Positions 1 through 64,000 of a stretch of 64,000 nucleotides of DNA are shown here, piece by piece. The stretch's first letter is position 1, and every line of letters begins with the position of its first letter. Both the position numbers and the translations under genes were made by a program. The notes below the pieces were generated by a model that was not told where the DNA came from, searched no databases, and saw only the letters and a list, made by a program, of their open reading frames with translations. The stretch lies in NCBI GenBank assembly GCA_018064885.1, contig JAGHUI010000008.1, positions 1 to 64,000 on the forward strand. Direction: 5' to 3'. Source of the stretch: Candidatus Minthosoma equi (lineage in GTDB: Bacteria > Bacteroidota > Bacteroidia > Bacteroidales > Bacteroidaceae).

Positions 1-43
1 CTAAGGCTGTTTTTCTTACATGAGAAGAATTCCGTGAAAAAGC

Positions 44-160
44 TGTCACCTTGTCACTTTTTGAGATAATGGATAGATAGTCATAGAGATAGGAAGTGAC
101 AAGTTGAGTGACAGGTTGAAAAAAAGTGACAGCTTGTAGTCCTCAACCTGTCACTTTTTT
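44..160. repeat. TGTCAC motif cluster with two competing hairpins
   Basis: TGTCAC or its complement GTGACA occurs at 44-49, 52-57, 96-101, 108-113, 126-131 and 149-154. Bases 108-119 can pair perfectly with 143-154, and bases 120-132 can pair perfectly with 148-160. The two stems share their 3' arm, so only one can form at a time. The second ends in a run of T and could act as a terminator for a gene upstream of the window. Whether this is an iteron-like protein-binding array or an RNA switch cannot be decided. Confidence 0.5.
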
Positions 161-286
161 AATGGCAGGACAAGAATATTATGATGATTTATTTGCTCGT
201 ACATTCCGTAATCTTATGCCCGAATGTTCTTCATGTGTATGCTCGTACGTTCAAGAGCGGTATGCTCGTATTTGCTTCATGCTTTT

Positions 287-332
287 GCCCGATAAACCGA
301 CATGAATATGCCCGATAAACCGACATGAATAT
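287..332. repeat. 23-bp perfect tandem duplication
   Basis: The unit starting GCCCGATAAACCGACATG occupies 287-309 and is repeated without change at 310-332. A third, truncated start (GCCCGTAA) follows at 333. Related GCTCGTA and GCCCGA words are scattered from 200 to 290, so the whole stretch looks repeat-derived. Confidence 0.8.
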
Positions 333-349
333 GCCCGTAAAAAAAACGA

Positions 350-427
350 GACAAAAGCTTTGGCTCATGCGACAAAGCTTTTGGCTCGTTGGACAAAGCT
401 TTTGATTCATTAGCCAAAAGCTTTGTC
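350..427. repeat. Three direct and one inverted AAAGCTTTT repeats
   Basis: GACAAAAGCTTTGGCTCATG (350), GACAAAGCTTTTGGCTCGTT (371) and GACAAAGCTTTTGATTCATT (392) are spaced 21 bases apart. An inverted copy, CCAAAAGCTTTGTC, lies at 414-427. Each unit contains the palindrome AAGCTT. The array is about 160 bp upstream of the riboswitch promoter; its function is unknown. Confidence 0.7.
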
Positions 428-587
428 TGGTTTGTATGGATTTATTTCTGTTTCTATGAAATGCTATGCAAAGTTACAAAAAAACATTGAAATTGTCAAG
501 TTTTGGCATTATTTACCGACAAAAGTACACAAAACAGCAATTAGGAACAAGAAGAATGTATATTATTTTCAAAAAGTGCTGTTTTTT

Positions 588-618
588 TTTGACAAAAAGA
601 AAAATTGATGTAACTTTG
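588..618 (+). promoter_or_regulatory. Bacteroidetes promoter of the cobalamin locus
   Basis: TTTG at 588-591 is followed after 19 bases by TAACTTTG at 611-618, a near-perfect match to the Bacteroidetes -33/-7 consensus. Transcription would start near 625, just ahead of the riboswitch. Confidence 0.8.
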
Positions 619-644
619 CCCCTGATTTGGAAACGCGAGCGACA

Positions 645-800
645 TTCTGCCGCTTTCGTGCAAGGGAATCGGGTGGAAATCCCGAACTGTTCCTGCAGCT
701 GTAATCCATTATTCAACGAACTGACTCCAAGTGTCACTGGGGAACCGGGAAGACCGTCAGGTTCAATGGAGAAGTCAGAAGACCTGCCAATTCAAGGCCA
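645..800 (+). promoter_or_regulatory. Cobalamin riboswitch
   Basis: The stretch 664-703 carries the conserved GGGAA...GGTGNAAATCCC...CTGTTCCTGCAGCTGTAA core of cobalamin riboswitches. GTCACTGGG follows at 733-741, and the B12 box AGTCAGAAGACCTGCC lies at 773-788. It sits between a strong promoter and the first TonB receptor, so adenosylcobalamin or a related cobamide should repress the downstream genes. The aptamer ends about 80 bases before the chosen start codon; that interval is where an expression platform would sit. Confidence 0.95.
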
Positions 801-877
801 TAAAATGTCATGTTGCCATCCCAGGAGATTGGGGCTCGAAGACATATCTTATTTTAAACCACTCTTTTTCAAAGAAC

Positions 878-3028
878 GTGAAGAAACTGCTGACACTCAT
901 CGTTGCGATGGGCACATGTATTGTATCCGCTACGGCACAACAGGAGAAGAAGGACACTCTGCAAGAGGTTGTGGTGACTGCCACAGGTACGGAGCATTTG
1001 CTGAAAAACGTGCCTGTGCAGACGGAAATCATCTCCAGAAAGATGCTGGATGCGTATGCAGGCAAATCCATTGAGGACATCCTTGGTGGACTGACCGCTT
1101 CGTTTGCCTTCAACGAGGGCGACATGGGCAGCCAGATGCAGTTGGGTGGTCTTGGCAACAGTTATATTCTGATTCTTGTAGATGGCAAGCGTCTGCATGG
1201 CGACAATGGCGGCGAGAATGATCTTGGACTCATTGATCCTCACAACATTGAGAAGATTGAGATTGTGAAAGGTGCTCAAAGCGCTCTCTATGGCAGCGAT
1301 GCGATTGCTGGTGTGGTAAACATTATCACAAAGAAGCACGATAAGGAGGGTGTGATGCTTGAGAACACTACTCGTCTGGGCAGCTATGGCGACGTGCGCC
1401 AGCACAACGGCGTGGCTCTCTCATGGGGCAAATGGACAAGCTATACTAATTTCCAGACACAGCATAGCGACGGATGGCAAAACACAGCTGAGGAGTGGAC
1501 AGAAGCTATGGTGGTGAATGACAGCCGCAATAAGACTGTCAACCGATTCACCAACTGGCAAATCAGCGAGCGCATAACCTTCACTCCAACAAAGGACTTA
1601 AGCCTGTATGCTGAGGGGTGGTATTACAACAAGATCATCAACCGTCCGCAGAACGGCAATCACCCAAGCTGCGATGTCTATACTTACGACCTTCTTTACA
1701 ACAATGCCAGCGCTGCTGCAGGAGGCAAGTGGAACTTGAAGGGAGGCGATTACATTTCGCTGGATGTCGATTGGAACAAGCATGCATACTTTTATAAATA
1801 TACCGCACGCACATACGAGGACGCATACGTTGATGGAGCACTGGAGCATGGAGTTCCGTTCTACAAGGGACAGAAGCGCCTGCAAGCAGATCAGCAGAGA
1901 ACTATGGGGCAGCTGAAGGGTGTGTTCCATCTGCCAATGGAGAACATACTGAATGTGGGTGCTGAATACCGCTACGATTACCTGAAGGCGCCTATGCGCA
2001 CAAAGGGCGGCGAAGGAAGAGATTGGACTGCTGCGGTGTATGCTCAGGACGAGTGGAACATGCTGGAGTGGCTGAACATTACGGCTGGCGTGCGACTGAT
2101 AGAGAATGATGCTTTCGGTTTCCGTGCTACACCTAAGGTGAGCGCAATGCTGTCATTAGGTGATTTCAGAGTGAGAGCTGGATGGAGCCAGGGATTCAAG
2201 ACTCCTACTCCTAAGGAACTGAACTATCAGTATCTGCGCCACATGGGAAGCAGCACATTCTACTATATGGGCAATTCCGATCTGAAGCCTCAGACGAGCA
2301 ACTATTGGTCTGCTGGCGTAGAGTACAGGAACAGCAAGTTCACCGCTTCTGTGACGGGTTACATTAACAGACTTGAAAAGATGATTGCTCTGGTGAATGT
2401 GCCTGTGAGCGAAATTCCTGTAGGAATGACGGAGTTTGTGGGGGACGGAAGCATGGCAATCATTCCAAGAATGTATAAGAACACAGATAATGCGAAGACC
2501 ATGGGTGTGGATGTGAACGTGGCCTATCAATTGACAAACGAGCTTTCCATTGGCGGCAATTACAGCTATCTGGACACAGACGCTCGTGTGTATAATGAGA
2601 CGCACAACCGCATGGACAAGGTGATCATTGACGGTACAGCATACAACAAGTGGAATGCTTACCTGACATGGAACCATCGTTTCACGCCAATTTACAAATT
2701 CGGCGCAGGACTATACACAAGAGGCAGCAGCAAGCGATTCTACCAGAATAACCACGACGGCAAAGGCTTCCAGATATGGAGAATTTCCACTACTCACGAT
2801 TTTGCAAAGACAGGCAAAAAACTGTCGTACAAAGCGGAACTGGGTGTTGACAACATCTTCAATTACATGGACAAGACGATGCATCCTTATCATTTGGGAA
2901 CGACATCTGCAGGAACAACGGTGTACGGCTCGCTGTCCATCAAGTTCAATTCGGGAAAGAACATAAAGGCAAACAATTCAAAACTCAATAAACAAAATTC
3001 AAAAAATCAAGATTATGAAGAAGATTAA
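878..3028 (+). CDS. TonB-dependent cobamide receptor (BtuB-like), first copy
   Basis: Outer-membrane beta-barrel receptor of about 716 residues for TonB-powered uptake of a corrinoid or its precursor. I chose the GTG at 878 because it opens a signal peptide (VKKLLTLIVAMG...SATAQQ); the frame is open further upstream only because it runs through the riboswitch. ATG 908 is an alternative. The plug begins with QEVVVTATGTE and contains the LVDGKRL and ALYGSDAIAGVVNIIT motifs. The barrel's final strand ends at VYGSLSIKF, but a 26-residue Asn/Lys-rich tail follows, encoded by AT-rich short repeats and overlapping the next start by 14 bases. Such a tail after the terminal Phe is unusual for a barrel protein. 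The riboswitch just upstream supports cobalamin-type substrates. Confidence 0.9.
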   Translation: MKKLLTLIVAMGTCIVSATAQQEKKDTLQEVVVTATGTEHLLKNVPVQTEIISRKMLDAYAGKSIEDILGGLTASFAFNEGDMGSQMQLGGLGNSYILILVDGKRLHGDNGGENDLGLIDPHNIEKIEIVKGAQSALYGSDAIAGVVNIITKKHDKEGVMLENTTRLGSYGDVRQHNGVALSWGKWTSYTNFQTQHSDGWQNTAEEWTEAMVVNDSRNKTVNRFTNWQISERITFTPTKDLSLYAEGWYYNKIINRPQNGNHPSCDVYTYDLLYNNASAAAGGKWNLKGGDYISLDVDWNKHAYFYKYTARTYEDAYVDGALEHGVPFYKGQKRLQADQQRTMGQLKGVFHLPMENILNVGAEYRYDYLKAPMRTKGGEGRDWTAAVYAQDEWNMLEWLNITAGVRLIENDAFGFRATPKVSAMLSLGDFRVRAGWSQGFKTPTPKELNYQYLRHMGSSTFYYMGNSDLKPQTSNYWSAGVEYRNSKFTASVTGYINRLEKMIALVNVPVSEIPVGMTEFVGDGSMAIIPRMYKNTDNAKTMGVDVNVAYQLTNELSIGGNYSYLDTDARVYNETHNRMDKVIIDGTAYNKWNAYLTWNHRFTPIYKFGAGLYTRGSSKRFYQNNHDGKGFQIWRISTTHDFAKTGKKLSYKAELGVDNIFNYMDKTMHPYHLGTTSAGTTVYGSLSIKFNSGKNIKANNSKLNKQNSKNQDYEED

Positions 3029-4133
3029 ATTTATGCTCATCGCTATGATGGCTATCATGGCTGGAGCAATGTCATTCACATCTTGTTCAAGCGATGATGA
3101 TGACAAAGCAAAGCAGAACATCATTTCTGAGTATCAGCTTAACGACGAGGCTGTTGCACAGCAGAAGGCTAAATCTGGCAAGGACAAAGCTATCCTTCTT
3201 GTTGCCTTCGGTTCAACTTGGAACAACTCTTTCCTTGCATTCGATGCTACAAAGGCTGCATACGAGAAGGCATTCCCTGCCTACGATGTGTTCGTCTCTT
3301 TCTCTTCTGATATTTGTATAAACCGCGCTCACGAAGGCGAGAACGTTGACGAAAACGGCAACATCGTAAGCCGCGACTACTATGAGCCACGCTACCTCCT
3401 CCACGCTATCGGTGCTGCTAAATATTCTGAGATTTGCGTTCAGTCACTTCAAGTTATCCCTGGCGAGGAATTTGCAAATGTAGTTGCAAGCGTAAAGAAG
3501 TTCGGCAACAACGGTTACGTTGCTAATGCTCACCTTGACGACGACTATCTTTCAAAGGTTAAGATTCGTCTCGGAATGCCACTCCTCAACAACCCAGACA
3601 CTGACGTTCCTGAGGTTGCTAAGCAGCTCGACATTCTTTACGGCAATGAAGCTACGAAAGGCGCAGTATTGTTCATGGGACACGGAAACCCTGACACATA
3701 CGATACATTCAAGGCAAACGTTCGCTACACTCAGCTTGAGGAAGAGCTTCAGAAGTACAGCAAGAACTATTTTGTAGGAACTGTTGATATGCCAGACAAC
3801 TACAAGCAGGATGTATTTGCTCGCATGCAGGATAATAACATCAAGTCAGGCAACGTATATCTCCACGCTCTCATGTCAATTGCCGGTGACCACGCTCACA
3901 ACGATATGGCAGGCGAAGGCGATGAGTACTGGGATGATGAGGAAGAAGAATCAGAGGACAACAGCTGGTTTGAGTTCTTCAACCACAAGGGCTACAAGGC
4001 TTCTGCTCCTGTAAAGAACAATCATCCTCTTGGTCTTCTTGAGCTTGAGGGCATTCGTGAGGTATGGATCAAGCACACAAAGAATGCTGAGACTCTCGAA
4101 GAAGCTTATCATTCAATGTATCCAGAAGAATAA
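3015..4133 (+). CDS. cbiK: Lipoprotein sirohydrochlorin cobaltochelatase CbiK
   Basis: CbiK-type chelatase that inserts cobalt into sirohydrochlorin, the first committed step of anaerobic cobalamin synthesis. Of 372 residues, the first 24 form a lipoprotein signal ending FTSC, followed by an acidic SSDDDD stretch, so the enzyme is exported and anchored. The catalytic domain starts at KAILLVAFGSTW. Likely metal-binding histidines are in GHGNPD (about residue 223) and GDHAHND (about 293 and 295). The gene overlaps the receptor gene by 14 bases and is probably translationally coupled to it. An exported chelatase between two TonB receptors could also act on imported tetrapyrroles; that is inference. 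Confidence 0.9.
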   Translation: MKKIKFMLIAMMAIMAGAMSFTSCSSDDDDKAKQNIISEYQLNDEAVAQQKAKSGKDKAILLVAFGSTWNNSFLAFDATKAAYEKAFPAYDVFVSFSSDICINRAHEGENVDENGNIVSRDYYEPRYLLHAIGAAKYSEICVQSLQVIPGEEFANVVASVKKFGNNGYVANAHLDDDYLSKVKIRLGMPLLNNPDTDVPEVAKQLDILYGNEATKGAVLFMGHGNPDTYDTFKANVRYTQLEEELQKYSKNYFVGTVDMPDNYKQDVFARMQDNNIKSGNVYLHALMSIAGDHAHNDMAGEGDEYWDDEEEESEDNSWFEFFNHKGYKASAPVKNNHPLGLLELEGIREVWIKHTKNAETLEEAYHSMYPEE

Positions 4134-4174
4134 TAGATATTTCTGTTCATAAAATATTCATTTAAATGTTGTGG

Positions 4175-4212
4175 AATAGGGCAGCCGAATGCGATCGGAG
4201 CACTGCCCTATT
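4175..4212 (+). terminator. Hairpin between cbiK and the binding-protein gene
   Basis: AATAGGGCAG at 4175-4184 pairs perfectly with CTGCCCTATT at 4203-4212, and a T-rich stretch follows. It lies only 17 bases before the next start codon, so it may be an attenuator or an RNA-processing site within the operon. Confidence 0.6.
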
Positions 4213-4228
4213 TTCCCGTTTTATAAAA

Positions 4229-5422
4229 ATGAGGTTTTTTCTATACATATTAGCAATTGCTGCAGTGCTCGTTTCATGCACTGGCAATGGAGGTGATGCC
4301 GCCACAAATGTGACAGTAGATGAGTTGTTTGCCCAGCAGGACAGCGTGCTGGCACAAGCTGAAGAATATTCTGACACAATAGTTATACGCTATGCTAAAG
4401 GACTGAAAGTTGATTACCGTGAGGATGGGATTCACGTCACAGTAAGCAACCCAGATCCATCGGCTAAGCACAGCAAGGCTGAGGAGATTATCATCACAAA
4501 GCCTTCGTCAAGATTCATCTGCACCACAGCTCTACAGCTTGGCAACTTTGAGGTTCTCGGTCTTGAGGATCGCATTGTAGGCATGAACTCGCTTCGCAAC
4601 CTTTTCTCTCCAAGAATGAAGGAGCAGATAGAAAACGGCAAGACCGTGAAGATTGGCAAGGAAGGCAACTTTGACCTTGAAACCGTCATTGCAACACAGC
4701 CAGATTACATATTCGTAAGTGCCAGCAAACATGGAGGCTTCGAGGCTTTGAAAGATTGCGGCATTCCTCTCATCTCCCACCACGGATACAAGGAAAGTCA
4801 TCCATTAGGACAGGCAGAATGGATCAAACTCATTGGTTTGTTGACAGGAGAGACAAAACGTGCCAACGCCGTATTTGCAGACATTGAGCGCAAATACAAC
4901 ACCCTGAAGGACGAAGTGGCAAAAGCTACAACTCAACCATCAAACTCAACTTCATCAACTCAATCAACTACATCAACTAACTCAACTTCATCAACTCTCC
5001 CAACCGTTGCCAGCGGACGACAGATGCGAGATGGATGGTACATAGTTGGCGGCAAAAGCTACATGGCACAGATATTCAAGGATGCAGGTGCTGATTATGT
5101 GATGAAAGACAATGAGGATAGCGGCGGAACAACTCTCGATTTTGAAGCCGTTTATGCTAAATCCGTTCATGCCGACTTCTGGCAGACAGACGACTCTTTC
5201 GACGGCGAATTCACGTTGAAGACTCTGGCTGATGAGGATGAAAGATATGCCACAATGGAAGCCTACAAGAAAGGACATGTGCTGTTCTGCAACCTTTCCG
5301 CAACGCCTTACCGAGAACTTGCCAGCGTGCAGCCTCATCTGCTTCTAGCTGATTTCGTAAAAGCTTTCCATCCCGAGATTTTGAAGAACTATGAACCACG
5401 ATACTACAAACTGATAAAGTAA
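4229..5422 (+). CDS. ABC transporter substrate-binding lipoprotein (BtuF/FepB type)
   Basis: A 397-residue periplasmic binding protein of the cobalamin/siderophore class, starting at ATG 4229 with a lipoprotein signal (LVSC, Cys17). Residues from about 90 carry SRFICTTALQLGNFEVLGLE and further on VIATQPDYIFVSASKHGGFE, typical of type III binding proteins; the second lobe has GKSYMAQIFKDAGADYV. Between the lobes sits a low-complexity Ser/Thr/Asn insert of about 25 residues encoded by TCAACT-type short repeats (about 4930-5000). It most likely delivers corrinoid to the permease encoded at 13905. No ATPase gene is nearby. Confidence 0.85.
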   Translation: MRFFLYILAIAAVLVSCTGNGGDAATNVTVDELFAQQDSVLAQAEEYSDTIVIRYAKGLKVDYREDGIHVTVSNPDPSAKHSKAEEIIITKPSSRFICTTALQLGNFEVLGLEDRIVGMNSLRNLFSPRMKEQIENGKTVKIGKEGNFDLETVIATQPDYIFVSASKHGGFEALKDCGIPLISHHGYKESHPLGQAEWIKLIGLLTGETKRANAVFADIERKYNTLKDEVAKATTQPSNSTSSTQSTTSTNSTSSTLPTVASGRQMRDGWYIVGGKSYMAQIFKDAGADYVMKDNEDSGGTTLDFEAVYAKSVHADFWQTDDSFDGEFTLKTLADEDERYATMEAYKKGHVLFCNLSATPYRELASVQPHLLLADFVKAFHPEILKNYEPRYYKLIK

Positions 5423-5454
5423 AAAATATTTTATTATTAACAACAACATTTATA

Positions 5455-7542
5455 ATGACTATTAAAAGATTAGCATTTGCGGCATTAGCTATGCAATCGG
5501 TTTGCCTTGGCTTTGCTCAAAACAGTAAAGATACAGAAACAATTGAATTGAATCCAGTAGTCGTTACTGGTACAGGAACCTACCACAAAGCAGAAAATTC
5601 GCCTGTAGCAGTACGAGTGATTTCAGCAAAGGAACTGAAAGACATTCAAGCAACAAGCGTTCAGGATGCTTTGGCACGTCTGACGCCAAACATCACCACA
5701 AGCGTGAATGGAATGGGTACATTCGTCAATTTCAATGGCGTTAGCGATGACTACATCGTTATTCTCGTTAACGGAAGAAAACTGAGCGGCGATGACCGCT
5801 GGGAACGCATTGCCGTGAGCAGTATCAAGCGTATTGAGATTCTTCCAGGCGCAGCAAGCGCATTGTACGGAAGCGAGGCTATTGCAGGTGTTATAAACAT
5901 CATCACAGACGAGAGCCGCAATACCGTTGAAGCCTCTGCTGGCACTCGCATCTCAAGCAAGGGACGACAGGAGAACACCATCAATGTAGATGTGAATGCA
6001 GGCAAGTTCTCAAGTTTCACATCATACAATCACAAGGAGGCTGACAGCTGGCAGGTGAACAACTATCAGGAGTTTGACGAAGACGGCACACAAGTGTTGA
6101 AACTCACAGGACGTCCAATGTCTGTTGGCTTCAAGAGCGAGAATGTTAACGAAAGAATGGAATGGCGCTTCGATGACAAATGGTCTGTCTATATTCGCGG
6201 CAACTACTACGACTACGGCACAGAGCGTCCGAGATCAGCAACCTATTTCACTCAGAAGAGCAGCAAGGATAAGAATACAGGAGAGAAAACATTCTCATAC
6301 TCTGAGAAGCAGGCATACACCTACGATCTCCACCATGTCTCTTACCTTTATGGCGGTGGAGCAAGATGGACTCCAAACAAGAATACTCACGTATATCTTG
6401 ATGTGACAAGCGACAACTTCGTTTCAAAATACAACTACTGGCAAACATCAGAAGCTGAGCAGTATGAAGAGACCAGAAAGCGCACTCACCAGACAAACGA
6501 GACTCTCCGAGGCATCTTCCGTCTTGCCGACTGGAACAAGCTTTCTGCCGGTATTGAGTTCGTGCAGGATGCTCTCAACAGCCAGAGCGACAACATTGAT
6601 TTCGAGACAACCAACACATACAATTTCTTCGCTCAGGAAGAGTTCCAGATTACAAACTGGCTGGATGCTGTAGCTGGATTGCGCTACACATACAATGATG
6701 GCTTCCACTCTGCCTTCACTCCTAATGCCAGCATCTTCCTCCACAACGGAGGTCTTCGCTTCAGAGCAAGCTATGCAGGCGGCTACCGCACTCCTACCCT
6801 CTCACAGATGTACGCAACAGACCAGGCTAAGACAACATCTCGCTACACTATCAACAATACAAACCTGAAAGCAGAGAAAAACGATTTCTGGAATGTGAAT
6901 GCAGAATACGGAAACGACTGGGTGAATGTTAGCGTCAGCGGCTATGTGAACAAGATTCGCAACATGATCAACTATCGTGTAATGACCGAAGATGAAATCA
7001 TGGCAGATGCCAACCTCACCAGCATCCGCAACGAGGGATGGACAACAATCCGTCAGCGCGACAATATCGACCGCGCCACAATCAAGGGCGTGAGCGCTAA
7101 CATCAAGTTCCTCCTCCCTTACGGATTCACTCTCGGAGGTGGTTACACTTACACCGACTCAAAAGCAAAGACCATTGCTCTCGACACTAAGACACAGACT
7201 TACGTCACAACAGAAACTCCTGTTGACAAAAGCGTGAAAGACGTTGTGAACATATTAGCTTCATGGGACAAGACATGGGCAAACTACCACATGAACATCA
7301 GTCTCAACGGCCACATTCAGGGTGAGCGTTTCAGCAGCACATACGGCTATGCTCCTAACTATCAGCAATGGGATCTCAGCACACGCCACACAATCACTCT
7401 CAACCAGTTCATTCTTGAGCCAGGCATCGGCGTTGAAAACATCTTCAATAAGCGCGACACCAGCTACTGGAACTCAAACTTCTCCACAATCAACCCAGGT
7501 CGCTCATTGTTTGTTTCACTTGTCCTCAAGTTCAAAAGCTAA
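5455..7542 (+). CDS. TonB-dependent cobamide receptor (BtuB-like), second copy
   Basis: A 695-residue outer-membrane receptor with a signal peptide ending GFAQN, a TonB-box/plug start at LNPVVVTGTGTYHKAEN, the plug motifs ILVNGRKLSG and ALYGSEAIAGVINIITD, and a barrel ending SLFVSLVLKFKS. It is 32 bases downstream of the binding-protein gene with no new promoter visible, so it belongs to the riboswitch-controlled unit. It is clearly diverged from the first receptor, which suggests specialisation for different cobamides or precursors (inference). Confidence 0.9.
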   Translation: MTIKRLAFAALAMQSVCLGFAQNSKDTETIELNPVVVTGTGTYHKAENSPVAVRVISAKELKDIQATSVQDALARLTPNITTSVNGMGTFVNFNGVSDDYIVILVNGRKLSGDDRWERIAVSSIKRIEILPGAASALYGSEAIAGVINIITDESRNTVEASAGTRISSKGRQENTINVDVNAGKFSSFTSYNHKEADSWQVNNYQEFDEDGTQVLKLTGRPMSVGFKSENVNERMEWRFDDKWSVYIRGNYYDYGTERPRSATYFTQKSSKDKNTGEKTFSYSEKQAYTYDLHHVSYLYGGGARWTPNKNTHVYLDVTSDNFVSKYNYWQTSEAEQYEETRKRTHQTNETLRGIFRLADWNKLSAGIEFVQDALNSQSDNIDFETTNTYNFFAQEEFQITNWLDAVAGLRYTYNDGFHSAFTPNASIFLHNGGLRFRASYAGGYRTPTLSQMYATDQAKTTSRYTINNTNLKAEKNDFWNVNAEYGNDWVNVSVSGYVNKIRNMINYRVMTEDEIMADANLTSIRNEGWTTIRQRDNIDRATIKGVSANIKFLLPYGFTLGGGYTYTDSKAKTIALDTKTQTYVTTETPVDKSVKDVVNILASWDKTWANYHMNISLNGHIQGERFSSTYGYAPNYQQWDLSTRHTITLNQFILEPGIGVENIFNKRDTSYWNSNFSTINPGRSLFVSLVLKFKS

Positions 7543-7553
7543 TACATAAATTC

Positions 7554-7588
7554 TGCATCATCAAGGGGTCAGCCCCCTTGATGATGCA
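7554..7588 (+). terminator. Perfect 15-bp hairpin after the second receptor gene
   Basis: TGCATCATCAAGGGG (7554-7568) pairs perfectly with CCCCTTGATGATGCA (7574-7588) around a 5-base loop. No T-run follows, so it may stabilise the upstream mRNA or partly block read-through into the biosynthetic genes rather than terminate fully. Confidence 0.6.
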
Positions 7589-7608
7589 CAAACCAAGCAT
7601 TCATAACT

Positions 7609-8994
7609 ATGAAAATATATGTAGCTGGAATTGGTCCGGGTTCTCCAGAAGATATTACTCCTGCTGTGCTCGAAGCTGTGAAGAACAGCGATGTCATTGT
7701 AGGATATAAATACTACTTCCAGTTCATCGAGCCTTATCTGAGACCAGGCACAGAATGTATTGACACAGGCATGCGGCAGGAGCGTCAGCGTGCTGAACAG
7801 GCAATTGCTCTTGCTCATGAGGGAAAGACCGTATGCGTCATTTCCAGCGGCGATGCAGGCATCTACGGAATGGCACCGCTCGTATGGGAAATGGATCCAA
7901 CGATCGACATTGAGGTGCTGCCAGGCATCAGCGCCTTCCAGAAAGCAGCATCATTGCTCGGTGCACCTATAGGTCACGACCTCTGCATCATATCCTTGAG
8001 CGACCTGATGACCCCATGGAGCGTCATAGAACGCCGCATTAAAGCAGCCGTCGCAGGCGATTTCGTCACCGCTGTATATAATCCGAAAAGCCACGGCCGC
8101 TACTGGCAGCTGCACCGTCTTGTGGAGCTTTTCAGGCAAGAGCGCTCACTCGACACACCAGTAGGCTATGTGCGTCAGGCAGGCAGGCCAGAGCAAGAAG
8201 TTAAACTCACCACATTGCGAGACTTCGACCCAGAAGATGTTGACATGTTCACCGTGGTTCTCATAGGCAACAGTCAGAGTTTCATTTCAAATGGAAAATT
8301 CATCACACCACGAGGATATTTCCGCGAGAAAGAAAATGAGGGGAAAAACGTTGGTCAGAGCATCATGATCAAATCGTTCCAAACCATACAAAACAATCTT
8401 CGCAATCCAGACATTCCCCTATGGAAGCTCTGGCCTATGCTCCACGCAATTCACACAACAGCAGACTTCGAGATGGAGCGTCTCATGTGGATGGACGACG
8501 AAGCAACCCAGAAGATTTACGACAAGGTTAAGAATGGCAAATTGAAGACAATCGTCACCGACGTTACAATGGCAGCAAGCGGCATTCGCAAAGGCGCCCT
8601 CGAACGCCTCGGCATTGAAGTCATTTGCTACATCAACGACCCTCGCGGCGCAGAGATGGCAAAGGAGTTAGGAATAACCAGAGCACAGGCAGGAATGAGG
8701 CTTGCCGCTGAAGAGCATCCAGAAGCCCTGTATGTGTTCGGCAATGCTCCAACAGCCCTGCTCGAACTCTGCGAGCTTATCCGCAAAAAGAAATGCAATC
8801 CTGCTGGCATCGTCGGCGCACCTGTAGGTTTTGTTCATGTGGAGGAAAGCAAACATGCTGCGAAGATATTCCGCAACATCCCCAAGATTCTCATTGAAGG
8901 GCGCAAAGGCGGCAGCAACCTCGCCGCAACCATCGTGAACAGCATCCTTACTTACGACGATGCAGAACAGCTCAAGCCGGGAAGAGATGTGTAA
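7609..8994 (+). CDS. Fused precorrin-3B C17-methyltransferase / precorrin-8X methylmutase (CbiH-CbiC)
   Basis: Bifunctional corrin enzyme of 461 residues. Residues 1 to about 245 are an SAM-dependent tetrapyrrole methylase (start IYVAGIGPGSPEDIT; SSGDAGIYGMA; LPGISAFQKAA; AVYNPKS) that methylates C17 and contracts the ring. From about 260 a CbiC domain begins; the catalytic His that moves the methyl from C11 to C12 is in AIHTTADFE (about residue 282), and GNAPTALLEL is a CbiC hallmark. Such fusions are common in Bacteroidetes. It is followed by a palindromic repeat and a short tandem repeat before the next gene. Confidence 0.95.
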   Translation: MKIYVAGIGPGSPEDITPAVLEAVKNSDVIVGYKYYFQFIEPYLRPGTECIDTGMRQERQRAEQAIALAHEGKTVCVISSGDAGIYGMAPLVWEMDPTIDIEVLPGISAFQKAASLLGAPIGHDLCIISLSDLMTPWSVIERRIKAAVAGDFVTAVYNPKSHGRYWQLHRLVELFRQERSLDTPVGYVRQAGRPEQEVKLTTLRDFDPEDVDMFTVVLIGNSQSFISNGKFITPRGYFREKENEGKNVGQSIMIKSFQTIQNNLRNPDIPLWKLWPMLHAIHTTADFEMERLMWMDDEATQKIYDKVKNGKLKTIVTDVTMAASGIRKGALERLGIEVICYINDPRGAEMAKELGITRAQAGMRLAAEEHPEALYVFGNAPTALLELCELIRKKKCNPAGIVGAPVGFVHVEESKHAAKIFRNIPKILIEGRKGGSNLAATIVNSILTYDDAEQLKPGRDV

Positions 8995-9082
8995 AGACCC
9001 TCTCCTATCCCCAGCCCTGCCCGGTAAAGGGCGAGGGGTATGAGGTTAGAGGTTAGAGTTAAGAGGTTAGAGTTAAGAATAA
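8995..9082. repeat. Dispersed palindromic repeat copy plus GTTAGAGTTA short repeats
   Basis: 8995-9040 is a copy of the AGACCCTCTCC...AAAGGGCGAGGGG element found eight times in this window. It is followed by GAGGTTAGAGGTTAGAGTTA and related short tandem words up to the start codon at 9083. Confidence 0.8.
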
Positions 9083-10273
9083 ATGGAAAAATGTACTATA
9101 ATAGGAATAAGCGATAGCCGCCAGCAATGGTTTCCGCCAAATGTTGCAAAAGCTATTGCAAACGGCAAGGTATTCTCTGGCGGCAAACGACATCGTGATA
9201 TTGTCGGAGAAATGCTGCCAGCAGATGCTGTGTGGATAGACATCACCGTGCCAATCAGCAAGGTCTTCTCTCAATACGAAGCACACAAGGAGGTCATCAT
9301 CTTTGCCAGCGGCGATCCCCTGTTCTTTGGCTTTGCCAATACCGTCCAGAGAGAATGTCCCCAAGCAGAAATGCGTGTGTTCCCGTCGTTCAACTCCCTG
9401 CAGATGCTTGCGCACCGTCTGCTAATGCCATACCAGGATATGAAGATTGTGTCTCTCACGGGACGCAGCTGGGACAAGTTCGACGAAGCGCTCATAAGTG
9501 GCGAGCCCCTCATTGGCTGTCTCACCGACAAGCGCAACACTCCCCAAGCCATCTGGCAGCGAATGCACGACTACGGCTATTCCAACTACGAGATGTTCAT
9601 AGGCGAGAATCTGGGCAACGAAGAAAGCGAGCGAATCTATCATATTGAAGCTGCAGAAACGATTTTCCCTGAAAAAGCTTTTGATTTATCGCTTAATTGT
9701 GTAATTTTGCAAAAACTCATGGACAGACCTCGTCCATTCGGCATTCCTGAGCAGGATTTCCATCTGCTTGATGGCAGACAGCGCATGATAACAAAAATGC
9801 CAATCCGCCTGCTTTCCCTCTCTATGCTCGACCTCCGAAGCAAGCACACCTTCTGGGATGTCGGCTTCTGCACAGGCAGCGTCAGCATCGAGGCAAAGCT
9901 TCAGTTCCCCCACCTCAGCATTACAGCATTCGAGGTCAGGGAAGAAGGCAAGGAACTCATGGAGCAGAATAGTCGCAAGTTTGGCACTCCCGGCATCGCA
10001 AGCGTCATTGGCGACTTCATGCAGCAGGATCTCACGCAATATCCGAAGCCAGACGCAGTGTTCATCGGCGGCCACGGAGGAAAGCTTGTGGAAATGCTTG
10101 CCGTACTGAAAAATGCGCTGAACCCAAACGGATGTATCGTATTCAATTCCGTTTCGGAGGAAAGCCGCCAGATGTTCGAGGAAGGATGCAAAGCCGCAGG
10201 AATGACCATCACTCAGTCCACGAGAATAGCGATAGACAGTCATAATCCTATATATATAATGAAAGCGCAATGA
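9083..10273 (+). CDS. cobL: Fused precorrin-6Y C5,15-methyltransferase (CbiE-CbiT / CobL)
   Basis: A 396-residue fusion. The N-terminal half is the tetrapyrrole methylase CbiE (CTIIGISDSRQQW; IIFASGDPLFFGF; LTGRSWDKFDEAL) that methylates C5. The C-terminal half, from about residue 240, is CbiT, a class I methyltransferase that methylates C15 and decarboxylates the acetate side chain; its SAM site is FWDVGFCTGSVSIEA and it also has DAVFIGGHGGKL. The stop overlaps the next start (ATGA), indicating translational coupling. Confidence 0.95.
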   Translation: MEKCTIIGISDSRQQWFPPNVAKAIANGKVFSGGKRHRDIVGEMLPADAVWIDITVPISKVFSQYEAHKEVIIFASGDPLFFGFANTVQRECPQAEMRVFPSFNSLQMLAHRLLMPYQDMKIVSLTGRSWDKFDEALISGEPLIGCLTDKRNTPQAIWQRMHDYGYSNYEMFIGENLGNEESERIYHIEAAETIFPEKAFDLSLNCVILQKLMDRPRPFGIPEQDFHLLDGRQRMITKMPIRLLSLSMLDLRSKHTFWDVGFCTGSVSIEAKLQFPHLSITAFEVREEGKELMEQNSRKFGTPGIASVIGDFMQQDLTQYPKPDAVFIGGHGGKLVEMLAVLKNALNPNGCIVFNSVSEESRQMFEEGCKAAGMTITQSTRIAIDSHNPIYIMKAQ

Positions 10274-12063
10274 TAAAGTACGAATATGTAAATGACGCAG
10301 GTCGCAAGCTTGCCGAAAAGATAAAGAGAGAGATTCCAGAAGACGATGGCAGCGAAGCCGTAACAGCCATAATCTTCATTGGAGCACTGGGCATTTGTGT
10401 TCGCAAGATTCAAGACCTCATTTCGGACAAATACACCGATCCTGCTGTTGTCTGCGTGGATAGCACAGGACGATGGGCTATACCCGTTCTCAGCGGTCAT
10501 GTGGGCGGAGCTAACGAATTGGCACGCCAAGTTGCCATGGTCACAGGCGGCGAAGCGGTCATCACCACCCAGAGCGACAACAACAATCTCTGGGCTCTCG
10601 ACACCCTCGCACGCGACTACGGTTGGACACAGCAGAAGCTGAAACGCCTGCAGATGAACAAAGTCATTTCCACATTCGTAAACCTCAAATCCACCGCTCT
10701 CATTCTCGAATGGGAAGACGAAGGAACCCAGCATCTTGAAAGTACATGCCCAGACCACGTCAAGGTGTTCCACAGCATGGGCGATTACAACTACTGGTCA
10801 AAGCGCAATCCGAGCAGCACGTTTGAGTTGCTCATCATTGTGTCTCCAAAGAAATACCCAACCCTTGCCGTACCATCCATCCAATACTATCCGCTCTGCC
10901 TGCACCTCGGCGTAGGCTGCCAGAAAGACGCGCCTGTAGAGATAGCAGAACAACTCATAAACGAGCTGCAGATAGCCGGATTCGCAACAGAATCCATCGC
11001 CACCATTGGCACCATCGAACTGAAGAAAGACGAAGCACTCCTTGCGCGCCTCTGCGAGATGATTCCATGGGCAGAGCAGAAAATCTATACAGCCGAAGAA
11101 CTTTCCAAGGTGAAGATTCCAAACCCATCCCAGAAAGTCTTTGAAGTCACAGGTTGTTACGGAGTGGCAGAAGCATCAGCAAAGGCGCCAAACCGTCAGG
11201 GAGTGTTGGTTGTTGAAAAGGTGAAGGGAAATATTGCCATTGACGGAAAGATCAGCCACTACACATACGCCCTTGCCCAAGACAAGCAGATGCAGCGACA
11301 GGGACACATAGAGATTGTCGGTGCAGGTCCGGGCGACCCAGAGCTCGTAAGCGTCAGAGGAAGAAAATTCCTTGAGAAAGCAGACCTCATCCTCTATGCA
11401 GGCAGTCTTGTGCCTCGCGAGCTCACCTTCTGTGCCAAGCATGGAGCCACCGTGCGCTCATCCGCCAACATGGATCTTGAGGAACAGTTCGCCCTGATGA
11501 AGAAATTCTACGACCGCGGCAAACTCGTTGTCAGACTCCACACAGGCGACCCATGCATCTACGGAGCCATACAAGAGCAGATGGCATTCTTCGACGAATT
11601 TGGGATGGACTACCACATCACCCCAGGCATTTCTTCTTTCCTTGCAGCAGCAGCCGAGCTGCGCAGCCAGTTCACCATACCAGAACGATGTCAGACCATC
11701 ATCCTCACACGCGGCGAAGGACGCACTCCAATGCCCGACAAGGAAAAGCTCCACATGCTCGCCCAGCACCAAAGCACCATGTGCATCTTCCTCAGTGCCA
11801 GCATCGTTGAAGACGTACAGCAACAGCTTCTCGAAGGCGGTTATGCTCCAGAGACACCTGTTGCCGCATGCTACAAGCTGACATGGAAAGACCAGCGCAT
11901 CTATCGAGGCCAGCTAAAAGACCTCGTCAGCATAGTCAAGGACAACAAGCTCACCCTCACCACTATGATCGTTGTGGGCGATGCCATTGACAACCGCGAA
12001 GGACTCAGCAAGCTCTACGACGGAACCTTCACCCATCTTTTCAGAAAAGGGAAAAAATCATAA
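10270..12063 (+). CDS. Fused CbiG / precorrin-4 C11-methyltransferase (CbiF)
   Basis: A 597-residue fusion. The first 340 residues match CbiG, which opens the delta-lactone of cobalt-precorrin-5A (VTAIIFIGALGICVRKI; WAIPVLSGHVGGANELA; LGVGCQKDAPVE; SAKAPNRQGVLVVEK). From about residue 350 a tetrapyrrole methylase follows (IEIVGAGPGDPELVSVRGRK; VRLHTGDPCIYGA; ITPGISSFLAAAA), which is CbiF/CobM and methylates C11. The two reactions are successive in the anaerobic pathway, so the fusion links neighbouring steps. It overlaps the previous gene by 4 bases. Confidence 0.95.
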   Translation: MIKYEYVNDAGRKLAEKIKREIPEDDGSEAVTAIIFIGALGICVRKIQDLISDKYTDPAVVCVDSTGRWAIPVLSGHVGGANELARQVAMVTGGEAVITTQSDNNNLWALDTLARDYGWTQQKLKRLQMNKVISTFVNLKSTALILEWEDEGTQHLESTCPDHVKVFHSMGDYNYWSKRNPSSTFELLIIVSPKKYPTLAVPSIQYYPLCLHLGVGCQKDAPVEIAEQLINELQIAGFATESIATIGTIELKKDEALLARLCEMIPWAEQKIYTAEELSKVKIPNPSQKVFEVTGCYGVAEASAKAPNRQGVLVVEKVKGNIAIDGKISHYTYALAQDKQMQRQGHIEIVGAGPGDPELVSVRGRKFLEKADLILYAGSLVPRELTFCAKHGATVRSSANMDLEEQFALMKKFYDRGKLVVRLHTGDPCIYGAIQEQMAFFDEFGMDYHITPGISSFLAAAAELRSQFTIPERCQTIILTRGEGRTPMPDKEKLHMLAQHQSTMCIFLSASIVEDVQQQLLEGGYAPETPVAACYKLTWKDQRIYRGQLKDLVSIVKDNKLTLTTMIVVGDAIDNREGLSKLYDGTFTHLFRKGKKS

Positions 12064-12066
12064 TTC

Positions 12067-13923
12067 ATGAGAGATCCTCTTTTGACGAACCATCCGGACA
12101 GTCTCCCTCGCCCTTCACTTGAGAGGGTTCAGGGAGAAACACACTCCCCCATTCTCATCTTTGGAGGAACAACAGAAGGGCGCATTGCCATAGATGTCTG
12201 CGAACAGGCAGGCAAGCGCTTTTTCTATTCCACAAAAGGCAGCAGCCAAGTTGTGGAAATGCATCATGGCATACGGATATCTGGAGGAATGTCATCAGAG
12301 GAAATAAAACACTTCTGTTCTGAAAATGAAGTGAGATGCATAGTCGATGCAGCCCACCCCTTTGCCGAGAATCTCCACAAAGCCATTGCCGAAGCAGGCC
12401 TGCCAGTCATCCGTCTGCAAAGGCATTTTCCCGACCGTAAGAAAGGCGTGGTTTACTGCAGCGATTGGACTGATGCTGTGAGCAAGATGAGCAGCGATAG
12501 CATCCATTGCCTGCTTGCCCTTTCGGGAGTCAACACCATTGCAAAGCTCAGCGGCTACTGGCAGCACCACAAGACCATCTTCCGCATCCTCAATCGCGCC
12601 GAGAGCATCGACACCGTGCAGAAGAATCTGTTTCCAACCAGCAATATCATCCTCTACAACGACGACAACACCCTCCCTTCTCTCGAAGCAGAAAAACAGC
12701 TTATGCAGCAAGTAGGCTGCGACGCAATCCTCACCAAGGAAAGCGGCGATAGCGGAGGATTCATGGAGAAGGTCGGAGCAGCTTTGGAGTTAGGACTGAA
12801 AGTCTATGTTGTAGAGCATCCTCAACTCCCATCCGACTGGATTTATGCAGACGGCAGGCACACCCTGCGGCGAGCCATAGAACATGCCGTTCCCGACTTC
12901 TTCCCCCTGCGCACAGGACTCACCACAGGAGCATGCGCCACAGCAGCAGCGAAAGCAGCTCTCCTCTCCCTGCTCTACGGCGAAGAACCCGAAGAGACAC
13001 AGTTTGCCCTGCCCGACGGCGAGCATCTGAGCATTCCCGTCAAGGTTGTTGAGCCAGGGAAAGCCGAAGTCATCAAGGAGTTCAGCGACGATCCCGATGT
13101 CACCCGCGGATGCCGCATCACAGCTGCCATTACAGAAAACCCTCTGGATCACTCCCGTTTCCTTCAGGGCAAAGGAGTTGGCACAGTCACCCTGCCCGGA
13201 TTGGGTATTCCTGTAGGCGAACCTGCCATCAACCCCACTCCGCGCAAGATGATTCTTGACGAGATACAAACCCTGAGCGACAAGCATTTTGACATCATCA
13301 TCGAGGTGGAGAATGGCGAGGAAATTGCCCTCAAGACCTTCAACCCCAAGGTTGGCGTAATGGGCGGCATAAGCATCATAGGCACATCCGGCATCGTCTC
13401 CCCACTCAGCAACGAAGCCTTCATCCTCAGCATTCGCCGTGAGATGGAAGTGGCACACGCCATCGGCTGCACAGAGATAGCCCTTGTATCGGGAAAGAAA
13501 GCGGAGGATTATGTTCTGAACGAAAACGAAAACTATAACGAAAACGAAAGCATTCGGTTTATCCATTACGGCAATTTTATAGGCGATGCTCTGAAATGCG
13601 CCAGCGACATTGCCTTTGAGAAAGTAACCCTTGCCATCATGATTGGCAAAGCCGTAAAACTTGCCGAAGGACACCTGAACACCCACTCCCACAAGGTGAC
13701 GATGAACAAGGCGTTCCTCAAAGACTTGTGCATGAATCTGCCACTCGGCAACAGCACACAGCTCTGCCAGCAAATAGACAGCATAACCCTCGCACGAGAA
13801 CTATGGTCATTCATGCCGCCATCCTTCTTTGAAGCCATACGCCAATGCTGCCTCACACATTGCAAAACCGTTTTCCCCGATGGGAAACTTGAAATAATAC
13901 TTATATGCGACGAACAGCAATAA
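12067..13923 (+). CDS. Fused precorrin-6A reductase / cobalt-precorrin-5B C1-methyltransferase (CbiJ-CbiD)
   Basis: A 618-residue fusion. The reductase starts at residue 28 with PILIFGGTTEGRIA and has IVDAAHPFAENLH. CbiD starts near residue 278 with LRTGLTTGACATAAAKAA and has GVGTVTLPGLG and GGISIIGTSGIV. Residues 9-24 are encoded by a copy of the dispersed palindromic repeat, and no ATG, GTG or TTG occurs between the repeat and the reductase motif, so translation must pass through the repeat. A second oddity is an Asn/Glu simple-repeat insert (NENENYNENES) in CbiD, encoded at about 13519-13550. Confidence 0.93.
   Translation: MRDPLLTNHPDSLPRPSLERVQGETHSPILIFGGTTEGRIAIDVCEQAGKRFFYSTKGSSQVVEMHHGIRISGGMSSEEIKHFCSENEVRCIVDAAHPFAENLHKAIAEAGLPVIRLQRHFPDRKKGVVYCSDWTDAVSKMSSDSIHCLLALSGVNTIAKLSGYWQHHKTIFRILNRAESIDTVQKNLFPTSNIILYNDDNTLPSLEAEKQLMQQVGCDAILTKESGDSGGFMEKVGAALELGLKVYVVEHPQLPSDWIYADGRHTLRRAIEHAVPDFFPLRTGLTTGACATAAAKAALLSLLYGEEPEETQFALPDGEHLSIPVKVVEPGKAEVIKEFSDDPDVTRGCRITAAITENPLDHSRFLQGKGVGTVTLPGLGIPVGEPAINPTPRKMILDEIQTLSDKHFDIIIEVENGEEIALKTFNPKVGVMGGISIIGTSGIVSPLSNEAFILSIRREMEVAHAIGCTEIALVSGKKAEDYVLNENENYNENESIRFIHYGNFIGDALKCASDIAFEKVTLAIMIGKAVKLAEGHLNTHSHKVTMNKAFLKDLCMNLPLGNSTQLCQQIDSITLARELWSFMPPSFFEAIRQCCLTHCKTVFPDGKLEIILICDEQQ
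12091..12137 (+). repeat. Palindromic repeat copy inside the CbiJ-CbiD reading frame
   Basis: CATCCGGACAGTCTCCCTCG followed by CCCTTCACTTGAGAGGGTTC AGGGAGA is a diverged copy of the window's dispersed repeat. It lies in frame and encodes the N-terminal tail of the CbiJ-CbiD fusion. Confidence 0.8.
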
Positions 13924-14924
13924 TGATAGCCATAGGGCTCAGCATCCCTCTCTTTGCCATGCTCAACCTCTGCATGGGCTCTGTTGCCATTCCCGTGAGC
14001 GACGTCATCAGCATCCTCATTGGCAATGGAAGCGAAAGCGACGTGTGGACAAACATAGTCATGATGACACGCTGGCCGCAGACACTCACAGCCCTCGCTT
14101 GCGGAGCTGGACTCTCCGTGGCAGGACTTGAGATGCAGACCGTCTTCCACAACCCTCTCGCAGGACCATCCGTGCTGGGCGTGTCCAGCGCAGCAAGCCT
14201 CGGCGTTGCATGCGTAGTGCTTCTATCTGGAGCCATCGGCAGCAGCCTGATGAACCAATTCGGCATCGTGGGCAACACAGCCCTCACCCTCGCCGCCATC
14301 ATCGGAGCAATGTCCGTCATGGGCGTAATCGTCATGCTCTCACAGAAAGTGGAAGGCAACGTCACCCTGCTCATCGTAGGCGTTATGATAGGCTACATAG
14401 CATCCGCCATCATCGGAGTCATGAAATACTTCTCCAGCGAGGAAGACATCCGCGCGTACGTCATCTGGGGACTCGGCTCCTTCGCTCGCGTCACAGGCGG
14501 ACAGGTCTATGTCTTCACAGGCATCATGGCAGCACTCCTGCCCCTCTCCATGCTCCTTGCCAAACCCCTCAACCTTCTGCTTCTTGGCGAACAGTATGCT
14601 CGCAACCTCGGACTCAACCTGCAGCGCACACGCCTGCTCGTCATTTCCTCGGCAGGCATCCTCACAGCTGTCACAACAGCCTACTGCGGACCGATCATGT
14701 TCCTCGGACTTGCCGTACCGCACATCGCTCGCGGACTCTTCGGAACAGCAGACCATCGCGTCCTCCTTCCAGCCACACTCCTCAGCGGAGCCAGCCTCGC
14801 ACTCGTCTGCAACCTCATAGCCAGACTGCCAGGATTCGAAGGAGCCCTGCCTATCAACTCTGTCACAGCCCTCATCGGTGCGCCTGTAGCACTATGGGTG
14901 CTGCTTCATAGGGCCCCCTCCTAA
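13905..14924 (+). CDS. FecCD-type ABC permease, probably for corrinoids (BtuC-like)
   Basis: Inner-membrane permease of 339 residues with the hydrophobic profile of the BtuC/FecCD family. It has family motifs TRWPQTLTALACGAGLSVAG, HNPLAGPSVLGVSS, GPIMFLGLAVPHIAR and an ending in GAPVALWVLL. The start at 13905 overlaps the CbiD gene by 19 bases; ATG 13923, which forms a TAATG overlap with that stop codon, is an equally good choice. It should pair with the binding protein at 4229 and an ATPase encoded elsewhere. The stop codon lies at the edge of the CTCAACTCCCC repeat tract. Confidence 0.9.
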   Translation: MRRTAIMIAIGLSIPLFAMLNLCMGSVAIPVSDVISILIGNGSESDVWTNIVMMTRWPQTLTALACGAGLSVAGLEMQTVFHNPLAGPSVLGVSSAASLGVACVVLLSGAIGSSLMNQFGIVGNTALTLAAIIGAMSVMGVIVMLSQKVEGNVTLLIVGVMIGYIASAIIGVMKYFSSEEDIRAYVIWGLGSFARVTGGQVYVFTGIMAALLPLSMLLAKPLNLLLLGEQYARNLGLNLQRTRLLVISSAGILTAVTTAYCGPIMFLGLAVPHIARGLFGTADHRVLLPATLLSGASLALVCNLIARLPGFEGALPINSVTALIGAPVALWVLLHRAPS

Positions 14925-14926
14925 CC

Positions 14927-15000
14927 CTCAACTCCCCCTCAACTAAATCTCAACTCCCCCTCAACTAAATCTCAACCCTAACCCCTAACCTCTAACCCAG
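14927..15000 (+). repeat. 22-bp tandem repeat (CTCAACTCCCCCTCAACTAAAT) and degenerate CCTAACCC words
   Basis: The 22-base unit at 14927-14948 is repeated exactly at 14949-14970 and then decays into CTCAACCCTAACCCCTAACC up to the cbiA start at 15001. The 22 bases at 14916-14937, which include the permease stop, recur exactly at 15647-15668 inside cbiA. Confidence 0.85.
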
Positions 15001-15684
15001 ATGAAAGAATTTCTCATAGCCGCCGCCACATCAAACAGTGGCAAGACAACCTTCACCATGGGACTCCTCCGCGCTCTCACACGCCGAGGACTCAACGTGC
15101 AACCCTTCAAGTGCGGCCCTGACTACATAGACCCCATGTTCCATTCCTTGGCATCGGGCAATGAATCCGTCAACCTCGACACCTTCATGTCATCCCACGA
15201 ACACGTCCAGCAGCTCTTCGCCCACTACGGCAAAAGCGCCGACATGCGCATCGTGGAAGGCGTCATGGGACTCTTCGACGGCTACGACCGCATGGCAGGC
15301 AGCAGCGCCGAACTTGCCATGCTGCTCAACATCCCCGTAGTGCTTATTGTCAGCGCCAAATCCACAGCCTACAGCGTAGCACCCCTCATCTACGGATTCA
15401 AGCACTTCAACCCCAAGGTGAAGATAGCAGGCGTAGTGTTCAACATGGTCGGCTCAGACCGCCACTACCAGCTCCTCTCCGATGCCTGCAAAGATGCTGG
15501 CGTTCCCTGCCTCGGCTACCTCGCCAAGAACCCCGACCTCATCATTCCCGGACGCCACCTCGGACTCTCCATCTCCGAACGCGAAAACATGGAACGACTC
15601 ATCAACCTTGCAGCCGACGAGGTAGAAAAGAACATTGACATCGAAACCCTCCTAACCCTCAACTCCCCATGCTCATTGCCATAG
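15001..15684 (+). CDS. cbiA: CbiA N-terminal half (cobyrinate a,c-diamide synthase, ATP domain)
   Basis: A 227-residue protein equal to the N-terminal domain of CbiA, which activates side-chain carboxylates with ATP. Visible are the P-loop ATSNSGKTTFTMGLL, the PFKCGPDYIDPMFH substrate motif and VEGVMGLFDGY. A normal CbiA is roughly 430-460 residues and continues into a glutaminase domain. Here the frame stops at 15682-15684 after an exact copy of the repeat seen downstream of the permease gene (15647-15668), adding the odd tail LLTLNSPCSLP. The glutaminase half starts inside this gene in another frame. Confidence 0.9.
   Translation: MKEFLIAAATSNSGKTTFTMGLLRALTRRGLNVQPFKCGPDYIDPMFHSLASGNESVNLDTFMSSHEHVQQLFAHYGKSADMRIVEGVMGLFDGYDRMAGSSAELAMLLNIPVVLIVSAKSTAYSVAPLIYGFKHFNPKVKIAGVVFNMVGSDRHYQLLSDACKDAGVPCLGYLAKNPDLIIPGRHLGLSISERENMERLINLAADEVEKNIDIETLLTLNSPCSLP
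15647..15668 (+). repeat. 22-nt repeat at the point where cbiA is split
   Basis: CCCTCCTAACCCTCAACTCC plus CC is identical to 14916-14937. The next three bases, ATG at 15669, are the start of the glutaminase half. Confidence 0.9.
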
Positions 15685-16244
15685 CCAAAGACGAAGCATT
15701 CAACTTCACCTACCGCGCCAACATAGACGCTCTTGCCGCAAAAGGAGAAATCATATACTTCTCCCCCATGCGCGACAAGCACCTTCCCGACTGCGACCTC
15801 CTCTACCTCCCAGGCGGCTATCCAGAGCTCTTCGCCAGCCAGCTCTCCGCCAACGAAAGCATGCGCAACAGCATCAAGAACTATGCAGAGCGCGGAGGAC
15901 ACATCTATGCAGAATGCGGAGGCTTCATGTACCTATGCAACGACATTGACGGCACACCCATGGCAGGCGTTCTGCCCATGAGCGCCACCATGCAAGGCGC
16001 ACGGCTCCACCTCGGCTACCGCCGCGCCCTATTCGGCAACACAGAACTCCGAGGACACGAGTTCCACTACTCCACCATCGTTGACGCTCCCCTGCCGCCC
16101 AACGTGACCGTCATCCGCAACCAGCGCTCAGCAACCAACACCCCCGTCCCAACCGAGCTCTACCACTACCTCAACGTCACAGCCGGCTACACCCATTGGT
16201 ATTGGGCAGAAAACGCAGCCCACCTGTTGGAGCAAATCATGTAA
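15669..16244 (+). CDS. cbiA: CbiA C-terminal half (glutamine amidotransferase domain)
   Basis: A 191-residue protein equal to the class I glutaminase (GATase_3) domain of CbiA. It begins exactly at the domain boundary (MLIAIAKDEAFNFTY), has DLLYLPGGYPELFA, the catalytic Cys in IYAECGGFMYL (about residue 83) and the catalytic His region GHEFHYS. It overlaps the N-terminal half by 16 bases in a different frame. Either the enzyme works as two subunits, ribosomes shift frame here, or the gene is broken (or the assembly has an error). Both halves keep every motif I can check, which argues against long-standing decay. Confidence 0.9.
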   Translation: MLIAIAKDEAFNFTYRANIDALAAKGEIIYFSPMRDKHLPDCDLLYLPGGYPELFASQLSANESMRNSIKNYAERGGHIYAECGGFMYLCNDIDGTPMAGVLPMSATMQGARLHLGYRRALFGNTELRGHEFHYSTIVDAPLPPNVTVIRNQRSATNTPVPTELYHYLNVTAGYTHWYWAENAAHLLEQIM

Positions 16245-16315
16245 AGCAGAACAAAACAAGCATGGGTTTCATATTTTCGGTTTCTGAAACCCGAAACCGA
16301 AACCCGATATACAAC

Positions 16316-16353
16316 AAAAGCCATCCGGAACTCAATCCGAATGGCTTTTTTTT
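16316..16353. terminator. Terminator after cbiA, usable from both strands
   Basis: AAAAGCCATCCGGA (16316-16329) pairs with TCCGAATGGCTTTT (16336-16349) with one mismatch, followed by more T. It ends the cobalamin locus and, read the other way, overlaps the end of the P5-like gene. A second hairpin, TTTCGGTTTC/GAAACCGAAA, lies just upstream at about 16275-16302. Confidence 0.85.
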
Positions 16354-16763
16354 GCCAAGTCATACCCCTCAGCTATCAAGCTTTCCTGTATCGCCCTTCC
16401 GCACTCCACGACAGCCATAGCACCCACCAGCGCCACCATCGTCGGCTTATCGTGCCAATCAATCGGAGCATCCCTGCCGATGCCCATGCGCTTCGCAACG
16501 CTGGCAATGTACGCATCCGTATTGTTGTTATCGCTCTTAGGAGCCCAGCGAGAGACGATGCCCTCAATCGTGCAGAGCTTGTACTTCGTCATGTAGGTAT
16601 GCAGGATAACGAACGCAGCCCTCAAGCCATACGTCATGCTCACGAACTGACAGAACGCCCTGTCCGTCTGCACCCTGCAGAGACCGTACCACGCCGCCCC
16701 TGTACGGCGAATATTCAGAGGATTGTTGTTTCTTCCCCCCCTACTCAATTTTGTGTTTTTCAT
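16332..16763 (-). CDS. P5-like lysozyme-fold protein (annotated as structural protein P5 in Bacteroidales)
   Basis: A 143-residue protein beginning MKNTKLSRGGRNNNPLNIR. The motifs RNNNPLNIRR, WYGL, QTDRAFCQF, YGLRAAFVILHTY and VSRWAPKSDNNNTDAYI are typical of phage-related P5-like proteins, which resemble small muramidases; a Glu in AVVECGRAI could be catalytic (inference). It is the last gene of a leftward set with the smalltalk, HU-like and DUF5675 genes, and a palindromic repeat copy lies directly upstream of its start. Confidence 0.75.
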   Translation of the reverse strand: MKNTKLSRGGRNNNPLNIRRTGAAWYGLCRVQTDRAFCQFVSMTYGLRAAFVILHTYMTKYKLCTIEGIVSRWAPKSDNNNTDAYIASVAKRMGIGRDAPIDWHDKPTMVALVGAMAVVECGRAIQESLIAEGYDLAKKSHSD

Positions 16764-16773
16764 GGTAAATAGA

Positions 16774-16825
16774 AGACCCTCTCTGCCCTTCGGGCATCTC
16801 TCCCGTAAAGGGCGAGACCGTCCGG
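16774..16825. repeat. Dispersed palindromic repeat copy
   Basis: AGACCCTCTCTGCCCTTCGG to GGGCGAGACCGTCCGG; same element and same orientation as 8995-9040 and 28144-28195. Confidence 0.8.
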
Positions 16826-16888
16826 CGCAACCCGGGTCGTGGCTTTAAGGTTAAAGTTTAGAGTTAAAAATAGCTTTGCCCTCGTCCC

Positions 16889-16941
16889 GAATGGTCTCCC
16901 CCTCCACGGGGGAGATACCCCCTTGTGGGGAGAGAGGGTCT
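16889..16941. repeat. Dispersed palindromic repeat copy next to the smalltalk stop codon
   Basis: GAATGGTCTCCCCCTCCACG then GGGGGAGATACCCC and GGGGAGAGAGGGTCT. The copy ends at the stop codon of the smalltalk gene. The short tandem GGTTAAAGTTTAGAGTTAAA precedes it (about 16849-16870). Confidence 0.8.
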
Positions 16942-17048
16942 TACAGCATTTTTCCGATGCAGCTAGTCACTCCCAGCGCCGAAGCAATAGCCGTGAGCAC
17001 AGTAAGCACAATCTGCACCACTAATTTCCAATCAATTTTCTCTTTCAT
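16941..17048 (-). CDS. Smalltalk protein (35-residue membrane microprotein)
   Basis: Reading leftwards from ATG 17048, the product is MKEKIDWKLVVQIVLTVLTA, then IASALGVTSCIGKML. This matches the Bacteroidales family annotated as smalltalk protein: a charged start, one hydrophobic helix and a small conserved tail containing TSC. The family is usually found, as here, near HU-like and lysozyme- or amidase-like genes in Bacteroidales accessory blocks. Its function is unknown; one transmembrane helix suggests a holin-like or regulatory role (speculation). Short GGTTAATAGTTAATG-type repeats lie upstream (17172-17215). Confidence 0.85.
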   Translation of the reverse strand: MKEKIDWKLVVQIVLTVLTAIASALGVTSCIGKML

Positions 17049-17243
17049 AGTTTTTTCTCTTTTTTATGCTCACAGATTTCACAGATTGCACAGATTTTTG
17101 TTCCTTTGGAACAGCCATCCGGATGGTTCCTCGCAAGCGAGGCTTATCTGTGTCATCTGCGTAATCTGTGGGACAAAATTTAAGGTTTTAGGTTAATAGT
17201 TAATGTTAGGCAAATGTCCGCCTTTCCATTGCTCGCATTCTAA

Positions 17244-17285
17244 CTCCCTCTCCCTTTTAACGGGAGAGGGTCGGGGAGAGGGTCT
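17244..17285. repeat. Dispersed palindromic repeat copy
   Basis: CTCCCTCTCCC-TTTTAACG-GGAGAGGGTCGGGGAGAGGGTCT; ends at the stop codon of the HU-like gene. Confidence 0.85.
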
Positions 17286-17675
17286 TTAATTTGTCTCCAC
17301 GCTCATGTTCGCGAGCATAGTCTTGAAGTCCTTGCCAGGAACGAAGCGGATGACCTTCTGCTGAATGGTCTCAGCGGTAGCCTCCTCCTCAGTCTTCACG
17401 CACTTCACGCGAATCTTAGGAATGAAGCTTCCGAAGGAGCCGAGACGCACGCCGTGTCCGATCTGCATGTAATGCACAAGTCGGTTGAGGAGCGCAGTCA
17501 CAACAGAGAGAGTCTGGTTAGCGTTCACGCCGCAGGAGTTGCTGATTTCCTCCACGAGGTCAGCGTAGCTCACCTGAGGGAAGATCACCTGCTGGAGCTT
17601 GTAAACCGTAGGCTTGCCCTCCTGGAATCCAAGAACCTTCTTAGTCTTTCGTGCAATAAGCTTTCCCATAGTCAA
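17286..17675 (-). CDS. HU-like DNA-binding protein
   Basis: A 129-residue protein of the Bacteroidales HU-like family, longer than standard HU (about 90). It has QVSYADLVEEISNSCGVNAN, then TALLNRLVHYMQIGHGVRLGSFGSFIP, the helix-turn-helix and beta-arm start of HU folds, and a basic N-terminus (GKLIARKTKKVL). ATG at the third codon (MGKLIARK) is an alternative start. The family recurs next to smalltalk and lysozyme-like genes, so it is probably part of the accessory block rather than the main nucleoid HU. Confidence 0.8.
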   Translation of the reverse strand: MTMGKLIARKTKKVLGFQEGKPTVYKLQQVIFPQVSYADLVEEISNSCGVNANQTLSVVTALLNRLVHYMQIGHGVRLGSFGSFIPKIRVKCVKTEEEATAETIQQKVIRFVPGKDFKTMLANMSVETN

Positions 17676-17761
17676 TCATGTGTTTTTCAAGGTTAATAAC
17701 TTAGATTTATATTTGTTTTTTTATGTTTTGTTCTGTTTTTCCAAGGTTTTTCTTACTGGCG

Positions 17762-18223
17762 CTATGCGCACATCTCATCCATGTCTATCTCATTCCTTAC
17801 CTCAATCTCGAACGTTTCCCCGTTGATGAAGCTGTCGTAGATCAGCTGTTCTATCCTCTCGTACGTCTCCATCTGCCTTGTCAGCCTTGATGTCTCAGGA
17901 TCCTCCGATGTCGCCTCGCCCACCAGCACCCGGCAATGCTCCGTCTGGTGCGTAACGTGCCAGCATATCTGCATCGCCATGTGTCCCGGCACCTTCATGA
18001 TGAACATCGTCATTGGTCCTGCCGCGCCCGACTTCACCTTGATGGGGAATGCCCCTGTCGGCATGCAGTAGTCTGAGCACCCTGGGAACTTCTCCGTGTA
18101 GTCGCGGAACATCGTCTCGTGCGCCTCGCACTCAAAGAGCACCTTGCCCTCGTCCGAGAGGAACATCATGCGAGATTTCGTGATGGTCTCCGTATAATAA
18201 TATCTTGAAAGTGTGATTCTCAT
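17762..18223 (-). CDS. DUF5675-like protein
   Basis: A 153-residue protein starting MRITLSRYYYTET. The pattern LFECEAHETMFRDY, CMPTGAFPIKVKSGA, FIMKVPGHMAMQICWH and HCRVLVGE matches the DUF5675 arrangement (primary-label, price-of-entry Pro/Gly loop, VPG, histidine, VG), a family seen in phage-like structural or lysis regions. I start at 18223 rather than 18259 because the extra codons upstream come from a palindromic repeat copy. First gene of the leftward set; a promoter with a palindrome lies about 230 bases upstream. Confidence 0.6.
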   Translation of the reverse strand: MRITLSRYYYTETITKSRMMFLSDEGKVLFECEAHETMFRDYTEKFPGCSDYCMPTGAFPIKVKSGAAGPMTMFIMKVPGHMAMQICWHVTHQTEHCRVLVGEATSEDPETSRLTRQMETYERIEQLIYDSFINGETFEIEVRNEIDMDEMCA

Positions 18224-18231
18224 AGTAGCGA

Positions 18232-18289
18232 AGACCCTCCCTGTCTCGTTCCTCGACATCCCTCCCGTAGAGGGCGGGAGCCGTGCGGA
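18232..18289. repeat. Dispersed palindromic repeat copy
   Basis: AGACCCTCCCTGTCTCGTTC to CCCTCCCGTAGAGGGCGGGA, directly upstream of the DUF5675-like gene. Confidence 0.75.
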
Positions 18290-18361
18290 TGCATTTTGTG
18301 GTTTATTTTGCTTCTCATAGTTTTCGTTTTAGTTTGTGTGTGTGGTTTCATTTGCCCTTAT

Positions 18362-18428
18362 CCCGAATGGCTTTGTCCCGCATGGCTCTCCCTCGCCCTT
18401 TACGGGAGAGGGTTCGGGGAGAGGGTCT
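18362..18428. repeat. Dispersed palindromic repeat copy
   Basis: CATGGCTCTCCCTCGCCC-TTTACG-GGAGAGGGTTCGGGGAGAGG, opposite in orientation to 18232-18289, so the two copies form a large inverted pair. Confidence 0.8.
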
Positions 18429-18453
18429 CTCTTTTTGTTTTATTTTGATAATG

Positions 18454-18497
18454 CAAAGTTACGAAATATTTTTGGGTTACACAACTTTGTTGTGTAA
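18454..18497 (-). promoter_or_regulatory. Leftward promoter with a 9-bp palindrome upstream
   Basis: Read leftwards, TAACTTTG (18454-18461) is a perfect -7 box. A perfect inverted repeat, TTACACAAC-TTT-GTTGTGTAA, spans 18477-18497, where the -33 region would be. It is a good candidate operator for the leftward gene set. Confidence 0.6.
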
Positions 18498-18620
18498 AAT
18501 TTTAATGTTACCGTGAATATTTTTTTGATTTCGGAATGATTGATTGTTTGATTGCCACGAAATGCAATGTCTGGTTTGCAAATGAGCGGAAGGTGGGGAG
18601 TGCGATAATCATGTAGTTGC

Positions 18621-18779
18621 GTCACAGCGTCACAGCGTCACAGGCAAACATTTGAAGGTTGCTTTTGGGGCGAAAACGTGAAATGAGGCTTAATTATTAA
18701 TAATAATTAAATGTTTTTCCAAGGTTTTTGCGAGGGGGGAGGGCTCAGATTTTTTTGCTGTGACGCTGTGACGCTGTGA
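18621..18779. repeat. Inverted arrays of an 8-bp unit (GTCACAGC x3 / GCTGTGAC x3)
   Basis: GTCACAGC is repeated head to tail at 18621-18644 (the third copy ends in G), and its exact complement GCTGTGAC is repeated three times at 18756-18779. The 111 bases between them are AT-rich. The arrays stand in the divergent region between the leftward and rightward genes of the accessory block, which includes a primase-like gene, so an iteron/origin or operator role is plausible. Confidence 0.75.
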
Positions 18780-18816
18780 CGCTGGAGGACTGTTTCGCGA
18801 AAAAACAGAGGGATTG

Positions 18817-18849
18817 TTTTGGAGGTTTGAGGAAAGATGTGTATATTTG
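18817..18849 (+). promoter_or_regulatory. Promoter of the 252-residue unknown gene
   Basis: TTTG at 18817-18820, a 21-base gap, then TATATTTG at 18842-18849. The start codon is only about 19 bases further on, which gives a very short leader. Confidence 0.7.
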
Positions 18850-18868
18850 CAATCTAATTGATTATTAC

Positions 18869-19627
18869 ATGGAAACTCTATCTATTTTAACTTATAGGAA
18901 AATTGAAAAATCAGGTCTGATCTCTTTTCTCAATGATTGGGCAGCAAAGTGCGAATTCAAAATACACGAAGCCGACAACGTAGAAGAAGCACTGAGAAGA
19001 GTGATCAAATTCTATAATGAATTAGTTGATATATATAACGCAGGAGCAAAAGACTTTTATTTAAATTTCAGTCCTCTGTCAAATTCTTTTTTTGTAGGAG
19101 CTGGAGCTTACATACAAAATAATTGCGTATTCACAGATTCCATCTTCTGGAAAGACTATATGGATATATATATACTTTATGCTCTTTGCAAAATTTACGA
19201 TAAATCCTATTCAATTTTTGATCTTGTATTGCATTGTCCGTCGTTATATCAATATCCCTATATGGACAGTGCCATGCGTGGAATGATGGAAGATTATATA
19301 GACGATTTCTACGAATCAAAAGAATCCTCACTATCAAATATCAATAAAACTGATGCAATCAACACGCAAATCAGACAAAATTGCGTAAAGGAAGCATACA
19401 AATTCTCAGTGCCTCAAGTTATACATCTGATAAAGTACACGGGACTGCCATCAAAAACTGGCACGAATATTGAATGGGCAGCGCTGCTGAGCACATTAAC
19501 AGGATTAAGCGCCAACACGCTCAGACAAAATATGTCTAATGCAAAAGAGACACTTAATGACGCAAAAAGTGAAGAAATAGAAACAACATACAACGAGATA
19601 CTCAATAAACTAAAAGGGAAAAAGTAA
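18869..19627 (+). CDS. Unknown protein, 252 residues
   Basis: I do not recognise this protein. It starts at ATG 18869 (METLSILTYRKIEKSG) just after a good promoter; the frame is open further upstream, but those codons overlap the GCTGTGAC array and promoter. It is rich in Tyr, Asp and Ile, looks mostly helical and shows no signal peptide. The last 80 residues (KYTGLPSKTGTNIEWAALLS then TLTGLSANTLRQNMSNAKE) read like a small helical DNA-binding or replication-control domain, but that is only an impression. A+T content is clearly higher than in the genes to either side, a possible sign of separate origin. A hairpin terminator follows. Confidence 0.7.
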   Translation: METLSILTYRKIEKSGLISFLNDWAAKCEFKIHEADNVEEALRRVIKFYNELVDIYNAGAKDFYLNFSPLSNSFFVGAGAYIQNNCVFTDSIFWKDYMDIYILYALCKIYDKSYSIFDLVLHCPSLYQYPYMDSAMRGMMEDYIDDFYESKESSLSNINKTDAINTQIRQNCVKEAYKFSVPQVIHLIKYTGLPSKTGTNIEWAALLSTLTGLSANTLRQNMSNAKETLNDAKSEEIETTYNEILNKLKGKK

Positions 19628-19673
19628 TATCTTTTGTAAGGGTTACAAGATATCATAGAACAATGCAAACATC

Positions 19674-19715
19674 TATCTTTGCAGCGAATTCACTACGAGT
19701 TCGCTGCATTTTTTA
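19674..19715 (+). terminator. Terminator hairpin, preceded by a -7-like box
   Basis: GCAGCGAA (19681-19688) pairs with TTCGCTGC (19700-19707) and is followed by ATTTTTT. TATCTTTG at 19674-19681 just ahead of the stem could be a -7 box, in which case the hairpin would begin a new transcript. A second, loopless palindrome, GCATCGGCGCCGATGC followed by TTTT, lies at 19744-19763. Confidence 0.65.
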
Positions 19716-19833
19716 TGCTCTAACTCGTACTTATTAATTAATCGCATCGGCGCCGATGCTTTTGTTCAACTCGCACAGCCTTCTCCATGCTTTGCAAGGC
19801 AGGAGGGGTGTGCAAAAAAACGAAAGCATCAAT

Positions 19834-20268
19834 ATGTCAAAGTACATTAAAGTGGATGTGAGCGACCTCGGCATGGAGTATGTGCTGAAGGCGGCGCAAG
19901 AAGGCAAGCTGTTCGTAAAGGCAGAAGACAATGAGATTCTTCCCCCTGAGGTGGAGAAGATGATCAGAAAGGCTTGCCACTATTCGTTCCTCTGCCAGGG
20001 ATTTCTGACAAAGGGCAAGACAAAGAGACATGTGAAGGAATACTACGAGAGTCTGTTTGCGGAGCACAAGGACAAGTGCATGAAAGCTATGGGAACGGAA
20101 AGCAAATGGAGGAAATTCGTAGCACAAGCCGTTGGCGACATGCAGAAGAAGGGCTTGTTTGAGGGCAAGCCTGTCGAGCTGGCTGAGGCATTGAACTTTG
20201 ATGTGGAGATTGTAGAGATACAGACCGTTAGGAGGTACATATCAAGAGGCTTTGAAAATTTTTTTTAA
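19834..20268 (+). CDS. Unknown protein, 144 residues
   Basis: Starts at ATG 19834 (MSKYIKVDVSDLGMEYVLKA). The frame is open upstream, but that part overlaps the palindrome at 19744. The protein is Lys/Glu-rich and helical with no export signal. It contains LPPEVEKMIRKACHYSFLCQ and ends with VETIQTVRRYISRGFENFF-like sequence (IQTVRRYISRGFENFF). No family is recognised. It opens a rightward series of five closely spaced genes leading to the primase-like gene. Confidence 0.7.
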   Translation: MSKYIKVDVSDLGMEYVLKAAQEGKLFVKAEDNEILPPEVEKMIRKACHYSFLCQGFLTKGKTKRHVKEYYESLFAEHKDKCMKAMGTESKWRKFVAQAVGDMQKKGLFEGKPVELAEALNFDVEIVEIQTVRRYISRGFENFF

Positions 20269-20342
20269 TTTTTTTCGATAAAAATAAAATAGTCCTTTTA
20301 ATCCTCCTCACCTTTGCAACGTGAAACAAAAACTCACAGATT

Positions 20343-20555
20343 ATGAAAAGAAAAAAAAATCCTATCATCCTGCCTGTTGGCATTCTTGATTGCCTCAGCG
20401 CAGAGGGGCTTGAACTTCACCTCGATGTTCTGACCCAGCACATCATGAATCATGGTGTAGCTAAAAAAGTAGTAAAGAACTTCTTCCATGCAACAATCGC
20501 ACTCTACGAGAAAGCGAAAGAGGAAATGGAGATGCAAAATCAAAGTGTGAACTAA
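20343..20555 (+). CDS. Unknown small protein, 70 residues
   Basis: Basic N-terminus (MKRKKNPIILPVGILDCLSA) followed by two predicted helices (HLDVLTQHIMNHGVAKKVVK and ALYEKAKEEMEMQ). No family recognised. It lies 74 bases after the previous gene and is followed by three exact 12-base repeats up to the next gene. Confidence 0.6.
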   Translation: MKRKKNPIILPVGILDCLSAEGLELHLDVLTQHIMNHGVAKKVVKNFFHATIALYEKAKEEMEMQNQSVN

Positions 20556-20605
20556 AACGAAAACTAAAACGAAAACTAAAACGAAAACTAAAAAATTGAA
20601 AGATT
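20551..20605 (+). repeat. 12-bp tandem repeat ACTAAAACGAAA, three copies
   Basis: Units at 20551-20562, 20563-20574 and 20575-20586, then a decayed ACTAAAAAATTG and the start codon at 20606. It is one of many short repeats placed directly before start codons in this window. Confidence 0.9.
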
Positions 20606-20914
20606 ATGAAGATTAAGGCAACTCTTATCAAGAAGTATGAAGCCCAGACGGGCGAGACAATCAAGGGCGTATGGCGCAGCATCGACGTTGTGCTCAAGGC
20701 AATGGAGACTGTAGATGGCTATGAGGTGAGCGACTACATTCCTGTTCGCTTCCGCGGCGAGAAGGTGGACGAGGTTATGGCAATCAGCGAGGGTGCTCCT
20801 GTGGAGGCACGATTCAAGATCGATGCTGACGAGCGTCACAGCCAGAAGACTGGCAAGGCTTACCTCACTGTGAAGGATTTCGTATTTGCTGGTTTTGACA
20901 TCAAGAAGGTTTAA
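20606..20914 (+). CDS. DUF3127-like OB-fold protein
   Basis: A 102-residue protein. The pattern MKIKATLIKKYEAQTGETIK, WRSIDVVLKAMET, YIPVRFRGEKVDEVMAISEG, PVEARFKIDADER and AYLTVKDFVFAGFDI matches DUF3127, a small OB-fold family thought to bind single-stranded DNA. Its place just before a primase/helicase-like gene fits a replication role. Confidence 0.75.
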   Translation: MKIKATLIKKYEAQTGETIKGVWRSIDVVLKAMETVDGYEVSDYIPVRFRGEKVDEVMAISEGAPVEARFKIDADERHSQKTGKAYLTVKDFVFAGFDIKKV

Positions 20915-20935
20915 TCATTAATAGCGTTAAGAATC

Positions 20936-21268
20936 ATGGACGAATCAAGAAAAGACTACAGCTACAGCATCATCGATGCTGACAACCGTCTCGGCACAAG
21001 CAAGAACAAGCCTGTCAGCAGCACTGTCTGCGTGGACGATGAGACTCACTCTGTGACTATCAATGTCACTCCTACTCGCAAGAAGGACAACTCCAAGAAT
21101 CCCCCTCTCTACGACAAGGGGCTCTCGGTGCTCCGCTGCCACAAGGACAAGACTCTCGTGCTCACCTACCGCGTGAAAGAGGATGAGGCTTTCGACCCTA
21201 ACGTGGCTAAGCTCGACCTTGCTGAGGGCATTGACATGATGGCTGTTTACCACAACACTAACACTTAA
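20936..21268 (+). CDS. Unknown protein, 110 residues
   Basis: Starts MDESRKDYSYSIIDADNRLG; hydrophilic, mixed alpha/beta composition, no export signal. No family recognised. It is 21 bases downstream of the DUF3127-like gene and 27 bases upstream of the primase-like gene, so it belongs to the same transcript. Confidence 0.7.
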   Translation: MDESRKDYSYSIIDADNRLGTSKNKPVSSTVCVDDETHSVTINVTPTRKKDNSKNPPLYDKGLSVLRCHKDKTLVLTYRVKEDEAFDPNVAKLDLAEGIDMMAVYHNTNT

Positions 21269-21295
21269 TCGCAGAAAGAAAGGAGAAGAAGGCTT

Positions 21296-23767
21296 ATGAG
21301 TGTTTGGACTGCTAAATCGGTTAACAACAAGAAGCACAAGCTCCAGAAGCTCCACTCCTTTGCTGAGATGCAGGAGATCATGTCGGATGGCATGGTCTCT
21401 CGCATCATTCAGAAGGTGAGGGAGATAAACGAGAAGCTGCGCTATCTGGACTGCAAGGGCGAGGAGCACAAGACGCTGGAGGGCGAGAAGATTCGCATGA
21501 AGAAGCAGCTGCCTACGTTCTGCTTTCAGGGCGAGTTTGACGGTGAGCGCACTAATGGCTCTGCTCGCTCCAATGGTCTGGTGATGTACGATGGCGACCA
21601 CCTCTTTGAGGTGATTGCTGGCATGGTGGCTGAGGGTGAGCTGAGCGAGATGCCTGACTTCGGCAAGGAGATGCCTTTTGAGCTGCTCTACCGCCACCGT
21701 GTCAAAGGACGTGAGAACGAGCTGCAGATTGCTTTCGCAAGCGGAAGCTGCTCGGTGGATGGTCTGAGAGTGGTGTTCGTGAAGCCTGATGGCATGGATA
21801 TCCCTCAGGCGCAGGAGTGGTTTAGCCACGAGATTGGCTTGCCTGGCGATGGATGCGTGAAGGATCTGGCGCGCTGCAGCTTCGTCACTCTGCCTGAGGA
21901 TGTGCTGTACGTGAATGAGGACAGGCTTTTCGGCACGCCTATTCCTCCAGAAGATGACCCTGCTAACGTGACAAGCAGAATGAGCAAACGTGTTTTGGCT
22001 AAGGGTGCTGGCAAGAAAATGGCTTCGGCTTCTGTGGCAGCGGTATCGACTATTGCGGCTGACTACAACCATAATCTGAAGATTGACGGTGTGCTCATCT
22101 CCGACCTTGTGCCTCGCTACTGGCAGCGCCTTCAAGGGAAGGGCATCATCAAGGGCAATGCGCCTGTGGAGGGTGAGCGTCACAACTCGCTGATGTGCCT
22201 TGCTCGCGACCTTGCTCCGTTCCTCGACATGAATGCTGGTCTTGTGCTGTCTGCTCTGCCTCGTCTGAAGGACGATGAGAAGGAGATGGCTGACATTGCG
22301 AGGGATTCGGTGGAGTATCTTGTCAGCAACGGCATCACGAAGCGCAGCAAGGAGGTGAGCGAACTCATCAAGAGGGTGAAGGGCGAGAACATACTGACTC
22401 AGGCTTATCCTACGGTGGATGAATGCATCGAGTTTGAGAATGGATTGCCAAAGACGCCTAAGTGCATGAATATGGCGCTGAAGATTCTTGCTCATGGCTA
22501 CCGTTTCCCTGCCTTGCTGGTGCTGCTTGCATTGGCTATGTGCCTGGCAGAGAAGGTGAGGGTGGCAAAGGGATTGTTCGATGCTGACAGGCTCAGGGCA
22601 TTGCTGCACATCGATGCTTTCTCGGGCGTGGGAAAGTCGCTGACCTACAAGCCTGCTCAGGCGGTGATGAGGACGTTTGTGGAACTGAGCGCCAAGGCTG
22701 AGGAGGAGCGCAGGAAGTGGCTGAAGTCGAGCGGCGCATCGTCGGGCAAGAAGGACAAGAAGGGCAAGGCTGAGGCTGAGGAGGAGAGGCTTTTCCCTGA
22801 CCTCAGGCTGATGCCGCAGGCTACGAGCGACAATGCTCAGCTGGAGATCAGCCGTCATGGTCACACGCTGCTCACGCTGGAGACGGAGCTTGAGGCTATG
22901 GTGCGCCAGTTCAAGAAGAGCTCCTACGACCGCTCGCCTCGCTTGATTCCTGCTTTCGATGGCACGGGGCATGGCAACCTGACGTGCGTGGCTGGAAGCG
23001 TGAATGGCAGTTCGGTGACAAACTGGGTGGTGATCACGAGCGGCACTCGCAGCGCCTTGCACGCACTGGTGAAGTGGCATGGCAATGAGAATGATGGTTT
23101 GCCGAACCGACTGGCAATAGGCGTGTTGCCAAGAGAGAAGGGTACGCTCATTGCTAAATACTCGGAGAGCAACCTTGACGATCTCCGTCACCTTGGCGAG
23201 GTGCTGATGAGGATGAAGGGACACCTCTCTTCGCCACGGCTGAACAAGGCTTTGGACGAATGGGAGAAGCAGTTCAAGGGTGAGGCATCGAGCATGCAGG
23301 AGTCGGTGAGGCGAAGTCTCGCAGGTCGTGTGGCGTTCATCGCCTTCCGCTTCGCAAGCGCCATGCAGCTGTTCTACATTGCCGACAAGGTGATGGCTCA
23401 GGAGAAGAAGGGCGAGCGCAATGCAGAGGACAGCATCGATGTCTCCGATTTTGCCGAGCCAAAGGCTATTGCGGAATGGGGCATGATATTTGCTGACTAT
23501 TTCCTTGACAAGCAATGGTCTATATTTGGCACGAATATGGTGAAGAGGATTCAGGAGAGCTTCAGTTCGGTTATTGTATCAGCGAAGAGGAATGACGAAT
23601 GGCTGGACAGCTTGCCCGACACATTCACATACGATGATGTTCGCATTGCTGTTGGTGCAGCAAGCGCAAGCAGTGCCATCCGCATGAAGGTGAAGCGCGC
23701 AAAAGAGAGAGGTCTTGTAGAGGTTGTTGATGATGATCCGAGGAAGCCTGTGTTTAAGAAGCTATGA
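21296..23767 (+). CDS. BT4734-like primase / P-loop helicase (VirE/VapE type)
   Basis: An 823-residue protein. The N-terminal 220 residues resemble the BT4734/BF3469 (VirE-N) domain: QLPTFCFQGEFDGERTN, LVMYDGDHLFEVI, FASGSCSVDGLRVVF and DLARCSFVTLPEDVLYVN. From about residue 370 a P-loop NTPase follows, with Walker A AFSGVGKS at about 441-448 and LTLETELEAMVRQFKKSSYD further on. The protein ends in a probable winged-helix region (VRIAVGAASASSAIRMKVKR). Such proteins occur in Bacteroidales mobile or domesticated elements. Its G+C-rich codon use (many GAG, CTC, AAG) leaves the opposite strand free of stops over 2.5 kb. Confidence 0.8.
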   Translation: MSVWTAKSVNNKKHKLQKLHSFAEMQEIMSDGMVSRIIQKVREINEKLRYLDCKGEEHKTLEGEKIRMKKQLPTFCFQGEFDGERTNGSARSNGLVMYDGDHLFEVIAGMVAEGELSEMPDFGKEMPFELLYRHRVKGRENELQIAFASGSCSVDGLRVVFVKPDGMDIPQAQEWFSHEIGLPGDGCVKDLARCSFVTLPEDVLYVNEDRLFGTPIPPEDDPANVTSRMSKRVLAKGAGKKMASASVAAVSTIAADYNHNLKIDGVLISDLVPRYWQRLQGKGIIKGNAPVEGERHNSLMCLARDLAPFLDMNAGLVLSALPRLKDDEKEMADIARDSVEYLVSNGITKRSKEVSELIKRVKGENILTQAYPTVDECIEFENGLPKTPKCMNMALKILAHGYRFPALLVLLALAMCLAEKVRVAKGLFDADRLRALLHIDAFSGVGKSLTYKPAQAVMRTFVELSAKAEEERRKWLKSSGASSGKKDKKGKAEAEEERLFPDLRLMPQATSDNAQLEISRHGHTLLTLETELEAMVRQFKKSSYDRSPRLIPAFDGTGHGNLTCVAGSVNGSSVTNWVVITSGTRSALHALVKWHGNENDGLPNRLAIGVLPREKGTLIAKYSESNLDDLRHLGEVLMRMKGHLSSPRLNKALDEWEKQFKGEASSMQESVRRSLAGRVAFIAFRFASAMQLFYIADKVMAQEKKGERNAEDSIDVSDFAEPKAIAEWGMIFADYFLDKQWSIFGTNMVKRIQESFSSVIVSAKRNDEWLDSLPDTFTYDDVRIAVGAASASSAIRMKVKRAKERGLVEVVDDDPRKPVFKKL

Positions 23768-23826
23768 TGCTTGACTATAAGATAATTATTGTGTTTTCTG
23801 GATTATTGTTTTTCATAAGATGTTTT

Positions 23827-23865
23827 CATCCATGCCGTCCGCGAGGATAGCATGGATGTTTTTTA
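23827..23865 (+). terminator. Terminator of the primase-like operon
   Basis: CATCCATGC (23827-23835) pairs with GCATGGATG (23850-23858), followed by TTTTTT. Confidence 0.85.
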
Positions 23866-23885
23866 TTGAAAAAGATGTCTGATTA

Positions 23886-23917
23886 TTTGCTTGTGTCATT
23901 CGTTTGTTCTATCTTTG
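23886..23917 (+). promoter_or_regulatory. Promoter of the BspA-like gene
   Basis: TTTG at 23886-23889, 20 bases, then TATCTTTG at 23910-23917. Transcription would start near 23924 and leave a leader of about 270 bases before the start codon at 24196. Confidence 0.75.
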
Positions 23918-23985
23918 CATTGTCCTTGCGGAATTAGTTTCGTTTGGATGACATAATTAATAGTGTTTGCTATTTGTTCTAAAGT

Positions 23986-24140
23986 GACAATGGAAGCGTA
24001 GGAAACTTGAATTGAAACTACCGGAACAGATTGGTGAATACTCACGTTTATGCGTGGGTGTTCTTGTCTGTAGTTTCCGGTTTTCCTACCACCGCATTGT
24101 CAGGGCAAGAGTCGCCCATGCATTGTGTTTGGTAGGAGGA
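23986..24140 (+). promoter_or_regulatory. Structured leader RNA with alternative pairings
   Basis: Nested stems are visible: GACAATG (23986-23992) with CATTGTC (24095-24101); TAGGAAA (23999-24005) with TTTCCTA (24082-24088); CCGGAACAGA (24021-24030) with TCTG (24067-24070) and TTCCGG (24075-24080) across a bulge; and an inner CTCACG/CGTGGG hairpin. GGTAGGA at 24131-24137 can also pair with TCCTACC at 24084-24090, in competition with the second stem. I cannot assign it to a known riboswitch class. Confidence 0.55.
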
Positions 24141-24195
24141 CAAAGCAGCAACACAGACAAGAGTATTATTCACTAACTTATAAACATTAATAATT

Positions 24196-26067
24196 ATGAC
24201 AAAACATTTACAAAAACTATTCTTGACACTTGCGTGTCTGCTCGTGTCCGTTGCATCCTTCGCATACGATGTGGAGATTGATGGCATTTATTATAATGTG
24301 ATTAAAAAAGCAAAAATCGCAGAGGTAACGTATGAAATGTACAAAAATTACATGTACTATTGCCCTTATTCAGGCTCTGTCACAATTCCAGCGTCAATTA
24401 CTTATGATGGAGTAGAATGTTCCGTCACAAGCATTGGCAATCATGCTTTCTATGGCTGCAAATCTCTTACGTCAATCACCATTCCTAATTCCGTCACAAG
24501 CATCGGCGAGGATGCTTTTAATTCTTGCGAATTTCTCACCTCAATCAACATTCCCAATTCCGTAACAAGCATTGGTGATAGAGCTTTCAAATACTGCTCC
24601 TCTCTCACCTCAATCGACATCCCTAATTCCGTGATAAGCATTGGCAATGAGGCTTTCTATAATTGCTCCTCTCTCACATCAATCAACATTCCCAATTCAG
24701 TAACAAGCATTGGCATTTGGGCTTTGTATCGCTGCACCTCTCTCACCTCAATCACTATTCCTAATTCCGTAACAAGCATTGGTGATAGAGCTTTCGACCA
24801 CTGCTCCTCTCTCACCTCAATCACTATTCCTAATTCCGTAACAAGCATTAACGGTGCGACTTTCCGTGACTGCTCCTCTCTTACCAATATCAACATCCCT
24901 AATTCTGTAATAAGCATTGATGGGGAGGCTTTCTCAGGTTGCTCCTCTCTCACCTCTATCAACATTCCCAATTCAGTAACAAGCATTGGCTATAAGGCTT
25001 TTTATGGATGCTCCTCTCTCACCTCTATCAACATTCCCAATTCAGTAACAAGCATTGACCATAGTGCTTTTCAAGATTGCTCCTCTCTCGCCTCAATCAA
25101 CATCCCTAATTCCGTAACAAACATTGGCTGGGATGCTTTTTATGGCTGCAAAGACTTGGAAGAAGTATATTGCTATGCAGAGAATGTGCCAAGCATGGAG
25201 GCTGATGTGTTCAAAAATGCCTTAATAGAATACTGCACCCTCTACGTTCCAAAAGCATCAATAGACAAATACAAAGCAGCAGATCAATGGAAAGAGTTCG
25301 GAACTATCAAGGTAATAGAAGATGATAATATTATTGCTTTAGCCGACAATGTCACATCATACAACAACAGCATAATTACAGACTGTTCAGAAATCTCATA
25401 CACTCGCACTTTCAACAACACTAATTGGCAAGCGCTCTATGTGCCATTCTCAATGTCATACAATGATTGGAAGGATGACTTTGATGTGGCTCGCATCAAT
25501 GCATTCTACGAATATGACACAGACAACGATGGCATCGTTGACAAGCAAATTCTCGAAGTGCTGCCTGTTACAGCTGGCATTGGCGATTTGAAGCCAAACA
25601 CTCCATATATGATAAGAGCAAAGGCAACTGGCGAGAAGACTATCACAGTGAGGGATGCAACATTGTATATGACAGAGGAGAAGTCGTATGAGTGCTCAAC
25701 TATGGAGACAAAGTACACTTTCACTGGCACATACGAGAAGAAAACTGGCTTGAAGACAGATGGCTATTACTTCATGAGTGGCGGCTCTCTCAAAACTGCA
25801 TCATCAGATGCCACTGCACTCGGTGCATTCCGCTGGTACATGAAGCCTGAGAGCAAGGGCGGCATGCTCATCGCTCCAAATGCAGAAATCAAGATACGAG
25901 TAATTGGTGAAGAAGACGAAGAAGATGCAACTGGCATTCTCGCTCCTGCAACTGATGCTCCAGCTCGCATCTTCACCCTCGATGGCAGACAGCTCAACAC
26001 CACAACTACTGATGGCTTGAAGCCTGGCATCTACATCGTGAATGGAAAGAAGCAATACATCAAATAA
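24196..26067 (+). CDS. BspA-like leucine-rich-repeat surface protein
   Basis: An exported 623-residue protein with signal peptide [20 protein letters not shown]. Eleven 23-residue TpLRR/LRR_5 repeats of the form [23 protein letters not shown] run from about residue 77 to 330. A C-terminal region follows with a short [11 protein letters not shown]...[12 protein letters not shown] tail that resembles the end modules of secreted Bacteroidales proteins. BspA proteins mediate adhesion to host matrix and other bacteria. The near-identical 69-bp DNA repeats (about 24427-25180) make copy-number change by recombination likely. It has its own promoter and a long structured leader. Confidence 0.9.
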
Positions 26068-26083
26068 CATTAACCAAAAAGAA

Positions 26084-26272
26084 ATGACAATGAAAAAGAA
26101 TTATGAAGCTCCAAAGATGGAGCAGGAAATCATCCTCGAAGAGGAATTGCTCATCGAAGGCTCTGGCATCGACATGGGTGGCGAAGGTGTCCCTGATGCA
26201 AAAGACCGCCTAATCGAAGAAATTACTAATGAAGTTGCCAACGAAGTTGCAGACTTCCAAGATATTTGGTAA
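26084..26272 (+). CDS. Small leader-peptide-like protein, 62 residues
   Basis: Starts at ATG 26084 (MTMKKNYEAPKMEQEIILEE) 16 bases after the BspA-like gene; ATG 26090 is an alternative. The form KKxYxxPxxE...EEELLIEGSG is common among tiny Prevotella and Bacteroides proteins and resembles a RiPP leader followed by a short acidic core (GIDMGGEGVPDAKDRL...). No modification enzyme or exporter is nearby, so a peptide-product role is only a possibility. A terminator follows. Confidence 0.65.
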   Translation: MTMKKNYEAPKMEQEIILEEELLIEGSGIDMGGEGVPDAKDRLIEEITNEVANEVADFQDIW

Positions 26273-26289
26273 TCTATTAATATTCCAAG

Positions 26290-26325
26290 TTCCCAAAGCC
26301 CACGAAATCTTTGGGAACTTTTCTT
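26290..26325 (+). terminator. Terminator after the small peptide gene
   Basis: TTCCCAAAG (26290-26298) pairs with CTTTGGGAA (26309-26317), followed by CTTTTCTTTT. Its 3' arm is part of the direct repeat that flanks the toxin-antitoxin pair. Confidence 0.85.
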
Positions 26326-26350
26326 TTCCCTACTACTCAAATGTAAGCGA
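26309..26350. repeat. Left 42-bp direct repeat flanking the toxin-antitoxin pair
   Basis: Begins CTTTGGGAACTTTTC and ends CTCAAATGTAAGCGA, as does the right copy (27024-27065). Both are 42 bases long; 37 of 42 positions match by eye. Confidence 0.85.
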
Positions 26351-26438
26351 TGTGTTCACCCTTTCACCACCACTGCCTCCCCCACAAAACTCGCAGATGT
26401 CTTTCGCAAGGGCGTTGAGGTTGTGAGAGAAGGAGTAA

Positions 26439-26717
26439 TTATTTCTTGAACAAATCGCTATGCGAACCTGTTCTGACAAGACGGACAAGTTTGACAGATT
26501 CTGAAATGTCGTACATCAAAAGCCAATCAGGATTGATATGACATTCCCATATTCCTGCGTATTTGCCTTTTAGAACATGAGGCAGATACGAAGCAGGAAC
26601 TTGTCCGTCTTGCGCCAGATAATTAAGCACGGTACGCATCTCATCGATGTTCAGACCTCGCTTTGCCATAAGTTTTAGGTCTCGCTTGAACTGACCAGAA
26701 TACTCTAAGTCGTACAT
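26439..26717 (-). CDS. YafQ-family mRNA-interferase toxin
   Basis: A 92-residue RelE-superfamily ribosome-dependent endoribonuclease of YafQ type. Family active-site residues are all present: His47 (LPHVLKG), His60, Asp64 and Trp65 (WECHINPDWLLMYD), Arg82 and His86 (LVRTGSHSDLF), Phe90. It follows the antitoxin gene with a one-base gap, the normal order for such pairs. Confidence 0.9.
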   Translation of the reverse strand: MYDLEYSGQFKRDLKLMAKRGLNIDEMRTVLNYLAQDGQVPASYLPHVLKGKYAGIWECHINPDWLLMYDISESVKLVRLVRTGSHSDLFKK

Positions 26718-26718
26718 A

Positions 26719-26928
26719 TCAACCTAAGCATTGAGTTAACAATTCGTCAACAGAAGATGCTTTGTATGTCTTTCCTGCTTTCACATCCTCAATGGCTTTG
26801 ATTGTCATTGCATTGAGCTCAGTTTCTGCTGGTTCCACAAGCTTCGCTGCTAACCATTTGCGGTTTCTCGCACTCAGGCCAAGGGACTCGATATAAGTCC
26901 ATAGATTGTTCATTGCTACCGTTGTCAT
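26719..26928 (-). CDS. Antitoxin of the YafQ-type pair
   Basis: A 69-residue partner protein. I start at ATG 26928 (MTTVAMNNLWTYIESLGLSA), since the earlier in-frame ATG at 26955 lies in the promoter-like TTACTTTG. NRKWLAAKLVEPAETE fits Bacteroidales antitoxins with a short folded N-terminal region. It ends in a flexible tail (GKTYKASSVDELLTQCLG) that would wrap the toxin. It should autoregulate the pair. Confidence 0.8.
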   Translation of the reverse strand: MTTVAMNNLWTYIESLGLSARNRKWLAAKLVEPAETELNAMTIKAIEDVKAGKTYKASSVDELLTQCLG

Positions 26929-27023
26929 AGTGCATCTATTTATTATTTTTTGCAAAGTAACAACATTTTTTCTTCACTTCCAAATGTTATCTCCATTAAA
27001 TTCCATTCACCCCACCAAATTCT

Positions 27024-27065
27024 CTTTGGGAACTTTTCATTTCTCTTTTTCTCAAATGTAAGCGA
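27024..27065. repeat. Right 42-bp direct repeat flanking the toxin-antitoxin pair
   Basis: CTTTGGGAACTTTTC at its start and CTCAAATGTAAGCGA at its end are identical to the left copy at 26309-26350. Confidence 0.85.
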
Positions 27066-27110
27066 AGCGGTCAGATGTCCTCAAATGGAGAAACCCGCCT
27101 TTTTTGCGAG

Positions 27111-28205
27111 TTACTTTTCCGTGATGTGCAGGAAACGAGTGATCATGCGGCCAAGACTACGGTCTTTGTTGTCTATGAAGGCATCGAGGATACGTGTCTT
27201 GGCTCCATTTGGGATAACGTCGTAGTCGGCAATGGAGGCTGGAATGAGACAGCTGCAGCCTTGCTTGAGGGTGATTATGTCGCCTGTGCTGCGAATCACG
27301 ATGGTGCAGTCGCCTTCGATGCACATGGTGATGATGAAGCTGTCGTACTTCAGGAGGTTGCGGTGGAAAACGTGGTCGGTCTCGGTTACTCGCACGCTGA
27401 AATATGGGGAGTCGATGACTCTGTTGGCTGCATTCTCTCCATCGGCGTACTGGGTGCGGTAGTTGTCAACGACATTGAAATCGAGGGCTTGCGCTGCCAG
27501 CTCGGTGTGGAGCTCACGCGGTTTGCCATCCATACCGGGACGGTTGTAGTCGAAGATGCGATAGGTGACATCTGACGATTGCTGAACCTCTGCAAGAAGA
27601 ATGCCTCCGCAAATGGCGTGGACACGTCCTGCTGGGAGGTAGAACACGTCGCCTGGATGCACTTCGTGGCGTGCGAGGACTTCGCAGATGCTGCCGTCAT
27701 CTACTCGTTTCTTGTATTCGTATGGAGTGATCTTTTCCTTAAATCCTGCATAGAGATAGCTGCCTGGCTTTGCGTCGATGACGTACCACATTTCGGTCTT
27801 TCCCATCTTGCCGTGCTCGCGCTGCGCCATCGCATCGTCGGGATGCACTTGTATGCTGAGGTCTTTGTCGGCATCGATGAACTTGACGAGCAGGGGCAGT
27901 TTGTTGCCGTATTTCTTTGCAACGGCAACTCCGAGTATCTGTTCTGGTGCGCTCTCAATGACGGATATGAGATTGCGGCCTGCATATTTGCCATTGCTGA
28001 TGATGCTGGCGCTGGATGGGACGGCGCTCACCTCCCATGACTCGCCAATAGGTGCGCCAGACGGAGTTAATTGCTTCCATGGCTCGAGGCGATTGCCGCC
28101 CCAGACTATGGAATGGAGGTTGGGCTGAAAGAGAAGGGGATAAAGACCCTCTCCCCGACCCTCTCCCGTAGAGGGCGAGGGAGACCATCCGGATGTTTTG
28201 TTCAT
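27111..28205 (-). CDS. manA: Class I mannose-6-phosphate isomerase
   Basis: A zinc enzyme that interconverts fructose 6-phosphate and mannose 6-phosphate, 364 residues. Zinc-ligand motifs are IQVHPDDAMAQ, KTEMWYV and LPAGRVHAI; PWKQLTPSGAPIGESWEVS is also typical. The family normally starts at the equivalent of LYPLLFQPNLHSIVWGG. Here residues 4-21 (TSGWSPSPSTGEGRGEGL) are translated from a palindromic repeat copy, and no ATG, GTG or TTG occurs between the repeat and the conserved start, so the repeat must be translated. AAGTTATAAATTATAAGTTA-type short repeats lie just upstream. Confidence 0.93.
   Translation of the reverse strand: MNKTSGWSPSPSTGEGRGEGLYPLLFQPNLHSIVWGGNRLEPWKQLTPSGAPIGESWEVSAVPSSASIISNGKYAGRNLISVIESAPEQILGVAVAKKYGNKLPLLVKFIDADKDLSIQVHPDDAMAQREHGKMGKTEMWYVIDAKPGSYLYAGFKEKITPYEYKKRVDDGSICEVLARHEVHPGDVFYLPAGRVHAICGGILLAEVQQSSDVTYRIFDYNRPGMDGKPRELHTELAAQALDFNVVDNYRTQYADGENAANRVIDSPYFSVRVTETDHVFHRNLLKYDSFIITMCIEGDCTIVIRSTGDIITLKQGCSCLIPASIADYDVIPNGAKTRILDAFIDNKDRSLGRMITRFLHITEK
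28144..28195 (-). repeat. Palindromic repeat copy inside the manA reading frame
   Basis: Read on the plus strand: AGACCCTCTCCCCGACCCTC, then TCCCGTAGAGGGCGAGGGAG and ACCATCCGGATG. This is the best-preserved copy of the element in the window, and it encodes residues 4-21 of ManA. Confidence 0.9.
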
Positions 28206-28258
28206 AGAGTTATAAGATATAAGTTATAAATTATAAGTTATGAATTATAAGTTATGAA

Positions 28259-31165
28259 TTAATAGCCAAAGATTTCGGCTGTGCTGATGCGCTTGATAGG
28301 GCCGATTTTGCCAAGGCTTTCCATGTCGAGCTCTTTCTCATCGCCGAGGATTGCGAAGCGCCATGGCTTGTTGACCATGGTGGATTTTTCGAAGCGGACG
28401 ATGTCGCTGAGCTGGATGGTTGGGAGCTGCTCGTAGATGTCTTTCCAAAAATCGTGGACGAGTCCGAGCTTCTGGCAGCTGAGGTAGTAGCTGATGAGGT
28501 TGCCACGAGTGATGCGGCGGCTCTGGATGCTCTTTTCTATGCTCTGCTTTGCAAGCTGGAAGGCTGCTTCGCTCTGTGGCATATTGTCGGTAATGTCGGC
28601 AAAGACGCTGATGCAGTCCATCATCTTGTCGTTCTGGGAGATGATATGCTCATAGACATATTCTGGCACATCTGCCTTGCGTGGTGTGACGTAGAGGGCG
28701 TTGGCGTTGTAGGCAAGTCCTCGTGCCTCGCGAAGCTCCTGGAAGACGATGGTGTTCATGCCTCCGCCGAAGTATTCGTTGAAGACGTTGATGACTGGCA
28801 TGTTTGCCACTGACCATGGCTTGCCTTCGTTGCAGTACTTGCGCATATAGATGTTTTTGGCATCGTATGGGGAAATGAGTATTTCGGTCTGCGGAGTCTG
28901 CAGCAACTGGTATGGCTTGTTCTCTGGTGCCACAGCAAGTGTCTTGGCTGTCTTGTGGTTTTTGGCAAGAAGCTTGATGAGGTCGTTCAGGTCGGATGGT
29001 CCGTAGTAGAGCACTCGGTGCTGAATGCCGGAAAGTCCTTTAAGCAAGTTGAGCAATGCCTGTGGCTCTGTCGTTTTGAGCTGATCGGCAGTCATGATAT
29101 TGCGCGATGGGTTGTACTCGCCGTAGAGGGCGTAATCCCAGAGTTTGCTGAAACATGTGCGCTGCTCTTTCTTGCCGTCCTCGCGCTGCTTGAGCGTTTG
29201 CTCCACATACATATTATATATATCTTTGTCTGCCTTGGCATTCTGAAGGATATTCTCAGTAAGCTGGAGAGCTGCAGCAAGGTTCTCGTTGAGTCCAGAG
29301 ATTGTGACGTCGATGACATCGCCTGAAACATTGATGTTGTAGCTGCAAGCAAGGGAGTAGAACTTCTTCTGGATATCTTCGTTGCTGAGCTTGTCGGTGC
29401 CAAGCAGGCTGAGATATTCTGCAGCATTCGCGTAGCGATTGTCTGCCTGAGTGCCGAAGTCGTAATGGAAGGAGAGGGAGAAAATGTCGTTGAGGGTGTT
29501 CTGCTTGTAGATGAGCTTCTGGGTGCTGAGTTTTGGGCTGAGAGAGGCGAAGGTGAGTTCTTTCTTGAAGTCAACAAACACGGGGCTGATTGGCTCTACC
29601 TGACTTGCCACAATCTCGTCGAGGAATGCGGAATGCATGTCTCGGTTGGTTGGGATTGGGGTGATCTGAGGCTTGTCGATTTTCTTTATGCTGGTGTCTT
29701 CGCCCTGAATTTTCTTTACGCACACATAGCCATCGGTGAAGTGCTCGTTGGCAAACTTCACAATATCTGCTTTGGTAAGCTTGGAGATGCGGTCAATCTT
29801 GCCTACGGCAGCTTTCCAGTCTTCGCCATTGATGTAGCTGTCAACGAGCTTGCCAACACGTCCGCGGTTTTCTTCGATGGAACGGTTGTATTGCAGCTTC
29901 ATATTGTTCACAATGGCAGTGAGGATGCTCTCGTCGAAGTCGCCCTTCTTGACCTTCTCGACTTCTCCAAGAATGAGCGACTTAACCTCGTCGAGGCTCT
30001 GTCCTTCGTTTGGCTCGCCAGAAAGGATGAGGGTGCTGTAGTCTTTGAGTGCAAGAAGGTCGGAGCCTGCGCCCTGAACGACCATTTTCTGATTGAGGTC
30101 GAGGTCGATGAGTCCAGCCTTGCCATTGCTGAGAATTCTGTCAATAAGGCTGAGGGTGTCGTTCTGAAGATCGGCAGCTCCCTTGAAGCGCCATCCGAGC
30201 ATGATGCTCTCCTCTTCAATGCCAACAACGGAGGTCTCGATAGGAGATGTGAACACTGGCTGCTCTGGGAACTGGCGAGGACTGATATCTGCGCCTGGCT
30301 GCCATGAACCGAAATGCTTTTCGATGATGTCCATTGTCTTGTCGCAATCGAGGTCGCCGACAAGGCAGATGGCGATGTTGTTTGGCTTGTAGTAGCGGTT
30401 GTAGTAGTTGAGGATGTTGACAATGCTTGGATTCTTCAGATGCTCCTGAGTGCCGATAGTTGTCTGAGTACCATAAGAATGACTTGGGAACAGCTTTGCC
30501 ATATAGGCGTTCATCTGCTTTTCCCCATCGCTTGCGAGAGAGATGTTCTTTTCCTCATATACAGCTTCAAGCTCGGTATGGAATCCACGGATCACAAGGT
30601 TCTGGAAACGGTCGCTCTGAATCTTTGCCCAGTTCTCAAGCTCGTTTGATGGAACGTCCTCTGTATAGCAGGTAATATCGTACCATGTATAGGCATTTGA
30701 GCCTTCGCCGCCAATGGAAGCCATGAGCTTGTCGTATTCATTAGGAATGTTGTACTGTGCTGCAAGCTGGCTGACGGAGTCTATCTCATGGTACTTTGCC
30801 TTGCGAGCTTCAGGGTCGGTGAGACGATAATGCTCTTCGTAAAGCTGAGTAATCTTATCAAGAAAAGGTTTCTCTGCCTTATAGCTGATTGTACCGAAAT
30901 GAGTGGTTCCCTTGAACATAAGGTGCTCAAGATAATGTGCCAGACCTGTTGTCTCGGCAGGGTCGTTTCGGTGGCCTGTATTGACAGCGATGTGGGCTGT
31001 GACACGAGGTTTCTCATTGTTCACGGACATAAAAACCTTCAATCCATTTGGAAGGGTATAGATGCGCACCTTCATCGGGTCGCCATCTACTGTTTCATAA
31101 CTTCTCTGTGCATTGATGCATAAAGAAGCGAACAGCATCAAGGCGAAGAATGCAAACTTTTTCAT
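28259..31165 (-). CDS. M16-family zinc metallopeptidase, exported
   Basis: A 968-residue insulinase/pitrilysin-type peptidase with a signal peptide (MKKFAFFALMLFASLCINAQ). The inverted zinc motif HYLEH lies at residues 77-81 (GLAHYLEHLMFKG), with a downstream ELEAVYEEKN for the third ligand. A second M16 half from about residue 520 lacks the zinc motif, as usual for the tandem architecture. It probably degrades peptides in the periplasm or outer envelope. Short ATCAACTCAA repeats fill the space before its start. Confidence 0.9.
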   Translation of the reverse strand: MKKFAFFALMLFASLCINAQRSYETVDGDPMKVRIYTLPNGLKVFMSVNNEKPRVTAHIAVNTGHRNDPAETTGLAHYLEHLMFKGTTHFGTISYKAEKPFLDKITQLYEEHYRLTDPEARKAKYHEIDSVSQLAAQYNIPNEYDKLMASIGGEGSNAYTWYDITCYTEDVPSNELENWAKIQSDRFQNLVIRGFHTELEAVYEEKNISLASDGEKQMNAYMAKLFPSHSYGTQTTIGTQEHLKNPSIVNILNYYNRYYKPNNIAICLVGDLDCDKTMDIIEKHFGSWQPGADISPRQFPEQPVFTSPIETSVVGIEEESIMLGWRFKGAADLQNDTLSLIDRILSNGKAGLIDLDLNQKMVVQGAGSDLLALKDYSTLILSGEPNEGQSLDEVKSLILGEVEKVKKGDFDESILTAIVNNMKLQYNRSIEENRGRVGKLVDSYINGEDWKAAVGKIDRISKLTKADIVKFANEHFTDGYVCVKKIQGEDTSIKKIDKPQITPIPTNRDMHSAFLDEIVASQVEPISPVFVDFKKELTFASLSPKLSTQKLIYKQNTLNDIFSLSFHYDFGTQADNRYANAAEYLSLLGTDKLSNEDIQKKFYSLACSYNINVSGDVIDVTISGLNENLAAALQLTENILQNAKADKDIYNMYVEQTLKQREDGKKEQRTCFSKLWDYALYGEYNPSRNIMTADQLKTTEPQALLNLLKGLSGIQHRVLYYGPSDLNDLIKLLAKNHKTAKTLAVAPENKPYQLLQTPQTEILISPYDAKNIYMRKYCNEGKPWSVANMPVINVFNEYFGGGMNTIVFQELREARGLAYNANALYVTPRKADVPEYVYEHIISQNDKMMDCISVFADITDNMPQSEAAFQLAKQSIEKSIQSRRITRGNLISYYLSCQKLGLVHDFWKDIYEQLPTIQLSDIVRFEKSTMVNKPWRFAILGDEKELDMESLGKIGPIKRISTAEIFGY

Positions 31166-31176
31166 ATTTCTTATTA

Positions 31177-31222
31177 TTCAACTTCAATCAACTCGAATCA
31201 ACTCAATTCAACTCAAATCAAC
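31177..31222 (-). repeat. TCAACTCAA-type short tandem repeats
   Basis: ATTCAACTTCAATCAACTCG then AATCAACTCAATTCAACTCA and so on: a degenerate 10-base repeat in the spacer between the DUF4954 stop and the peptidase start. Confidence 0.85.
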
Positions 31223-32995
31223 TCAAATTTTCTCCAAGAACTCGCGAAGCTGTGATTCTTCAACGTCGCCAAGCTGGTATTCCTTCTCAGCATCGTCCTT
31301 GACCATTTTGAGCCAGCGTTTGTTGGCTTCTTCAGCCTGTGCCATCCAGTGGTCGCGGTCGATGAACATGTTGTTGCCGCAATTCTGCATGACGAAGTTA
31401 GCGTACATCTGTTCGTTCTGACGATAGCTGAGATGAATCTGGGAGAGTATTTCCTTGAGCTCGGCAATGGTGGCAATGCTGCCTTTTTCTATGTCGCTGA
31501 CAATGCTGTCAAGCTCTGATTTTGGAGCAAGAAGTCCCATCATATCCACCCAGCGTGTGCCGATAGCCTCATCAGTTTCTGTCTTATTGTTGGAGAAACA
31601 TTGATAAAGGAACAGATTGATAATGAGTTCGTAGTACTGGATTCCCTTTACAGCTCCTGAACGCTTGATCTTGCATCCATTATATTCAAATACGTCTTCT
31701 CCGGCATTTCTCTTCAAAAGATTTTCAAGGATATTCTTTCCTTCAATGACACTCTGGATGATGTATGGATTAGGGAATGTGAAGTTGATGATGTCGTTGC
31801 GTGAGGTGAGAGGGCGTACATCTCGCTTAGGCCATTTGTTCACATCTCTCCATGTACCTACAGTCTTGATGTTAATGCCTGGAACGAGCCATGTTTCCTT
31901 TCCCTCTGCAATGACGTATGAGAATGGAAGCTTCTGAACTGTTGGGTGTGTCTGCACCTTTCCCATGACCATTGAGAATGTGCCGACATGAGCAGGCCAG
32001 AGGATGTGGCTGCCCGATGCAGTCTTGCTGCCGCGGTCGAGCGTTCCCCAATGGATTGGGCCCATTTTGTAAGCATGGTTGCTCTGGTTTGTGCCACTTC
32101 CTGCATTGTAGAAGGAGAATGCGCCACCGATGAGCAATGTGCTCTTATGATGGCTTGTGGAGAATGGGCCGCAGAATGCTGCACATGCTTCACCATTATC
32201 CATATAGCTGTTTGCGAAGAAGATGCTTGCCTCGGCAGAAAAGCCTTTGCCGATGTGGACAGATTCGCCAATGAAGCAGTTGTCTGCCTTGGCTCCGTCG
32301 GTCACGCTGGCTCCTGCGGCAACGATAGTGTTTTCAAGAATGACATCTGAGCCTATGAGCGTGCTTGCATCATCTGTGCTGAGAATGGTGCAGTTGTCCA
32401 AGCGTGCGCTGCCCTGAATCTCACAACCTTCGCCAACCTTGACATTGCTAATCTCTTTCACTCCCACAATTCTTGCTCCGCTGCCGATAATGCCGCAAGC
32501 AGGCTCACCAGCAAGATGGCATTCGTTCTTTGCAAGTGTAATTACGCTTGGAAAGTTCACCATCATCCAAGCCAGCTGGGCTGTGAGTCCTTCAAAGATG
32601 ACAACATTGCCATCGCCGCCCTCGTTGAGAACAGAGATAGTGTTTCCGTTGCCGTATGTGCTGCCCTCCTGTGCTGTGATTACACCAACGTTAGCAATGT
32701 AACAGCCGTCGCCTATCTGATAGTTGCTGATGTAGCCACGAACATTTTCAACAAGACAGTCATCTCCTATAGTCACATTGCGAAGAGTGGCATTTCTCAC
32801 GCAGCAGCGACGGCGGAAACCGTCTTCCACCTCCACCGAGCCATTAAGACTGCCTATTTCCACATGTCCGTACATAAGCACACTGGACATCTGCAAAGGT
32901 GCAAAACTTTCATCTACAAGGATATCTGACCAGTCTTCTGCCCAGCATCCGCGCTCTTCGAGTTGAGCTATTTCAAGATCTGTAATCTTTCTCAT
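31223..32995 (-). CDS. DUF4954 protein with left-handed beta-helix
   Basis: A 590-residue protein typical of Bacteroidetes. It carries hexapeptide-type repeats (VRNATLRNVTIGDDCLVENV; ISNVKVGEGCEIQGSARLDN; VILENTIVAAGASVTDGAK; CFIGESVHIGKGF) that form the beta-helix seen in sugar-nucleotide acyltransferases. A conserved GPIHWGTLDRGSKTASGSHI segment follows. The reaction is unknown; a nucleotide-sugar or acyl-transfer role is a guess from the fold. Its start overlaps the end of hflX by 4 bases. Confidence 0.8.
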   Translation of the reverse strand: MRKITDLEIAQLEERGCWAEDWSDILVDESFAPLQMSSVLMYGHVEIGSLNGSVEVEDGFRRRCCVRNATLRNVTIGDDCLVENVRGYISNYQIGDGCYIANVGVITAQEGSTYGNGNTISVLNEGGDGNVVIFEGLTAQLAWMMVNFPSVITLAKNECHLAGEPACGIIGSGARIVGVKEISNVKVGEGCEIQGSARLDNCTILSTDDASTLIGSDVILENTIVAAGASVTDGAKADNCFIGESVHIGKGFSAEASIFFANSYMDNGEACAAFCGPFSTSHHKSTLLIGGAFSFYNAGSGTNQSNHAYKMGPIHWGTLDRGSKTASGSHILWPAHVGTFSMVMGKVQTHPTVQKLPFSYVIAEGKETWLVPGINIKTVGTWRDVNKWPKRDVRPLTSRNDIINFTFPNPYIIQSVIEGKNILENLLKRNAGEDVFEYNGCKIKRSGAVKGIQYYELIINLFLYQCFSNNKTETDEAIGTRWVDMMGLLAPKSELDSIVSDIEKGSIATIAELKEILSQIHLSYRQNEQMYANFVMQNCGNNMFIDRDHWMAQAEEANKRWLKMVKDDAEKEYQLGDVEESQLREFLEKI

Positions 32996-34350
32996 AATAT
33001 TTCTCCGCTTTCGTTGTAATTAGTATATAGGAAATCGTTGTATGGATATTTCTGAACATGCATCTCACGCACTTTTTTGTAGAGCATCTCACGGAATTCG
33101 TCGATGTTGGTTTTCTGACGTGCTGAGATGAAGAATGTGCCAAGCATAGCGCCTTTTTCTGCTGCTGTCGGCTTGACCTCAATATCGGAATTGACATTGA
33201 AGGTTCGCTTTTTAGCCTTATTCTCAACTTGTCCCGTAAGAGAAACTGACTGTGATTCTGGACCGAGTTTTGCCATCCATGTGTTCATCAGCTCATCAAG
33301 AGGGATGTTCTCTTTCGTCCTTGGAGTGAGGTCGTCTGCCTCTTTCTCAACCCAAGTGTAAGCATCAATCTTGTTGAACACAATCATCTGAGGCTTATCG
33401 GCGCAACCAAGATCGGCAAGCGTCTTCTCCACCACACGAATCTGCTCTTCAAAATCAGGGTGACTGATATCCACCACATGAAGGAGAAGGTCTGCCTCGC
33501 GAACCTCATCGAGCGTGCTCTTGAAAGATTCCACAAGGTCTGTTGGAAGCTTACGGATGAATCCTACCGTATCGGAAAGGAGGAATGGGAGGTTGTCGAT
33601 AATAACCTTTCGAACTGTTGTGTCTAGTGTGGCAAAGAGTTTGTTCTCTGCAAATATATCGCTCTTGGAAAGCAGGTTCATGAGGGTTGATTTGCCCACA
33701 TTAGTATATCCGACAAGAGCCACACGGATAAGTCTGCCGCGGTTCTTGCGCTGGGTTGTCTTCTGCTGATCTATCTCATTGAGGCGTTCTTTCAGGAGGC
33801 TGATACGATGTCGGATGATACGCTGGTCCATCTCGAGCTGGGTTTCACCCGGACCACGAAGTCCCACGCTACCACCGCGCTGACGCTCAAGGTGAGTCCA
33901 GAGTCGGGTGAGTCGTGGAAGCATGTAGCGATACTGGGCAAGCTCCACCTGAGTCTTTGCTGCTGCTGTCTGCGCTCTCATTGCAAAAATGTCAAGAATA
34001 AGGCTTGTACGATCAAGAATCTTAACCTTCAATGCCTTCTCTATATTGCTGATCTGCTTTGCGCTGAGCTCATCATCAAAAATCACCATTCCCACAGGAT
34101 CTTCTTCATCTTCCTTCTGCTTGATGAACTCTGCTATTTCTTCAAGTTTACCCGTACCAATATAAGTCACGCTGCTTGGGCCATTGACCTTCTGAGTGTA
34201 ACGGCGGATAACCTTTGCTCCTGCTGTATCTGCAAGAAATTCTAGTTCATCCAGATATTCATTTGTCTTTCTTTCGTTTTGCTGAGGAGTGACAAGACCA
34301 ACGATGACAGCTGTCTCAACCTTAGCTTCTGTAATAACGAATTCTTTCAT
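32992..34350 (-). CDS. hflX: Ribosome-associated GTPase HflX
   Basis: A 452-residue GTPase that binds the 50S subunit and rescues stalled or heat-damaged ribosomes. I start at ATG 34350 (MKEFVITEAKVETAVIVG). The N-terminal domain has NGPSSVTYIGTGKLEEI and DELSAKQISNIEKAL; the coiled coil has RQRGGSVGLRGPGETQLEMD; G motifs are GYTNVGKSTLMN, LSDTVGFIRKLP and VFNKIDAY. A C-terminal extension (NSDIEVKPTAAEKGAML...) precedes the last HflX helix. Confidence 0.93.
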   Translation of the reverse strand: MKEFVITEAKVETAVIVGLVTPQQNERKTNEYLDELEFLADTAGAKVIRRYTQKVNGPSSVTYIGTGKLEEIAEFIKQKEDEEDPVGMVIFDDELSAKQISNIEKALKVKILDRTSLILDIFAMRAQTAAAKTQVELAQYRYMLPRLTRLWTHLERQRGGSVGLRGPGETQLEMDQRIIRHRISLLKERLNEIDQQKTTQRKNRGRLIRVALVGYTNVGKSTLMNLLSKSDIFAENKLFATLDTTVRKVIIDNLPFLLSDTVGFIRKLPTDLVESFKSTLDEVREADLLLHVVDISHPDFEEQIRVVEKTLADLGCADKPQMIVFNKIDAYTWVEKEADDLTPRTKENIPLDELMNTWMAKLGPESQSVSLTGQVENKAKKRTFNVNSDIEVKPTAAEKGAMLGTFFISARQKTNIDEFREMLYKKVREMHVQKYPYNDFLYTNYNESGEIL

Positions 34351-34436
34351 GCTTATTTCTATATATCTTTCTTCTAAGTTTCTTTTCCACAAATTTGCCA
34401 ATGCCGCACAAGCAATGGCATCTATCTACTTGCATC

Positions 34437-35288
34437 TTACTTGCACTTTTTCAACTCCTCCAAAAGCTGACCTCGGGGAATGCCCAGCGAGATTGCTTTC
34501 TCAAAATCCTGCTGCGCAAGATGCTTATGTCCTTCACCAAGATGGATGTAGCCTCTGGTGAGAATCATATTTGTATTGTTCGGTTCAAGCTGGATAGCTT
34601 TGTTCAAATCCATGATGGCAAGTTCCGTATGTCCTGCTTCTGCTTCAATCTCAGCCCTTACGGAATACAGTTCTGCCTTGTCTGGATATTTTTCCATAAG
34701 AATTGCCAATCGCGAAAGCGCTTCCTGCGGCTTATTTGCGTTTTGAAACAGGATGGCAACTCCCAATAATGCTTCATAATTTTCAGGATCGAGCGTAAGC
34801 AGTTTCTCGTAATCCTGCTTCGCTTCCATGTATTGACGGCGCTGCTGATAGATGTAAGCTCTATATTGCAATACCTCTTTGTTGTTAGGATCAACATCAA
34901 GAATGTTTCCGTAATCGATAATTGCCTTATTGTAATTCTTAAGCGTGAAATACAAGTCTCCACGGGCTTTCAATATAGGAACATTCAACGGCAGGATATT
35001 GATAGCAAGCGTGTAGCTTTCAAGGGCTTTCATCGGTTCGCCCTGAGCTTCCTGCAAATGCGCTATGTTAGCATAGACAAGGGCATTGCGGAAATCGTCA
35101 GGACTTTTCTTCAAAGCCTCACGGAACGCTGTCTCTGCCTTTTCTAACTGTTTTTCCTTAGCATAGTTCATGCCTTGCTCAATACATTCTTCATACGTCT
35201 GAGCATTGATGCTGAATGCTGATAGCAGACAGCAGGCAACGAGGAATGTCCTATTAAAAAGCTGCACGATATTTGTCTTCCTTTTCAT
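34437..35288 (-). CDS. Exported tetratricopeptide-repeat protein
   Basis: A 283-residue protein with signal peptide FLVACCLLSAFSINAQ. About seven TPR units follow (YAKEKQLEKAETAFREALKK; ALVYANIAHLQEAQGEPMKA; YNKAIIDYGNILDVDPNNKE; EAGHTELAIMDLNKAIQLEP), a scaffold for protein contacts. I start at ATG 35288, 35 bases inside the end of rsgA; the open frame further upstream lies wholly within rsgA. Partners are unknown. Confidence 0.85.
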   Translation of the reverse strand: MKRKTNIVQLFNRTFLVACCLLSAFSINAQTYEECIEQGMNYAKEKQLEKAETAFREALKKSPDDFRNALVYANIAHLQEAQGEPMKALESYTLAINILPLNVPILKARGDLYFTLKNYNKAIIDYGNILDVDPNNKEVLQYRAYIYQQRRQYMEAKQDYEKLLTLDPENYEALLGVAILFQNANKPQEALSRLAILMEKYPDKAELYSVRAEIEAEAGHTELAIMDLNKAIQLEPNNTNMILTRGYIHLGEGHKHLAQQDFEKAISLGIPRGQLLEELKKCK

Positions 35289-36252
35289 CTTCAAGCATTG
35301 AAAGATACGAATTGTAGCGAGATTCGGAAATGTCATGGCGCTCCAAAGCTTCACGAACAGCGCAATGAGGTTCGTGAGTGTGAGTGCAGTTGTTGAAACG
35401 GCATTCTGAAGAGAAATGGAAAATCTCACGGAAATAATGTCCTATCTCCTCACGTTTCATGTCGAACGTACCAAACCCCTTTATTCCTGGAGTGTCAATT
35501 ATGTATCCTTGCTTAGCTTCTGGAGAGTTATCGACAGATGGGATAGGATACATTTCAGAGAATGTTGTGGTGTGCTTACCGGTGTTGTAAGCATCTGATA
35601 TCTCATTAGTTTTCAAATCAAGGCTTGGGAAAAGAGCATTTATAAGCGTTGACTTCCCCACTCCACTATTGCCGCTCAGACAAACCACTTTTCCATCCAG
35701 TTCCTTTCTCAATTCCTCAATTCCCTCACCAGTCTTTGCCGAGATCTTTCTGCAAGGATAACCGATAGTTTCATATAGATTTATGACTCCATCAAGATAT
35801 TCCTTCCAATCAATGCTTTCGTCATCATCTGCCGCTGTTGCGAGGTCTATCTTGTTGAACACCAGAGTGACTGGCACACGATAAGCTTCGGCAGATGCAA
35901 GAAACCGATCTATGAACTGAAGAGGTGTCTCTGGATGAGTGACAGTAACTATGAGAAAGCAAACATCAACATTGGCTGCAATGATATGCGACTGTTTTGA
36001 CAGGTTGGTCGATTTGCGAATGATATAGTTTTTCCTATCGTCCAGCGCCGTTATGAGCCCTTGTCGCGCCTGTTCAATGTCAGAATCCACATCCTGAGGA
36101 GTGAATTCCACCTTATCACCAATGGCTACAGGATTAGTGGTACGAATACCGCGAATGCGGAAGTTGCCTTTGACCTTACATTCAAAGACATCTCCCGCAT
36201 CAGATTTTACGGTGTAGCTATAACCTGTGTTACGAATTACAAGTCCGTGCAT
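35254..36252 (-). CDS. rsgA: Small-subunit ribosome biogenesis GTPase RsgA
   Basis: A 332-residue circularly permuted GTPase for 30S maturation. An OB fold covers residues 1-70. The G motifs come in permuted order (FNKIDLAT, then SAKTGEGIEEL, then GNSGVGKSTLIN, then IDTPGIKGFG). The C-terminal zinc site is CRFNNCTHTHEPHCAV. Its start codon overlaps the last base of frr. Confidence 0.95.
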   Translation of the reverse strand: MHGLVIRNTGYSYTVKSDAGDVFECKVKGNFRIRGIRTTNPVAIGDKVEFTPQDVDSDIEQARQGLITALDDRKNYIIRKSTNLSKQSHIIAANVDVCFLIVTVTHPETPLQFIDRFLASAEAYRVPVTLVFNKIDLATAADDDESIDWKEYLDGVINLYETIGYPCRKISAKTGEGIEELRKELDGKVVCLSGNSGVGKSTLINALFPSLDLKTNEISDAYNTGKHTTTFSEMYPIPSVDNSPEAKQGYIIDTPGIKGFGTFDMKREEIGHYFREIFHFSSECRFNNCTHTHEPHCAVREALERHDISESRYNSYLSMLEDEKEDKYRAAF

Positions 36253-36815
36253 TAGACTGTCATAATTTCCTTGTTCTTTGTCTCGAGCATTGATTCAATA
36301 GACTTGATGTACTTGTCGTGAATCTTCTGAACCTTCTCTTCAGAATCCTTCTCTACATCCTCAGGAACACCCTGCTTGATTGACTTCTTAAGCTTGTCAA
36401 TAGCATCACGGCGAGCATTGCGAACGCTAACCTTGGCATTCTCAGCTTCCTTGGCACATTGCTTTGTGAGATCCTTACGGCGCTCCTCTGTGAGAGCAGG
36501 AATACCGAGACGGATTATTTCGCCATTGTTCTCAGGCATGATGCCTACTGAAGAGTCGATGATAGCCTTTTCGATTGGCTTGAACATGCTCTTGTCCCAA
36601 GGCTTGATAGCGATTGTGCGAGCATCTGGAACTGTGAGGGAAGCAACATTGCTCAGTGGAACCTTGCTGCCATAAGCCTCTACGCGAACTTCATCAAGAA
36701 TGTGAACATTTGCACGTCCAGCACGGATGCGGCTCAAAGCCTCCTCGAGGTGCATTGATGCCATTTCCATTGACTCTTCTGCTTCGCTTATATAAATCTT
36801 TACATCTACGTCCAT
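36252..36815 (-). CDS. frr: Ribosome recycling factor
   Basis: A 187-residue factor that splits post-termination ribosomes with EF-G. Typical motifs: HLEEALSRIRAGRANVHILD, YGSKVPLSNVASLTVPDART, IKPWDKSMFKPIEKAI, IRLGIPALTEERRKDL. It is followed by rsgA with overlapping codons. A short GTTAAAAGTTAAGAGTTAAA repeat precedes the start. Confidence 0.96.
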   Translation of the reverse strand: MDVDVKIYISEAEESMEMASMHLEEALSRIRAGRANVHILDEVRVEAYGSKVPLSNVASLTVPDARTIAIKPWDKSMFKPIEKAIIDSSVGIMPENNGEIIRLGIPALTEERRKDLTKQCAKEAENAKVSVRNARRDAIDKLKKSIKQGVPEDVEKDSEEKVQKIHDKYIKSIESMLETKNKEIMTV

Positions 36816-36838
36816 ATTTTTAAGTTAAAAGTTAAGAG

Positions 36839-37132
36839 TTAAAAATTGAAAGTTGGGGGTGTCTGTGGCATTTTTGTCTTGTCGAAACAGAACACTCCCC
36901 ACTTTTGCTTTCCAGTATTCTTGTCCACAGCGTACTGATAAGGAGACCTCGCTTTCCTCACCTCAGCTCTGAGAAATCGGTAAATCTCACCATAAGCCTC
37001 ATCGTATGGGTGAAGCACCCCGAAGAGTGACGGCTCCATATTGCACACGTTGCGAACTATATTATTGATGCGCAGTCCTTCTTTGCCAGCCTCGAGAAGC
37101 ACTTTCTGAAGATTAGGTTCGAACCAACGCAT
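36839..37132 (-). CDS. Small conserved-looking protein, 97 residues
   Basis: I do not recognise it. Starts MRWFEPNLQKVLLEAGKEGL, looks like a small helical protein (NNIVRNVCNMEPSLFGVLHP, EIYRFLRAEVRKARSPYQYA) with a short Lys/Pro tail. It sits between the fumarase gene and frr, with short AGTTAAAAGTTAA repeats on both sides, and reads in the same direction. Confidence 0.65.
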   Translation of the reverse strand: MRWFEPNLQKVLLEAGKEGLRINNIVRNVCNMEPSLFGVLHPYDEAYGEIYRFLRAEVRKARSPYQYAVDKNTGKQKWGVFCFDKTKMPQTPPTFNF

Positions 37133-37198
37133 CTGTGTAAGTTAAAAGTTAATAATTAAAAGTTGAGTTGCAAAATTACCATGTTAACTTTTAAATCC

Positions 37199-38851
37199 TT
37201 ACAAGATTGTGCATCCCTCACAAGGTTTGAGTTGCTTGAAGAAGTCGTTGCCCTTGTCATCAACGAGGATGAATGCAGGGAAGTCCTCAACGTCAATCTT
37301 CCATACAGCCTCCATGCCGAGTTCAGGATACTCAACACACTCGATGCTCTTGATTGAGCTCTGAGAAAGAACTGCAGCAACACCACCGATAGTGCCGAGG
37401 TAGAAACCGCCATACTTCTGGCAAGCATCTGTGACGCACTGTGCGCGGTTGCCCTTTGCAATCATCACGAGTGAACCACCGTTTGCCTGGAACTCATCTA
37501 CGTATGGGTCCATACGACCTGCTGTAGTTGGGCCCATAGAACCGCATGGGTAACCCTCTGGAGTCTTTGCAGGACCTGCATAGAGAACTGGATAGTCCTT
37601 GAAGTACTGTGGCATGCCTTCGCCAGCATCAAGACGAGCCTTGATCTTAGCGTGAGCGATGTCGCGAGCCACGATGATTGTACCCTTGAGGTTCACGCGA
37701 GTAGATACTGGGTACTTGCTGAGTTCCTTGCGAACTGCGTCGATGCCCTGGTTGAGGTCGATCTCAACACCCTTTGCACCCTCGCCTGGCTGACGATACT
37801 CTTCAGGGATAAGCTCAGATGGATTGCTGTCCATCTTCTCAATCCAGATACCATCCTTATTAATCTTACACTTGATGTTGCGGTCGGCAGAACAGCTAAC
37901 ACCCATACCTACTGGAAGAGATGCGCCGTGACGTGGAAGACGAATGACACGAACATCGTGAGCAAGATACTTGCCGCCGAACTGCGCACCAAGACCGATG
38001 CGGTAAACTTCTTTGAGAAGCTTCTCTTCAAGGTCAAGGTCACGGAATGCACGACCTGTCTCGTCGCCTGTTGTTGGGAGGTTGTCATAATACTTGATAG
38101 AACCAAGCTTCACAGTAAGAAGGTTCTTCTCTGCTGATGTACCACCGATAACAACACAGATATGGTATGGAGGACAAGCAGCTGTACCGAAATGTTTGAT
38201 TTCCTCAACGAGCCATGGAAGGAGTGTGCTCTCGTTCTGGATGAGAGCCTTTGTCATTGGGTAGAAGTAAGTCTTGTTGGCAGAACCGCCACCCTTAGCC
38301 ACCATCACGAACTTGTACTCAGCACCCTCAGTAGCCTCGATGTCAATCTGAGCAGGGAGATTGCACTTAGTGTTCACCTCGTCATACATGTTGAGAGGCG
38401 CATTCTGAGAATAGCGGAGATTGTCCTGAGTGTAAGTATTGAACACGCCAAGTGAAAGAGCCTCTTCGTCCTCGAAACCAGTCCATACCTGCTGACCCTT
38501 TTCGCCATGGATGATGGCGGTACCAGTGTCCTGGCAGAAAGGAAGGATGCCCTTAGCTGCAGTATCAGCATTGCGAAGGAACTGAAGAGCAACATATTTA
38601 TCATTTTCAGAAGCTTCAGGATCCTTGAGGATCTTTGCTACCTGAAGGTTGTGTTCACGACGGAGCATGAACTCTACATCATGGAATGCCTGCTGAGCAA
38701 GAAGAGTGAGAGCTTCCTTAGAAACCTTGACAATTTCGTGTCCTTCAAACTCGCTTACAGTAACACCCTCTTTTGTCAGAAGGCGATACTCTGTGTCGTC
38801 CTTGCCCACCTGGAACATAGGAGCATACTTGAAATCTGGTGCTTGAGCCAT
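37199..38851 (-). CDS. Class I (iron-sulfur) fumarate hydratase
   Basis: A 550-residue, oxygen-sensitive [4Fe-4S] fumarase that interconverts fumarate and malate, central to succinate fermentation in Bacteroidales. N-terminal (alpha) part: [48 protein letters not shown] and [13 protein letters not shown]-terminal (beta) part: [21 protein letters not shown] start at ATG 38851 ([14 protein letters not shown]); a leftward promoter lies about 60 bases upstream. Confidence 0.95.
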
Positions 38852-38910
38852 AATATTATTTGTTTTTAAGTTTTTGAGTTCCTTAAAAAGTGTATTACTG
38901 ATATAATTTG

Positions 38911-38940
38911 CAAAGATAAGGTATTTTAATGGAAAACAAA
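38911..38940 (-). promoter_or_regulatory. Promoter of the fumarase gene
   Basis: Read leftwards, TTTG (38937-38940), an 18-base gap and TATCTTTG (38911-38918). Confidence 0.7.
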
Positions 38941-38953
38941 CACAAAAATCCAC

Positions 38954-39378
38954 TTTTTTTTATTCACAGGAAAATTTAACTCCCGGAAAAGCATTTCCAT
39001 CTTATTCTATCACTCAAATTATCTTTCTGAGCATCGAAAAACAAAACAAAAAATCACGCCCAATGCATGCGGTTATTCTGCTGAATAGCATAACAGTATG
39101 CTATTGGCATGAATGAATGTATTCACACTAACAGAATAGCTGCATGCATCGGAAATGAATAAAGGCGAAATTCTCTCCTGCTTTCAACCATCTCTCCTAT
39201 AGATGTTAGCAAACATTAATAAGAGCAGCAAAATGTTACAGTTTAGGATACGACCGAACAAAGTGCTATTCGTGAAGCCAAAACCGGACGAGGTAAAACG
39301 CAGAGAATTTAAAACACTATTTCATTTTCATCTAATTGTGTGGCAAAGATAGCAATAAAACACACAAAACTCACACCT
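38954..39378. other. Intergenic region between fumarase and phosphatase genes
   Basis: No gene is visible in these 425 bases. They hold a branched inverted-repeat structure at 39061-39151 and a leftward -7-like box TATCTTTG at 39344-39351. An A-rich tract at 39038-39053 reads as a T-run leftwards. Confidence 0.6.
39061..39151. ncRNA. Candidate structured RNA (three-way junction)
   Basis: A 20-base outer arm (39061-39080, CAATGCATGCGGTTATTCTG) pairs with 39132-39151. Two inner hairpins complete a three-way junction: AATAGCATA (39084-39092) with TATGCTATT (39097-39105), and TGAAT (39110-39114) with ATTCA (39121-39125). Read leftwards, all outer-stem mismatches become G-U or Watson-Crick pairs, and the stem is followed by GGCGTGATTTTTTGTTTTGT, like a terminator. 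A -7-like box for that direction lies at 39344-39351, but a matching -33 box is weak. Confidence 0.5.
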
Positions 39379-39413
39379 TTTGATGAATTATTCTCAATTA
39401 TTGCTTATCTTTG
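39379..39413 (+). promoter_or_regulatory. Promoter of the histidine phosphatase gene
   Basis: TATCTTTG at 39406-39413 with TTTG at 39379-39382 (23-base gap, a little long). The start codon is at 39437. Confidence 0.6.
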
Positions 39414-39436
39414 ACACAAAATTTCACCAATTAATC

Positions 39437-40693
39437 ATGAGACGAATACTTTTAACATTTTTTGCTGTTTGCTGCATAAATAATACTTGGGCACAAAAGG
39501 CTCTTGAGGAAATCAAGGAAACTCCAGGCAAATGCGGCGGAGTCTATTACGCTTACCCAACTCCAACATCTGCAAAGACGCCTGCACCTGATGGCTATGA
39601 ACCTTTCTACATTAGCCATTACGGACGTCACGGCTCACGCTACATGCTGAACGACATGGACTACAAGACGCCGCTCATCACCTTGCAGATTGCAGACAGT
39701 ATGGGTATGCTTACATCTAAAGGAAAAGATGTGCTGAAGAACATGGAAGAGGTATGGAAAGAGGCTGAATTTCACAGCGATGAGCTTGCGCCTCTCGGTA
39801 AGCGTCAGCATAGAGGAATAGCCGAAAGAATGTTCAAATCATACCCTACGCTTTTTAGCGGAAACGCTAAGATTTCGGCACGAAGCACAACCTCCATGCG
39901 ATGTGCTTTGAGTATGGTGGCTTTCTGTGAAAGACTGAAAGAACTGAACCCAGAACTTGCTCTCGACTGGGAGACAAGCCGCAAAAACATGAGCTACTTG
40001 AACTATCACACAAAACGCTATGATGAAGTGAAAAAGGATCCAGAGAAATGGATTCAAGACCACAATAAATTTTGTGCAAGGGGCATAGATCCAAGGCGCT
40101 TTGTCTCACAAATAATTTCAAGCGATGAGTTTTTTGAGAAGACAAAATTCAGCAAAGAACGCTTTTTCAATTCTATGTTTGATGTTGCTATTGACTTACA
40201 GGACATGGAGACAGAAGTGTCTTTCTTCAACCTGTTCACACCTGAAGAATTGTATGAATGCTGGAGAAACGGCAATAGCTGGTTCTACCTTTGCGACGCA
40301 GACAGTCCTCTGAACGAGGGAACTGCCATAGAAAGCACTCAGCCACTCATTCAAAATATCGTTGAAAGTGCTGAGCTTGCCATCAGCGGCAAGGGAGATA
40401 CTGCCACTTTGCGCTTTGGTCATGACGGAAACATCATTCCATTAGCGGCTGCGCTTCATTTGAAAGGTTGCGACGCAAAAGAGACTGACCATGACATAAT
40501 TGACGAGAAATGGCAGAACTACAACGTATCGCCTATGGCTGCAAACATCCAATTGATTTTCTTCCGCAAGCAAGGCTCTGATGACATCATCGTGAAGTTT
40601 CTACATAACGAAATTGAAACGACGATTCCAATCAAAACAGACATTGCCCCATTCTATCATTGGAAAGACGTCAAAGCCATGCTGAAAATGTGA
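39437..40693 (+). CDS. Exported histidine-acid phosphatase (phytase-like)
   Basis: A 418-residue histidine phosphatase, clade 2. Signal peptide MRRILLTFFAVCCINNTWAQ; catalytic motif ISHYGRHGSRYML (Arg-His-Gly-x-Arg) near residue 55; the partner His-Asp is in RFGHDGNIIPLAAAL. Substrates could be inositol phosphates or other phosphomonoesters in the periplasm. I start at ATG 39437, just after the promoter. It shares a terminator with the converging lipoprotein gene. Confidence 0.88.
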   Translation: MRRILLTFFAVCCINNTWAQKALEEIKETPGKCGGVYYAYPTPTSAKTPAPDGYEPFYISHYGRHGSRYMLNDMDYKTPLITLQIADSMGMLTSKGKDVLKNMEEVWKEAEFHSDELAPLGKRQHRGIAERMFKSYPTLFSGNAKISARSTTSMRCALSMVAFCERLKELNPELALDWETSRKNMSYLNYHTKRYDEVKKDPEKWIQDHNKFCARGIDPRRFVSQIISSDEFFEKTKFSKERFFNSMFDVAIDLQDMETEVSFFNLFTPEELYECWRNGNSWFYLCDADSPLNEGTAIESTQPLIQNIVESAELAISGKGDTATLRFGHDGNIIPLAAALHLKGCDAKETDHDIIDEKWQNYNVSPMAANIQLIFFRKQGSDDIIVKFLHNEIETTIPIKTDIAPFYHWKDVKAMLKM

Positions 40694-40708
40694 AGAATGA
40701 GTCTTTTG

Positions 40709-40747
40709 AAAAAACGCTTCGTACAAAAACTGTACGAAGCGTTTTTT
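40709..40747. terminator. Bidirectional terminator
   Basis: A 17-base perfect stem, AAAAAACGCTTCGTACA (40709-40725) with TGTACGAAGCGTTTTTT (40731-40747) and a 5-base loop, between two converging genes. Confidence 0.95.
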
Positions 40748-40758
40748 CACGAATGTCA

Positions 40759-43023
40759 CTAATAGTTATTATTGTAATTGCTATTATTATTCGAGTTTGA
40801 TTTATTATTTGCCTTGCCCTTATTCTTCAAACGCTCGGCATTCTTGTTCTTTACAGTTTTCTCCTTATCAGGTTTCTGTTTTGTAATCTTCGCAGGCTTC
40901 TGCTTTGGGAGAGGCGTACTCTTAGGACTCCAGTCCTCTGTGTATTCCCAATTGGCTTTCAGCGTGAAAGCCTTTGAGTTATAATACACTTCCTCTGGCT
41001 GGATCTTATCATCATAATCACCAGGATCCCATTCGCCATTACCATTCGTATCGCAGAAAAGACGCATGTAGTAAGAACCTGGCTTCAAGAAATAGAAATC
41101 AGCCTTGCCATTCTGAGATTTAATCGACTTCACAGGCTTGTCGCTACCATCAAGAAGCTGGACTATGGCCGTTGTGTCAACACCATGTAGTGTAACAAAC
41201 AAAGTGGAATAAGTGTCTAGCGAAGGTAACTTTATTGAGCGCTTTATTGCATCGCTTCGCTTGCCATAAATGCTAACAAACGCTGCTGTATCAATAGACA
41301 GCTGGTACATTGTATCTGCTTCCCATTCAGCATACAACCTGTATTTAAGGATATTGCCAGGAACCTGTTTGAATAGGAACTTTGCTGGCTCATATAGAGA
41401 ATCCACCTTGATGGAAAAATGTATCTTTTCCATGTCTATGCTGTCAAGCGGCTCAGGAAAACTAAAATCAATATTCTTGTCTGGATCTAAGTTGTTGCCG
41501 CCAATGTTGATGTCCATGAATTCTTCTGGCATTGGAGGGACAACGATGTCGTCGTCCTCATCCTTTTTCTTTTTCTTTTTCTTCTTTGAAGATTTGCCAT
41601 CTTCCTCAATTTCTGGAACTGTATCATCCTGAGACAGACTGTCATTAGGAATGGCAATGCTGTCGTTAGAGAGGGCGATGCTGTCATTAGGAATGGCAAT
41701 GCTGTCGTTAGAGAGGGCGATGGTCTTTGGCGCATCTTCATCCTCGTCGTCATCGTCTTTCTTTTCAGCTGCGCGCTTTGCGGCACGTCGCTCGTCCTTG
41801 ACCTTCTGGCGGTATTCCTTTGCCCACTGCTCGAACTTCTCCTTCTGGTCTTTTGCCATCTTCTCTTTTGTGAGCTTTGACACAAGGTAGAGGGTGTCTG
41901 TCGTCAGGGAGAGATTGCCGAGGGTGTCTGTAGCATAATAGTCCATCTGCATCTCGAGGGTGTCGAGGTTGTAGATGAGGGAATCTTTTATCCAGTAGTT
42001 CAGGGTGTCTTTCTTCAGCGAGGCATCAACGATGAATGCGTTTTCCGAATTGAAGTTCAATCCGGTAATCTTTGGCAATGTGTCGCTTCCGGCTGTAAAG
42101 ACGACGGTGAAGCGCTGAAGTATGGGGCGTTCTTCCTTCAGCTTGAAACGGTCTTGCTTGGCAGAAGCAAATGCCATCAGAACGATGTCGTCTGGATAAT
42201 AGTGGGTATAATTAACTGTGTCGATAGACAGATAGTGAATGCTGTCGTGCCAGATGGTGTCTTGGCGCACATCGGGCTTGCTGAATGTGGTGAGTATTCG
42301 GTCGGAAAAGGCTATCTGCTCTGACCTCTGGTCATAGACATAGTTCTGGTTCTGATCCTGAAGGGCAAAGGCGCGGTACTTGCCTGGGGAGAGTCCTTTG
42401 ACAACAAAATGTCCGCGGCTGTCTGTGCGGGAGATTCTTTCAAAAGGAATGGTGCGGAAAGTGCTGTCAGGAAGTTCTCTGACGGAATCCGATTCCACGT
42501 CATCACTTACTTTATACAAGCCGACAAGGATGCCTTTTATTGGTTCAAGATTTTCTGCTTGGAGCACATTACCAGACACTTGGAAAGTGTCCACACGTTC
42601 GCCTGTAGAGAACGTGAAGGCATAATCTCCGTATGGGTTGCCTTCGTTATTATCTACGATGGCATCAGCAAAGTCGATGGTGTAGGTTGAGTTTGGAATG
42701 AGGCTGTCAAGGAGTGTGACGGTGACTTTCTTTCCGCTTGCCTCAATCTCTGGCTGCTCTATCTGTGGCGGAGAAACGATAACTTTCTCTTGTGCGTTTT
42801 CAATCTTTATGATTTCGTCGAACTCAATGACAATCTTCTTCACATTCTTGGAATTTGCCTCACCAAACTTTGGAGATGTACGTACGATCTTTGGCGGTGT
42901 CTCGTCAAAGGGACCACCATCTGGTGCTCCGATATTGGCACACGCAACAAGAAGCAAAGCAAGAAGCATTGCTGCAAGAAGCGAATAGTGAAATTTAAGA
43001 AGTGAAGAATGAGGTTGTTTCAT
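40759..43023 (-). CDS. Ig-like domain lipoprotein
   Basis: A 754-residue envelope protein with lipoprotein signal LLLVACANIGAPDGGP. A Big_5-type Ig-like domain follows: DETPPKIVRTSPKFGEAN, VIEFDEIIKI, NSTYTIDFADAIVDN and YAFTFSTG. The middle part is strongly charged (Lys/Asp/Glu tracts) and includes two 14-residue repeats (IALSNDSIAIPNDS) encoded by an exact 42-bp duplication at 41639-41722. The C-terminus is a Lys/Asn-rich disordered tail ending in Asn/Tyr runs. It is typical of Bacteroidetes; a structural or gliding/secretion-related role is unknown. It lies 3 bases after the GH3-like gene. Confidence 0.8.
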   Translation of the reverse strand: MKQPHSSLLKFHYSLLAAMLLALLLVACANIGAPDGGPFDETPPKIVRTSPKFGEANSKNVKKIVIEFDEIIKIENAQEKVIVSPPQIEQPEIEASGKKVTVTLLDSLIPNSTYTIDFADAIVDNNEGNPYGDYAFTFSTGERVDTFQVSGNVLQAENLEPIKGILVGLYKVSDDVESDSVRELPDSTFRTIPFERISRTDSRGHFVVKGLSPGKYRAFALQDQNQNYVYDQRSEQIAFSDRILTTFSKPDVRQDTIWHDSIHYLSIDTVNYTHYYPDDIVLMAFASAKQDRFKLKEERPILQRFTVVFTAGSDTLPKITGLNFNSENAFIVDASLKKDTLNYWIKDSLIYNLDTLEMQMDYYATDTLGNLSLTTDTLYLVSKLTKEKMAKDQKEKFEQWAKEYRQKVKDERRAAKRAAEKKDDDDEDEDAPKTIALSNDSIAIPNDSIALSNDSIAIPNDSLSQDDTVPEIEEDGKSSKKKKKKKKDEDDDIVVPPMPEEFMDINIGGNNLDPDKNIDFSFPEPLDSIDMEKIHFSIKVDSLYEPAKFLFKQVPGNILKYRLYAEWEADTMYQLSIDTAAFVSIYGKRSDAIKRSIKLPSLDTYSTLFVTLHGVDTTAIVQLLDGSDKPVKSIKSQNGKADFYFLKPGSYYMRLFCDTNGNGEWDPGDYDDKIQPEEVYYNSKAFTLKANWEYTEDWSPKSTPLPKQKPAKITKQKPDKEKTVKNKNAERLKNKGKANNKSNSNNNSNYNNNY
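41639..41722 (-). repeat. 42-bp tandem duplication in the lipoprotein gene
   Basis: CTGTCATTAGGAATGGCAAT, then GCTGTCGTTAGAGAGGGCGATG, is repeated exactly once in register, coding for IALSNDSIAIPNDS twice. Confidence 0.85.
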
Positions 43024-43026
43024 TGC

Positions 43027-44550
43027 TTAATTCATCTCTAACAATTCTTCGATATACTGACGTGAGTTGCTGAGTCGAGGGATCTTGTGCTGACCTCCAA
43101 GCTTACCCTTGCCTTTGAGCCATTCGTCAAAGAGTCCTGGACGAGCCACGATGATTTCCAATGGCTGAAGAGTGATGTCCTTATGACGCTTTGCTTCGTA
43201 GTCGGAATTGATGCCCTGCAATGAACGGTCAAGGATAGTGGCAAACTCCTGAACATCAGCCGGCATCTTTGCAAAGTCAACAATCCACTGATGACGACAT
43301 TTAGCATTGCTATCCATAAAGATTGGCGCAGCTGTATAGTCTTTTACCTGAGCACCTGTAGCAACACACGCCTGAAGCAAACCCTTTTCCGCATTATCAA
43401 CAATAAGCTCTTCACCAAAAGCATTAATGAAATGCTTTGTACGACCTGTAATGCAGAACTTGTAAGGATTCTTCTGAGAGAACTTGACTGTATCGCCAAT
43501 CATGTATCGCCAAAGACCGCAGCTGGTGCTGATAATCATGGCGTAGTTGACTCCTGGCTCTACTTCCCAGAGCGGAACAATCTTTTCTTCGTCAATAGGA
43601 TAACCGCTGTCATTAAGATTATCCATTGGGCAGAACTCATAGAACACGCCATAGTCTATCATAAGGAGCATATTCGGATCGCTAAGGTCGTTCTGGAGAC
43701 CGAAGAAGCCTTCACTGGCATTATAAGTCTCCATATAATGCATGTTTGGCAAGCCAATGATATTCTTATATTGTTCACGATAAGGAGTAAATGCCACACC
43801 ACCATGGAAAAATACTTCAAGATTTGGCCAAACTTCGTCCAAACGGTCAACACCTTTCAGTTCCATAACACGATTAAGCACACTGAGCATCCACGATGGC
43901 ACACCGCTTATATTTGTGATATTCATATCCATAGCCGCCTGAGCAATCTTATCGCGCTTCTCCTCAAAATCGCTGAGAAGCGCAATACTCTTCTTTGGCA
44001 CACGAATGAATTTGGCTGCAGCAGGAATATTCTCAATAAGAATGGCACTAAGGTCACCAACAAGACTGTTAGGTGTGTTTAGATTTGGCGCATGACTTCC
44101 GCCAAGGATAAGCCCTTTCCCAGAGAAAAATTTGCTCTTTGGATTGATGTGCAGATAGGCTACGACGCAGTCGGTTCCACCCTTGTAGTGAATGTTTTTC
44201 AATCCTTCGCCACTTACAGGGATGAACTTGCTCTTGTCGTTGGTTGTGCCAGAAGACTTGGCATACCAGCGCACCACGCCTGGCCAAAGAATATCAGCCT
44301 TGCCTTCGCGCATCTTCTGAATGGAGTCTTTGAGCTCTTCGTAAGTGTTTACATGAACATTCTTGCGGAACTGCTCGTAGGAATCGATGCTGTTGTAGTC
44401 ATGTTCCTTGCCCCATTCTGTCTTTCTTCCCTGACGGATAAGATGGCGGAATATTTTCAACTGAATTTCCTGAGCACGAGTGGCAAATTTTTCAATCTGC
44501 TTCTCTCTGCGTGAGAAATATATCTTATTTAGAAAACCTGTTGTATTCAT
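43027..44550 (-). CDS. GH3-like adenylate-forming enzyme
   Basis: A 507-residue protein of the GH3 auxin-responsive-promoter family, acyl-adenylating enzymes that in plants join amino acids to hormones. The ATP motif is WYAKSSGTTNDKSKFIPVS; YNASEGFFGLQ and GLWRYMIGDTVKF are further core motifs. Bacteroidetes often carry one copy of unknown substrate, here in one transcript with an Ig-like lipoprotein. A leftward promoter is directly upstream. Confidence 0.88.
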   Translation of the reverse strand: MNTTGFLNKIYFSRREKQIEKFATRAQEIQLKIFRHLIRQGRKTEWGKEHDYNSIDSYEQFRKNVHVNTYEELKDSIQKMREGKADILWPGVVRWYAKSSGTTNDKSKFIPVSGEGLKNIHYKGGTDCVVAYLHINPKSKFFSGKGLILGGSHAPNLNTPNSLVGDLSAILIENIPAAAKFIRVPKKSIALLSDFEEKRDKIAQAAMDMNITNISGVPSWMLSVLNRVMELKGVDRLDEVWPNLEVFFHGGVAFTPYREQYKNIIGLPNMHYMETYNASEGFFGLQNDLSDPNMLLMIDYGVFYEFCPMDNLNDSGYPIDEEKIVPLWEVEPGVNYAMIISTSCGLWRYMIGDTVKFSQKNPYKFCITGRTKHFINAFGEELIVDNAEKGLLQACVATGAQVKDYTAAPIFMDSNAKCRHQWIVDFAKMPADVQEFATILDRSLQGINSDYEAKRHKDITLQPLEIIVARPGLFDEWLKGKGKLGGQHKIPRLSNSRQYIEELLEMN

Positions 44551-44569
44551 CGTGAACTGTTTTATCTTG

Positions 44570-44577
44570 CAAAGGTA
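44570..44577 (-). promoter_or_regulatory. -7 box of the GH3-like gene
   Basis: Read leftwards: TACCTTTG, about 20 bases before the start codon. Confidence 0.6.
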
Positions 44578-44644
44578 CGAATAAGCGATAGAAAAAACAA
44601 ATTTATTTGGAATTTTCCGATTATGAGAACCTTATGCGCTATGC

Positions 44645-45457
44645 TTACTCTACTTGTTGAGCCGATTTCTCTTTTGCATTCCTAATGCTTTGAACAAACG
44701 CCTTATCTCTTTTCAACCGGCTTAACGCTTGTTTTGCGGCATTCTGATCGCTTTCTTTTTTTGTATAACCGTCTCCTGTTCCGCATGGGATGCCTTCTAC
44801 CAAAATCTTGGAATGAAAAACAGGCACTCCACTATGGCCATTGCCTTCGCGCATCTCTTTCTGCTTGAACTCAAACGTGAAACGACGTTTCTGACACCAC
44901 TCTATGAGAGCGCTCTTGAAGTTTCCTTCCTGACGTGCAACTTGTTCAATGTTAATGTGTTTCTTGAACACCTGATCTTCCATGAACCTGTAACAGTATT
45001 CGTAACCGCGATCAAGGTATATTGCACCAAAGAAAGCTTCAAAAGCGTTACCGTACATGAAGCTGTTGTGTCCTGTGGTGACAGCGCCATTGTGTTTGAT
45101 AAGCTTGTCAAGACCTATGTCTTGAGCTAGCTTGTTGAGCGAGCTGCGACAAACAATCTTGCTTCTCAAATTTGTTAAGAAGCCCTCCTGTTTGTTACCA
45201 TAATGTTTATAGAGAACATCTGCCACAACAGCACCAAGAATGGCGTCGCCAAGATACTCCAGTCGCTCATTGTTCACATAAGCATTTACATGCTTCTTCT
45301 CATCCTTTCCAAAACGAGCAACCGACTTGTGCATTAGCGCCAAATCATAAAGACGTATGTTGTGCGGATAGAAGCCGAGAATGGCTTTAAGTTGTAAAAA
45401 AGGCTTCTTTTCGTCTTTGAAAAGAAGCCTAATTTTATCTAATAGGTTGGAATTCAC
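44645..45457 (-). CDS. rnc: Ribonuclease III
   Basis: A 270-residue double-strand-specific RNase. Signature NERLEYLGDAILGAVVAD, second acidic site NAFEAFFGAIYLD, and a C-terminal dsRNA-binding domain (YTKKESDQNAAKQALSRL). It lies 3 bases after fabF in the acpP-fabF-rnc operon. Confidence 0.95.
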   Translation of the reverse strand: MNSNLLDKIRLLFKDEKKPFLQLKAILGFYPHNIRLYDLALMHKSVARFGKDEKKHVNAYVNNERLEYLGDAILGAVVADVLYKHYGNKQEGFLTNLRSKIVCRSSLNKLAQDIGLDKLIKHNGAVTTGHNSFMYGNAFEAFFGAIYLDRGYEYCYRFMEDQVFKKHINIEQVARQEGNFKSALIEWCQKRRFTFEFKQKEMREGNGHSGVPVFHSKILVEGIPCGTGDGYTKKESDQNAAKQALSRLKRDKAFVQSIRNAKEKSAQQVE

Positions 45458-45460
45458 CGT

Positions 45461-46726
45461 TTAGTCCTGATATTTCTTGAAGATTACACTGGCATTGTGA
45501 CCACCGAAACCAAACGTATTGCTAAGAGCAGCACGTACAGTACGCTGCTGAGCCTTGTTGAATGTGAAATTGAGGTTGTAGTCAATTTCCTCATCCTTAT
45601 CGTCCTCAGCGTGGTTGATTGTTGGAGGAACAATGTCGTTCTTAACAGAAAGGATACTGATGATAGCTTCAACAGCACCTGCTGCACCAAGAAGGTGACC
45701 AGTCATAGACTTTGTTGAACTGATGTTGAGCTTGTATGCTGCCTCACCGAACAAGTCCTTAATAGCCTTTGACTCAGAGATGTCACCAACGTGAGTTGAT
45801 GTACCGTGAACATTGATGTAATCGATGTCCTCTGGGTTCATGCCTGCATCTTTGAGTGCGCGCTGCATAACGAGCTTAGCACCAAGACCTTCTGGATGTG
45901 TTGCTGTGATATGGTGAGCATCTGCAGACATGCCTGCACCAACCATTTCAGCGTATATCTTAGCTCCACGAGCCTTTGCATGCTCGAGTTCCTCAAGAAT
46001 CAGAACACCTGCACCTTCTCCCATGACGAAACCGTCACGGCTTGCGCTGAATGGGCGGCTTGCCTTCTCTGGCTCGTCGTTGCGAGTGGAGAGTGCCTTC
46101 ATAGCGTTGAAACCACCAACGCCAGATGCCCAGATAGCAGCTTCAGCACCACCAGTTACTATAGCATTTGCCTTACCAAGACGGATGAGGTTGAAAGCAT
46201 CAGCAATGGCGTTTGAAGAAGAAGCACATGCAGAAGTTGTAGTATAGTTTGGTCCATGGAATCCGTACTGGATTGAGATGTGACCAGCTGCGATATCGGC
46301 AATCATCTTCGGAATGAAGAATGGATTGAACTTTGGACCAAGCTCAGGGCCGTTGATAGCATAGCTGCCAGCCTCTTCCTCGAATGTCTTGATACCACCG
46401 ATACCTACACCAAGAACAACTCCGATTTCGTTCTTGTCAACTGTCTCCATGTCCATTGCAGAATCGTCAATGGCCATTTTAGCAGCTGCAAGAGCATACT
46501 GAGTATAGATGTCCATCTTGCGTGCTTCCTTACGATCAATGTAATCAGCACTGTTGAACCCCTTAACCTCGCATGCGAACTGAGTCTTGAACTGTGAAGC
46601 GTCGAAATGTGTAATAGGACCAGCACCACTCTTACCTGCCTTGAGGTTTTCCCAAGACTCCTCGATAGTGTTACCGAGTGGAGTAAGGGCACCGATACCT
46701 GTTACTACAACTCTTTTTAATTCCAT
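45461..46726 (-). CDS. fabF: Beta-ketoacyl-ACP synthase II
   Basis: A 421-residue condensing enzyme of fatty-acid elongation. The active-site Cys is in TTTSACASSSNAIADAF; catalytic histidines are in INVHGTSTHVGD and KSMTGHLLGAAGAVEA; NTFGFGGHNAS closes the fold. Two bases separate it from acpP. Confidence 0.96.
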   Translation of the reverse strand: MELKRVVVTGIGALTPLGNTIEESWENLKAGKSGAGPITHFDASQFKTQFACEVKGFNSADYIDRKEARKMDIYTQYALAAAKMAIDDSAMDMETVDKNEIGVVLGVGIGGIKTFEEEAGSYAINGPELGPKFNPFFIPKMIADIAAGHISIQYGFHGPNYTTTSACASSSNAIADAFNLIRLGKANAIVTGGAEAAIWASGVGGFNAMKALSTRNDEPEKASRPFSASRDGFVMGEGAGVLILEELEHAKARGAKIYAEMVGAGMSADAHHITATHPEGLGAKLVMQRALKDAGMNPEDIDYINVHGTSTHVGDISESKAIKDLFGEAAYKLNISSTKSMTGHLLGAAGAVEAIISILSVKNDIVPPTINHAEDDKDEEIDYNLNFTFNKAQQRTVRAALSNTFGFGGHNASVIFKKYQD

Positions 46727-46728
46727 AA

Positions 46729-46965
46729 TTACTTTGCGTTAGCCTCGATGTAAGCGATAGCGTCACCTACAGTACCGATCTTCTCAGCCTGATCGTCAGG
46801 AATATTGATACCGAAAGCCTTCTCGAATTCCATGATGAGCTCTACAGTGTCGAGAGAGTCAGCACCGAGGTCGTTAGTGAAAGATGCTTCTGGCTTTACT
46901 TCAGCTTCGTCAACGTTGAGCTTCTCAACGATGATTGATTTTACTCTTGATTCAATTTCAGACAT
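46729..46965 (-). CDS. acpP: Acyl carrier protein
   Basis: A 78-residue carrier with the phosphopantetheine serine in [16 protein letters not shown]. First gene of acpP-fabF-rnc, with a promoter about 100 bases upstream. Confidence 0.97.
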
Positions 46966-47068
46966 AATCTTAAATTTTTAAGTGTTAATGAATTATTATC
47001 TTTTATTCTTTTTTATGCGTGAACAATGCATAGTGTTGAAAAAAGGCACTATCCACCGATTTCGGGTG

Positions 47069-47076
47069 CAAAGTTA
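47069..47076 (-). promoter_or_regulatory. -7 box of the acpP-fabF-rnc operon
   Basis: Read leftwards: TAACTTTG followed by CACCCGAAAT. The same TAACTTTGnACCCGA word is found before typA and rpsO. Confidence 0.7.
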
Positions 47077-47192
47077 GAAATATTTCCGCAACTTTTCCAA
47101 GAATATTACATTAAAAAGCACATTTTGAACATCATTGAAGTACTTTTTCTGCACTTTTCTTGGATTTTGTGCATCCGACTAATCATTTTTCA

Positions 47193-49001
47193 TCAATTAT
47201 CGTCCCTATTTGCACGCTTTCTCTCCAAATGGTCAAGAATAATCTTGCGGATACGCATGCTCTTAGGTGTAACCTCCACATACTCATCCTCCTTTATATA
47301 TTCCAGAGCCTCTTCGAGAGAGAGAACTACAGGAGGAATGATGCGAGCTTTTTCGTCTGTACCTGATGCGCGGACATTAGTAAGTTGTTTTGACTTTGTC
47401 ACATTGATAACAAGGTCAATCTCATGAATATGCTCGCCAACAACCTGGCCTGCATAAACTTGATCCTGTGGGAAGATGAAGAATTTACCACGATCTTGAA
47501 GCTTATCCATAGCGTATGCGAAAGCTGTTCCCGACTCAAGAGCAACAAGTGAGCCGTTTGTACGGCGAGTTATTTCACCCTTGAATGGAGCGTATGTCTT
47601 GAAGCGGTGAGCCATGATTGCTTCTCCCTGGCTTGCCGTAAGCACATTTGTACGGAGGCCTATGATACCACGGGAAGGTATTTCAAACTCAATGTTCACG
47701 CGATCGCCCTGAGCTTCCATAGAAAGCATGTCGCCCTTGCGGCGAGTGACCATATCAATCATCTTGCTTGAGAACTCCTCTGGAACATTGATTGTAAGTT
47801 CCTCAATAGGTTCACACTTCACGCCTTTGATTTCCTTATAGATAACCTGTGGCTGTCCCACCTGCAGTTCGTAACCTTCACGACGCATAGTCTCGATAAG
47901 TACAGAAAGGTGAAGCACGCCACGACCACTCACAATCCACTGGTCGGTAGAATCCTCTTTCTGCTCAACACGTAAAGCAAGATTCTTCTCAAGCTCTTTC
48001 ATCAAACGATCGTTGATGTGACGGCTTGTGCAGAACTTACCTTCCTTACCAAAAAATGGAGAGTTGTTGATGGTGAAGAGCATTGACATTGTAGGCTCGT
48101 CAATGTTTATTGTTGGAAGAGCCTCTGGTTCCTCAAAATCACAGATTGTATCGCCAATCTCAAAGTTTGAAAGACCGATAACCGCACAAATGTCACCTGA
48201 GCTAACTTCCTCGGTAGAACGATGTCCCATGCCCTCAAACGTGTGGAGTTCCTTAATCTTTGTCTTCTCCATAGAACCGTCACGATGTGTGATTGTTATA
48301 TTCTGACCTGAGCGAAGAGTGCCGCGATGAACACGGCCCACAGCAATACGACCGGTGTATGTAGAATAATCAAGACTTGTGATGAGCATCTGAGGAGTGC
48401 CTTCCAACTGTTCTGGAGCAGGAATCTTCTCCAAGATTGTGTCAAGAAGATACGTGATGTCATCAGTTGGATTGCTGTAATCGGGACCCATCCAACCGTT
48501 CTTTGCAGAACCATACACAACAGGGAAGTCAAGCTGTTCCTCTGTAGCATTAAGCGAGAACATGAGGTCGAAAACCATCTCATAAACTTCCTCCGGACGG
48601 CAGTTTGGCTTATCAACTTTATTAACTACAACCACTGGCTTCAATCCGATTTCCAACGCCTTCTGCAAAACGAATCGCGTCTGAGGCATAGGACCCTCGA
48701 AAGCATCCACTAAGAGAATACAGCCATCTGCCATATTCAACACACGCTCAACCTCACCGCCGAAGTCGGAGTGTCCCGGAGTGTCAATCACGTTAATTTT
48801 AACACCCTTATAGTTGATGGAAACATTTTTAGAGAGAATTGTTATACCACGTTCGCGCTCCAATTCGTTGTTATCCAAAATGAGGTCACCTGTCTGCTGG
48901 TTCTCACGGAACAGATTTCCTGCCAGCAGCATCTTATCGACCAACGTTGTCTTTCCATGATCGACGTGTGCAATGATTGCAATGTTTCTTATATCCTGCA
49001 T
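47193..49001 (-). CDS. typA: Ribosome-associated GTPase TypA/BipA
   Basis: A 602-residue translational GTPase related to EF-G/LepA, important in 50S assembly and stress. G motifs: [42 protein letters not shown]. The C-terminal region (EGPRIVxxx class) includes [20 protein letters not shown] and [16 protein letters not shown]. It has its own promoter. Confidence 0.96.
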
Positions 49002-49161
49002 ATAACGTTAAAAGTTAAAAGTCAGAAATTAAAAGTGGAGCCATTCGGATAACACCTATGCCCTACCTTTATCTTCACTTTCAAGCAATACCTATTGTGT
49101 TTTCTCACCCTCAATTACACATTATTATATATATAGGGAGAGATTTTATCAAAATCGGGTG

Positions 49162-49169
49162 CAAAGTTA
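49162..49169 (-). promoter_or_regulatory. -7 box of typA
   Basis: Read leftwards: TAACTTTG followed by CACCCGATTT. Confidence 0.7.
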
Positions 49170-49201
49170 CGCACTTTTTTCGGTTTGCCCAAACGCAACA
49201 T

Positions 49202-49240
49202 AAAAAAACCGCGGCAATCCGATACGGATTTGCTGCGGTT
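49202..49240 (-). terminator. Terminator of rpsO
   Basis: A 15-bp stem with one bulge (49207-49221 with 49225-49240), followed leftwards by seven T. Confidence 0.9.
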
Positions 49241-49262
49241 GCTTGTCTTTGTCATCCGAAGA

Positions 49263-49532
49263 TTACTTACGGAGACCAAGAGCCTTAACGATAGCACGGT
49301 AACGAGTGATATCCTTCTTCTTGAGGTAAGAAAGGAAACGACGACGCTGACCTACGAGCTTCACGAGGGCACGGTTTGTTGCGTAATCCTTGTGGTTAGC
49401 CTTTACGTGCTCAGTGAGGTGCTGAATACGGTAAGTGAGAAGTGCGATCTGGCTCTCGCAAGAACCTGTGTCTGTAGCAGAAGCACCATACTGTGCGAAG
49501 ATTTCTGCCTTCTTTGCTGAATCGAGATACAT
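49263..49532 (-). CDS. rpsO: 30S ribosomal protein S15
   Basis: An 89-residue S15: ATDTGSCESQIALLTYRIQH, HKDYATNRALVKLVGQRRRF and LSYLKKKDITRY are the conserved 16S rRNA-binding helices. Single-gene unit with promoter and terminator. Confidence 0.97.
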   Translation of the reverse strand: MYLDSAKKAEIFAQYGASATDTGSCESQIALLTYRIQHLTEHVKANHKDYATNRALVKLVGQRRRFLSYLKKKDITRYRAIVKALGLRK

Positions 49533-49631
49533 AACTTAAATGTTATTTATGAATTAATAATTATGAAATATGATTGACCGCCGCGCCGATATTTTGTTCA
49601 GCTAAATTGTCAGCTCAGCGGAAATCGGGTA

Positions 49632-49639
49632 CAAAGTTA
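49632..49639 (-). promoter_or_regulatory. -7 box of rpsO
   Basis: Read leftwards: TAACTTTG followed by TACCCGATTT. The leader of about 90 bases contains small inverted repeats (AGCTGA/TCAGCT). Confidence 0.7.
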
Positions 49640-49724
49640 CGAAAAAAGCGGAACACAAGCAGCAATCTGTATGATTTTTTTGCTTCAATCCGCTATTATT
49701 CACGTTTATAAGAGTTTTTTCTTT

Positions 49725-50627
49725 CTATTTTTCTCCTTCCTCCTGCCTTTTCAGCCATTCTTCCTTCGTTCTGCTCCATCTCTTATGAGTCCACAGCCAC
49801 ATTTCAGGATGCTCCTTGATGTCTGCTTCCAGCATCTCGAAATATCTGTTGGTGAGAGTGTTTTCTGGAACACTTGCAGGATGATCCTCCATCGGTATAA
49901 TCTCCAGATGATAGTAGCCACGCTTAGGTCTGCTCATTCTGCCGTACATCATGAAAGCATCAATCTTCCTTGCAATCTGCTCCGCCCCTGTGAACACACC
50001 TGTGTCATGATTTAGGAAAGGCACGAAATGATGAATGCTGTTCCACTTTGGCTGCTGATCGCTGATGAAACCAACCACATAGTTCTTACCCTCTTTTCGC
50101 ATTGTCATAATCTTGCGAAGCGTCTCTTTCATTTCAATGTTCACGCCGCCATACTGTCCGCGAAGATCAAGGAAAAGCTGATTCATCACCTTATCATAGA
50201 TATGATGATACACCTGAGACGATGTACACCAAGGTTGCAAATAGTAGTTAATAGACGAAATCCATTCCCAGTTGCCGAAATGACTCAGATAGAGAAAATG
50301 CATGTTCTGACCAGCATCGTGACGCTTCTTCGCCTCTTCCAAACCGCCGAAAGTGATTCGTCTCATCATCTCCTCCTTCGACATGGACAGCATCTTCACA
50401 TCTTCCACAAAGTTGTCGCAGAACTGATGATAGAATTTCCTTTCTATCTCCCTCAGTTCCTGCTCGGACTTTTCAGGGAAAGCAGACGACAGATTCTCTC
50501 TCACCACCTTGCGGCGATAGAACCTGCGCACAAACAGCGACATGAAATCGCTGAATGCATACAGCACAGGAAACGGCAATAAGCTCACCGCATAAAGAAG
50601 TCCTTTTATTATCTTATATTTAGTCAC
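49725..50627 (-). CDS. Lipid A acyltransferase (LpxL/HtrB family)
   Basis: A 300-residue inner-membrane acyltransferase that adds a late acyl chain to lipid A. N-terminal membrane segment (GLLYAVSLLPFPVLYAFSDF); catalytic His and acidic residue in FLYLSHFGNWEWIS; VVGFISDQQPKW is the second family motif; ends PEMWLWTHKRWSRTKEEWL. It lies 31 bases after the glycosyltransferase 9 gene, with CTTTTAACTCTTACCTTTTA short repeats in the gap. Confidence 0.93.
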   Translation of the reverse strand: MTKYKIIKGLLYAVSLLPFPVLYAFSDFMSLFVRRFYRRKVVRENLSSAFPEKSEQELREIERKFYHQFCDNFVEDVKMLSMSKEEMMRRITFGGLEEAKKRHDAGQNMHFLYLSHFGNWEWISSINYYLQPWCTSSQVYHHIYDKVMNQLFLDLRGQYGGVNIEMKETLRKIMTMRKEGKNYVVGFISDQQPKWNSIHHFVPFLNHDTGVFTGAEQIARKIDAFMMYGRMSRPKRGYYHLEIIPMEDHPASVPENTLTNRYFEMLEADIKEHPEMWLWTHKRWSRTKEEWLKRQEEGEK

Positions 50628-50658
50628 AAGCCAGTTCTTAACTTTTACCTTTTAACTC

Positions 50659-51735
50659 TTACCTTTTAACCTCTATCTGGGGAGGGGTCATTTCTTCCAC
50701 TTTCTTCACAACATCCTCAGGAGTGAAGTTCATGCATCTCATATCGCCAAATTTGCAAGGGGTCTTGCCATAGATGCTGCATGGTCGGCAAGGCAAATCA
50801 ATCTGCATCTCGCTTTGCGGAGACTGGCAATAGCCAGAAAAACCTGCCTTTGGATGAGTCGCCCCCCATATTGACAGCACCTTTGTGCCAACGATTGAAG
50901 CAATGTGCATATTTGCAGAATCCATGCTGATCATCAAGTCAAGCCTTGACATCAGAAGCATCTCGTTGTGAAGTCCACCAAGCTTTCCAGAAGTACTAAG
51001 CACACCATTCCTCTCCCACCTATGCATTTCCTCATTCTCTGCCTTGCCAGCTCCAAACAGGAACACCTTGTATCCTTTATCAGCAAGCATATTAACCACC
51101 TTATGCATTCTGTCGAGTGGATAGACCTTCTGAGCGTGGGCAGCAAAAGGAGCAACGCCAATCCATTTCTCTCCGTCCCCCTTTTTGCCTGCGAAAGCAT
51201 TGACATTCATGAGGTCATGTCCCTTCATGCTTGGCAGCACAGGAGCACTCATATCCATTTTCAGCCCCAACTCACGGAATACCTCAGCATATCTTTCAAG
51301 CATAGGTTTCAGCGCTTCGTGCGACTGTCCGTTGCCAATCAACGCCTTCTTTTCGTCACGTCCCTTATTGATGACGGCAACCTTTGTTCCTGCCATCTTG
51401 AAACATGTACGAAGATATTTAGTGCGGATCACATCGTGCAAATCAGCCACAGCATCGAAATTACCCTTGCTTAGCTGTTTATACAACTTTGTCAGGCCCA
51501 TAATGCCATCATAATCCTTCAGGTTGATGCCCATCAACTGAACATTAGCTGGCGCCCAACCATACAGGTCTGTCATGCGGTCGCGAGTAAGCACAGTGAT
51601 GCGCAGATGAGGATTCTGAATGGCAAGAGCATGCACCACAGGCACAGTCATTGCAACATCGCCCATAGCACTGAAACGCACCACAAGCAGACGCTTAATT
51701 TCATTATTTTTGCTGGAACCGAACATAGTTAGCAT
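50659..51735 (-). CDS. Glycosyltransferase family 9 (heptosyltransferase-like)
   Basis: A 358-residue GT-B enzyme. It has the N-terminal motif RLLVVRFSAMGDVAMTVPVV, GVAPFAAHAQKVYPLDRMHK and the donor-site motif DLMISMDSANMHIASIVGTK. A cysteine cluster near the end (CRPCSIYGKTPCKFGDMRC) is common in the family. It probably adds a core sugar to lipopolysaccharide, matching the lipid A acyltransferase gene beside it. Confidence 0.9.
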   Translation of the reverse strand: MLTMFGSSKNNEIKRLLVVRFSAMGDVAMTVPVVHALAIQNPHLRITVLTRDRMTDLYGWAPANVQLMGINLKDYDGIMGLTKLYKQLSKGNFDAVADLHDVIRTKYLRTCFKMAGTKVAVINKGRDEKKALIGNGQSHEALKPMLERYAEVFRELGLKMDMSAPVLPSMKGHDLMNVNAFAGKKGDGEKWIGVAPFAAHAQKVYPLDRMHKVVNMLADKGYKVFLFGAGKAENEEMHRWERNGVLSTSGKLGGLHNEMLLMSRLDLMISMDSANMHIASIVGTKVLSIWGATHPKAGFSGYCQSPQSEMQIDLPCRPCSIYGKTPCKFGDMRCMNFTPEDVVKKVEEMTPPQIEVKR

Positions 51736-51748
51736 ATAAAAACTGTGA

Positions 51749-51807
51749 CAAAGATACGGATTTTTTGCAAATTATAAGTAATGTGTGGCTAATTAACCGT
51801 ATCTTTG
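51749..51807. promoter_or_regulatory. Divergent promoters forming an 11-bp inverted repeat
   Basis: CAAAGATACGG (51749-51759) and CCGTATCTTTG (51797-51807) are perfect inverted copies and contain the leftward and rightward -7 boxes (TATCTTTG). Confidence 0.75.
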
Positions 51808-51825
51808 CCAAAAATTACAAGTAAA

Positions 51826-52002
51826 ATGGAACTTCCACAAGACCCAATGATGCTTTTTAGCGTCATCAACATGAAACTTCGCGACGAATATTCTTCTCTC
51901 GATGAACTTTGTCAGAAAGAGGACATTGACAAAGAAGCACTTATTGCTAAACTCGCCACAATAGGCTTTGAATACAATGAATCAAGCAACAAATTCTGGT
52001 AA
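51826..52002 (+). CDS. DUF4250 protein
   Basis: A 58-residue protein (MELPQDPMMLFSVINMKLRD then EYSSLDELCQKEDIDKEALI) that matches DUF4250 closely in length and pattern. Function unknown. I start at ATG 51826, 18 bases after the -7 box. It lies 3 bases before the nucleosidase gene. Confidence 0.88.
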   Translation: MELPQDPMMLFSVINMKLRDEYSSLDELCQKEDIDKEALIAKLATIGFEYNESSNKFW

Positions 52003-52005
52003 AAT

Positions 52006-52719
52006 ATGATAAATACAATATGTTATGTAGTTGCAATGGTTGCAGAAGCCAAACCATTCATCGAACAGTACGGAATGAAGGAAAAAGAAGGTTTCTTTGC
52101 CCCCCTCCCATGCATGCTTTATGAAGGTGAGTTGGAGAACGGCAAGAAACTTTATGTTGTGCTCAACGGACAGCAGAACGGCAGCGACCTCGTTGGATGC
52201 GAAGCAGCAAGCATTGCCACACTCAGCGCCATACAGCGCCTCAACCCCGATGTGATTATCAACTCAGGAACATGCGGAGGCTTCAAGTCAAACGGAGCAG
52301 ACATCGCAGAAGTGTTCATTGGCAACAAAGCAATGTTCCACGACCGCCGTGTGCCAGGTGACGACGCATGGGGCACACAAAGCATTGGCAACTATTCCGT
52401 ATGGGAAGGCAGCGAAGCCATGGCAAAAGAGCTCGGATTCAAGATGGGAAAGATCACAACAGGCTCATCGCTCGACATGCAACCATGCGACCTTGAAATC
52501 ATCCAGAAGAACGGAGGAGAACTAAAAGACATGGAAGGAGCAGCCATCGGCTTCGTCTGTTCACTATTCAACAAGCCAATCATCTACGTAAAATCCGTCA
52601 CCGACCTATGCGACAGCGGAGCAGAAACCTTCGAAGAATTCTCAAAGAACCTTCACGCAGCCTGTGAAAGTCTTAGGGTTGCAAACCAAAAGGTCATTGA
52701 GTATCTGGCAGAGATATAA
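52006..52719 (+). CDS. MTA/SAH nucleosidase-like enzyme
   Basis: A 237-residue phosphorylase-superfamily protein that should cleave 5'-methylthioadenosine or S-adenosylhomocysteine. Motifs: VAMVAEAKPFIEQYGM, INSGTCGGF, and KDMEGAAIGFVCSLF with the nucleoside-binding Met-Glu; VKSVTDLCDSGA carries the catalytic Asp. Cotranscribed with the DUF4250 gene. Confidence 0.85.
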   Translation: MINTICYVVAMVAEAKPFIEQYGMKEKEGFFAPLPCMLYEGELENGKKLYVVLNGQQNGSDLVGCEAASIATLSAIQRLNPDVIINSGTCGGFKSNGADIAEVFIGNKAMFHDRRVPGDDAWGTQSIGNYSVWEGSEAMAKELGFKMGKITTGSSLDMQPCDLEIIQKNGGELKDMEGAAIGFVCSLFNKPIIYVKSVTDLCDSGAETFEEFSKNLHAACESLRVANQKVIEYLAEI

Positions 52720-53172
52720 AGTTCTCATTCTTTACAGCCTCGCCGTATATAAAAGGTTCATTTGTATGCTGTCCAATTGTTGATTTTAGAGTTTTGCAAA
52801 AAAGATGTTAACACTTACCCTTTTTACGGTAAAGGCATGAACTGTAGCATGTTACATGTGGTAAGTGTTACCTTCAACACTTACCCAACATTTACCCTTC
52901 ACTTACCCTTTTTGCATCATTAATGGCGTAGAAAAGTAAACGGTTCCGTTACCCAAGTGGATAGCGAAACCGTTATTGTAGCTCTGTGGCGTTGATTTCT
53001 CGTATAACGTCAATACAAGTTGATGTCATACGAAGCCGGTGTCTTATAAGTCCCCTTGTTGATGCCCTCACGCTGTATGAAATAATACATATATTCTTTA
53101 CGAATTTAAATTTCAAATAAGAATTGTGTAATGGCAATAGAAACTACTAATCTCAATCATTTTATATATGAA
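52720..53172. other. Intergenic region with CACTTACCC repeats
   Basis: No gene seen. AACACTTACC occurs at 52810-52819 and 52876-52885, inverted (GGTAAGTGTT) at 52860-52869, and as CACTTACCC at 52900-52908. A weak hairpin (AACGGTT...AACCGTT) lies at about 52939-52973. The rest, to the end of the nuclease gene, shows nothing I can name. Confidence 0.6.
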
Positions 53173-54039
53173 TCATTTCCATTTATTGAGGCTGTTTTGT
53201 GATTCTATTGTTTCTTCTAATTCGTCTTGTAACTCATGGAAAAAATCATATCCAGTAATGTTTTCTATTTCATTAATCGACATTGCAGCTTCTTCCATTG
53301 TTTGATGAACATCATCATTGATGTAGAAGAAACCAATGCCCTTTTCTTCTCCTTCTTTCAGCATCACCACAACCTTGAAGAAGGCATCAGGAACTGCTAT
53401 CAAATGATTGACACCAATATTTTTGTTTTTTTCTTTTGTATAAACGGGTCCACATACGATATATATTGAACCATACAGATCAGCCCATCTTCTGCAAGCA
53501 GATTCAAGTCTTTCCCAATACACCTGATTCAATTTAGGCGCTTGTGGACAGACATTGGTCATATAATGGCAGTCGTTCATTGCTGACGAGTTCCATTTCA
53601 TATCGCCAGCAGGACACATGTGACCTCTATCATAACCGCAGTTTGCATATTCTTGCTTTTCTACTTGATAGCGCATTTTAAGCATTGGATCAGGAGTGAA
53701 GTCATAATCTTTTCGTGAGATAAGACCAGTCGTTTCTTCTGATGTTAATTCCCACGCGACCCACGATGGTGTTCCTTTTAATGGATTGTACGATACGACA
53801 AATCCTGTGTGGTGTAGTTTAATATCCTCTTTTGGAGCCCCATTGGCAATGTTCATCAATGATAATGTCGCAGAATAAGAATTTCTACTATGTTCATGAG
53901 AAGTCAAAACCTTCCCATTGCATTGTTGAGAAGGCTTTGATGATACAAATGATATTTTCTTTGGTGTCCTATGTTGTCTGCATGACGTAAGTCCACAAAG
54001 CAGCATACACAAGAAAACCAACTTGTACACGTTTTGCAT
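53173..54039 (-). CDS. Exported DNA/RNA non-specific endonuclease (lipoprotein)
   Basis: A 288-residue NucA/Serratia-type nuclease. Lipoprotein-type signal LLCGLTSC (Cys20). Active-site motif YDRGHMCPAGDMKWN (DRGH, near residue 135), and the divalent-metal region MTNVCPQAPKLNQVYWERLE with the conserved Asn. It degrades both strands of nucleic acid and is predicted to act outside the cytoplasm. Its start codon directly follows the stop of the 54-residue membrane protein gene (TAAATG). It is the last gene of the motor operon and the likely effector (inference). Confidence 0.88.
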   Translation of the reverse strand: MQNVYKLVFLCMLLCGLTSCRQHRTPKKISFVSSKPSQQCNGKVLTSHEHSRNSYSATLSLMNIANGAPKEDIKLHHTGFVVSYNPLKGTPSWVAWELTSEETTGLISRKDYDFTPDPMLKMRYQVEKQEYANCGYDRGHMCPAGDMKWNSSAMNDCHYMTNVCPQAPKLNQVYWERLESACRRWADLYGSIYIVCGPVYTKEKNKNIGVNHLIAVPDAFFKVVVMLKEGEEKGIGFFYINDDVHQTMEEAAMSINEIENITGYDFFHELQDELEETIESQNSLNKWK

Positions 54040-54204
54040 TTAGAAACGAAGTATTGAGTGAGCTAACGATACTACACCACCAATCATGAGTAAAATGCCA
54101 ATGATTTTAATTACTATAGCAATATTTCCCTTTACTCCAATGATTTGCACGACCTTATAAGTCAAGAACCAGCCGATTCCTAATTCTAACAACGCATTTA
54201 CCAT
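54040..54204 (-). CDS. Small membrane protein, 54 residues
   Basis: Reading leftwards from ATG 54204: MVNALLELGIGWFLTYKVVQ, then IIGVKGNIAIVIKIIGILLM and IGGVVSLAHSILRF. Two hydrophobic stretches are separated by a short basic loop. One base separates its start from the stop of the MotB-like gene, and its stop abuts the nuclease start, so it is clearly part of the operon. No family recognised; it may be an accessory subunit of the channel or a regulator of the nuclease. Confidence 0.8.
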   Translation of the reverse strand: MVNALLELGIGWFLTYKVVQIIGVKGNIAIVIKIIGILLMIGGVVSLAHSILRF

Positions 54205-54205
54205 A

Positions 54206-54895
54206 CTAATTTACTGTTGGTAAGTTTTTCCCCAGGTTACCAATCTTAGGAACAATCTGTATCATGATTCGCTGATTCCAAACTTCATCTTGTGGATGCA
54301 AACCATCAGCATTAAAGCGTCCTCTTCCGCGTACACCACTACCAGAAATCTGTACTTCACATTGTGATTCCTCAAACGAAATGCCGTTTCTTCTCCATAG
54401 GTAATAAAGACTTAGGGCTCGTTTATAACTCAATGCATCATTATCATAATAATTATCCTTGGATGCCATGCCTTCAATTACAACAAGATAGGTGATATCC
54501 ATATCTTTGTACTTAGGATCATTCTTCATCCTATTCAAATTATCGATTACGCCCATAAGCGAATTACCTACTTTTACAAGGTTTGTTGTGTCATTCAGTA
54601 CGCTGATATTAAAGTCTCTCGCATTGAATTTCGGAGAGAAAGAGCGTTTTAGCACCCAACGTTTGTTTATAGCATCCTCCTCAAAGTAATCTGTTGGCAA
54701 TTGGTTTACAGCTTCTTGTATTTGCTGTATGCTTCTCAATTGTTCCTCGGAGATTTTACGCAAACGCTCTGCCTCCATAAGGGAGTTGCGAAGTGACACG
54801 ATGGTGAGCACAAACATGACCAGCATTATAAAGAACAAACTGGTCATGAGGTCAGAGTAACTTGGCCAAAAGTGTGAACCTGATTTCTTCTTCAT
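54206..54895 (-). CDS. MotB/ZorB-like stator protein with OmpA-like domain
   Basis: A 229-residue inner-membrane protein. The single N-terminal helix begins PSYSDLMTSLFFIMLVMF; Asp15 lies where MotB, ExbD and ZorB hold the proton-carrying aspartate (Tyr-x-Asp-x-Met). A coiled coil follows (residues about 38-70), then an OmpA-like peptidoglycan-binding domain that includes YYDNDALSYKRALSLYYLW. Its start overlaps the stop of the MotA-like gene by one base. Together they should form a proton-driven motor anchored to the cell wall. Confidence 0.85.
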   Translation of the reverse strand: MKKKSGSHFWPSYSDLMTSLFFIMLVMFVLTIVSLRNSLMEAERLRKISEEQLRSIQQIQEAVNQLPTDYFEEDAINKRWVLKRSFSPKFNARDFNISVLNDTTNLVKVGNSLMGVIDNLNRMKNDPKYKDMDITYLVVIEGMASKDNYYDNDALSYKRALSLYYLWRRNGISFEESQCEVQISGSGVRGRGRFNADGLHPQDEVWNQRIMIQIVPKIGNLGKNLPTVN

Positions 54896-56400
54896 TATAG
54901 ATACTTAGAGATAAGATCGGTTACTACTGGATACATTTCTTTTACCATCATAATAAAGCTATAGAGTGCGATGATGTAGATGGCTATCTTAAGCATCAAT
55001 GGCATCTTTGTACATGGAGGAGTCACGACAACACCTTCTTTCGTAACCACTTTGCTGTTTGCACTTTGATTGATTGCTTTCTCCAAATCAGCAATACCTC
55101 TTTTGATGTCAGAGAGATTCGACAATTCACGTGTGTATTTCTGCATTTCATTTGGTAAAGTCTTTGTAATCTGTTCAAGTGAGGCAAACACATCAGAAAG
55201 TTTCCTGTTACGTTTATCGATAGCGTCTGACATTTCGCCAAGTTTCTTGTTCAGCAACTCTTCTTGCTGCGAGAGTGCATTGTCAAGTTTTGAATTCTCG
55301 TTAACAATTTTTTCTGCAACCTCATCCGATTTAGCCTTAGCTGTTTGTCCCAGATGTTCAAATGATTGTTTCAATTTTTCGTCAACATTACCTACTGCCT
55401 CTGAGATTGCAGCCTTTCTTCTTTCAATCTCGTTGATTTCTTTCTCGAAGAACTTAGCCATCTTCTCCCAAGTCTTTGCTCGTTCATCCATTTTGTCTAA
55501 TTTTGAAGTGAGCTCCTGAACTTGTTGCAAATATTTTCTTGAAGCATGCAATGCATCACCAATCATTCCGATTTCATCTGTGCAATCTTTGAGTTTTTCG
55601 TACACACTAATATTTGCTGCAGCTACATGAGTAATATCAACTCTTTCAATGGCTTCAAGCAGTTTTGCCTGCCCCATGTAGGAATCATTTACTTTGGCAA
55701 GCGTCTTGTCAAGTTTCATGGTATTGATGGAGAAAGTCGTGTTGAAATCACGAAGATTGTTTGTCATCTTTACCAATGTGGTTGTCATGTCTGTTGACAA
55801 ATTTGGCAACATTTCTGACTGAATCCAGCTAAGAAAAGCATTCTCACGAAGTTCTACAACACGTTTTGCCTCTTTGAACAAATAAGAACTACGCATGGTC
55901 AAGCCAAGTCCCAAAGCACTGGTCAATACAGCAATGGCCACACCACCTAATAATTCTGTCACACCACTGCTTGCAAGAGCAGAGATAGAGCCAGACATTA
56001 GGTTTTCAAGACCATTTCCGAATACTAATACTACGACACCAAAGAATATGCCTATCATGGTGCCAACAAGACCAATATATTGAGTAAATGGAATAAGTGT
56101 TTCAATCTCCGATTCAGCAACTTCTCTGTTACGGTCAACAACATCCTTCATCAAATGGTAGTCACTTACTTGATCAGAATTTTCTCCCAAATATCTGTTG
56201 AGGGTACGAACAATATTCTTGAACAAGTCGGAATTGTGTGTTGAATTGATACATAACTTCAGACTGTCAAACTCCAGTTGATCAGTACTGTTTGGGAAAA
56301 GATTCTTATAAAGGATCGTAAGTTTTCTGACTTTGATAAACTGTTGTAACTCCCATGCAGCGAATATAAGAACAAATATAATTGATACAATATAATCCAT
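54895..56400 (-). CDS. MotA/ZorA-like proton channel with long coiled-coil tail
   Basis: A 501-residue member of the MotA/TolQ/ExbB family. Helix 1 lies at the N-terminus; the paired core helices are YIGLVGTMIGIFFGVVVLVF (about 108-128) and LLGGVAIAVLTSALGLGLTM (about 150-170). Residues about 180-460 are a long, charged coiled coil (for example RAKTWEKMAKFFEKEINEIE), and another membrane helix closes the protein (MLKIAIYIIALYSFIMMVKE). A long helical tail is characteristic of ZorA; a C-terminal membrane helix after it is unusual for MotA or ExbB. Confidence 0.85.
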   Translation of the reverse strand: MDYIVSIIFVLIFAAWELQQFIKVRKLTILYKNLFPNSTDQLEFDSLKLCINSTHNSDLFKNIVRTLNRYLGENSDQVSDYHLMKDVVDRNREVAESEIETLIPFTQYIGLVGTMIGIFFGVVVLVFGNGLENLMSGSISALASSGVTELLGGVAIAVLTSALGLGLTMRSSYLFKEAKRVVELRENAFLSWIQSEMLPNLSTDMTTTLVKMTNNLRDFNTTFSINTMKLDKTLAKVNDSYMGQAKLLEAIERVDITHVAAANISVYEKLKDCTDEIGMIGDALHASRKYLQQVQELTSKLDKMDERAKTWEKMAKFFEKEINEIERRKAAISEAVGNVDEKLKQSFEHLGQTAKAKSDEVAEKIVNENSKLDNALSQQEELLNKKLGEMSDAIDKRNRKLSDVFASLEQITKTLPNEMQKYTRELSNLSDIKRGIADLEKAINQSANSKVVTKEGVVVTPPCTKMPLMLKIAIYIIALYSFIMMVKEMYPVVTDLISKYL

Positions 56401-56401
56401 T

Positions 56402-57025
56402 TTACTTCAATCTGATTTTTGCTTTACTTGTTATTCTCAACTCTGAATCCAATGTGCCCGCAGCTACATTTTCAATTTCTGTTGCACCACGTCGTTTGCC
56501 TTCAATCTCACACACATCATCAAAGATAGCGTTGATGTTTGCAAGTGCTTTGGCAACATTACCGCAGAACTCATACTTACGTACACCATCGTCTTCCCAA
56601 GTTCTGAAGTAGCATTTTTCGGGACTTGGAAGAATGCGCATAAACTTTCCGTCGTTAGCTTCCTGAAGATACTGATACAGAACTTGACTTGTATTTACTT
56701 GGTGTTTATTATCCTGAGAAAGATCAAATTCGATGACATTTGACTTCTGCTCTTGTCTTTCCAACAAATGCTTGTTCTGTTCATACCAATCACTCCATTG
56801 CTTCAATTTTGAATTTGCCTCGTTGAGAGCTCTTGTATAATCGTATAACAATTTATTTTTTTCCACCAATTGTTTTTCCAAACCTTTTTTATCCTGTTTC
56901 AATTCGTCAATTTCATCAGTAGAGTCATCATCCGAAGATAAGCGCCACAAAAGCAAAGCAATAACAAGAACGGTTTCTGCAATGATTATGAACAAACCGT
57001 AATCTTTTATTATGTTTTCAATCAT
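56402..57025 (-). CDS. Membrane-anchored coiled-coil protein, 207 residues
   Basis: Helix at residues 9-28 (YGLFIIIAETVLVIALLLWR), an acidic stretch, then a coiled coil (about 38-95; ELKQDKKGLEKQLVEKNKLL). A small C-terminal domain follows (KFMRILPSPEKCYFRTWEDD, EFCGNVAKALANINAIFDD). No family recognised. It lies one base from the MotA-like gene and 3 bases from the actin-like gene, and may connect the channel to the cytoskeletal proteins. Confidence 0.75.
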   Translation of the reverse strand: MIENIIKDYGLFIIIAETVLVIALLLWRLSSDDDSTDEIDELKQDKKGLEKQLVEKNKLLYDYTRALNEANSKLKQWSDWYEQNKHLLERQEQKSNVIEFDLSQDNKHQVNTSQVLYQYLQEANDGKFMRILPSPEKCYFRTWEDDGVRKYEFCGNVAKALANINAIFDDVCEIEGKRRGATEIENVAAGTLDSELRITSKAKIRLK

Positions 57026-57028
57026 ACA

Positions 57029-60000
57029 CTAATTCTTGCTTGAGTTGTTCTTTTTGTAAATCGCACTAATCAAGGCATTGAGCATACCGCTGAGAGGATA
57101 GAAGAACAGAGTTTCTTCGATAGTGTCACTATCAGATGCTTCCTTCTTCTTGTTTTCAAGACCATTCTTCGTGTAGGTCAGCAGGTCACGCATACACTCT
57201 TCTTGAGCCACATTCAATGAGGCCTCAGCAGAGTCGAAGTTGTTCTTGAAAGAGAAGTCCTTGTTGAGGTCGAATACGAACTGAATGAATGACTTCACCT
57301 CTTCAACCGCTTTATTCAAGTAGGCATCATTGATGTCACCGTATGTTTCGCTTCCGATAAATTCGTCCTTACCATCGTTGACCGACTTATAGACAATCTT
57401 CGTTGAAGCAATGTCCTCATAATCCTGTTTAGTAGGATTAGACAAACCGCCCTTACATGTTACTTCCTTTGGATTGTCAACATTCTGAAGGATCGTCAAA
57501 CCATCAGAAGGATATTTCTGGTCATAAACTTTCTCAAAGATCTTCTTGGTGAACTTTTCGAGAGTCGTATCGCTTGAAGTAAGGATTCGGATTACCTTCG
57601 AGCCATTACCGCTGAATGCAATATGGCGAGGCATCTCTTCGCCCTTTGCCTTCATGATCTTTGCAAGGTGGTAGATAATGGCAGAATAGAACATGACGAA
57701 CACAATCTTATACTTGGTGTCAAGCAGAAGCATCGTGTTGAAGTCAACATTTTCCACCAATCGTTTTGCCTGAATCTCTGTGTTATCTTTCAACGAAAAG
57801 AAGAAGGAAGCAATGTTGCCAGATATCTTACTCTTGGTATGCTGGTCAAAGATGTCCTCCAAGTCGCTCAACGAATTATCTTCAAGTACACTCTTGATGG
57901 TGTTCTCATACTGCACGAGCAGCTTGTTAACGGACGCAGAGCTTCTATTGGTAACGTATGGATCACCAAATATAGAATCGGCAGCAAAGTGGAATGAAGT
58001 GATGTTTCTTACCTCACCATCATTGGCAAGTACAATGTCGGTTGTACCGCCACCAATATCTATGGTAACGATATTGCCAACACTTGCCTCTGAGTTGCGG
58101 TAATGCTCGTATGGAGCGACAGATTCCGTCATAGGAATGACATTACGTCTATCACCACCAAAGTATTTCTCGTAAGCCTTTGTCCAAACATCGCTGAAGC
58201 TGTTGTAGCGATTCTCAACCATACTGATAGGATAGAACCATACAATCTTTGTCTTTGCAAGGTTGCCGTTGTTCAATAGAACTTTGGTTCGGAGCATCAT
58301 GAAAAGTGACTCGATGTAGCTCTTGATTCTCTTGATGTTGTCAGGATCATTTGACCACTTCAAGTCTGTCAGGATGCGGTTGTAGGCATAACCACGCTTC
58401 TTCTCGTATGGGAAAGGTATGTTGGTGTGCCCGAGTGCATAGACAGCTTTGTTCCAGTTGGTGTCAGATGACATACAGAGAGCTGTACGCATTGGGAACT
58501 TATACAAAGAGTCATTGCCAACAGCATCCGGTATCACATCATAGCCAAGGATGTACTTTGACTGATTGTCCACTTTACCCCACAGTTTCAAAATGTTATC
58601 CTTGCTGGTAACATTGAATGGTTCCGATGCTCCATCGTTGATGTTGTACTCGATGTGTGAGTTCGTGGTTCCGAAGTCAATGGCAAAGGTGAACTTGTCT
58701 GAGCCACCCTTCTTCTGCATGATTGGAACCAGCACACCATAATAGCCATCCGATTCTATTCTGATGTAATCAAATGTCTGCTGTTCAAGAACGTAAGCCT
58801 TATAGCTGTAGTAGCGGTCGTCAGAATCATTACGTACAACAGGATCACTTACGCCCAAAGTGTTTGTACCCTTTACGAATGTCAGACGATAATCGTCCTT
58901 GTCTTCAAACTCACTCATGATGTAAGCACGATAGTATGCTTGTTTCTCATCCTCGTATTGAATGTTCGAGAACAAGCCAACAGCAAAACTTCTCTCAATG
59001 AGTGCGCCCTTGTTCTGAGCGGGACGAATCTCACCATGCTCGATATACTGACGTGTGTATTCTATTACCCTGTTGTTCTGGATAGGAATACGCAGTGTGA
59101 CCTTTACGTTGTCATTCAACACCTCCTCTATTTCAATCATGCTCTTGCCGCCAACTTTGCCTTGGAGCTGCTGAGGTGTGAAATACTTGAAGAAGGTGGA
59201 CTTAAGGGGCAACAGATAACTATACGAAGAACCGCTGATGAACTTGCCGAAGAAAGCATCATCATTAGCATTAATATTAGGAACGCGTATAAGAACATCT
59301 TCAAGGAAGTCGCTAACCGTCAGATAAGGATAGGTGTCATTAGCCTTTGGTAAACGTCTTTCATTGAGTGGCTTTTCGTCATAGTATGGCGCTTTGCTCG
59401 TACTCTCCCAATTGTCCGACACATAGAAAATATCAGAGTAGATACTTCCAGGCTCAATAGGCAATACCAATGGTATCTTCTCGTCTGTAGCAATATCCGA
59501 TTTTATCTCGAATCCACTCTTCACGTTAGCATTATCTGGACATTGACGATAGCAAACTCCGTTAATCTCCACTCGGTTTGGATTTACCAACAGCTCAGGA
59601 TATTCGTTGATAGAGTTGGCTGTAAGCGCGTCAATCTTATCTTTCTGGTCAGGTGTCAATCCATGTTTATACACCATGTCCATGTACGTGTTGACTTCTG
59701 GGAACAGGCGCGCAAAGTTTGTGTAAGCAAGACGATAAGCATAATAGAATACTATGAATTTATCATCTCGCTGGTCGAGTGAAGCAAAGTTGCTGTCAAA
59801 TACCTTGTCCTTACCAAAACGGATGTCTTCTGACAGATAGCTGAAATCGTTTGCAGAACTAAAGAACAGAGTTGCGGGTGATGTTGCACCAATAATGTCC
59901 AACTGAGTCTTTCTGTGCTGACCAAAGTAGTGAAGCAGATAAACACTTCTCATACGGTCAAAGTTGTAGCTCTGTGCATCTTGTCTAAGGAACATGTCAA

Positions 60001-60382
60001 GCGTTTCGCCTACACGCTTTTGATCCTTAGATGTGCTATTACACAGGTTGTTCAGTTCTTGCTGAACATCCCATACCAATACTCTGACCCTATCCTGCAA
60101 CTTGGGGAGGTTGAAGAATATCTGTGCAATATCCAACGAATCAGATACCATCTTGTGGAAGATAGTATCGCCATGAAGATTGCCTGACTTCACTACTTCC
60201 TTGTAAGCATTCTTAACGAGGTCAATGCGTGCAAATGGAGAAGGAATGGATGTGATTTCCTTCTTTACATCGGCTGCATTAGGGTCCTCTATCTGACCAA
60301 TAGCATGATCTCCGTATGGTACTGACTGCCCCCAATCCTGGAGATTGTTATTGCCTTTATATAATCTGAAGACTTTTGCCAT
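57029..60382 (-). CDS. Large protein with actin/Hsp70-type ATPase core
   Basis: An 1117-residue cytoplasmic protein. The C-terminal half carries the three actin-superfamily signatures: phosphate-1 FAIDFGTTNSHIEYN (about residue 565), phosphate-2 IVTIDIGGGTTDIVLANDGE (about 769), and the adenosine motif HIAFSGNGSKVIRIL (about 920). The N-terminal 550 residues match nothing I recognise. Size and layout recall SrfB-type virulence-associated proteins, which also have an Hsp70-like core, but the similarity is only suggestive. Four bases separate it from the tubulin-like gene. Confidence 0.8.
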   Translation of the reverse strand: MAKVFRLYKGNNNLQDWGQSVPYGDHAIGQIEDPNAADVKKEITSIPSPFARIDLVKNAYKEVVKSGNLHGDTIFHKMVSDSLDIAQIFFNLPKLQDRVRVLVWDVQQELNNLCNSTSKDQKRVGETLDMFLRQDAQSYNFDRMRSVYLLHYFGQHRKTQLDIIGATSPATLFFSSANDFSYLSEDIRFGKDKVFDSNFASLDQRDDKFIVFYYAYRLAYTNFARLFPEVNTYMDMVYKHGLTPDQKDKIDALTANSINEYPELLVNPNRVEINGVCYRQCPDNANVKSGFEIKSDIATDEKIPLVLPIEPGSIYSDIFYVSDNWESTSKAPYYDEKPLNERRLPKANDTYPYLTVSDFLEDVLIRVPNINANDDAFFGKFISGSSYSYLLPLKSTFFKYFTPQQLQGKVGGKSMIEIEEVLNDNVKVTLRIPIQNNRVIEYTRQYIEHGEIRPAQNKGALIERSFAVGLFSNIQYEDEKQAYYRAYIMSEFEDKDDYRLTFVKGTNTLGVSDPVVRNDSDDRYYSYKAYVLEQQTFDYIRIESDGYYGVLVPIMQKKGGSDKFTFAIDFGTTNSHIEYNINDGASEPFNVTSKDNILKLWGKVDNQSKYILGYDVIPDAVGNDSLYKFPMRTALCMSSDTNWNKAVYALGHTNIPFPYEKKRGYAYNRILTDLKWSNDPDNIKRIKSYIESLFMMLRTKVLLNNGNLAKTKIVWFYPISMVENRYNSFSDVWTKAYEKYFGGDRRNVIPMTESVAPYEHYRNSEASVGNIVTIDIGGGTTDIVLANDGEVRNITSFHFAADSIFGDPYVTNRSSASVNKLLVQYENTIKSVLEDNSLSDLEDIFDQHTKSKISGNIASFFFSLKDNTEIQAKRLVENVDFNTMLLLDTKYKIVFVMFYSAIIYHLAKIMKAKGEEMPRHIAFSGNGSKVIRILTSSDTTLEKFTKKIFEKVYDQKYPSDGLTILQNVDNPKEVTCKGGLSNPTKQDYEDIASTKIVYKSVNDGKDEFIGSETYGDINDAYLNKAVEEVKSFIQFVFDLNKDFSFKNNFDSAEASLNVAQEECMRDLLTYTKNGLENKKKEASDSDTIEETLFFYPLSGMLNALISAIYKKNNSSKN

Positions 60383-60386
60383 ATCC

Positions 60387-61790
60387 TTACATATTTAATT
60401 TGTCTTGAACGAGAGTTTCGGTTGACTGATAGAACAGTTCCGTGAACTTCTGCTCCTTGGTTTCACTATTGTTGGACACATGTTTCTTGTCTAGAGTAAT
60501 GTCAAACAGTTCATAGTTATCTTTTCTGAAACGAGAGAAGAATGACTTGGTAGGAGTCAAGCCATTAACAATGTCAAAGAGATTGTCATTGTTCCATGTG
60601 AATGGAACAAAGCCAACATCATTGTCTTCCATCTCTTTCAACCATGTTTCATAATCATTCTGTAAATAACGCAGATTGTTTACGAAATCTGACGCAAAGA
60701 AGTTCCTGTCAAGACCATAATCCTGACTCCATTGCTGGCTCAGGAAATTGTCAACAGACATCTTCTTCAGATAATGTGTAAACAGCATCATCTGCGTCAT
60801 TGGCTTTCTGATCTGGCTAATTGTTCCAGGCGCAAAGTCGGAGAAGATAACATTCTCTACTTCGTCTGATGCTAAACCAAACTCCTTATAGACAGGACCA
60901 CCGGCGTTGCTTTGTGCATTTGCAAAGTCGACAACAGCAAGAGCTGACAACATTTCCATGAGGTGGGCTTTATTCTTCTGAGCATCACCTCCTTCATTGT
61001 TATCGTAACCCTTTTGAACTGCTGTGTTGTCACCAATGTAGTACAATGCATTGATATCACGACCAATGTTCTTGTCATAATAGGCCAGTGCTGCCTTGGT
61101 CTTTGAGATGAACGTATCAGATTCAATGCTGCTTTCTTCGTCCTGATTCACTTTGAAGTATGGCAGAACGGTTAACGCTCCGATTTCTGCTTTGTTGATC
61201 AATCCATGGTTAGGAATACTGTCGTTGGTTCTAAGTGTCTTCAATAGAAGAGGGAAACCGCTTGCTCCTGTTCCACCGAAGATGGAACTGATGATGAAAA
61301 TCCTGTCTCCATCTGTAAAGTCATTGGCAAGATTCTTGAACTCTTCGGTGTCGGCAAATTGATTTAATACAACACTACCGATGTTAGGATTGCCCTTGAA
61401 GCCTACAATCATATTCGATTCCAGGTTTTTGTCCGAATAGAGCATCTTGAGCATGGCCTTTGACTCTGTTGTCATGTTGTCCATGTCCATAAACTCTTGG
61501 AACGTCACATTCTGAGAGTTGTTGATAGGCAAACGGAAGTTACATTCCTCAAAGATTTCTGTACCAAAGAACTTGTTCTTGCCGTTATTCGTGAAATTCA
61601 ACGCATCCCTTACTGCTGTGTAGCGTTGCATCAAGCTTACAGTTCTGGTCAGGTCGCCATTATTCAGGTCGGGATCTATGATAACAGGCACGATGGTTGA
61701 CTTACATTCAACACCCGATGCCAACAGCAATGTCAGCGAGCGAAGAACGCGAGCACCAGTACCACCTATACCAAATACAAATGTTTTCAT
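60387..61790 (-). CDS. Tubulin/FtsZ-like GTPase
   Basis: A 467-residue protein with the glycine-rich start MKTFVFGIGGTGARVLRSLT (nucleotide-binding Rossmann turn). The tubulin-type signature IFGGTGASGFPLLLKTLR (GGTGASG, about residue 173) replaces the FtsZ GGGTGTG. The rest is diverged from FtsZ, tubulin and CetZ. No membrane helix. It lies between the genes for a membrane protein and the actin-like protein in the motor operon. Confidence 0.75.
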   Translation of the reverse strand: MKTFVFGIGGTGARVLRSLTLLLASGVECKSTIVPVIIDPDLNNGDLTRTVSLMQRYTAVRDALNFTNNGKNKFFGTEIFEECNFRLPINNSQNVTFQEFMDMDNMTTESKAMLKMLYSDKNLESNMIVGFKGNPNIGSVVLNQFADTEEFKNLANDFTDGDRIFIISSIFGGTGASGFPLLLKTLRTNDSIPNHGLINKAEIGALTVLPYFKVNQDEESSIESDTFISKTKAALAYYDKNIGRDINALYYIGDNTAVQKGYDNNEGGDAQKNKAHLMEMLSALAVVDFANAQSNAGGPVYKEFGLASDEVENVIFSDFAPGTISQIRKPMTQMMLFTHYLKKMSVDNFLSQQWSQDYGLDRNFFASDFVNNLRYLQNDYETWLKEMEDNDVGFVPFTWNNDNLFDIVNGLTPTKSFFSRFRKDNYELFDITLDKKHVSNNSETKEQKFTELFYQSTETLVQDKLNM

Positions 61791-61802
61791 ATCTGTCTCG
61801 TT

Positions 61803-62267
61803 TTAGAAAGGATAATGTTTTACAGCCTTACTTCCCCATTTAAAAGCCAATACAGAAAAGACGAAGAAAAGTATTGCTGTAAAGAGAAAATCTACTACTC
61901 CAAACATTATGATGTTTATCGTGTCTATCACTTGGTTGCCCTGATTGTCATAGAGCAGACAATCACCAATCAGCCCATTGTCAAGATCGCTTGTCAACAT
62001 AAAATATGCGATAGCGAAATTGACAAGACCTGTTGCTATCATAAGTCCCCAGTACTTCAGTTGTTGATGACGTACAGGGTTCCACAAGTAATAATAGATT
62101 GGTGGTATGATGAGTGCCGAGATGATAGCAATCATGCCAAACTGATTGTAGATCAAATCCAGATCATAATCCTGAGTGCTACAATTGTAACCCCAAAGAT
62201 ACTCTGAAAGGGGTTTGCCGTAGAATGATTCGAGAAGGCTGTAAATGTTGCCGAGTATTTCTTCCAT
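61803..62267 (-). CDS. Integral membrane protein, 154 residues
   Basis: Three or four hydrophobic helices (FGMIAIISALIIPPIYYYLW; YWGLMIATGLVNFAIAYFML; IMFGVVDFLFTAILFFVFSV) with a charged C-terminus (WGSKAVKHYPF). No family recognised. One base after the vWA-like lipoprotein gene and 12 before the tubulin-like gene. Confidence 0.8.
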   Translation of the reverse strand: MEEILGNIYSLLESFYGKPLSEYLWGYNCSTQDYDLDLIYNQFGMIAIISALIIPPIYYYLWNPVRHQQLKYWGLMIATGLVNFAIAYFMLTSDLDNGLIGDCLLYDNQGNQVIDTINIIMFGVVDFLFTAILFFVFSVLAFKWGSKAVKHYPF

Positions 62268-62268
62268 G

Positions 62269-63558
62269 TTATTTGTTTATGTTAATCGTCATTCGAGTAT
62301 AATAGTTCTTTCGGATAATGGCTTCTGCAATACCGCCAGTCATGTATTTGATGCCAAAGGTCTTGTCTGCATTTGAATCATCAATGGCGTTTCCGTCTTC
62401 ATCGTTGTAATAGGCAGGCCATGTAGGTGTACCAGTGCAGAGCTGTATTTCAAGATTTGAAAGGTGTACTCTTTCAGCTTCGATGTGAATGATGTGTGAG
62501 TACTTCTGATATTCTTTGATGCGTTCAACTCCAACAACCTTATACTTTGGGTCGTTGAGAACATACATTGAAGTGTCGCATAGATATGAATCGCTTAGAA
62601 TCAATGGTGCGTAATTTACTTCTACAGAGAAACGAACCTTGCCGTTCTTGTCAGCCTTGAGGTTCTCTATAGAGTGCTTAGGATCGCTTCTTTTCAAATC
62701 AAACTTTCCCGAACCTCTCTTTACTGCATAGCATGAATCTGGCATAGTAGTTCCACCTGCAAATGCCATAAACTCATTTTGAACGCCATCCAATTGGTAG
62801 CGATTCTTCAGCATCTCGTTCTGAATACGGTTCAATGCGCCTTGTGTGCCGAACAACCAAACATAGAACGGACGTTGACCTTGATATAATGTGCCTGCAT
62901 CATTCTTGTCATAACAATAGCCGTTGAATGATGACATACAACGATAACCCATTACGGCAAGTTTTGGATGAGCATTGAAATACTGACCTACTGCATTCTT
63001 GATACCAATCTTCTGGTTGTTCAGATAATCGCCAGCATCTTTACCTTTACCTGGGGAGAAAATACAGTCAGAAATAAAGATGGAAACTGTTGAGTCATTC
63101 ATCTCATTCATAATCATACCTATCATCTGGGAAATATCAGATGTGCCTCGGTTTCCACCCTTTGCTTTGAAAGATGTGGGTTCAAGTTTCTCAATGAAGT
63201 CCTGTACATCATCCTGCTGAGGCAGGACGTTGGAATTTATGTAGAAGAGATTAAGTTCTGAGGTAATCTTGGCAAGTTTGAGGTTAACCAGATAATTGTA
63301 AACGATTTGTTCAAACTCCGTCTGACCCTTTACGTAACCGTCCATGCTACCAGAATTCTCAAGATAAACATTCACAGTAGGATTGAAATCTATTGCGTCA
63401 ATGTAGGCAGTTGCCGTATCTTGTTTAGCAACATTATTGTTTGCTCTCTTGGCTCTGTGAGAATCGCAGCTACACATGAATCCTGTATATATTGTAATAC
63501 ATACAAGGATTGCTACGTGAAAAAAAGGAGTTTTTGAAATAAGTTTGTTATAGGTCAT
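62269..63558 (-). CDS. vWA-like lipoprotein
   Basis: A 429-residue exported protein. I start at ATG 63558 (MTYNKLISKTPFFHVAILVC). The hydrophobic segment ends GFMCSC, a likely lipoprotein cleavage region. The open frame upstream runs through an inverted-repeat region and is not protein-like. A von Willebrand A fold is suggested by VNVYLENSGSMDGYV (DxSxS position with Glu for the first Asp), GGNRGTSDISQMIG and VSIFISDCIF. First gene of the operon; it may sense an envelope ligand or hold the complex to the outer membrane (inference). Confidence 0.78.
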   Translation of the reverse strand: MTYNKLISKTPFFHVAILVCITIYTGFMCSCDSHRAKRANNNVAKQDTATAYIDAIDFNPTVNVYLENSGSMDGYVKGQTEFEQIVYNYLVNLKLAKITSELNLFYINSNVLPQQDDVQDFIEKLEPTSFKAKGGNRGTSDISQMIGMIMNEMNDSTVSIFISDCIFSPGKGKDAGDYLNNQKIGIKNAVGQYFNAHPKLAVMGYRCMSSFNGYCYDKNDAGTLYQGQRPFYVWLFGTQGALNRIQNEMLKNRYQLDGVQNEFMAFAGGTTMPDSCYAVKRGSGKFDLKRSDPKHSIENLKADKNGKVRFSVEVNYAPLILSDSYLCDTSMYVLNDPKYKVVGVERIKEYQKYSHIIHIEAERVHLSNLEIQLCTGTPTWPAYYNDEDGNAIDDSNADKTFGIKYMTGGIAEAIIRKNYYTRMTININK

Positions 63559-63590
63559 ACTTTGTTCTATCTGACAACCCAAACAGAATA

Positions 63591-63598
63591 TAAAGTTA
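63591..63598 (-). promoter_or_regulatory. Weak -7-like box before the motor operon
   Basis: Read leftwards, TAACTTTA (last base differs from consensus), 33 bases before the start codon. No good -33 box is visible. Confidence 0.35.
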
Positions 63599-63612
63599 TA
63601 ATTAATTAAAAG

Positions 63613-63721
63613 GACGTGGGTTGCTGTACTCCTGCTTATCCCGGTTCGGAGGCTCTGGTAAAACCTATACTGCTGAGATAAGCAACCAGTTAGCCCACGT
63701 CTTGGGAAATATACAGCAACC
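63613..63721. repeat. Inverted-repeat region with competing pairings
   Basis: GACGTGGG (63613-63620) pairs with CCCACGTC (63694-63701), and GCTTATC (63634-63640) pairs with GATAAGC (63677-63683) inside it. Alternatively GGTTGCTGTA (63619-63628) pairs with TACAGCAACC (63712-63721). The outer and alternative stems cannot form together. CCCACGTGG recurs at about 63799. Confidence 0.6.
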
Positions 63722-64000
63722 ATACAACTATACCGTTAAAGTATATACACAATTCATGCATATACAATAAGGAATAGTAATGATAGGGGTATAATTCACC
63801 CACGTGGACGTTCCGATTGCGTAGCTTCAAGCAGTATTCGTAAATTTACCAGATTCCCGAAACCTGAAGACAAACGTTACGTAAACGTCCTTTGCAACTC
63901 ATCTTCAACTCCTTACGGAGCTTTCAATTCGTTGCACCATCGATGTCTTGAGGCACGAAGCCTCACGTTAGCAAGGCAACTCTTTCGCCCTGCTCCTCCC
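63722..64000. other. Unresolved sequence at the window edge
   Basis: Several short stem-loops are visible (CTCC-ttac-GGAG at 63909-63920; TGAGGC-acgaa-GCCTCA at 63949-63965). One plus-strand frame is open from about 63760 to the window end without a start codon, and looks like a shadow. It could be structured RNA, the end of an insertion element or the edge of an intron; the window stops too early to tell. Confidence 0.3.

Follow-up and report, generated by a model that had tools for sequence, protein, structure and literature searches.

On the minus strand of the window (the whole stretch of 64,000 nucleotides that was analysed), nine closely packed genes at 53173..63558 bring together a ZorAB-like motor pair, a tubulin-like GTPase, a predicted actin-like ATPase and a nuclease predicted to be exported. 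Among relatives, the seven genes up to and including the motor pair form a core, and this core is kept while the proteases and nucleases behind it differ, which led us to regard the operon, with moderate confidence, as a so far undescribed envelope machine that serves defence or conflict. The evidence consists of the gene content, the conserved gene order, the swapping of the enzymes and their intact motifs, together with a patchy distribution and homology that is limited to the operon itself. We know of no phage, plasmid or competition phenotype of the operon.

The seven-gene core and its motor

The gene coordinates confirmed the arrangement described in an earlier interpretation made from the DNA alone (the sequence-only reading), with gaps of 0–12 bases between nine genes on the same strand. 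The first gene of the operon (62269..63558) encodes a vWA-like lipoprotein of 429 aa, recognised by eye from the motif ENSGSMDGY and a lipobox-like stretch. In the family alignment, the cysteine C31 is nearly invariant. The gene is a conserved neighbour of the tubulin core with a degenerate MIDAS-like motif, and ExSxSM is found in 70 of 78 relatives. Of the vWA-like signature claimed earlier, this conserved motif stands, and a vWA fold is putative: there was no Pfam hit and no PDB profile hit, and the hhalign comparison was weak. The next gene (61803..62267) encodes a small membrane protein of 154 aa with about three hydrophobic segments, identified from hydropathy and the family alignment.

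The tubulin-like GTPase (467 aa; 60387..61790) matched PF13809 in the Pfam scan of the operon products (E = 5.1e-5), a family present in many of its close homologues, and its FGGTGASG loop occurs in 76 of 84 family members. The best Foldseek matches to its AlphaFold model (pLDDT 77.7) were tubulins. For the predicted actin-like ATPase (1117 aa; 57029..60382), the AlphaFold model (pLDDT 86.9) and its MreB matches suggest an MreB-like domain at approximately residues 561–992, the only part covered by the structural alignment, preceded by an N-terminal region of about 560 residues that lies outside this domain. Both cytoskeletal signatures noted earlier were thus borne out, the actin type as a predicted MreB-like domain. 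The fifth gene (56402..57025) encodes a membrane-anchored protein of 207 aa with one N-terminal hydrophobic segment by hydropathy. This protein is hypervariable, with a median identity of 43% in seven pairs whose tubulins are 85–99% identical, and it is a possible sensor.

The MotA-like subunit (501 aa; 54895..56400) has a long coiled-coil-like region and, by hydropathy, an extra C-terminal hydrophobic segment after the coil, which is found in 59 of the 62 family members of 420–620 aa. A profile of 31 rows, at least one of which (L086) is in the wrong frame, matched ExbB/TolQ across TM2–TM3 with E = 6e-6. Matches to single sequences were weak: alignments to the ZorA of L115 and to an ExbB covered the membrane helices (E ≈ 1e-3), and the ZorA of L116 scored better (6e-7), but that alignment lies in the coiled coil. 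The MotB-like subunit (229 aa; 54206..54895) was matched by PADLOC ZorB1 (E = 1.9e-11), and its best matches among solved structures were the ZorB structures 8vvn (profile E = 1.2e-14) and 8qyd. D15, the conserved Asp of its single TM, is invariant in all 30 aligned rows, and the motif around the ion-path Asp is found in 60 of 61 family members. In its C-terminal OmpA-type domain SxxRA is invariant and NxR nearly so, and peptidoglycan binding is predicted. These matches uphold the motor signatures of the sequence-only reading, and its claim that a Zorya-like motor is kept agrees with the position of the MotB-like half nearest ZorB among solved structures.

A species-level genome collection yielded 474 confirmed places with a relative of the tubulin gene, and the best 80 of these were examined in detail. 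Wherever all seven families were found (56 loci), the core order was identical in every case: vWA-like lipoprotein, small membrane protein, tubulin-like GTPase, predicted actin-like ATPase, hypervariable membrane protein, MotA-like and ZorB-like subunit. For the seven core genes, the order on which the sequence-only reading depended is conserved in other genomes. The part from the vWA-like protein to the second membrane protein was also found without a recognised motor gene; examples come from several Bacteroidota and from a cyanobacterial plasmid. That reading had the cytoskeletal pair replacing the Zorya effectors; instead, the pair is part of a core that occurs also without a recognised motor.

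Predicted exported enzymes behind the motor genes

Behind motB lie a single-pass membrane protein of 54 aa (54040..54204; reading frame and hydropathy), also present in locus L006, and a DNA/RNA non-specific endonuclease of the NucA type (288 aa; 53173..54039). The nuclease matched PF01223 with E = 1.1e-49 and has intact DRGH and N.CPQ motifs, in line with the NucA-like signature of the sequence-only reading; a lipobox seen by eye (LTSC) predicts that it is an exported lipoprotein.

We assessed the corresponding position in 52 loci with a motB of more than 120 aa and at least 1.5 kb beyond it, counting payload ORFs of 140 aa or more. Of the 52, 46 had a recognised protease of the trypsin or retropepsin type, a recognised nuclease with a NucA, SNase or EEP fold, or both; four had none of the listed payload types. 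(Among the ORFs below the cut-off are an SNase of 92 aa and a NucA fragment of 115 aa.) The nucleases represent three folds and the proteases two, all unrelated to one another by established classification. Proteases are the commonest payload in the relatives, and they sometimes stand in front of a nuclease. A tree built from 53 tubulin rows requires the payload to have changed at least 23 times. The swap can be seen directly between L059 and L071, whose tubulin, actin-like and MotB-like proteins are 88–90% identical: DNA homology ends where motB ends, and beyond it one locus has a retropepsin and a NucA, the other a trypsin. The swappable, effector-like part is the 3'-end enzyme, a nuclease in the window and mostly a protease elsewhere. 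The sequence-only reading had counted the nuclease as one of several replacements that included the cytoskeletal NTPases.

Catalytic motifs are retained in nearly all payload sequences. By a crude rule, a lipobox was found in 29 of 33 trypsin, 11 of 14 NucA, nine of 11 retropepsin and all three SNase ORFs, and rarely in the others (one of four EEP ORFs, and not in the single GH25 ORF). The surface-export signals of Bacteroidota lipoproteins are acidic. In contrast, the residues after the lipobox cysteine are net positive in 26 of the 29 trypsin-type payloads and negative in one, so the payload enzymes are probably periplasmic. GH25 lysozyme and transglutaminase-like payloads were also seen behind the core in some loci, as was, by eye, an L,D-transpeptidase-like product. 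Small DUF6804 membrane proteins occur downstream in 12 of the 52 loci, alongside several payload types.

Distribution and genomic surroundings

Carriers are few: four of 45 genomes within the genus and 10 of 392 within the phylum, the window's own genome included in both counts. By blastn, the stretch 53196..63561 has 84.2% DNA identity to the nearest relative, L006, and the homology is confined to the operon, breaking at both ends. The insert is missing in seven of the eight same-genus species compared, with purF as the border gene; the neighbouring outer-membrane protein gene was not taken as a border because its relatives and the nucleosidase are on different contigs in most of the genus. 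These borders suggest that the operon moves as a unit and was apparently acquired horizontally. The sole repeat shared by the two flanks, a direct match of 11 bases, was not convincing as a target duplication, and a foldable stretch at 63600–63720 occurs as a single copy in the genome. Carriage by a phage or plasmid was considered and rejected: no homologue was found in 50,697 phage records, and the plasmid relatives comprise four distant records (25–36% identity), including a Prevotella replicon of 1.77 Mb.

The sequence-only reading had also suggested looking for enrichment near defence genes. We compared 110 of 238 flank proteins with 110 of 221 control proteins, the controls being taken from 19 Bacteroidota stretches that were chosen arbitrarily and in part lie in operon-carrying genomes. 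At E ≤ 1e-15, PADLOC gave 34 families in the flanks and 28 in the controls, each of the 25 families listed on either side being matched by one protein. In a sample of this small size, this is no clear excess, and enrichment was not shown. Pfam identified four integrase SAM-like and two HSDR_N proteins in the flanks, against at most one of each in the controls.

Candidate functions and known relatives

The tubulin/actin pair belongs to an older core that was partly outlined in 2010, when Makarova and Koonin predicted a role in membrane remodelling for the FtsZl1/vWA operons and their OmpA-family neighbours (PMC2875224). Comparably to the window operon with its vWA-like gene, these operons place a divergent tubulin-family GTPase next to a vWA gene and genes for membrane proteins, joined in some genomes by a member of the OmpA family, and the alignment legend of that study names Bacteroides caccae. 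The actin-like partner, the MotA/MotB motor and the swappable exported nuclease or protease of the window operon do not appear in the available parts of that description. There, the GTP loop reads GGGTG(S/T)G, against GGTGASG here, and most FtsZl1 proteins have a long coiled coil with a helical C-terminal domain (PMC2875224); the 467-aa window protein has a helical C-terminal part in its model, but no long coiled coil was seen in it. The DO-GTPase/GAP1 conflict operons, whose defining genes encode a TRAFAC GTPase and GAP1, resemble the operon in so far as they are of variable composition and contain tubulin homologues, vWA proteins and, in other variants, HSP70 (Kaur et al. 2020, PMC7159879, as far as its available parts describe them). 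They differ in that neither defining gene was found in the window operon, and Pfam listed no P-loop GTPase family among the eight products scanned (for the MotA-like subunit, among the best 25 of 27 weak matches). As to the suggestion that the system may be undescribed, a description of the full gene set was not found in the open-access PMC literature searched; part of the core had been outlined in 2010.

In the envelope defence machine that we favour, the motor would sense a breach, releasing a periplasmic enzyme onto incoming DNA or protein. ZorB-like dimers in the inner membrane would grip the peptidoglycan through the OmpA-type domain, by analogy with Zorya, and an ion path would be opened by the disturbance itself or by a cue sensed by the fast-evolving 207-aa protein and the vWA-like protein. 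Rotation of the MotA-like ring might then be passed through the long cytoplasmic coil to a scaffold of the tubulin and actin NTPases at the inner face of the membrane, which would set a threshold and cluster the complexes. The signal would return to the periplasm through the vWA-like lipoprotein and the small membrane proteins, where lipoprotein enzymes would be released or activated. The NucA-type nuclease of the window would cut DNA in transit through the periplasm, and the trypsin- or retropepsin-type protease of most assessable relatives, sometimes located before a nuclease, could be a relay. These steps, including the signalling from motor to enzyme, are inferred. More tentatively, and with clearly less confidence than for an envelope defence machine as such, we suggest a new class of immunity machine, in which an ion-driven rotary motor and a two-part tubulin/actin cytoskeleton fire interchangeable periplasmic enzymes, nucleases and proteases with at least five mutually unrelated folds, at genomes or proteins on their way through the envelope, with the hypervariable protein as the sensor. 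To our knowledge, a tubulin-like and an actin-like NTPase together with a proton-motor pair in one accessory operon would be unprecedented in defence biology.

Several observations count against defence, namely the lack of a clear PADLOC excess in the flanks, the lack of a phage homologue and the four loci without a listed payload. The core variants without a recognised motor also weigh against it, and a cytoplasmic scaffold that controls a periplasmic enzyme leaves a mechanistic gap, a problem related to one raised by a reviewer in 2010 for the FtsZl1 systems (PMC2875224). The GH25, transglutaminase-like and L,D-transpeptidase-like products, whose targets would be the wall or proteins, fit envelope remodelling equally well. 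The operon could thus be an accessory machine of the kind predicted in 2010, whose scaffold and motor reshape the envelope into vesicles or surface structures while the exported enzymes process material locally. Proteases as the commonest payload agree with this, but a rare and patchy presence, homology limited to the operon and the swapping of nuclease folds are unexpected for a housekeeping machine, and we think remodelling rather unlikely. That the operon supports exported digestive enzymes with an energised envelope machine for nutrient or DNA scavenging appears highly improbable: many scavenging enzymes are exported nucleases or proteases, but this reading gives the elaborate NTPase/motor core no role, and no uptake receptor or transporter family was found above the Pfam cut-off in the operon.

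The remaining explanations start from the motor. A ZorAB/ExbBD-type motor adjoining hydrolytic payloads might deliver them into neighbouring bacteria, as GldLM powers type IX secretion, and both the toxin-cassette-like swapping and the downstream DUF6804 proteins, as candidate immunity proteins, would suit a contact or secretion weapon. We consider this improbable, since Pfam recognised no secretion channel family in the operon and the mostly basic lipoproteins are probably periplasmic. A GldM-type subunit has several periplasmic domains, whereas the MotB-like subunit has one OmpA-type domain, and GldM was absent by name among the 23 PDB sequences listed for its profile at E ≤ 1. The likeness to ZorB could instead point to a further Zorya type with new partner genes; the known types (I–III) already vary in their partners, with ZorC plus ZorD, ZorE, or ZorF plus ZorG, that of Zorya II being the nuclease effector ZorE. 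Yet ZorC, ZorD, ZorE, ZorF and ZorG gave no match when eight of the nine products were scanned with PADLOC, and membership in the known Zorya types was rejected because these partner genes are absent. With a MotA-like subunit that matches ZorA weakly and has an additional hydrophobic segment, an extra tubulin/actin/vWA-like core that occurs without a recognised motor, and a payload predicted to be periplasmic rather than cytoplasmic, we give a further Zorya type little credence. (The ZorA1 model matched two of 247 phylum genomes at E ≤ 1e-20.)

Envelope defence would suggest that Zorya has a periplasmic counterpart, which would attack DNA ahead of its entry into the cytoplasm, and the long-standing guess about the FtsZl1/vWA operons becomes testable through the payload swapping. 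With 474 places and culture-collection strains among the carriers, the family is common enough for direct experiments; carriers of the tubulin family include Bacteroides acidifaciens DSM 15896, Maribacter ulvicola DSM 15366 and Winogradskyella thalassocola DSM 15363.

The operon and its conserved core

The nine-gene operon proposed in the sequence-only reading was borne out: nine minus-strand genes occupy positions 53173–63558, with intergenic distances of 0–12 bases and a single one-base overlap. In transcription order they encode a vWA-like lipoprotein (429 aa), a small membrane protein (154 aa), a tubulin-like protein (467 aa), a large protein with an actin-like domain (1117 aa), a membrane-anchored protein (207 aa), a MotA-like protein (501 aa), a MotB-like protein (229 aa), a membrane protein (54 aa) and a NucA-type endonuclease that is predicted to be exported (288 aa). 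Homology to the nearest relative, locus L006, stops at 63561, which supports 63558 as the vWA-like start. Just upstream of the operon lies a strongly foldable, single-copy stretch (63600–63720), within which a Walker-A-like coding remnant (GGSGKT) could be read by eye on the + strand. At gathering score, Rfam matched the window only once, with a cobalamin riboswitch (RF00174, 82.6 bits) at 611–805 (+).

Relatives of the tubulin-like protein were confirmed at 474 places in a scan of species-level genomes, and the best 80 of these were fetched as loci. Where more than 7.5 kb was available beyond the tubulin gene (67 loci), the actin-like gene was always present, accompanied by the 207-aa family in 64, the MotA-like gene in 63 and the MotB-like gene in 56; all four occurred together within 9 kb in 54. 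Ahead of the tubulin gene, at least 2.6 kb was available in 67 loci, and 65 of these have the vWA-like and small membrane genes. The earlier reading had named a gene order not conserved in other genomes as a refutation; the order was conserved, being identical in all 56 loci in which the seven core families, vWA-like to MotB-like, were found. Four of the 80 loci (L025, L027, L033 and L045) come from Bacillota-named records (Oscillibacter, Acetatifactor, Pseudobutyrivibrio and Bacillota bacterium), the others being mostly Bacteroidota. Since the L025 tubulin is almost identical to that of L031, mis-binned contigs are as likely an explanation as transfer.

Payload genes behind motB

Genes behind motB, here termed payload, were counted in the 52 loci that have motB and extend 1.5 kb or more past it. 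Trypsin-type proteases (32/52) and retropepsin-type proteases (10/52) were found alongside NucA-type (13/52), EEP-type (4/52) and SNase-type (3/52) nucleases, transglutaminase-like proteins (2/52), S9-like hydrolases (2/52) and a GH25 lysozyme (1/52). Overall, 41 loci had a protease, 18 a nuclease and 13 both, so that one or the other was present in 46; the listed families were all absent in four. The retropepsin-type (DTGA) lipoproteins sit in the trypsin-type slot (L022, L059, L064, L067, L079, L081, L083 and others), and only one of the 52 loci had both types. The catalytic motifs were largely intact: serine in 33/33 and histidine in 32/33 trypsin-type ORFs, DTGA in 11/11 retropepsin ORFs, histidine in 13/14 NucA ORFs, and the motifs of all three SNase and all four EEP ORFs. 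By a crude lipobox rule, most payload products resemble lipoproteins (29/33 trypsin, 9/11 retropepsin, 11/14 NucA and 3/3 SNase ORFs); this was rarer in EEP (1/4) and GH25 (0/1). DUF6804 small membrane proteins were seen within 5 kb behind motB in 12/52 loci, alongside differing payloads (downstream ends of L019, L038, L040, L043, L046, L054, L059, L068, L070 and others).

When the 13 payload states are placed on a tubulin tree (53 rows; short search with SH-aLRT support only), no fewer than 23 changes are required; for the NucA payload by itself the minimum is nine. The states are nevertheless more clustered than shuffled labels, for which the mean was 29.1 changes. The clearest payload swap is between L059 and L071, which are 88% identical in tubulin, 90% in the actin-like protein and 88% in the MotB-like protein. 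Their DNA homology stops at the end of motB, after which one carries retropepsin and NucA and the other trypsin.

Distribution, mobility and divergence

A tubulin relative was found in only four of 45 genomes of the genus, including the window's own, many of these genomes being incomplete drafts; the other three relatives are 48, 35 and 30% identical. At E ≤ 1e-30, relatives occurred in 10 of 392 phylum genomes, again including its own. We fetched eight same-genus genomes lacking a tubulin match, chosen from 27 others with the nucleosidase. The distance from nucleosidase to purF, measured between aligned ends, was about 0.1–0.4 kb in seven, and no purF match was found in the eighth. In the window's genome the two genes are about 14 kb apart, separated by the operon, a HigBA-like pair and an outer-membrane protein. 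The window and L006 are 84.2% identical in DNA across 10,381 aligned positions (53196–63561), and no DNA match to L006 was found outside this interval. From the patchy presence, the empty site in 7/8 genomes and the homology ending at the operon's limits, we conclude that the operon appears to move as one unit. On inspection of its borders, no integrase, transposase or clear repeat was seen.

The HigBA-like toxin-antitoxin pair, recognised by eye, adjoins the operon's upstream end (L002:689–1346 (-), on the fetched upstream stretch; in window coordinates about 64189–64846). An AAA ATPase and TOPRIM-like pair, OLD-type-like by eye, lies beside purF (L002:4786–6635 (+)); the AAA gene is directly beside purF in 4/8 same-genus regions and about 4–6 kb off in two more.

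Divergence was compared in the 55 loci whose seven core genes are all full-length. In seven pairs with tubulins 85–99% identical, median identity was 43% for the 207-aa family, compared to 75% for the vWA-like, 76% for the MotA-like, 87% for the MotB-like and 90% for the actin-like proteins; the trend was kept in the 43 pairs with tubulins 70–85% identical. Its fast divergence thus makes the 207-aa protein a candidate sensor, and loose constraint would give an equal pattern.

Possible function and known systems

The operon fits the broad kind of the FtsZl1/vWA operons. Makarova and Koonin (PMC2875224) reported FtsZl1 proteins next to genes of the vWA and OmpA families, with membrane remodelling as the proposed role; a reviewer asks there how a cytoplasmic tubulin could work with periplasmic partners. 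The present loci extend this picture by three elements, an actin-like partner, a motor and a payload slot, for which our searches of the open PMC literature showed no description in operons of this kind. Membership in Zorya was rejected, as a PADLOC scan of eight of the nine products gave no match to its partner genes. Membership in the DO-GTPase systems was likewise rejected, no P-loop GTPase family being among the Pfam matches listed for these eight products.

We commit to reading the operon as a system for conflict or defence at the envelope. Disturbance of the envelope would be what the motor pair responds to, in analogy to Zorya, for which PMC11890865 describes ZorB peptidoglycan binding, the tail of ZorA and the flow of ions as important for function. 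Through its long coil in the cytoplasm, the motor would act on the tubulin/actin scaffold. The payload is predicted to be a tethered periplasmic protein and would be released or activated, the succession of protease and nuclease suggesting a relay. Envelope remodelling is a serious rival, mainly because wall-active payloads occur among the relatives, proteases dominate and no defence-island signal was measured.

The core also occurs where no motor was recognised. On the cyanobacterial plasmid AP017960.1 (L131), core profiles matched vWA-like (E = 1e-8), tubulin (5.6e-53), actin-like (1.9e-30) and 207-aa (9e-10) genes in the order of the window operon, whereas none of the motor profiles gave a match at E ≤ 0.01. 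The place of the small membrane protein is taken by a 169-aa gene that the profile of that protein does not match. In the plasmid record these core genes bear no annotation beyond unknown or hypothetical protein. Of the 67 loci with more than 7.5 kb beyond the tubulin gene, 11 showed no motB within 9 kb, although one of them (L085) has it further on; four showed neither motor gene, and one of these (L036) looks truncated. L117, L126, L057 and L060 have the core without a recognised motor pair, yet encode products that by eye are of retropepsin type, of SNase type or L,D-transpeptidase-like. In L008, L047 and L066 a MotA-like gene is present without a recognised MotB-like gene, and zinc-ribbon/coil proteins and a membrane protein family of roughly 490 aa come next instead.
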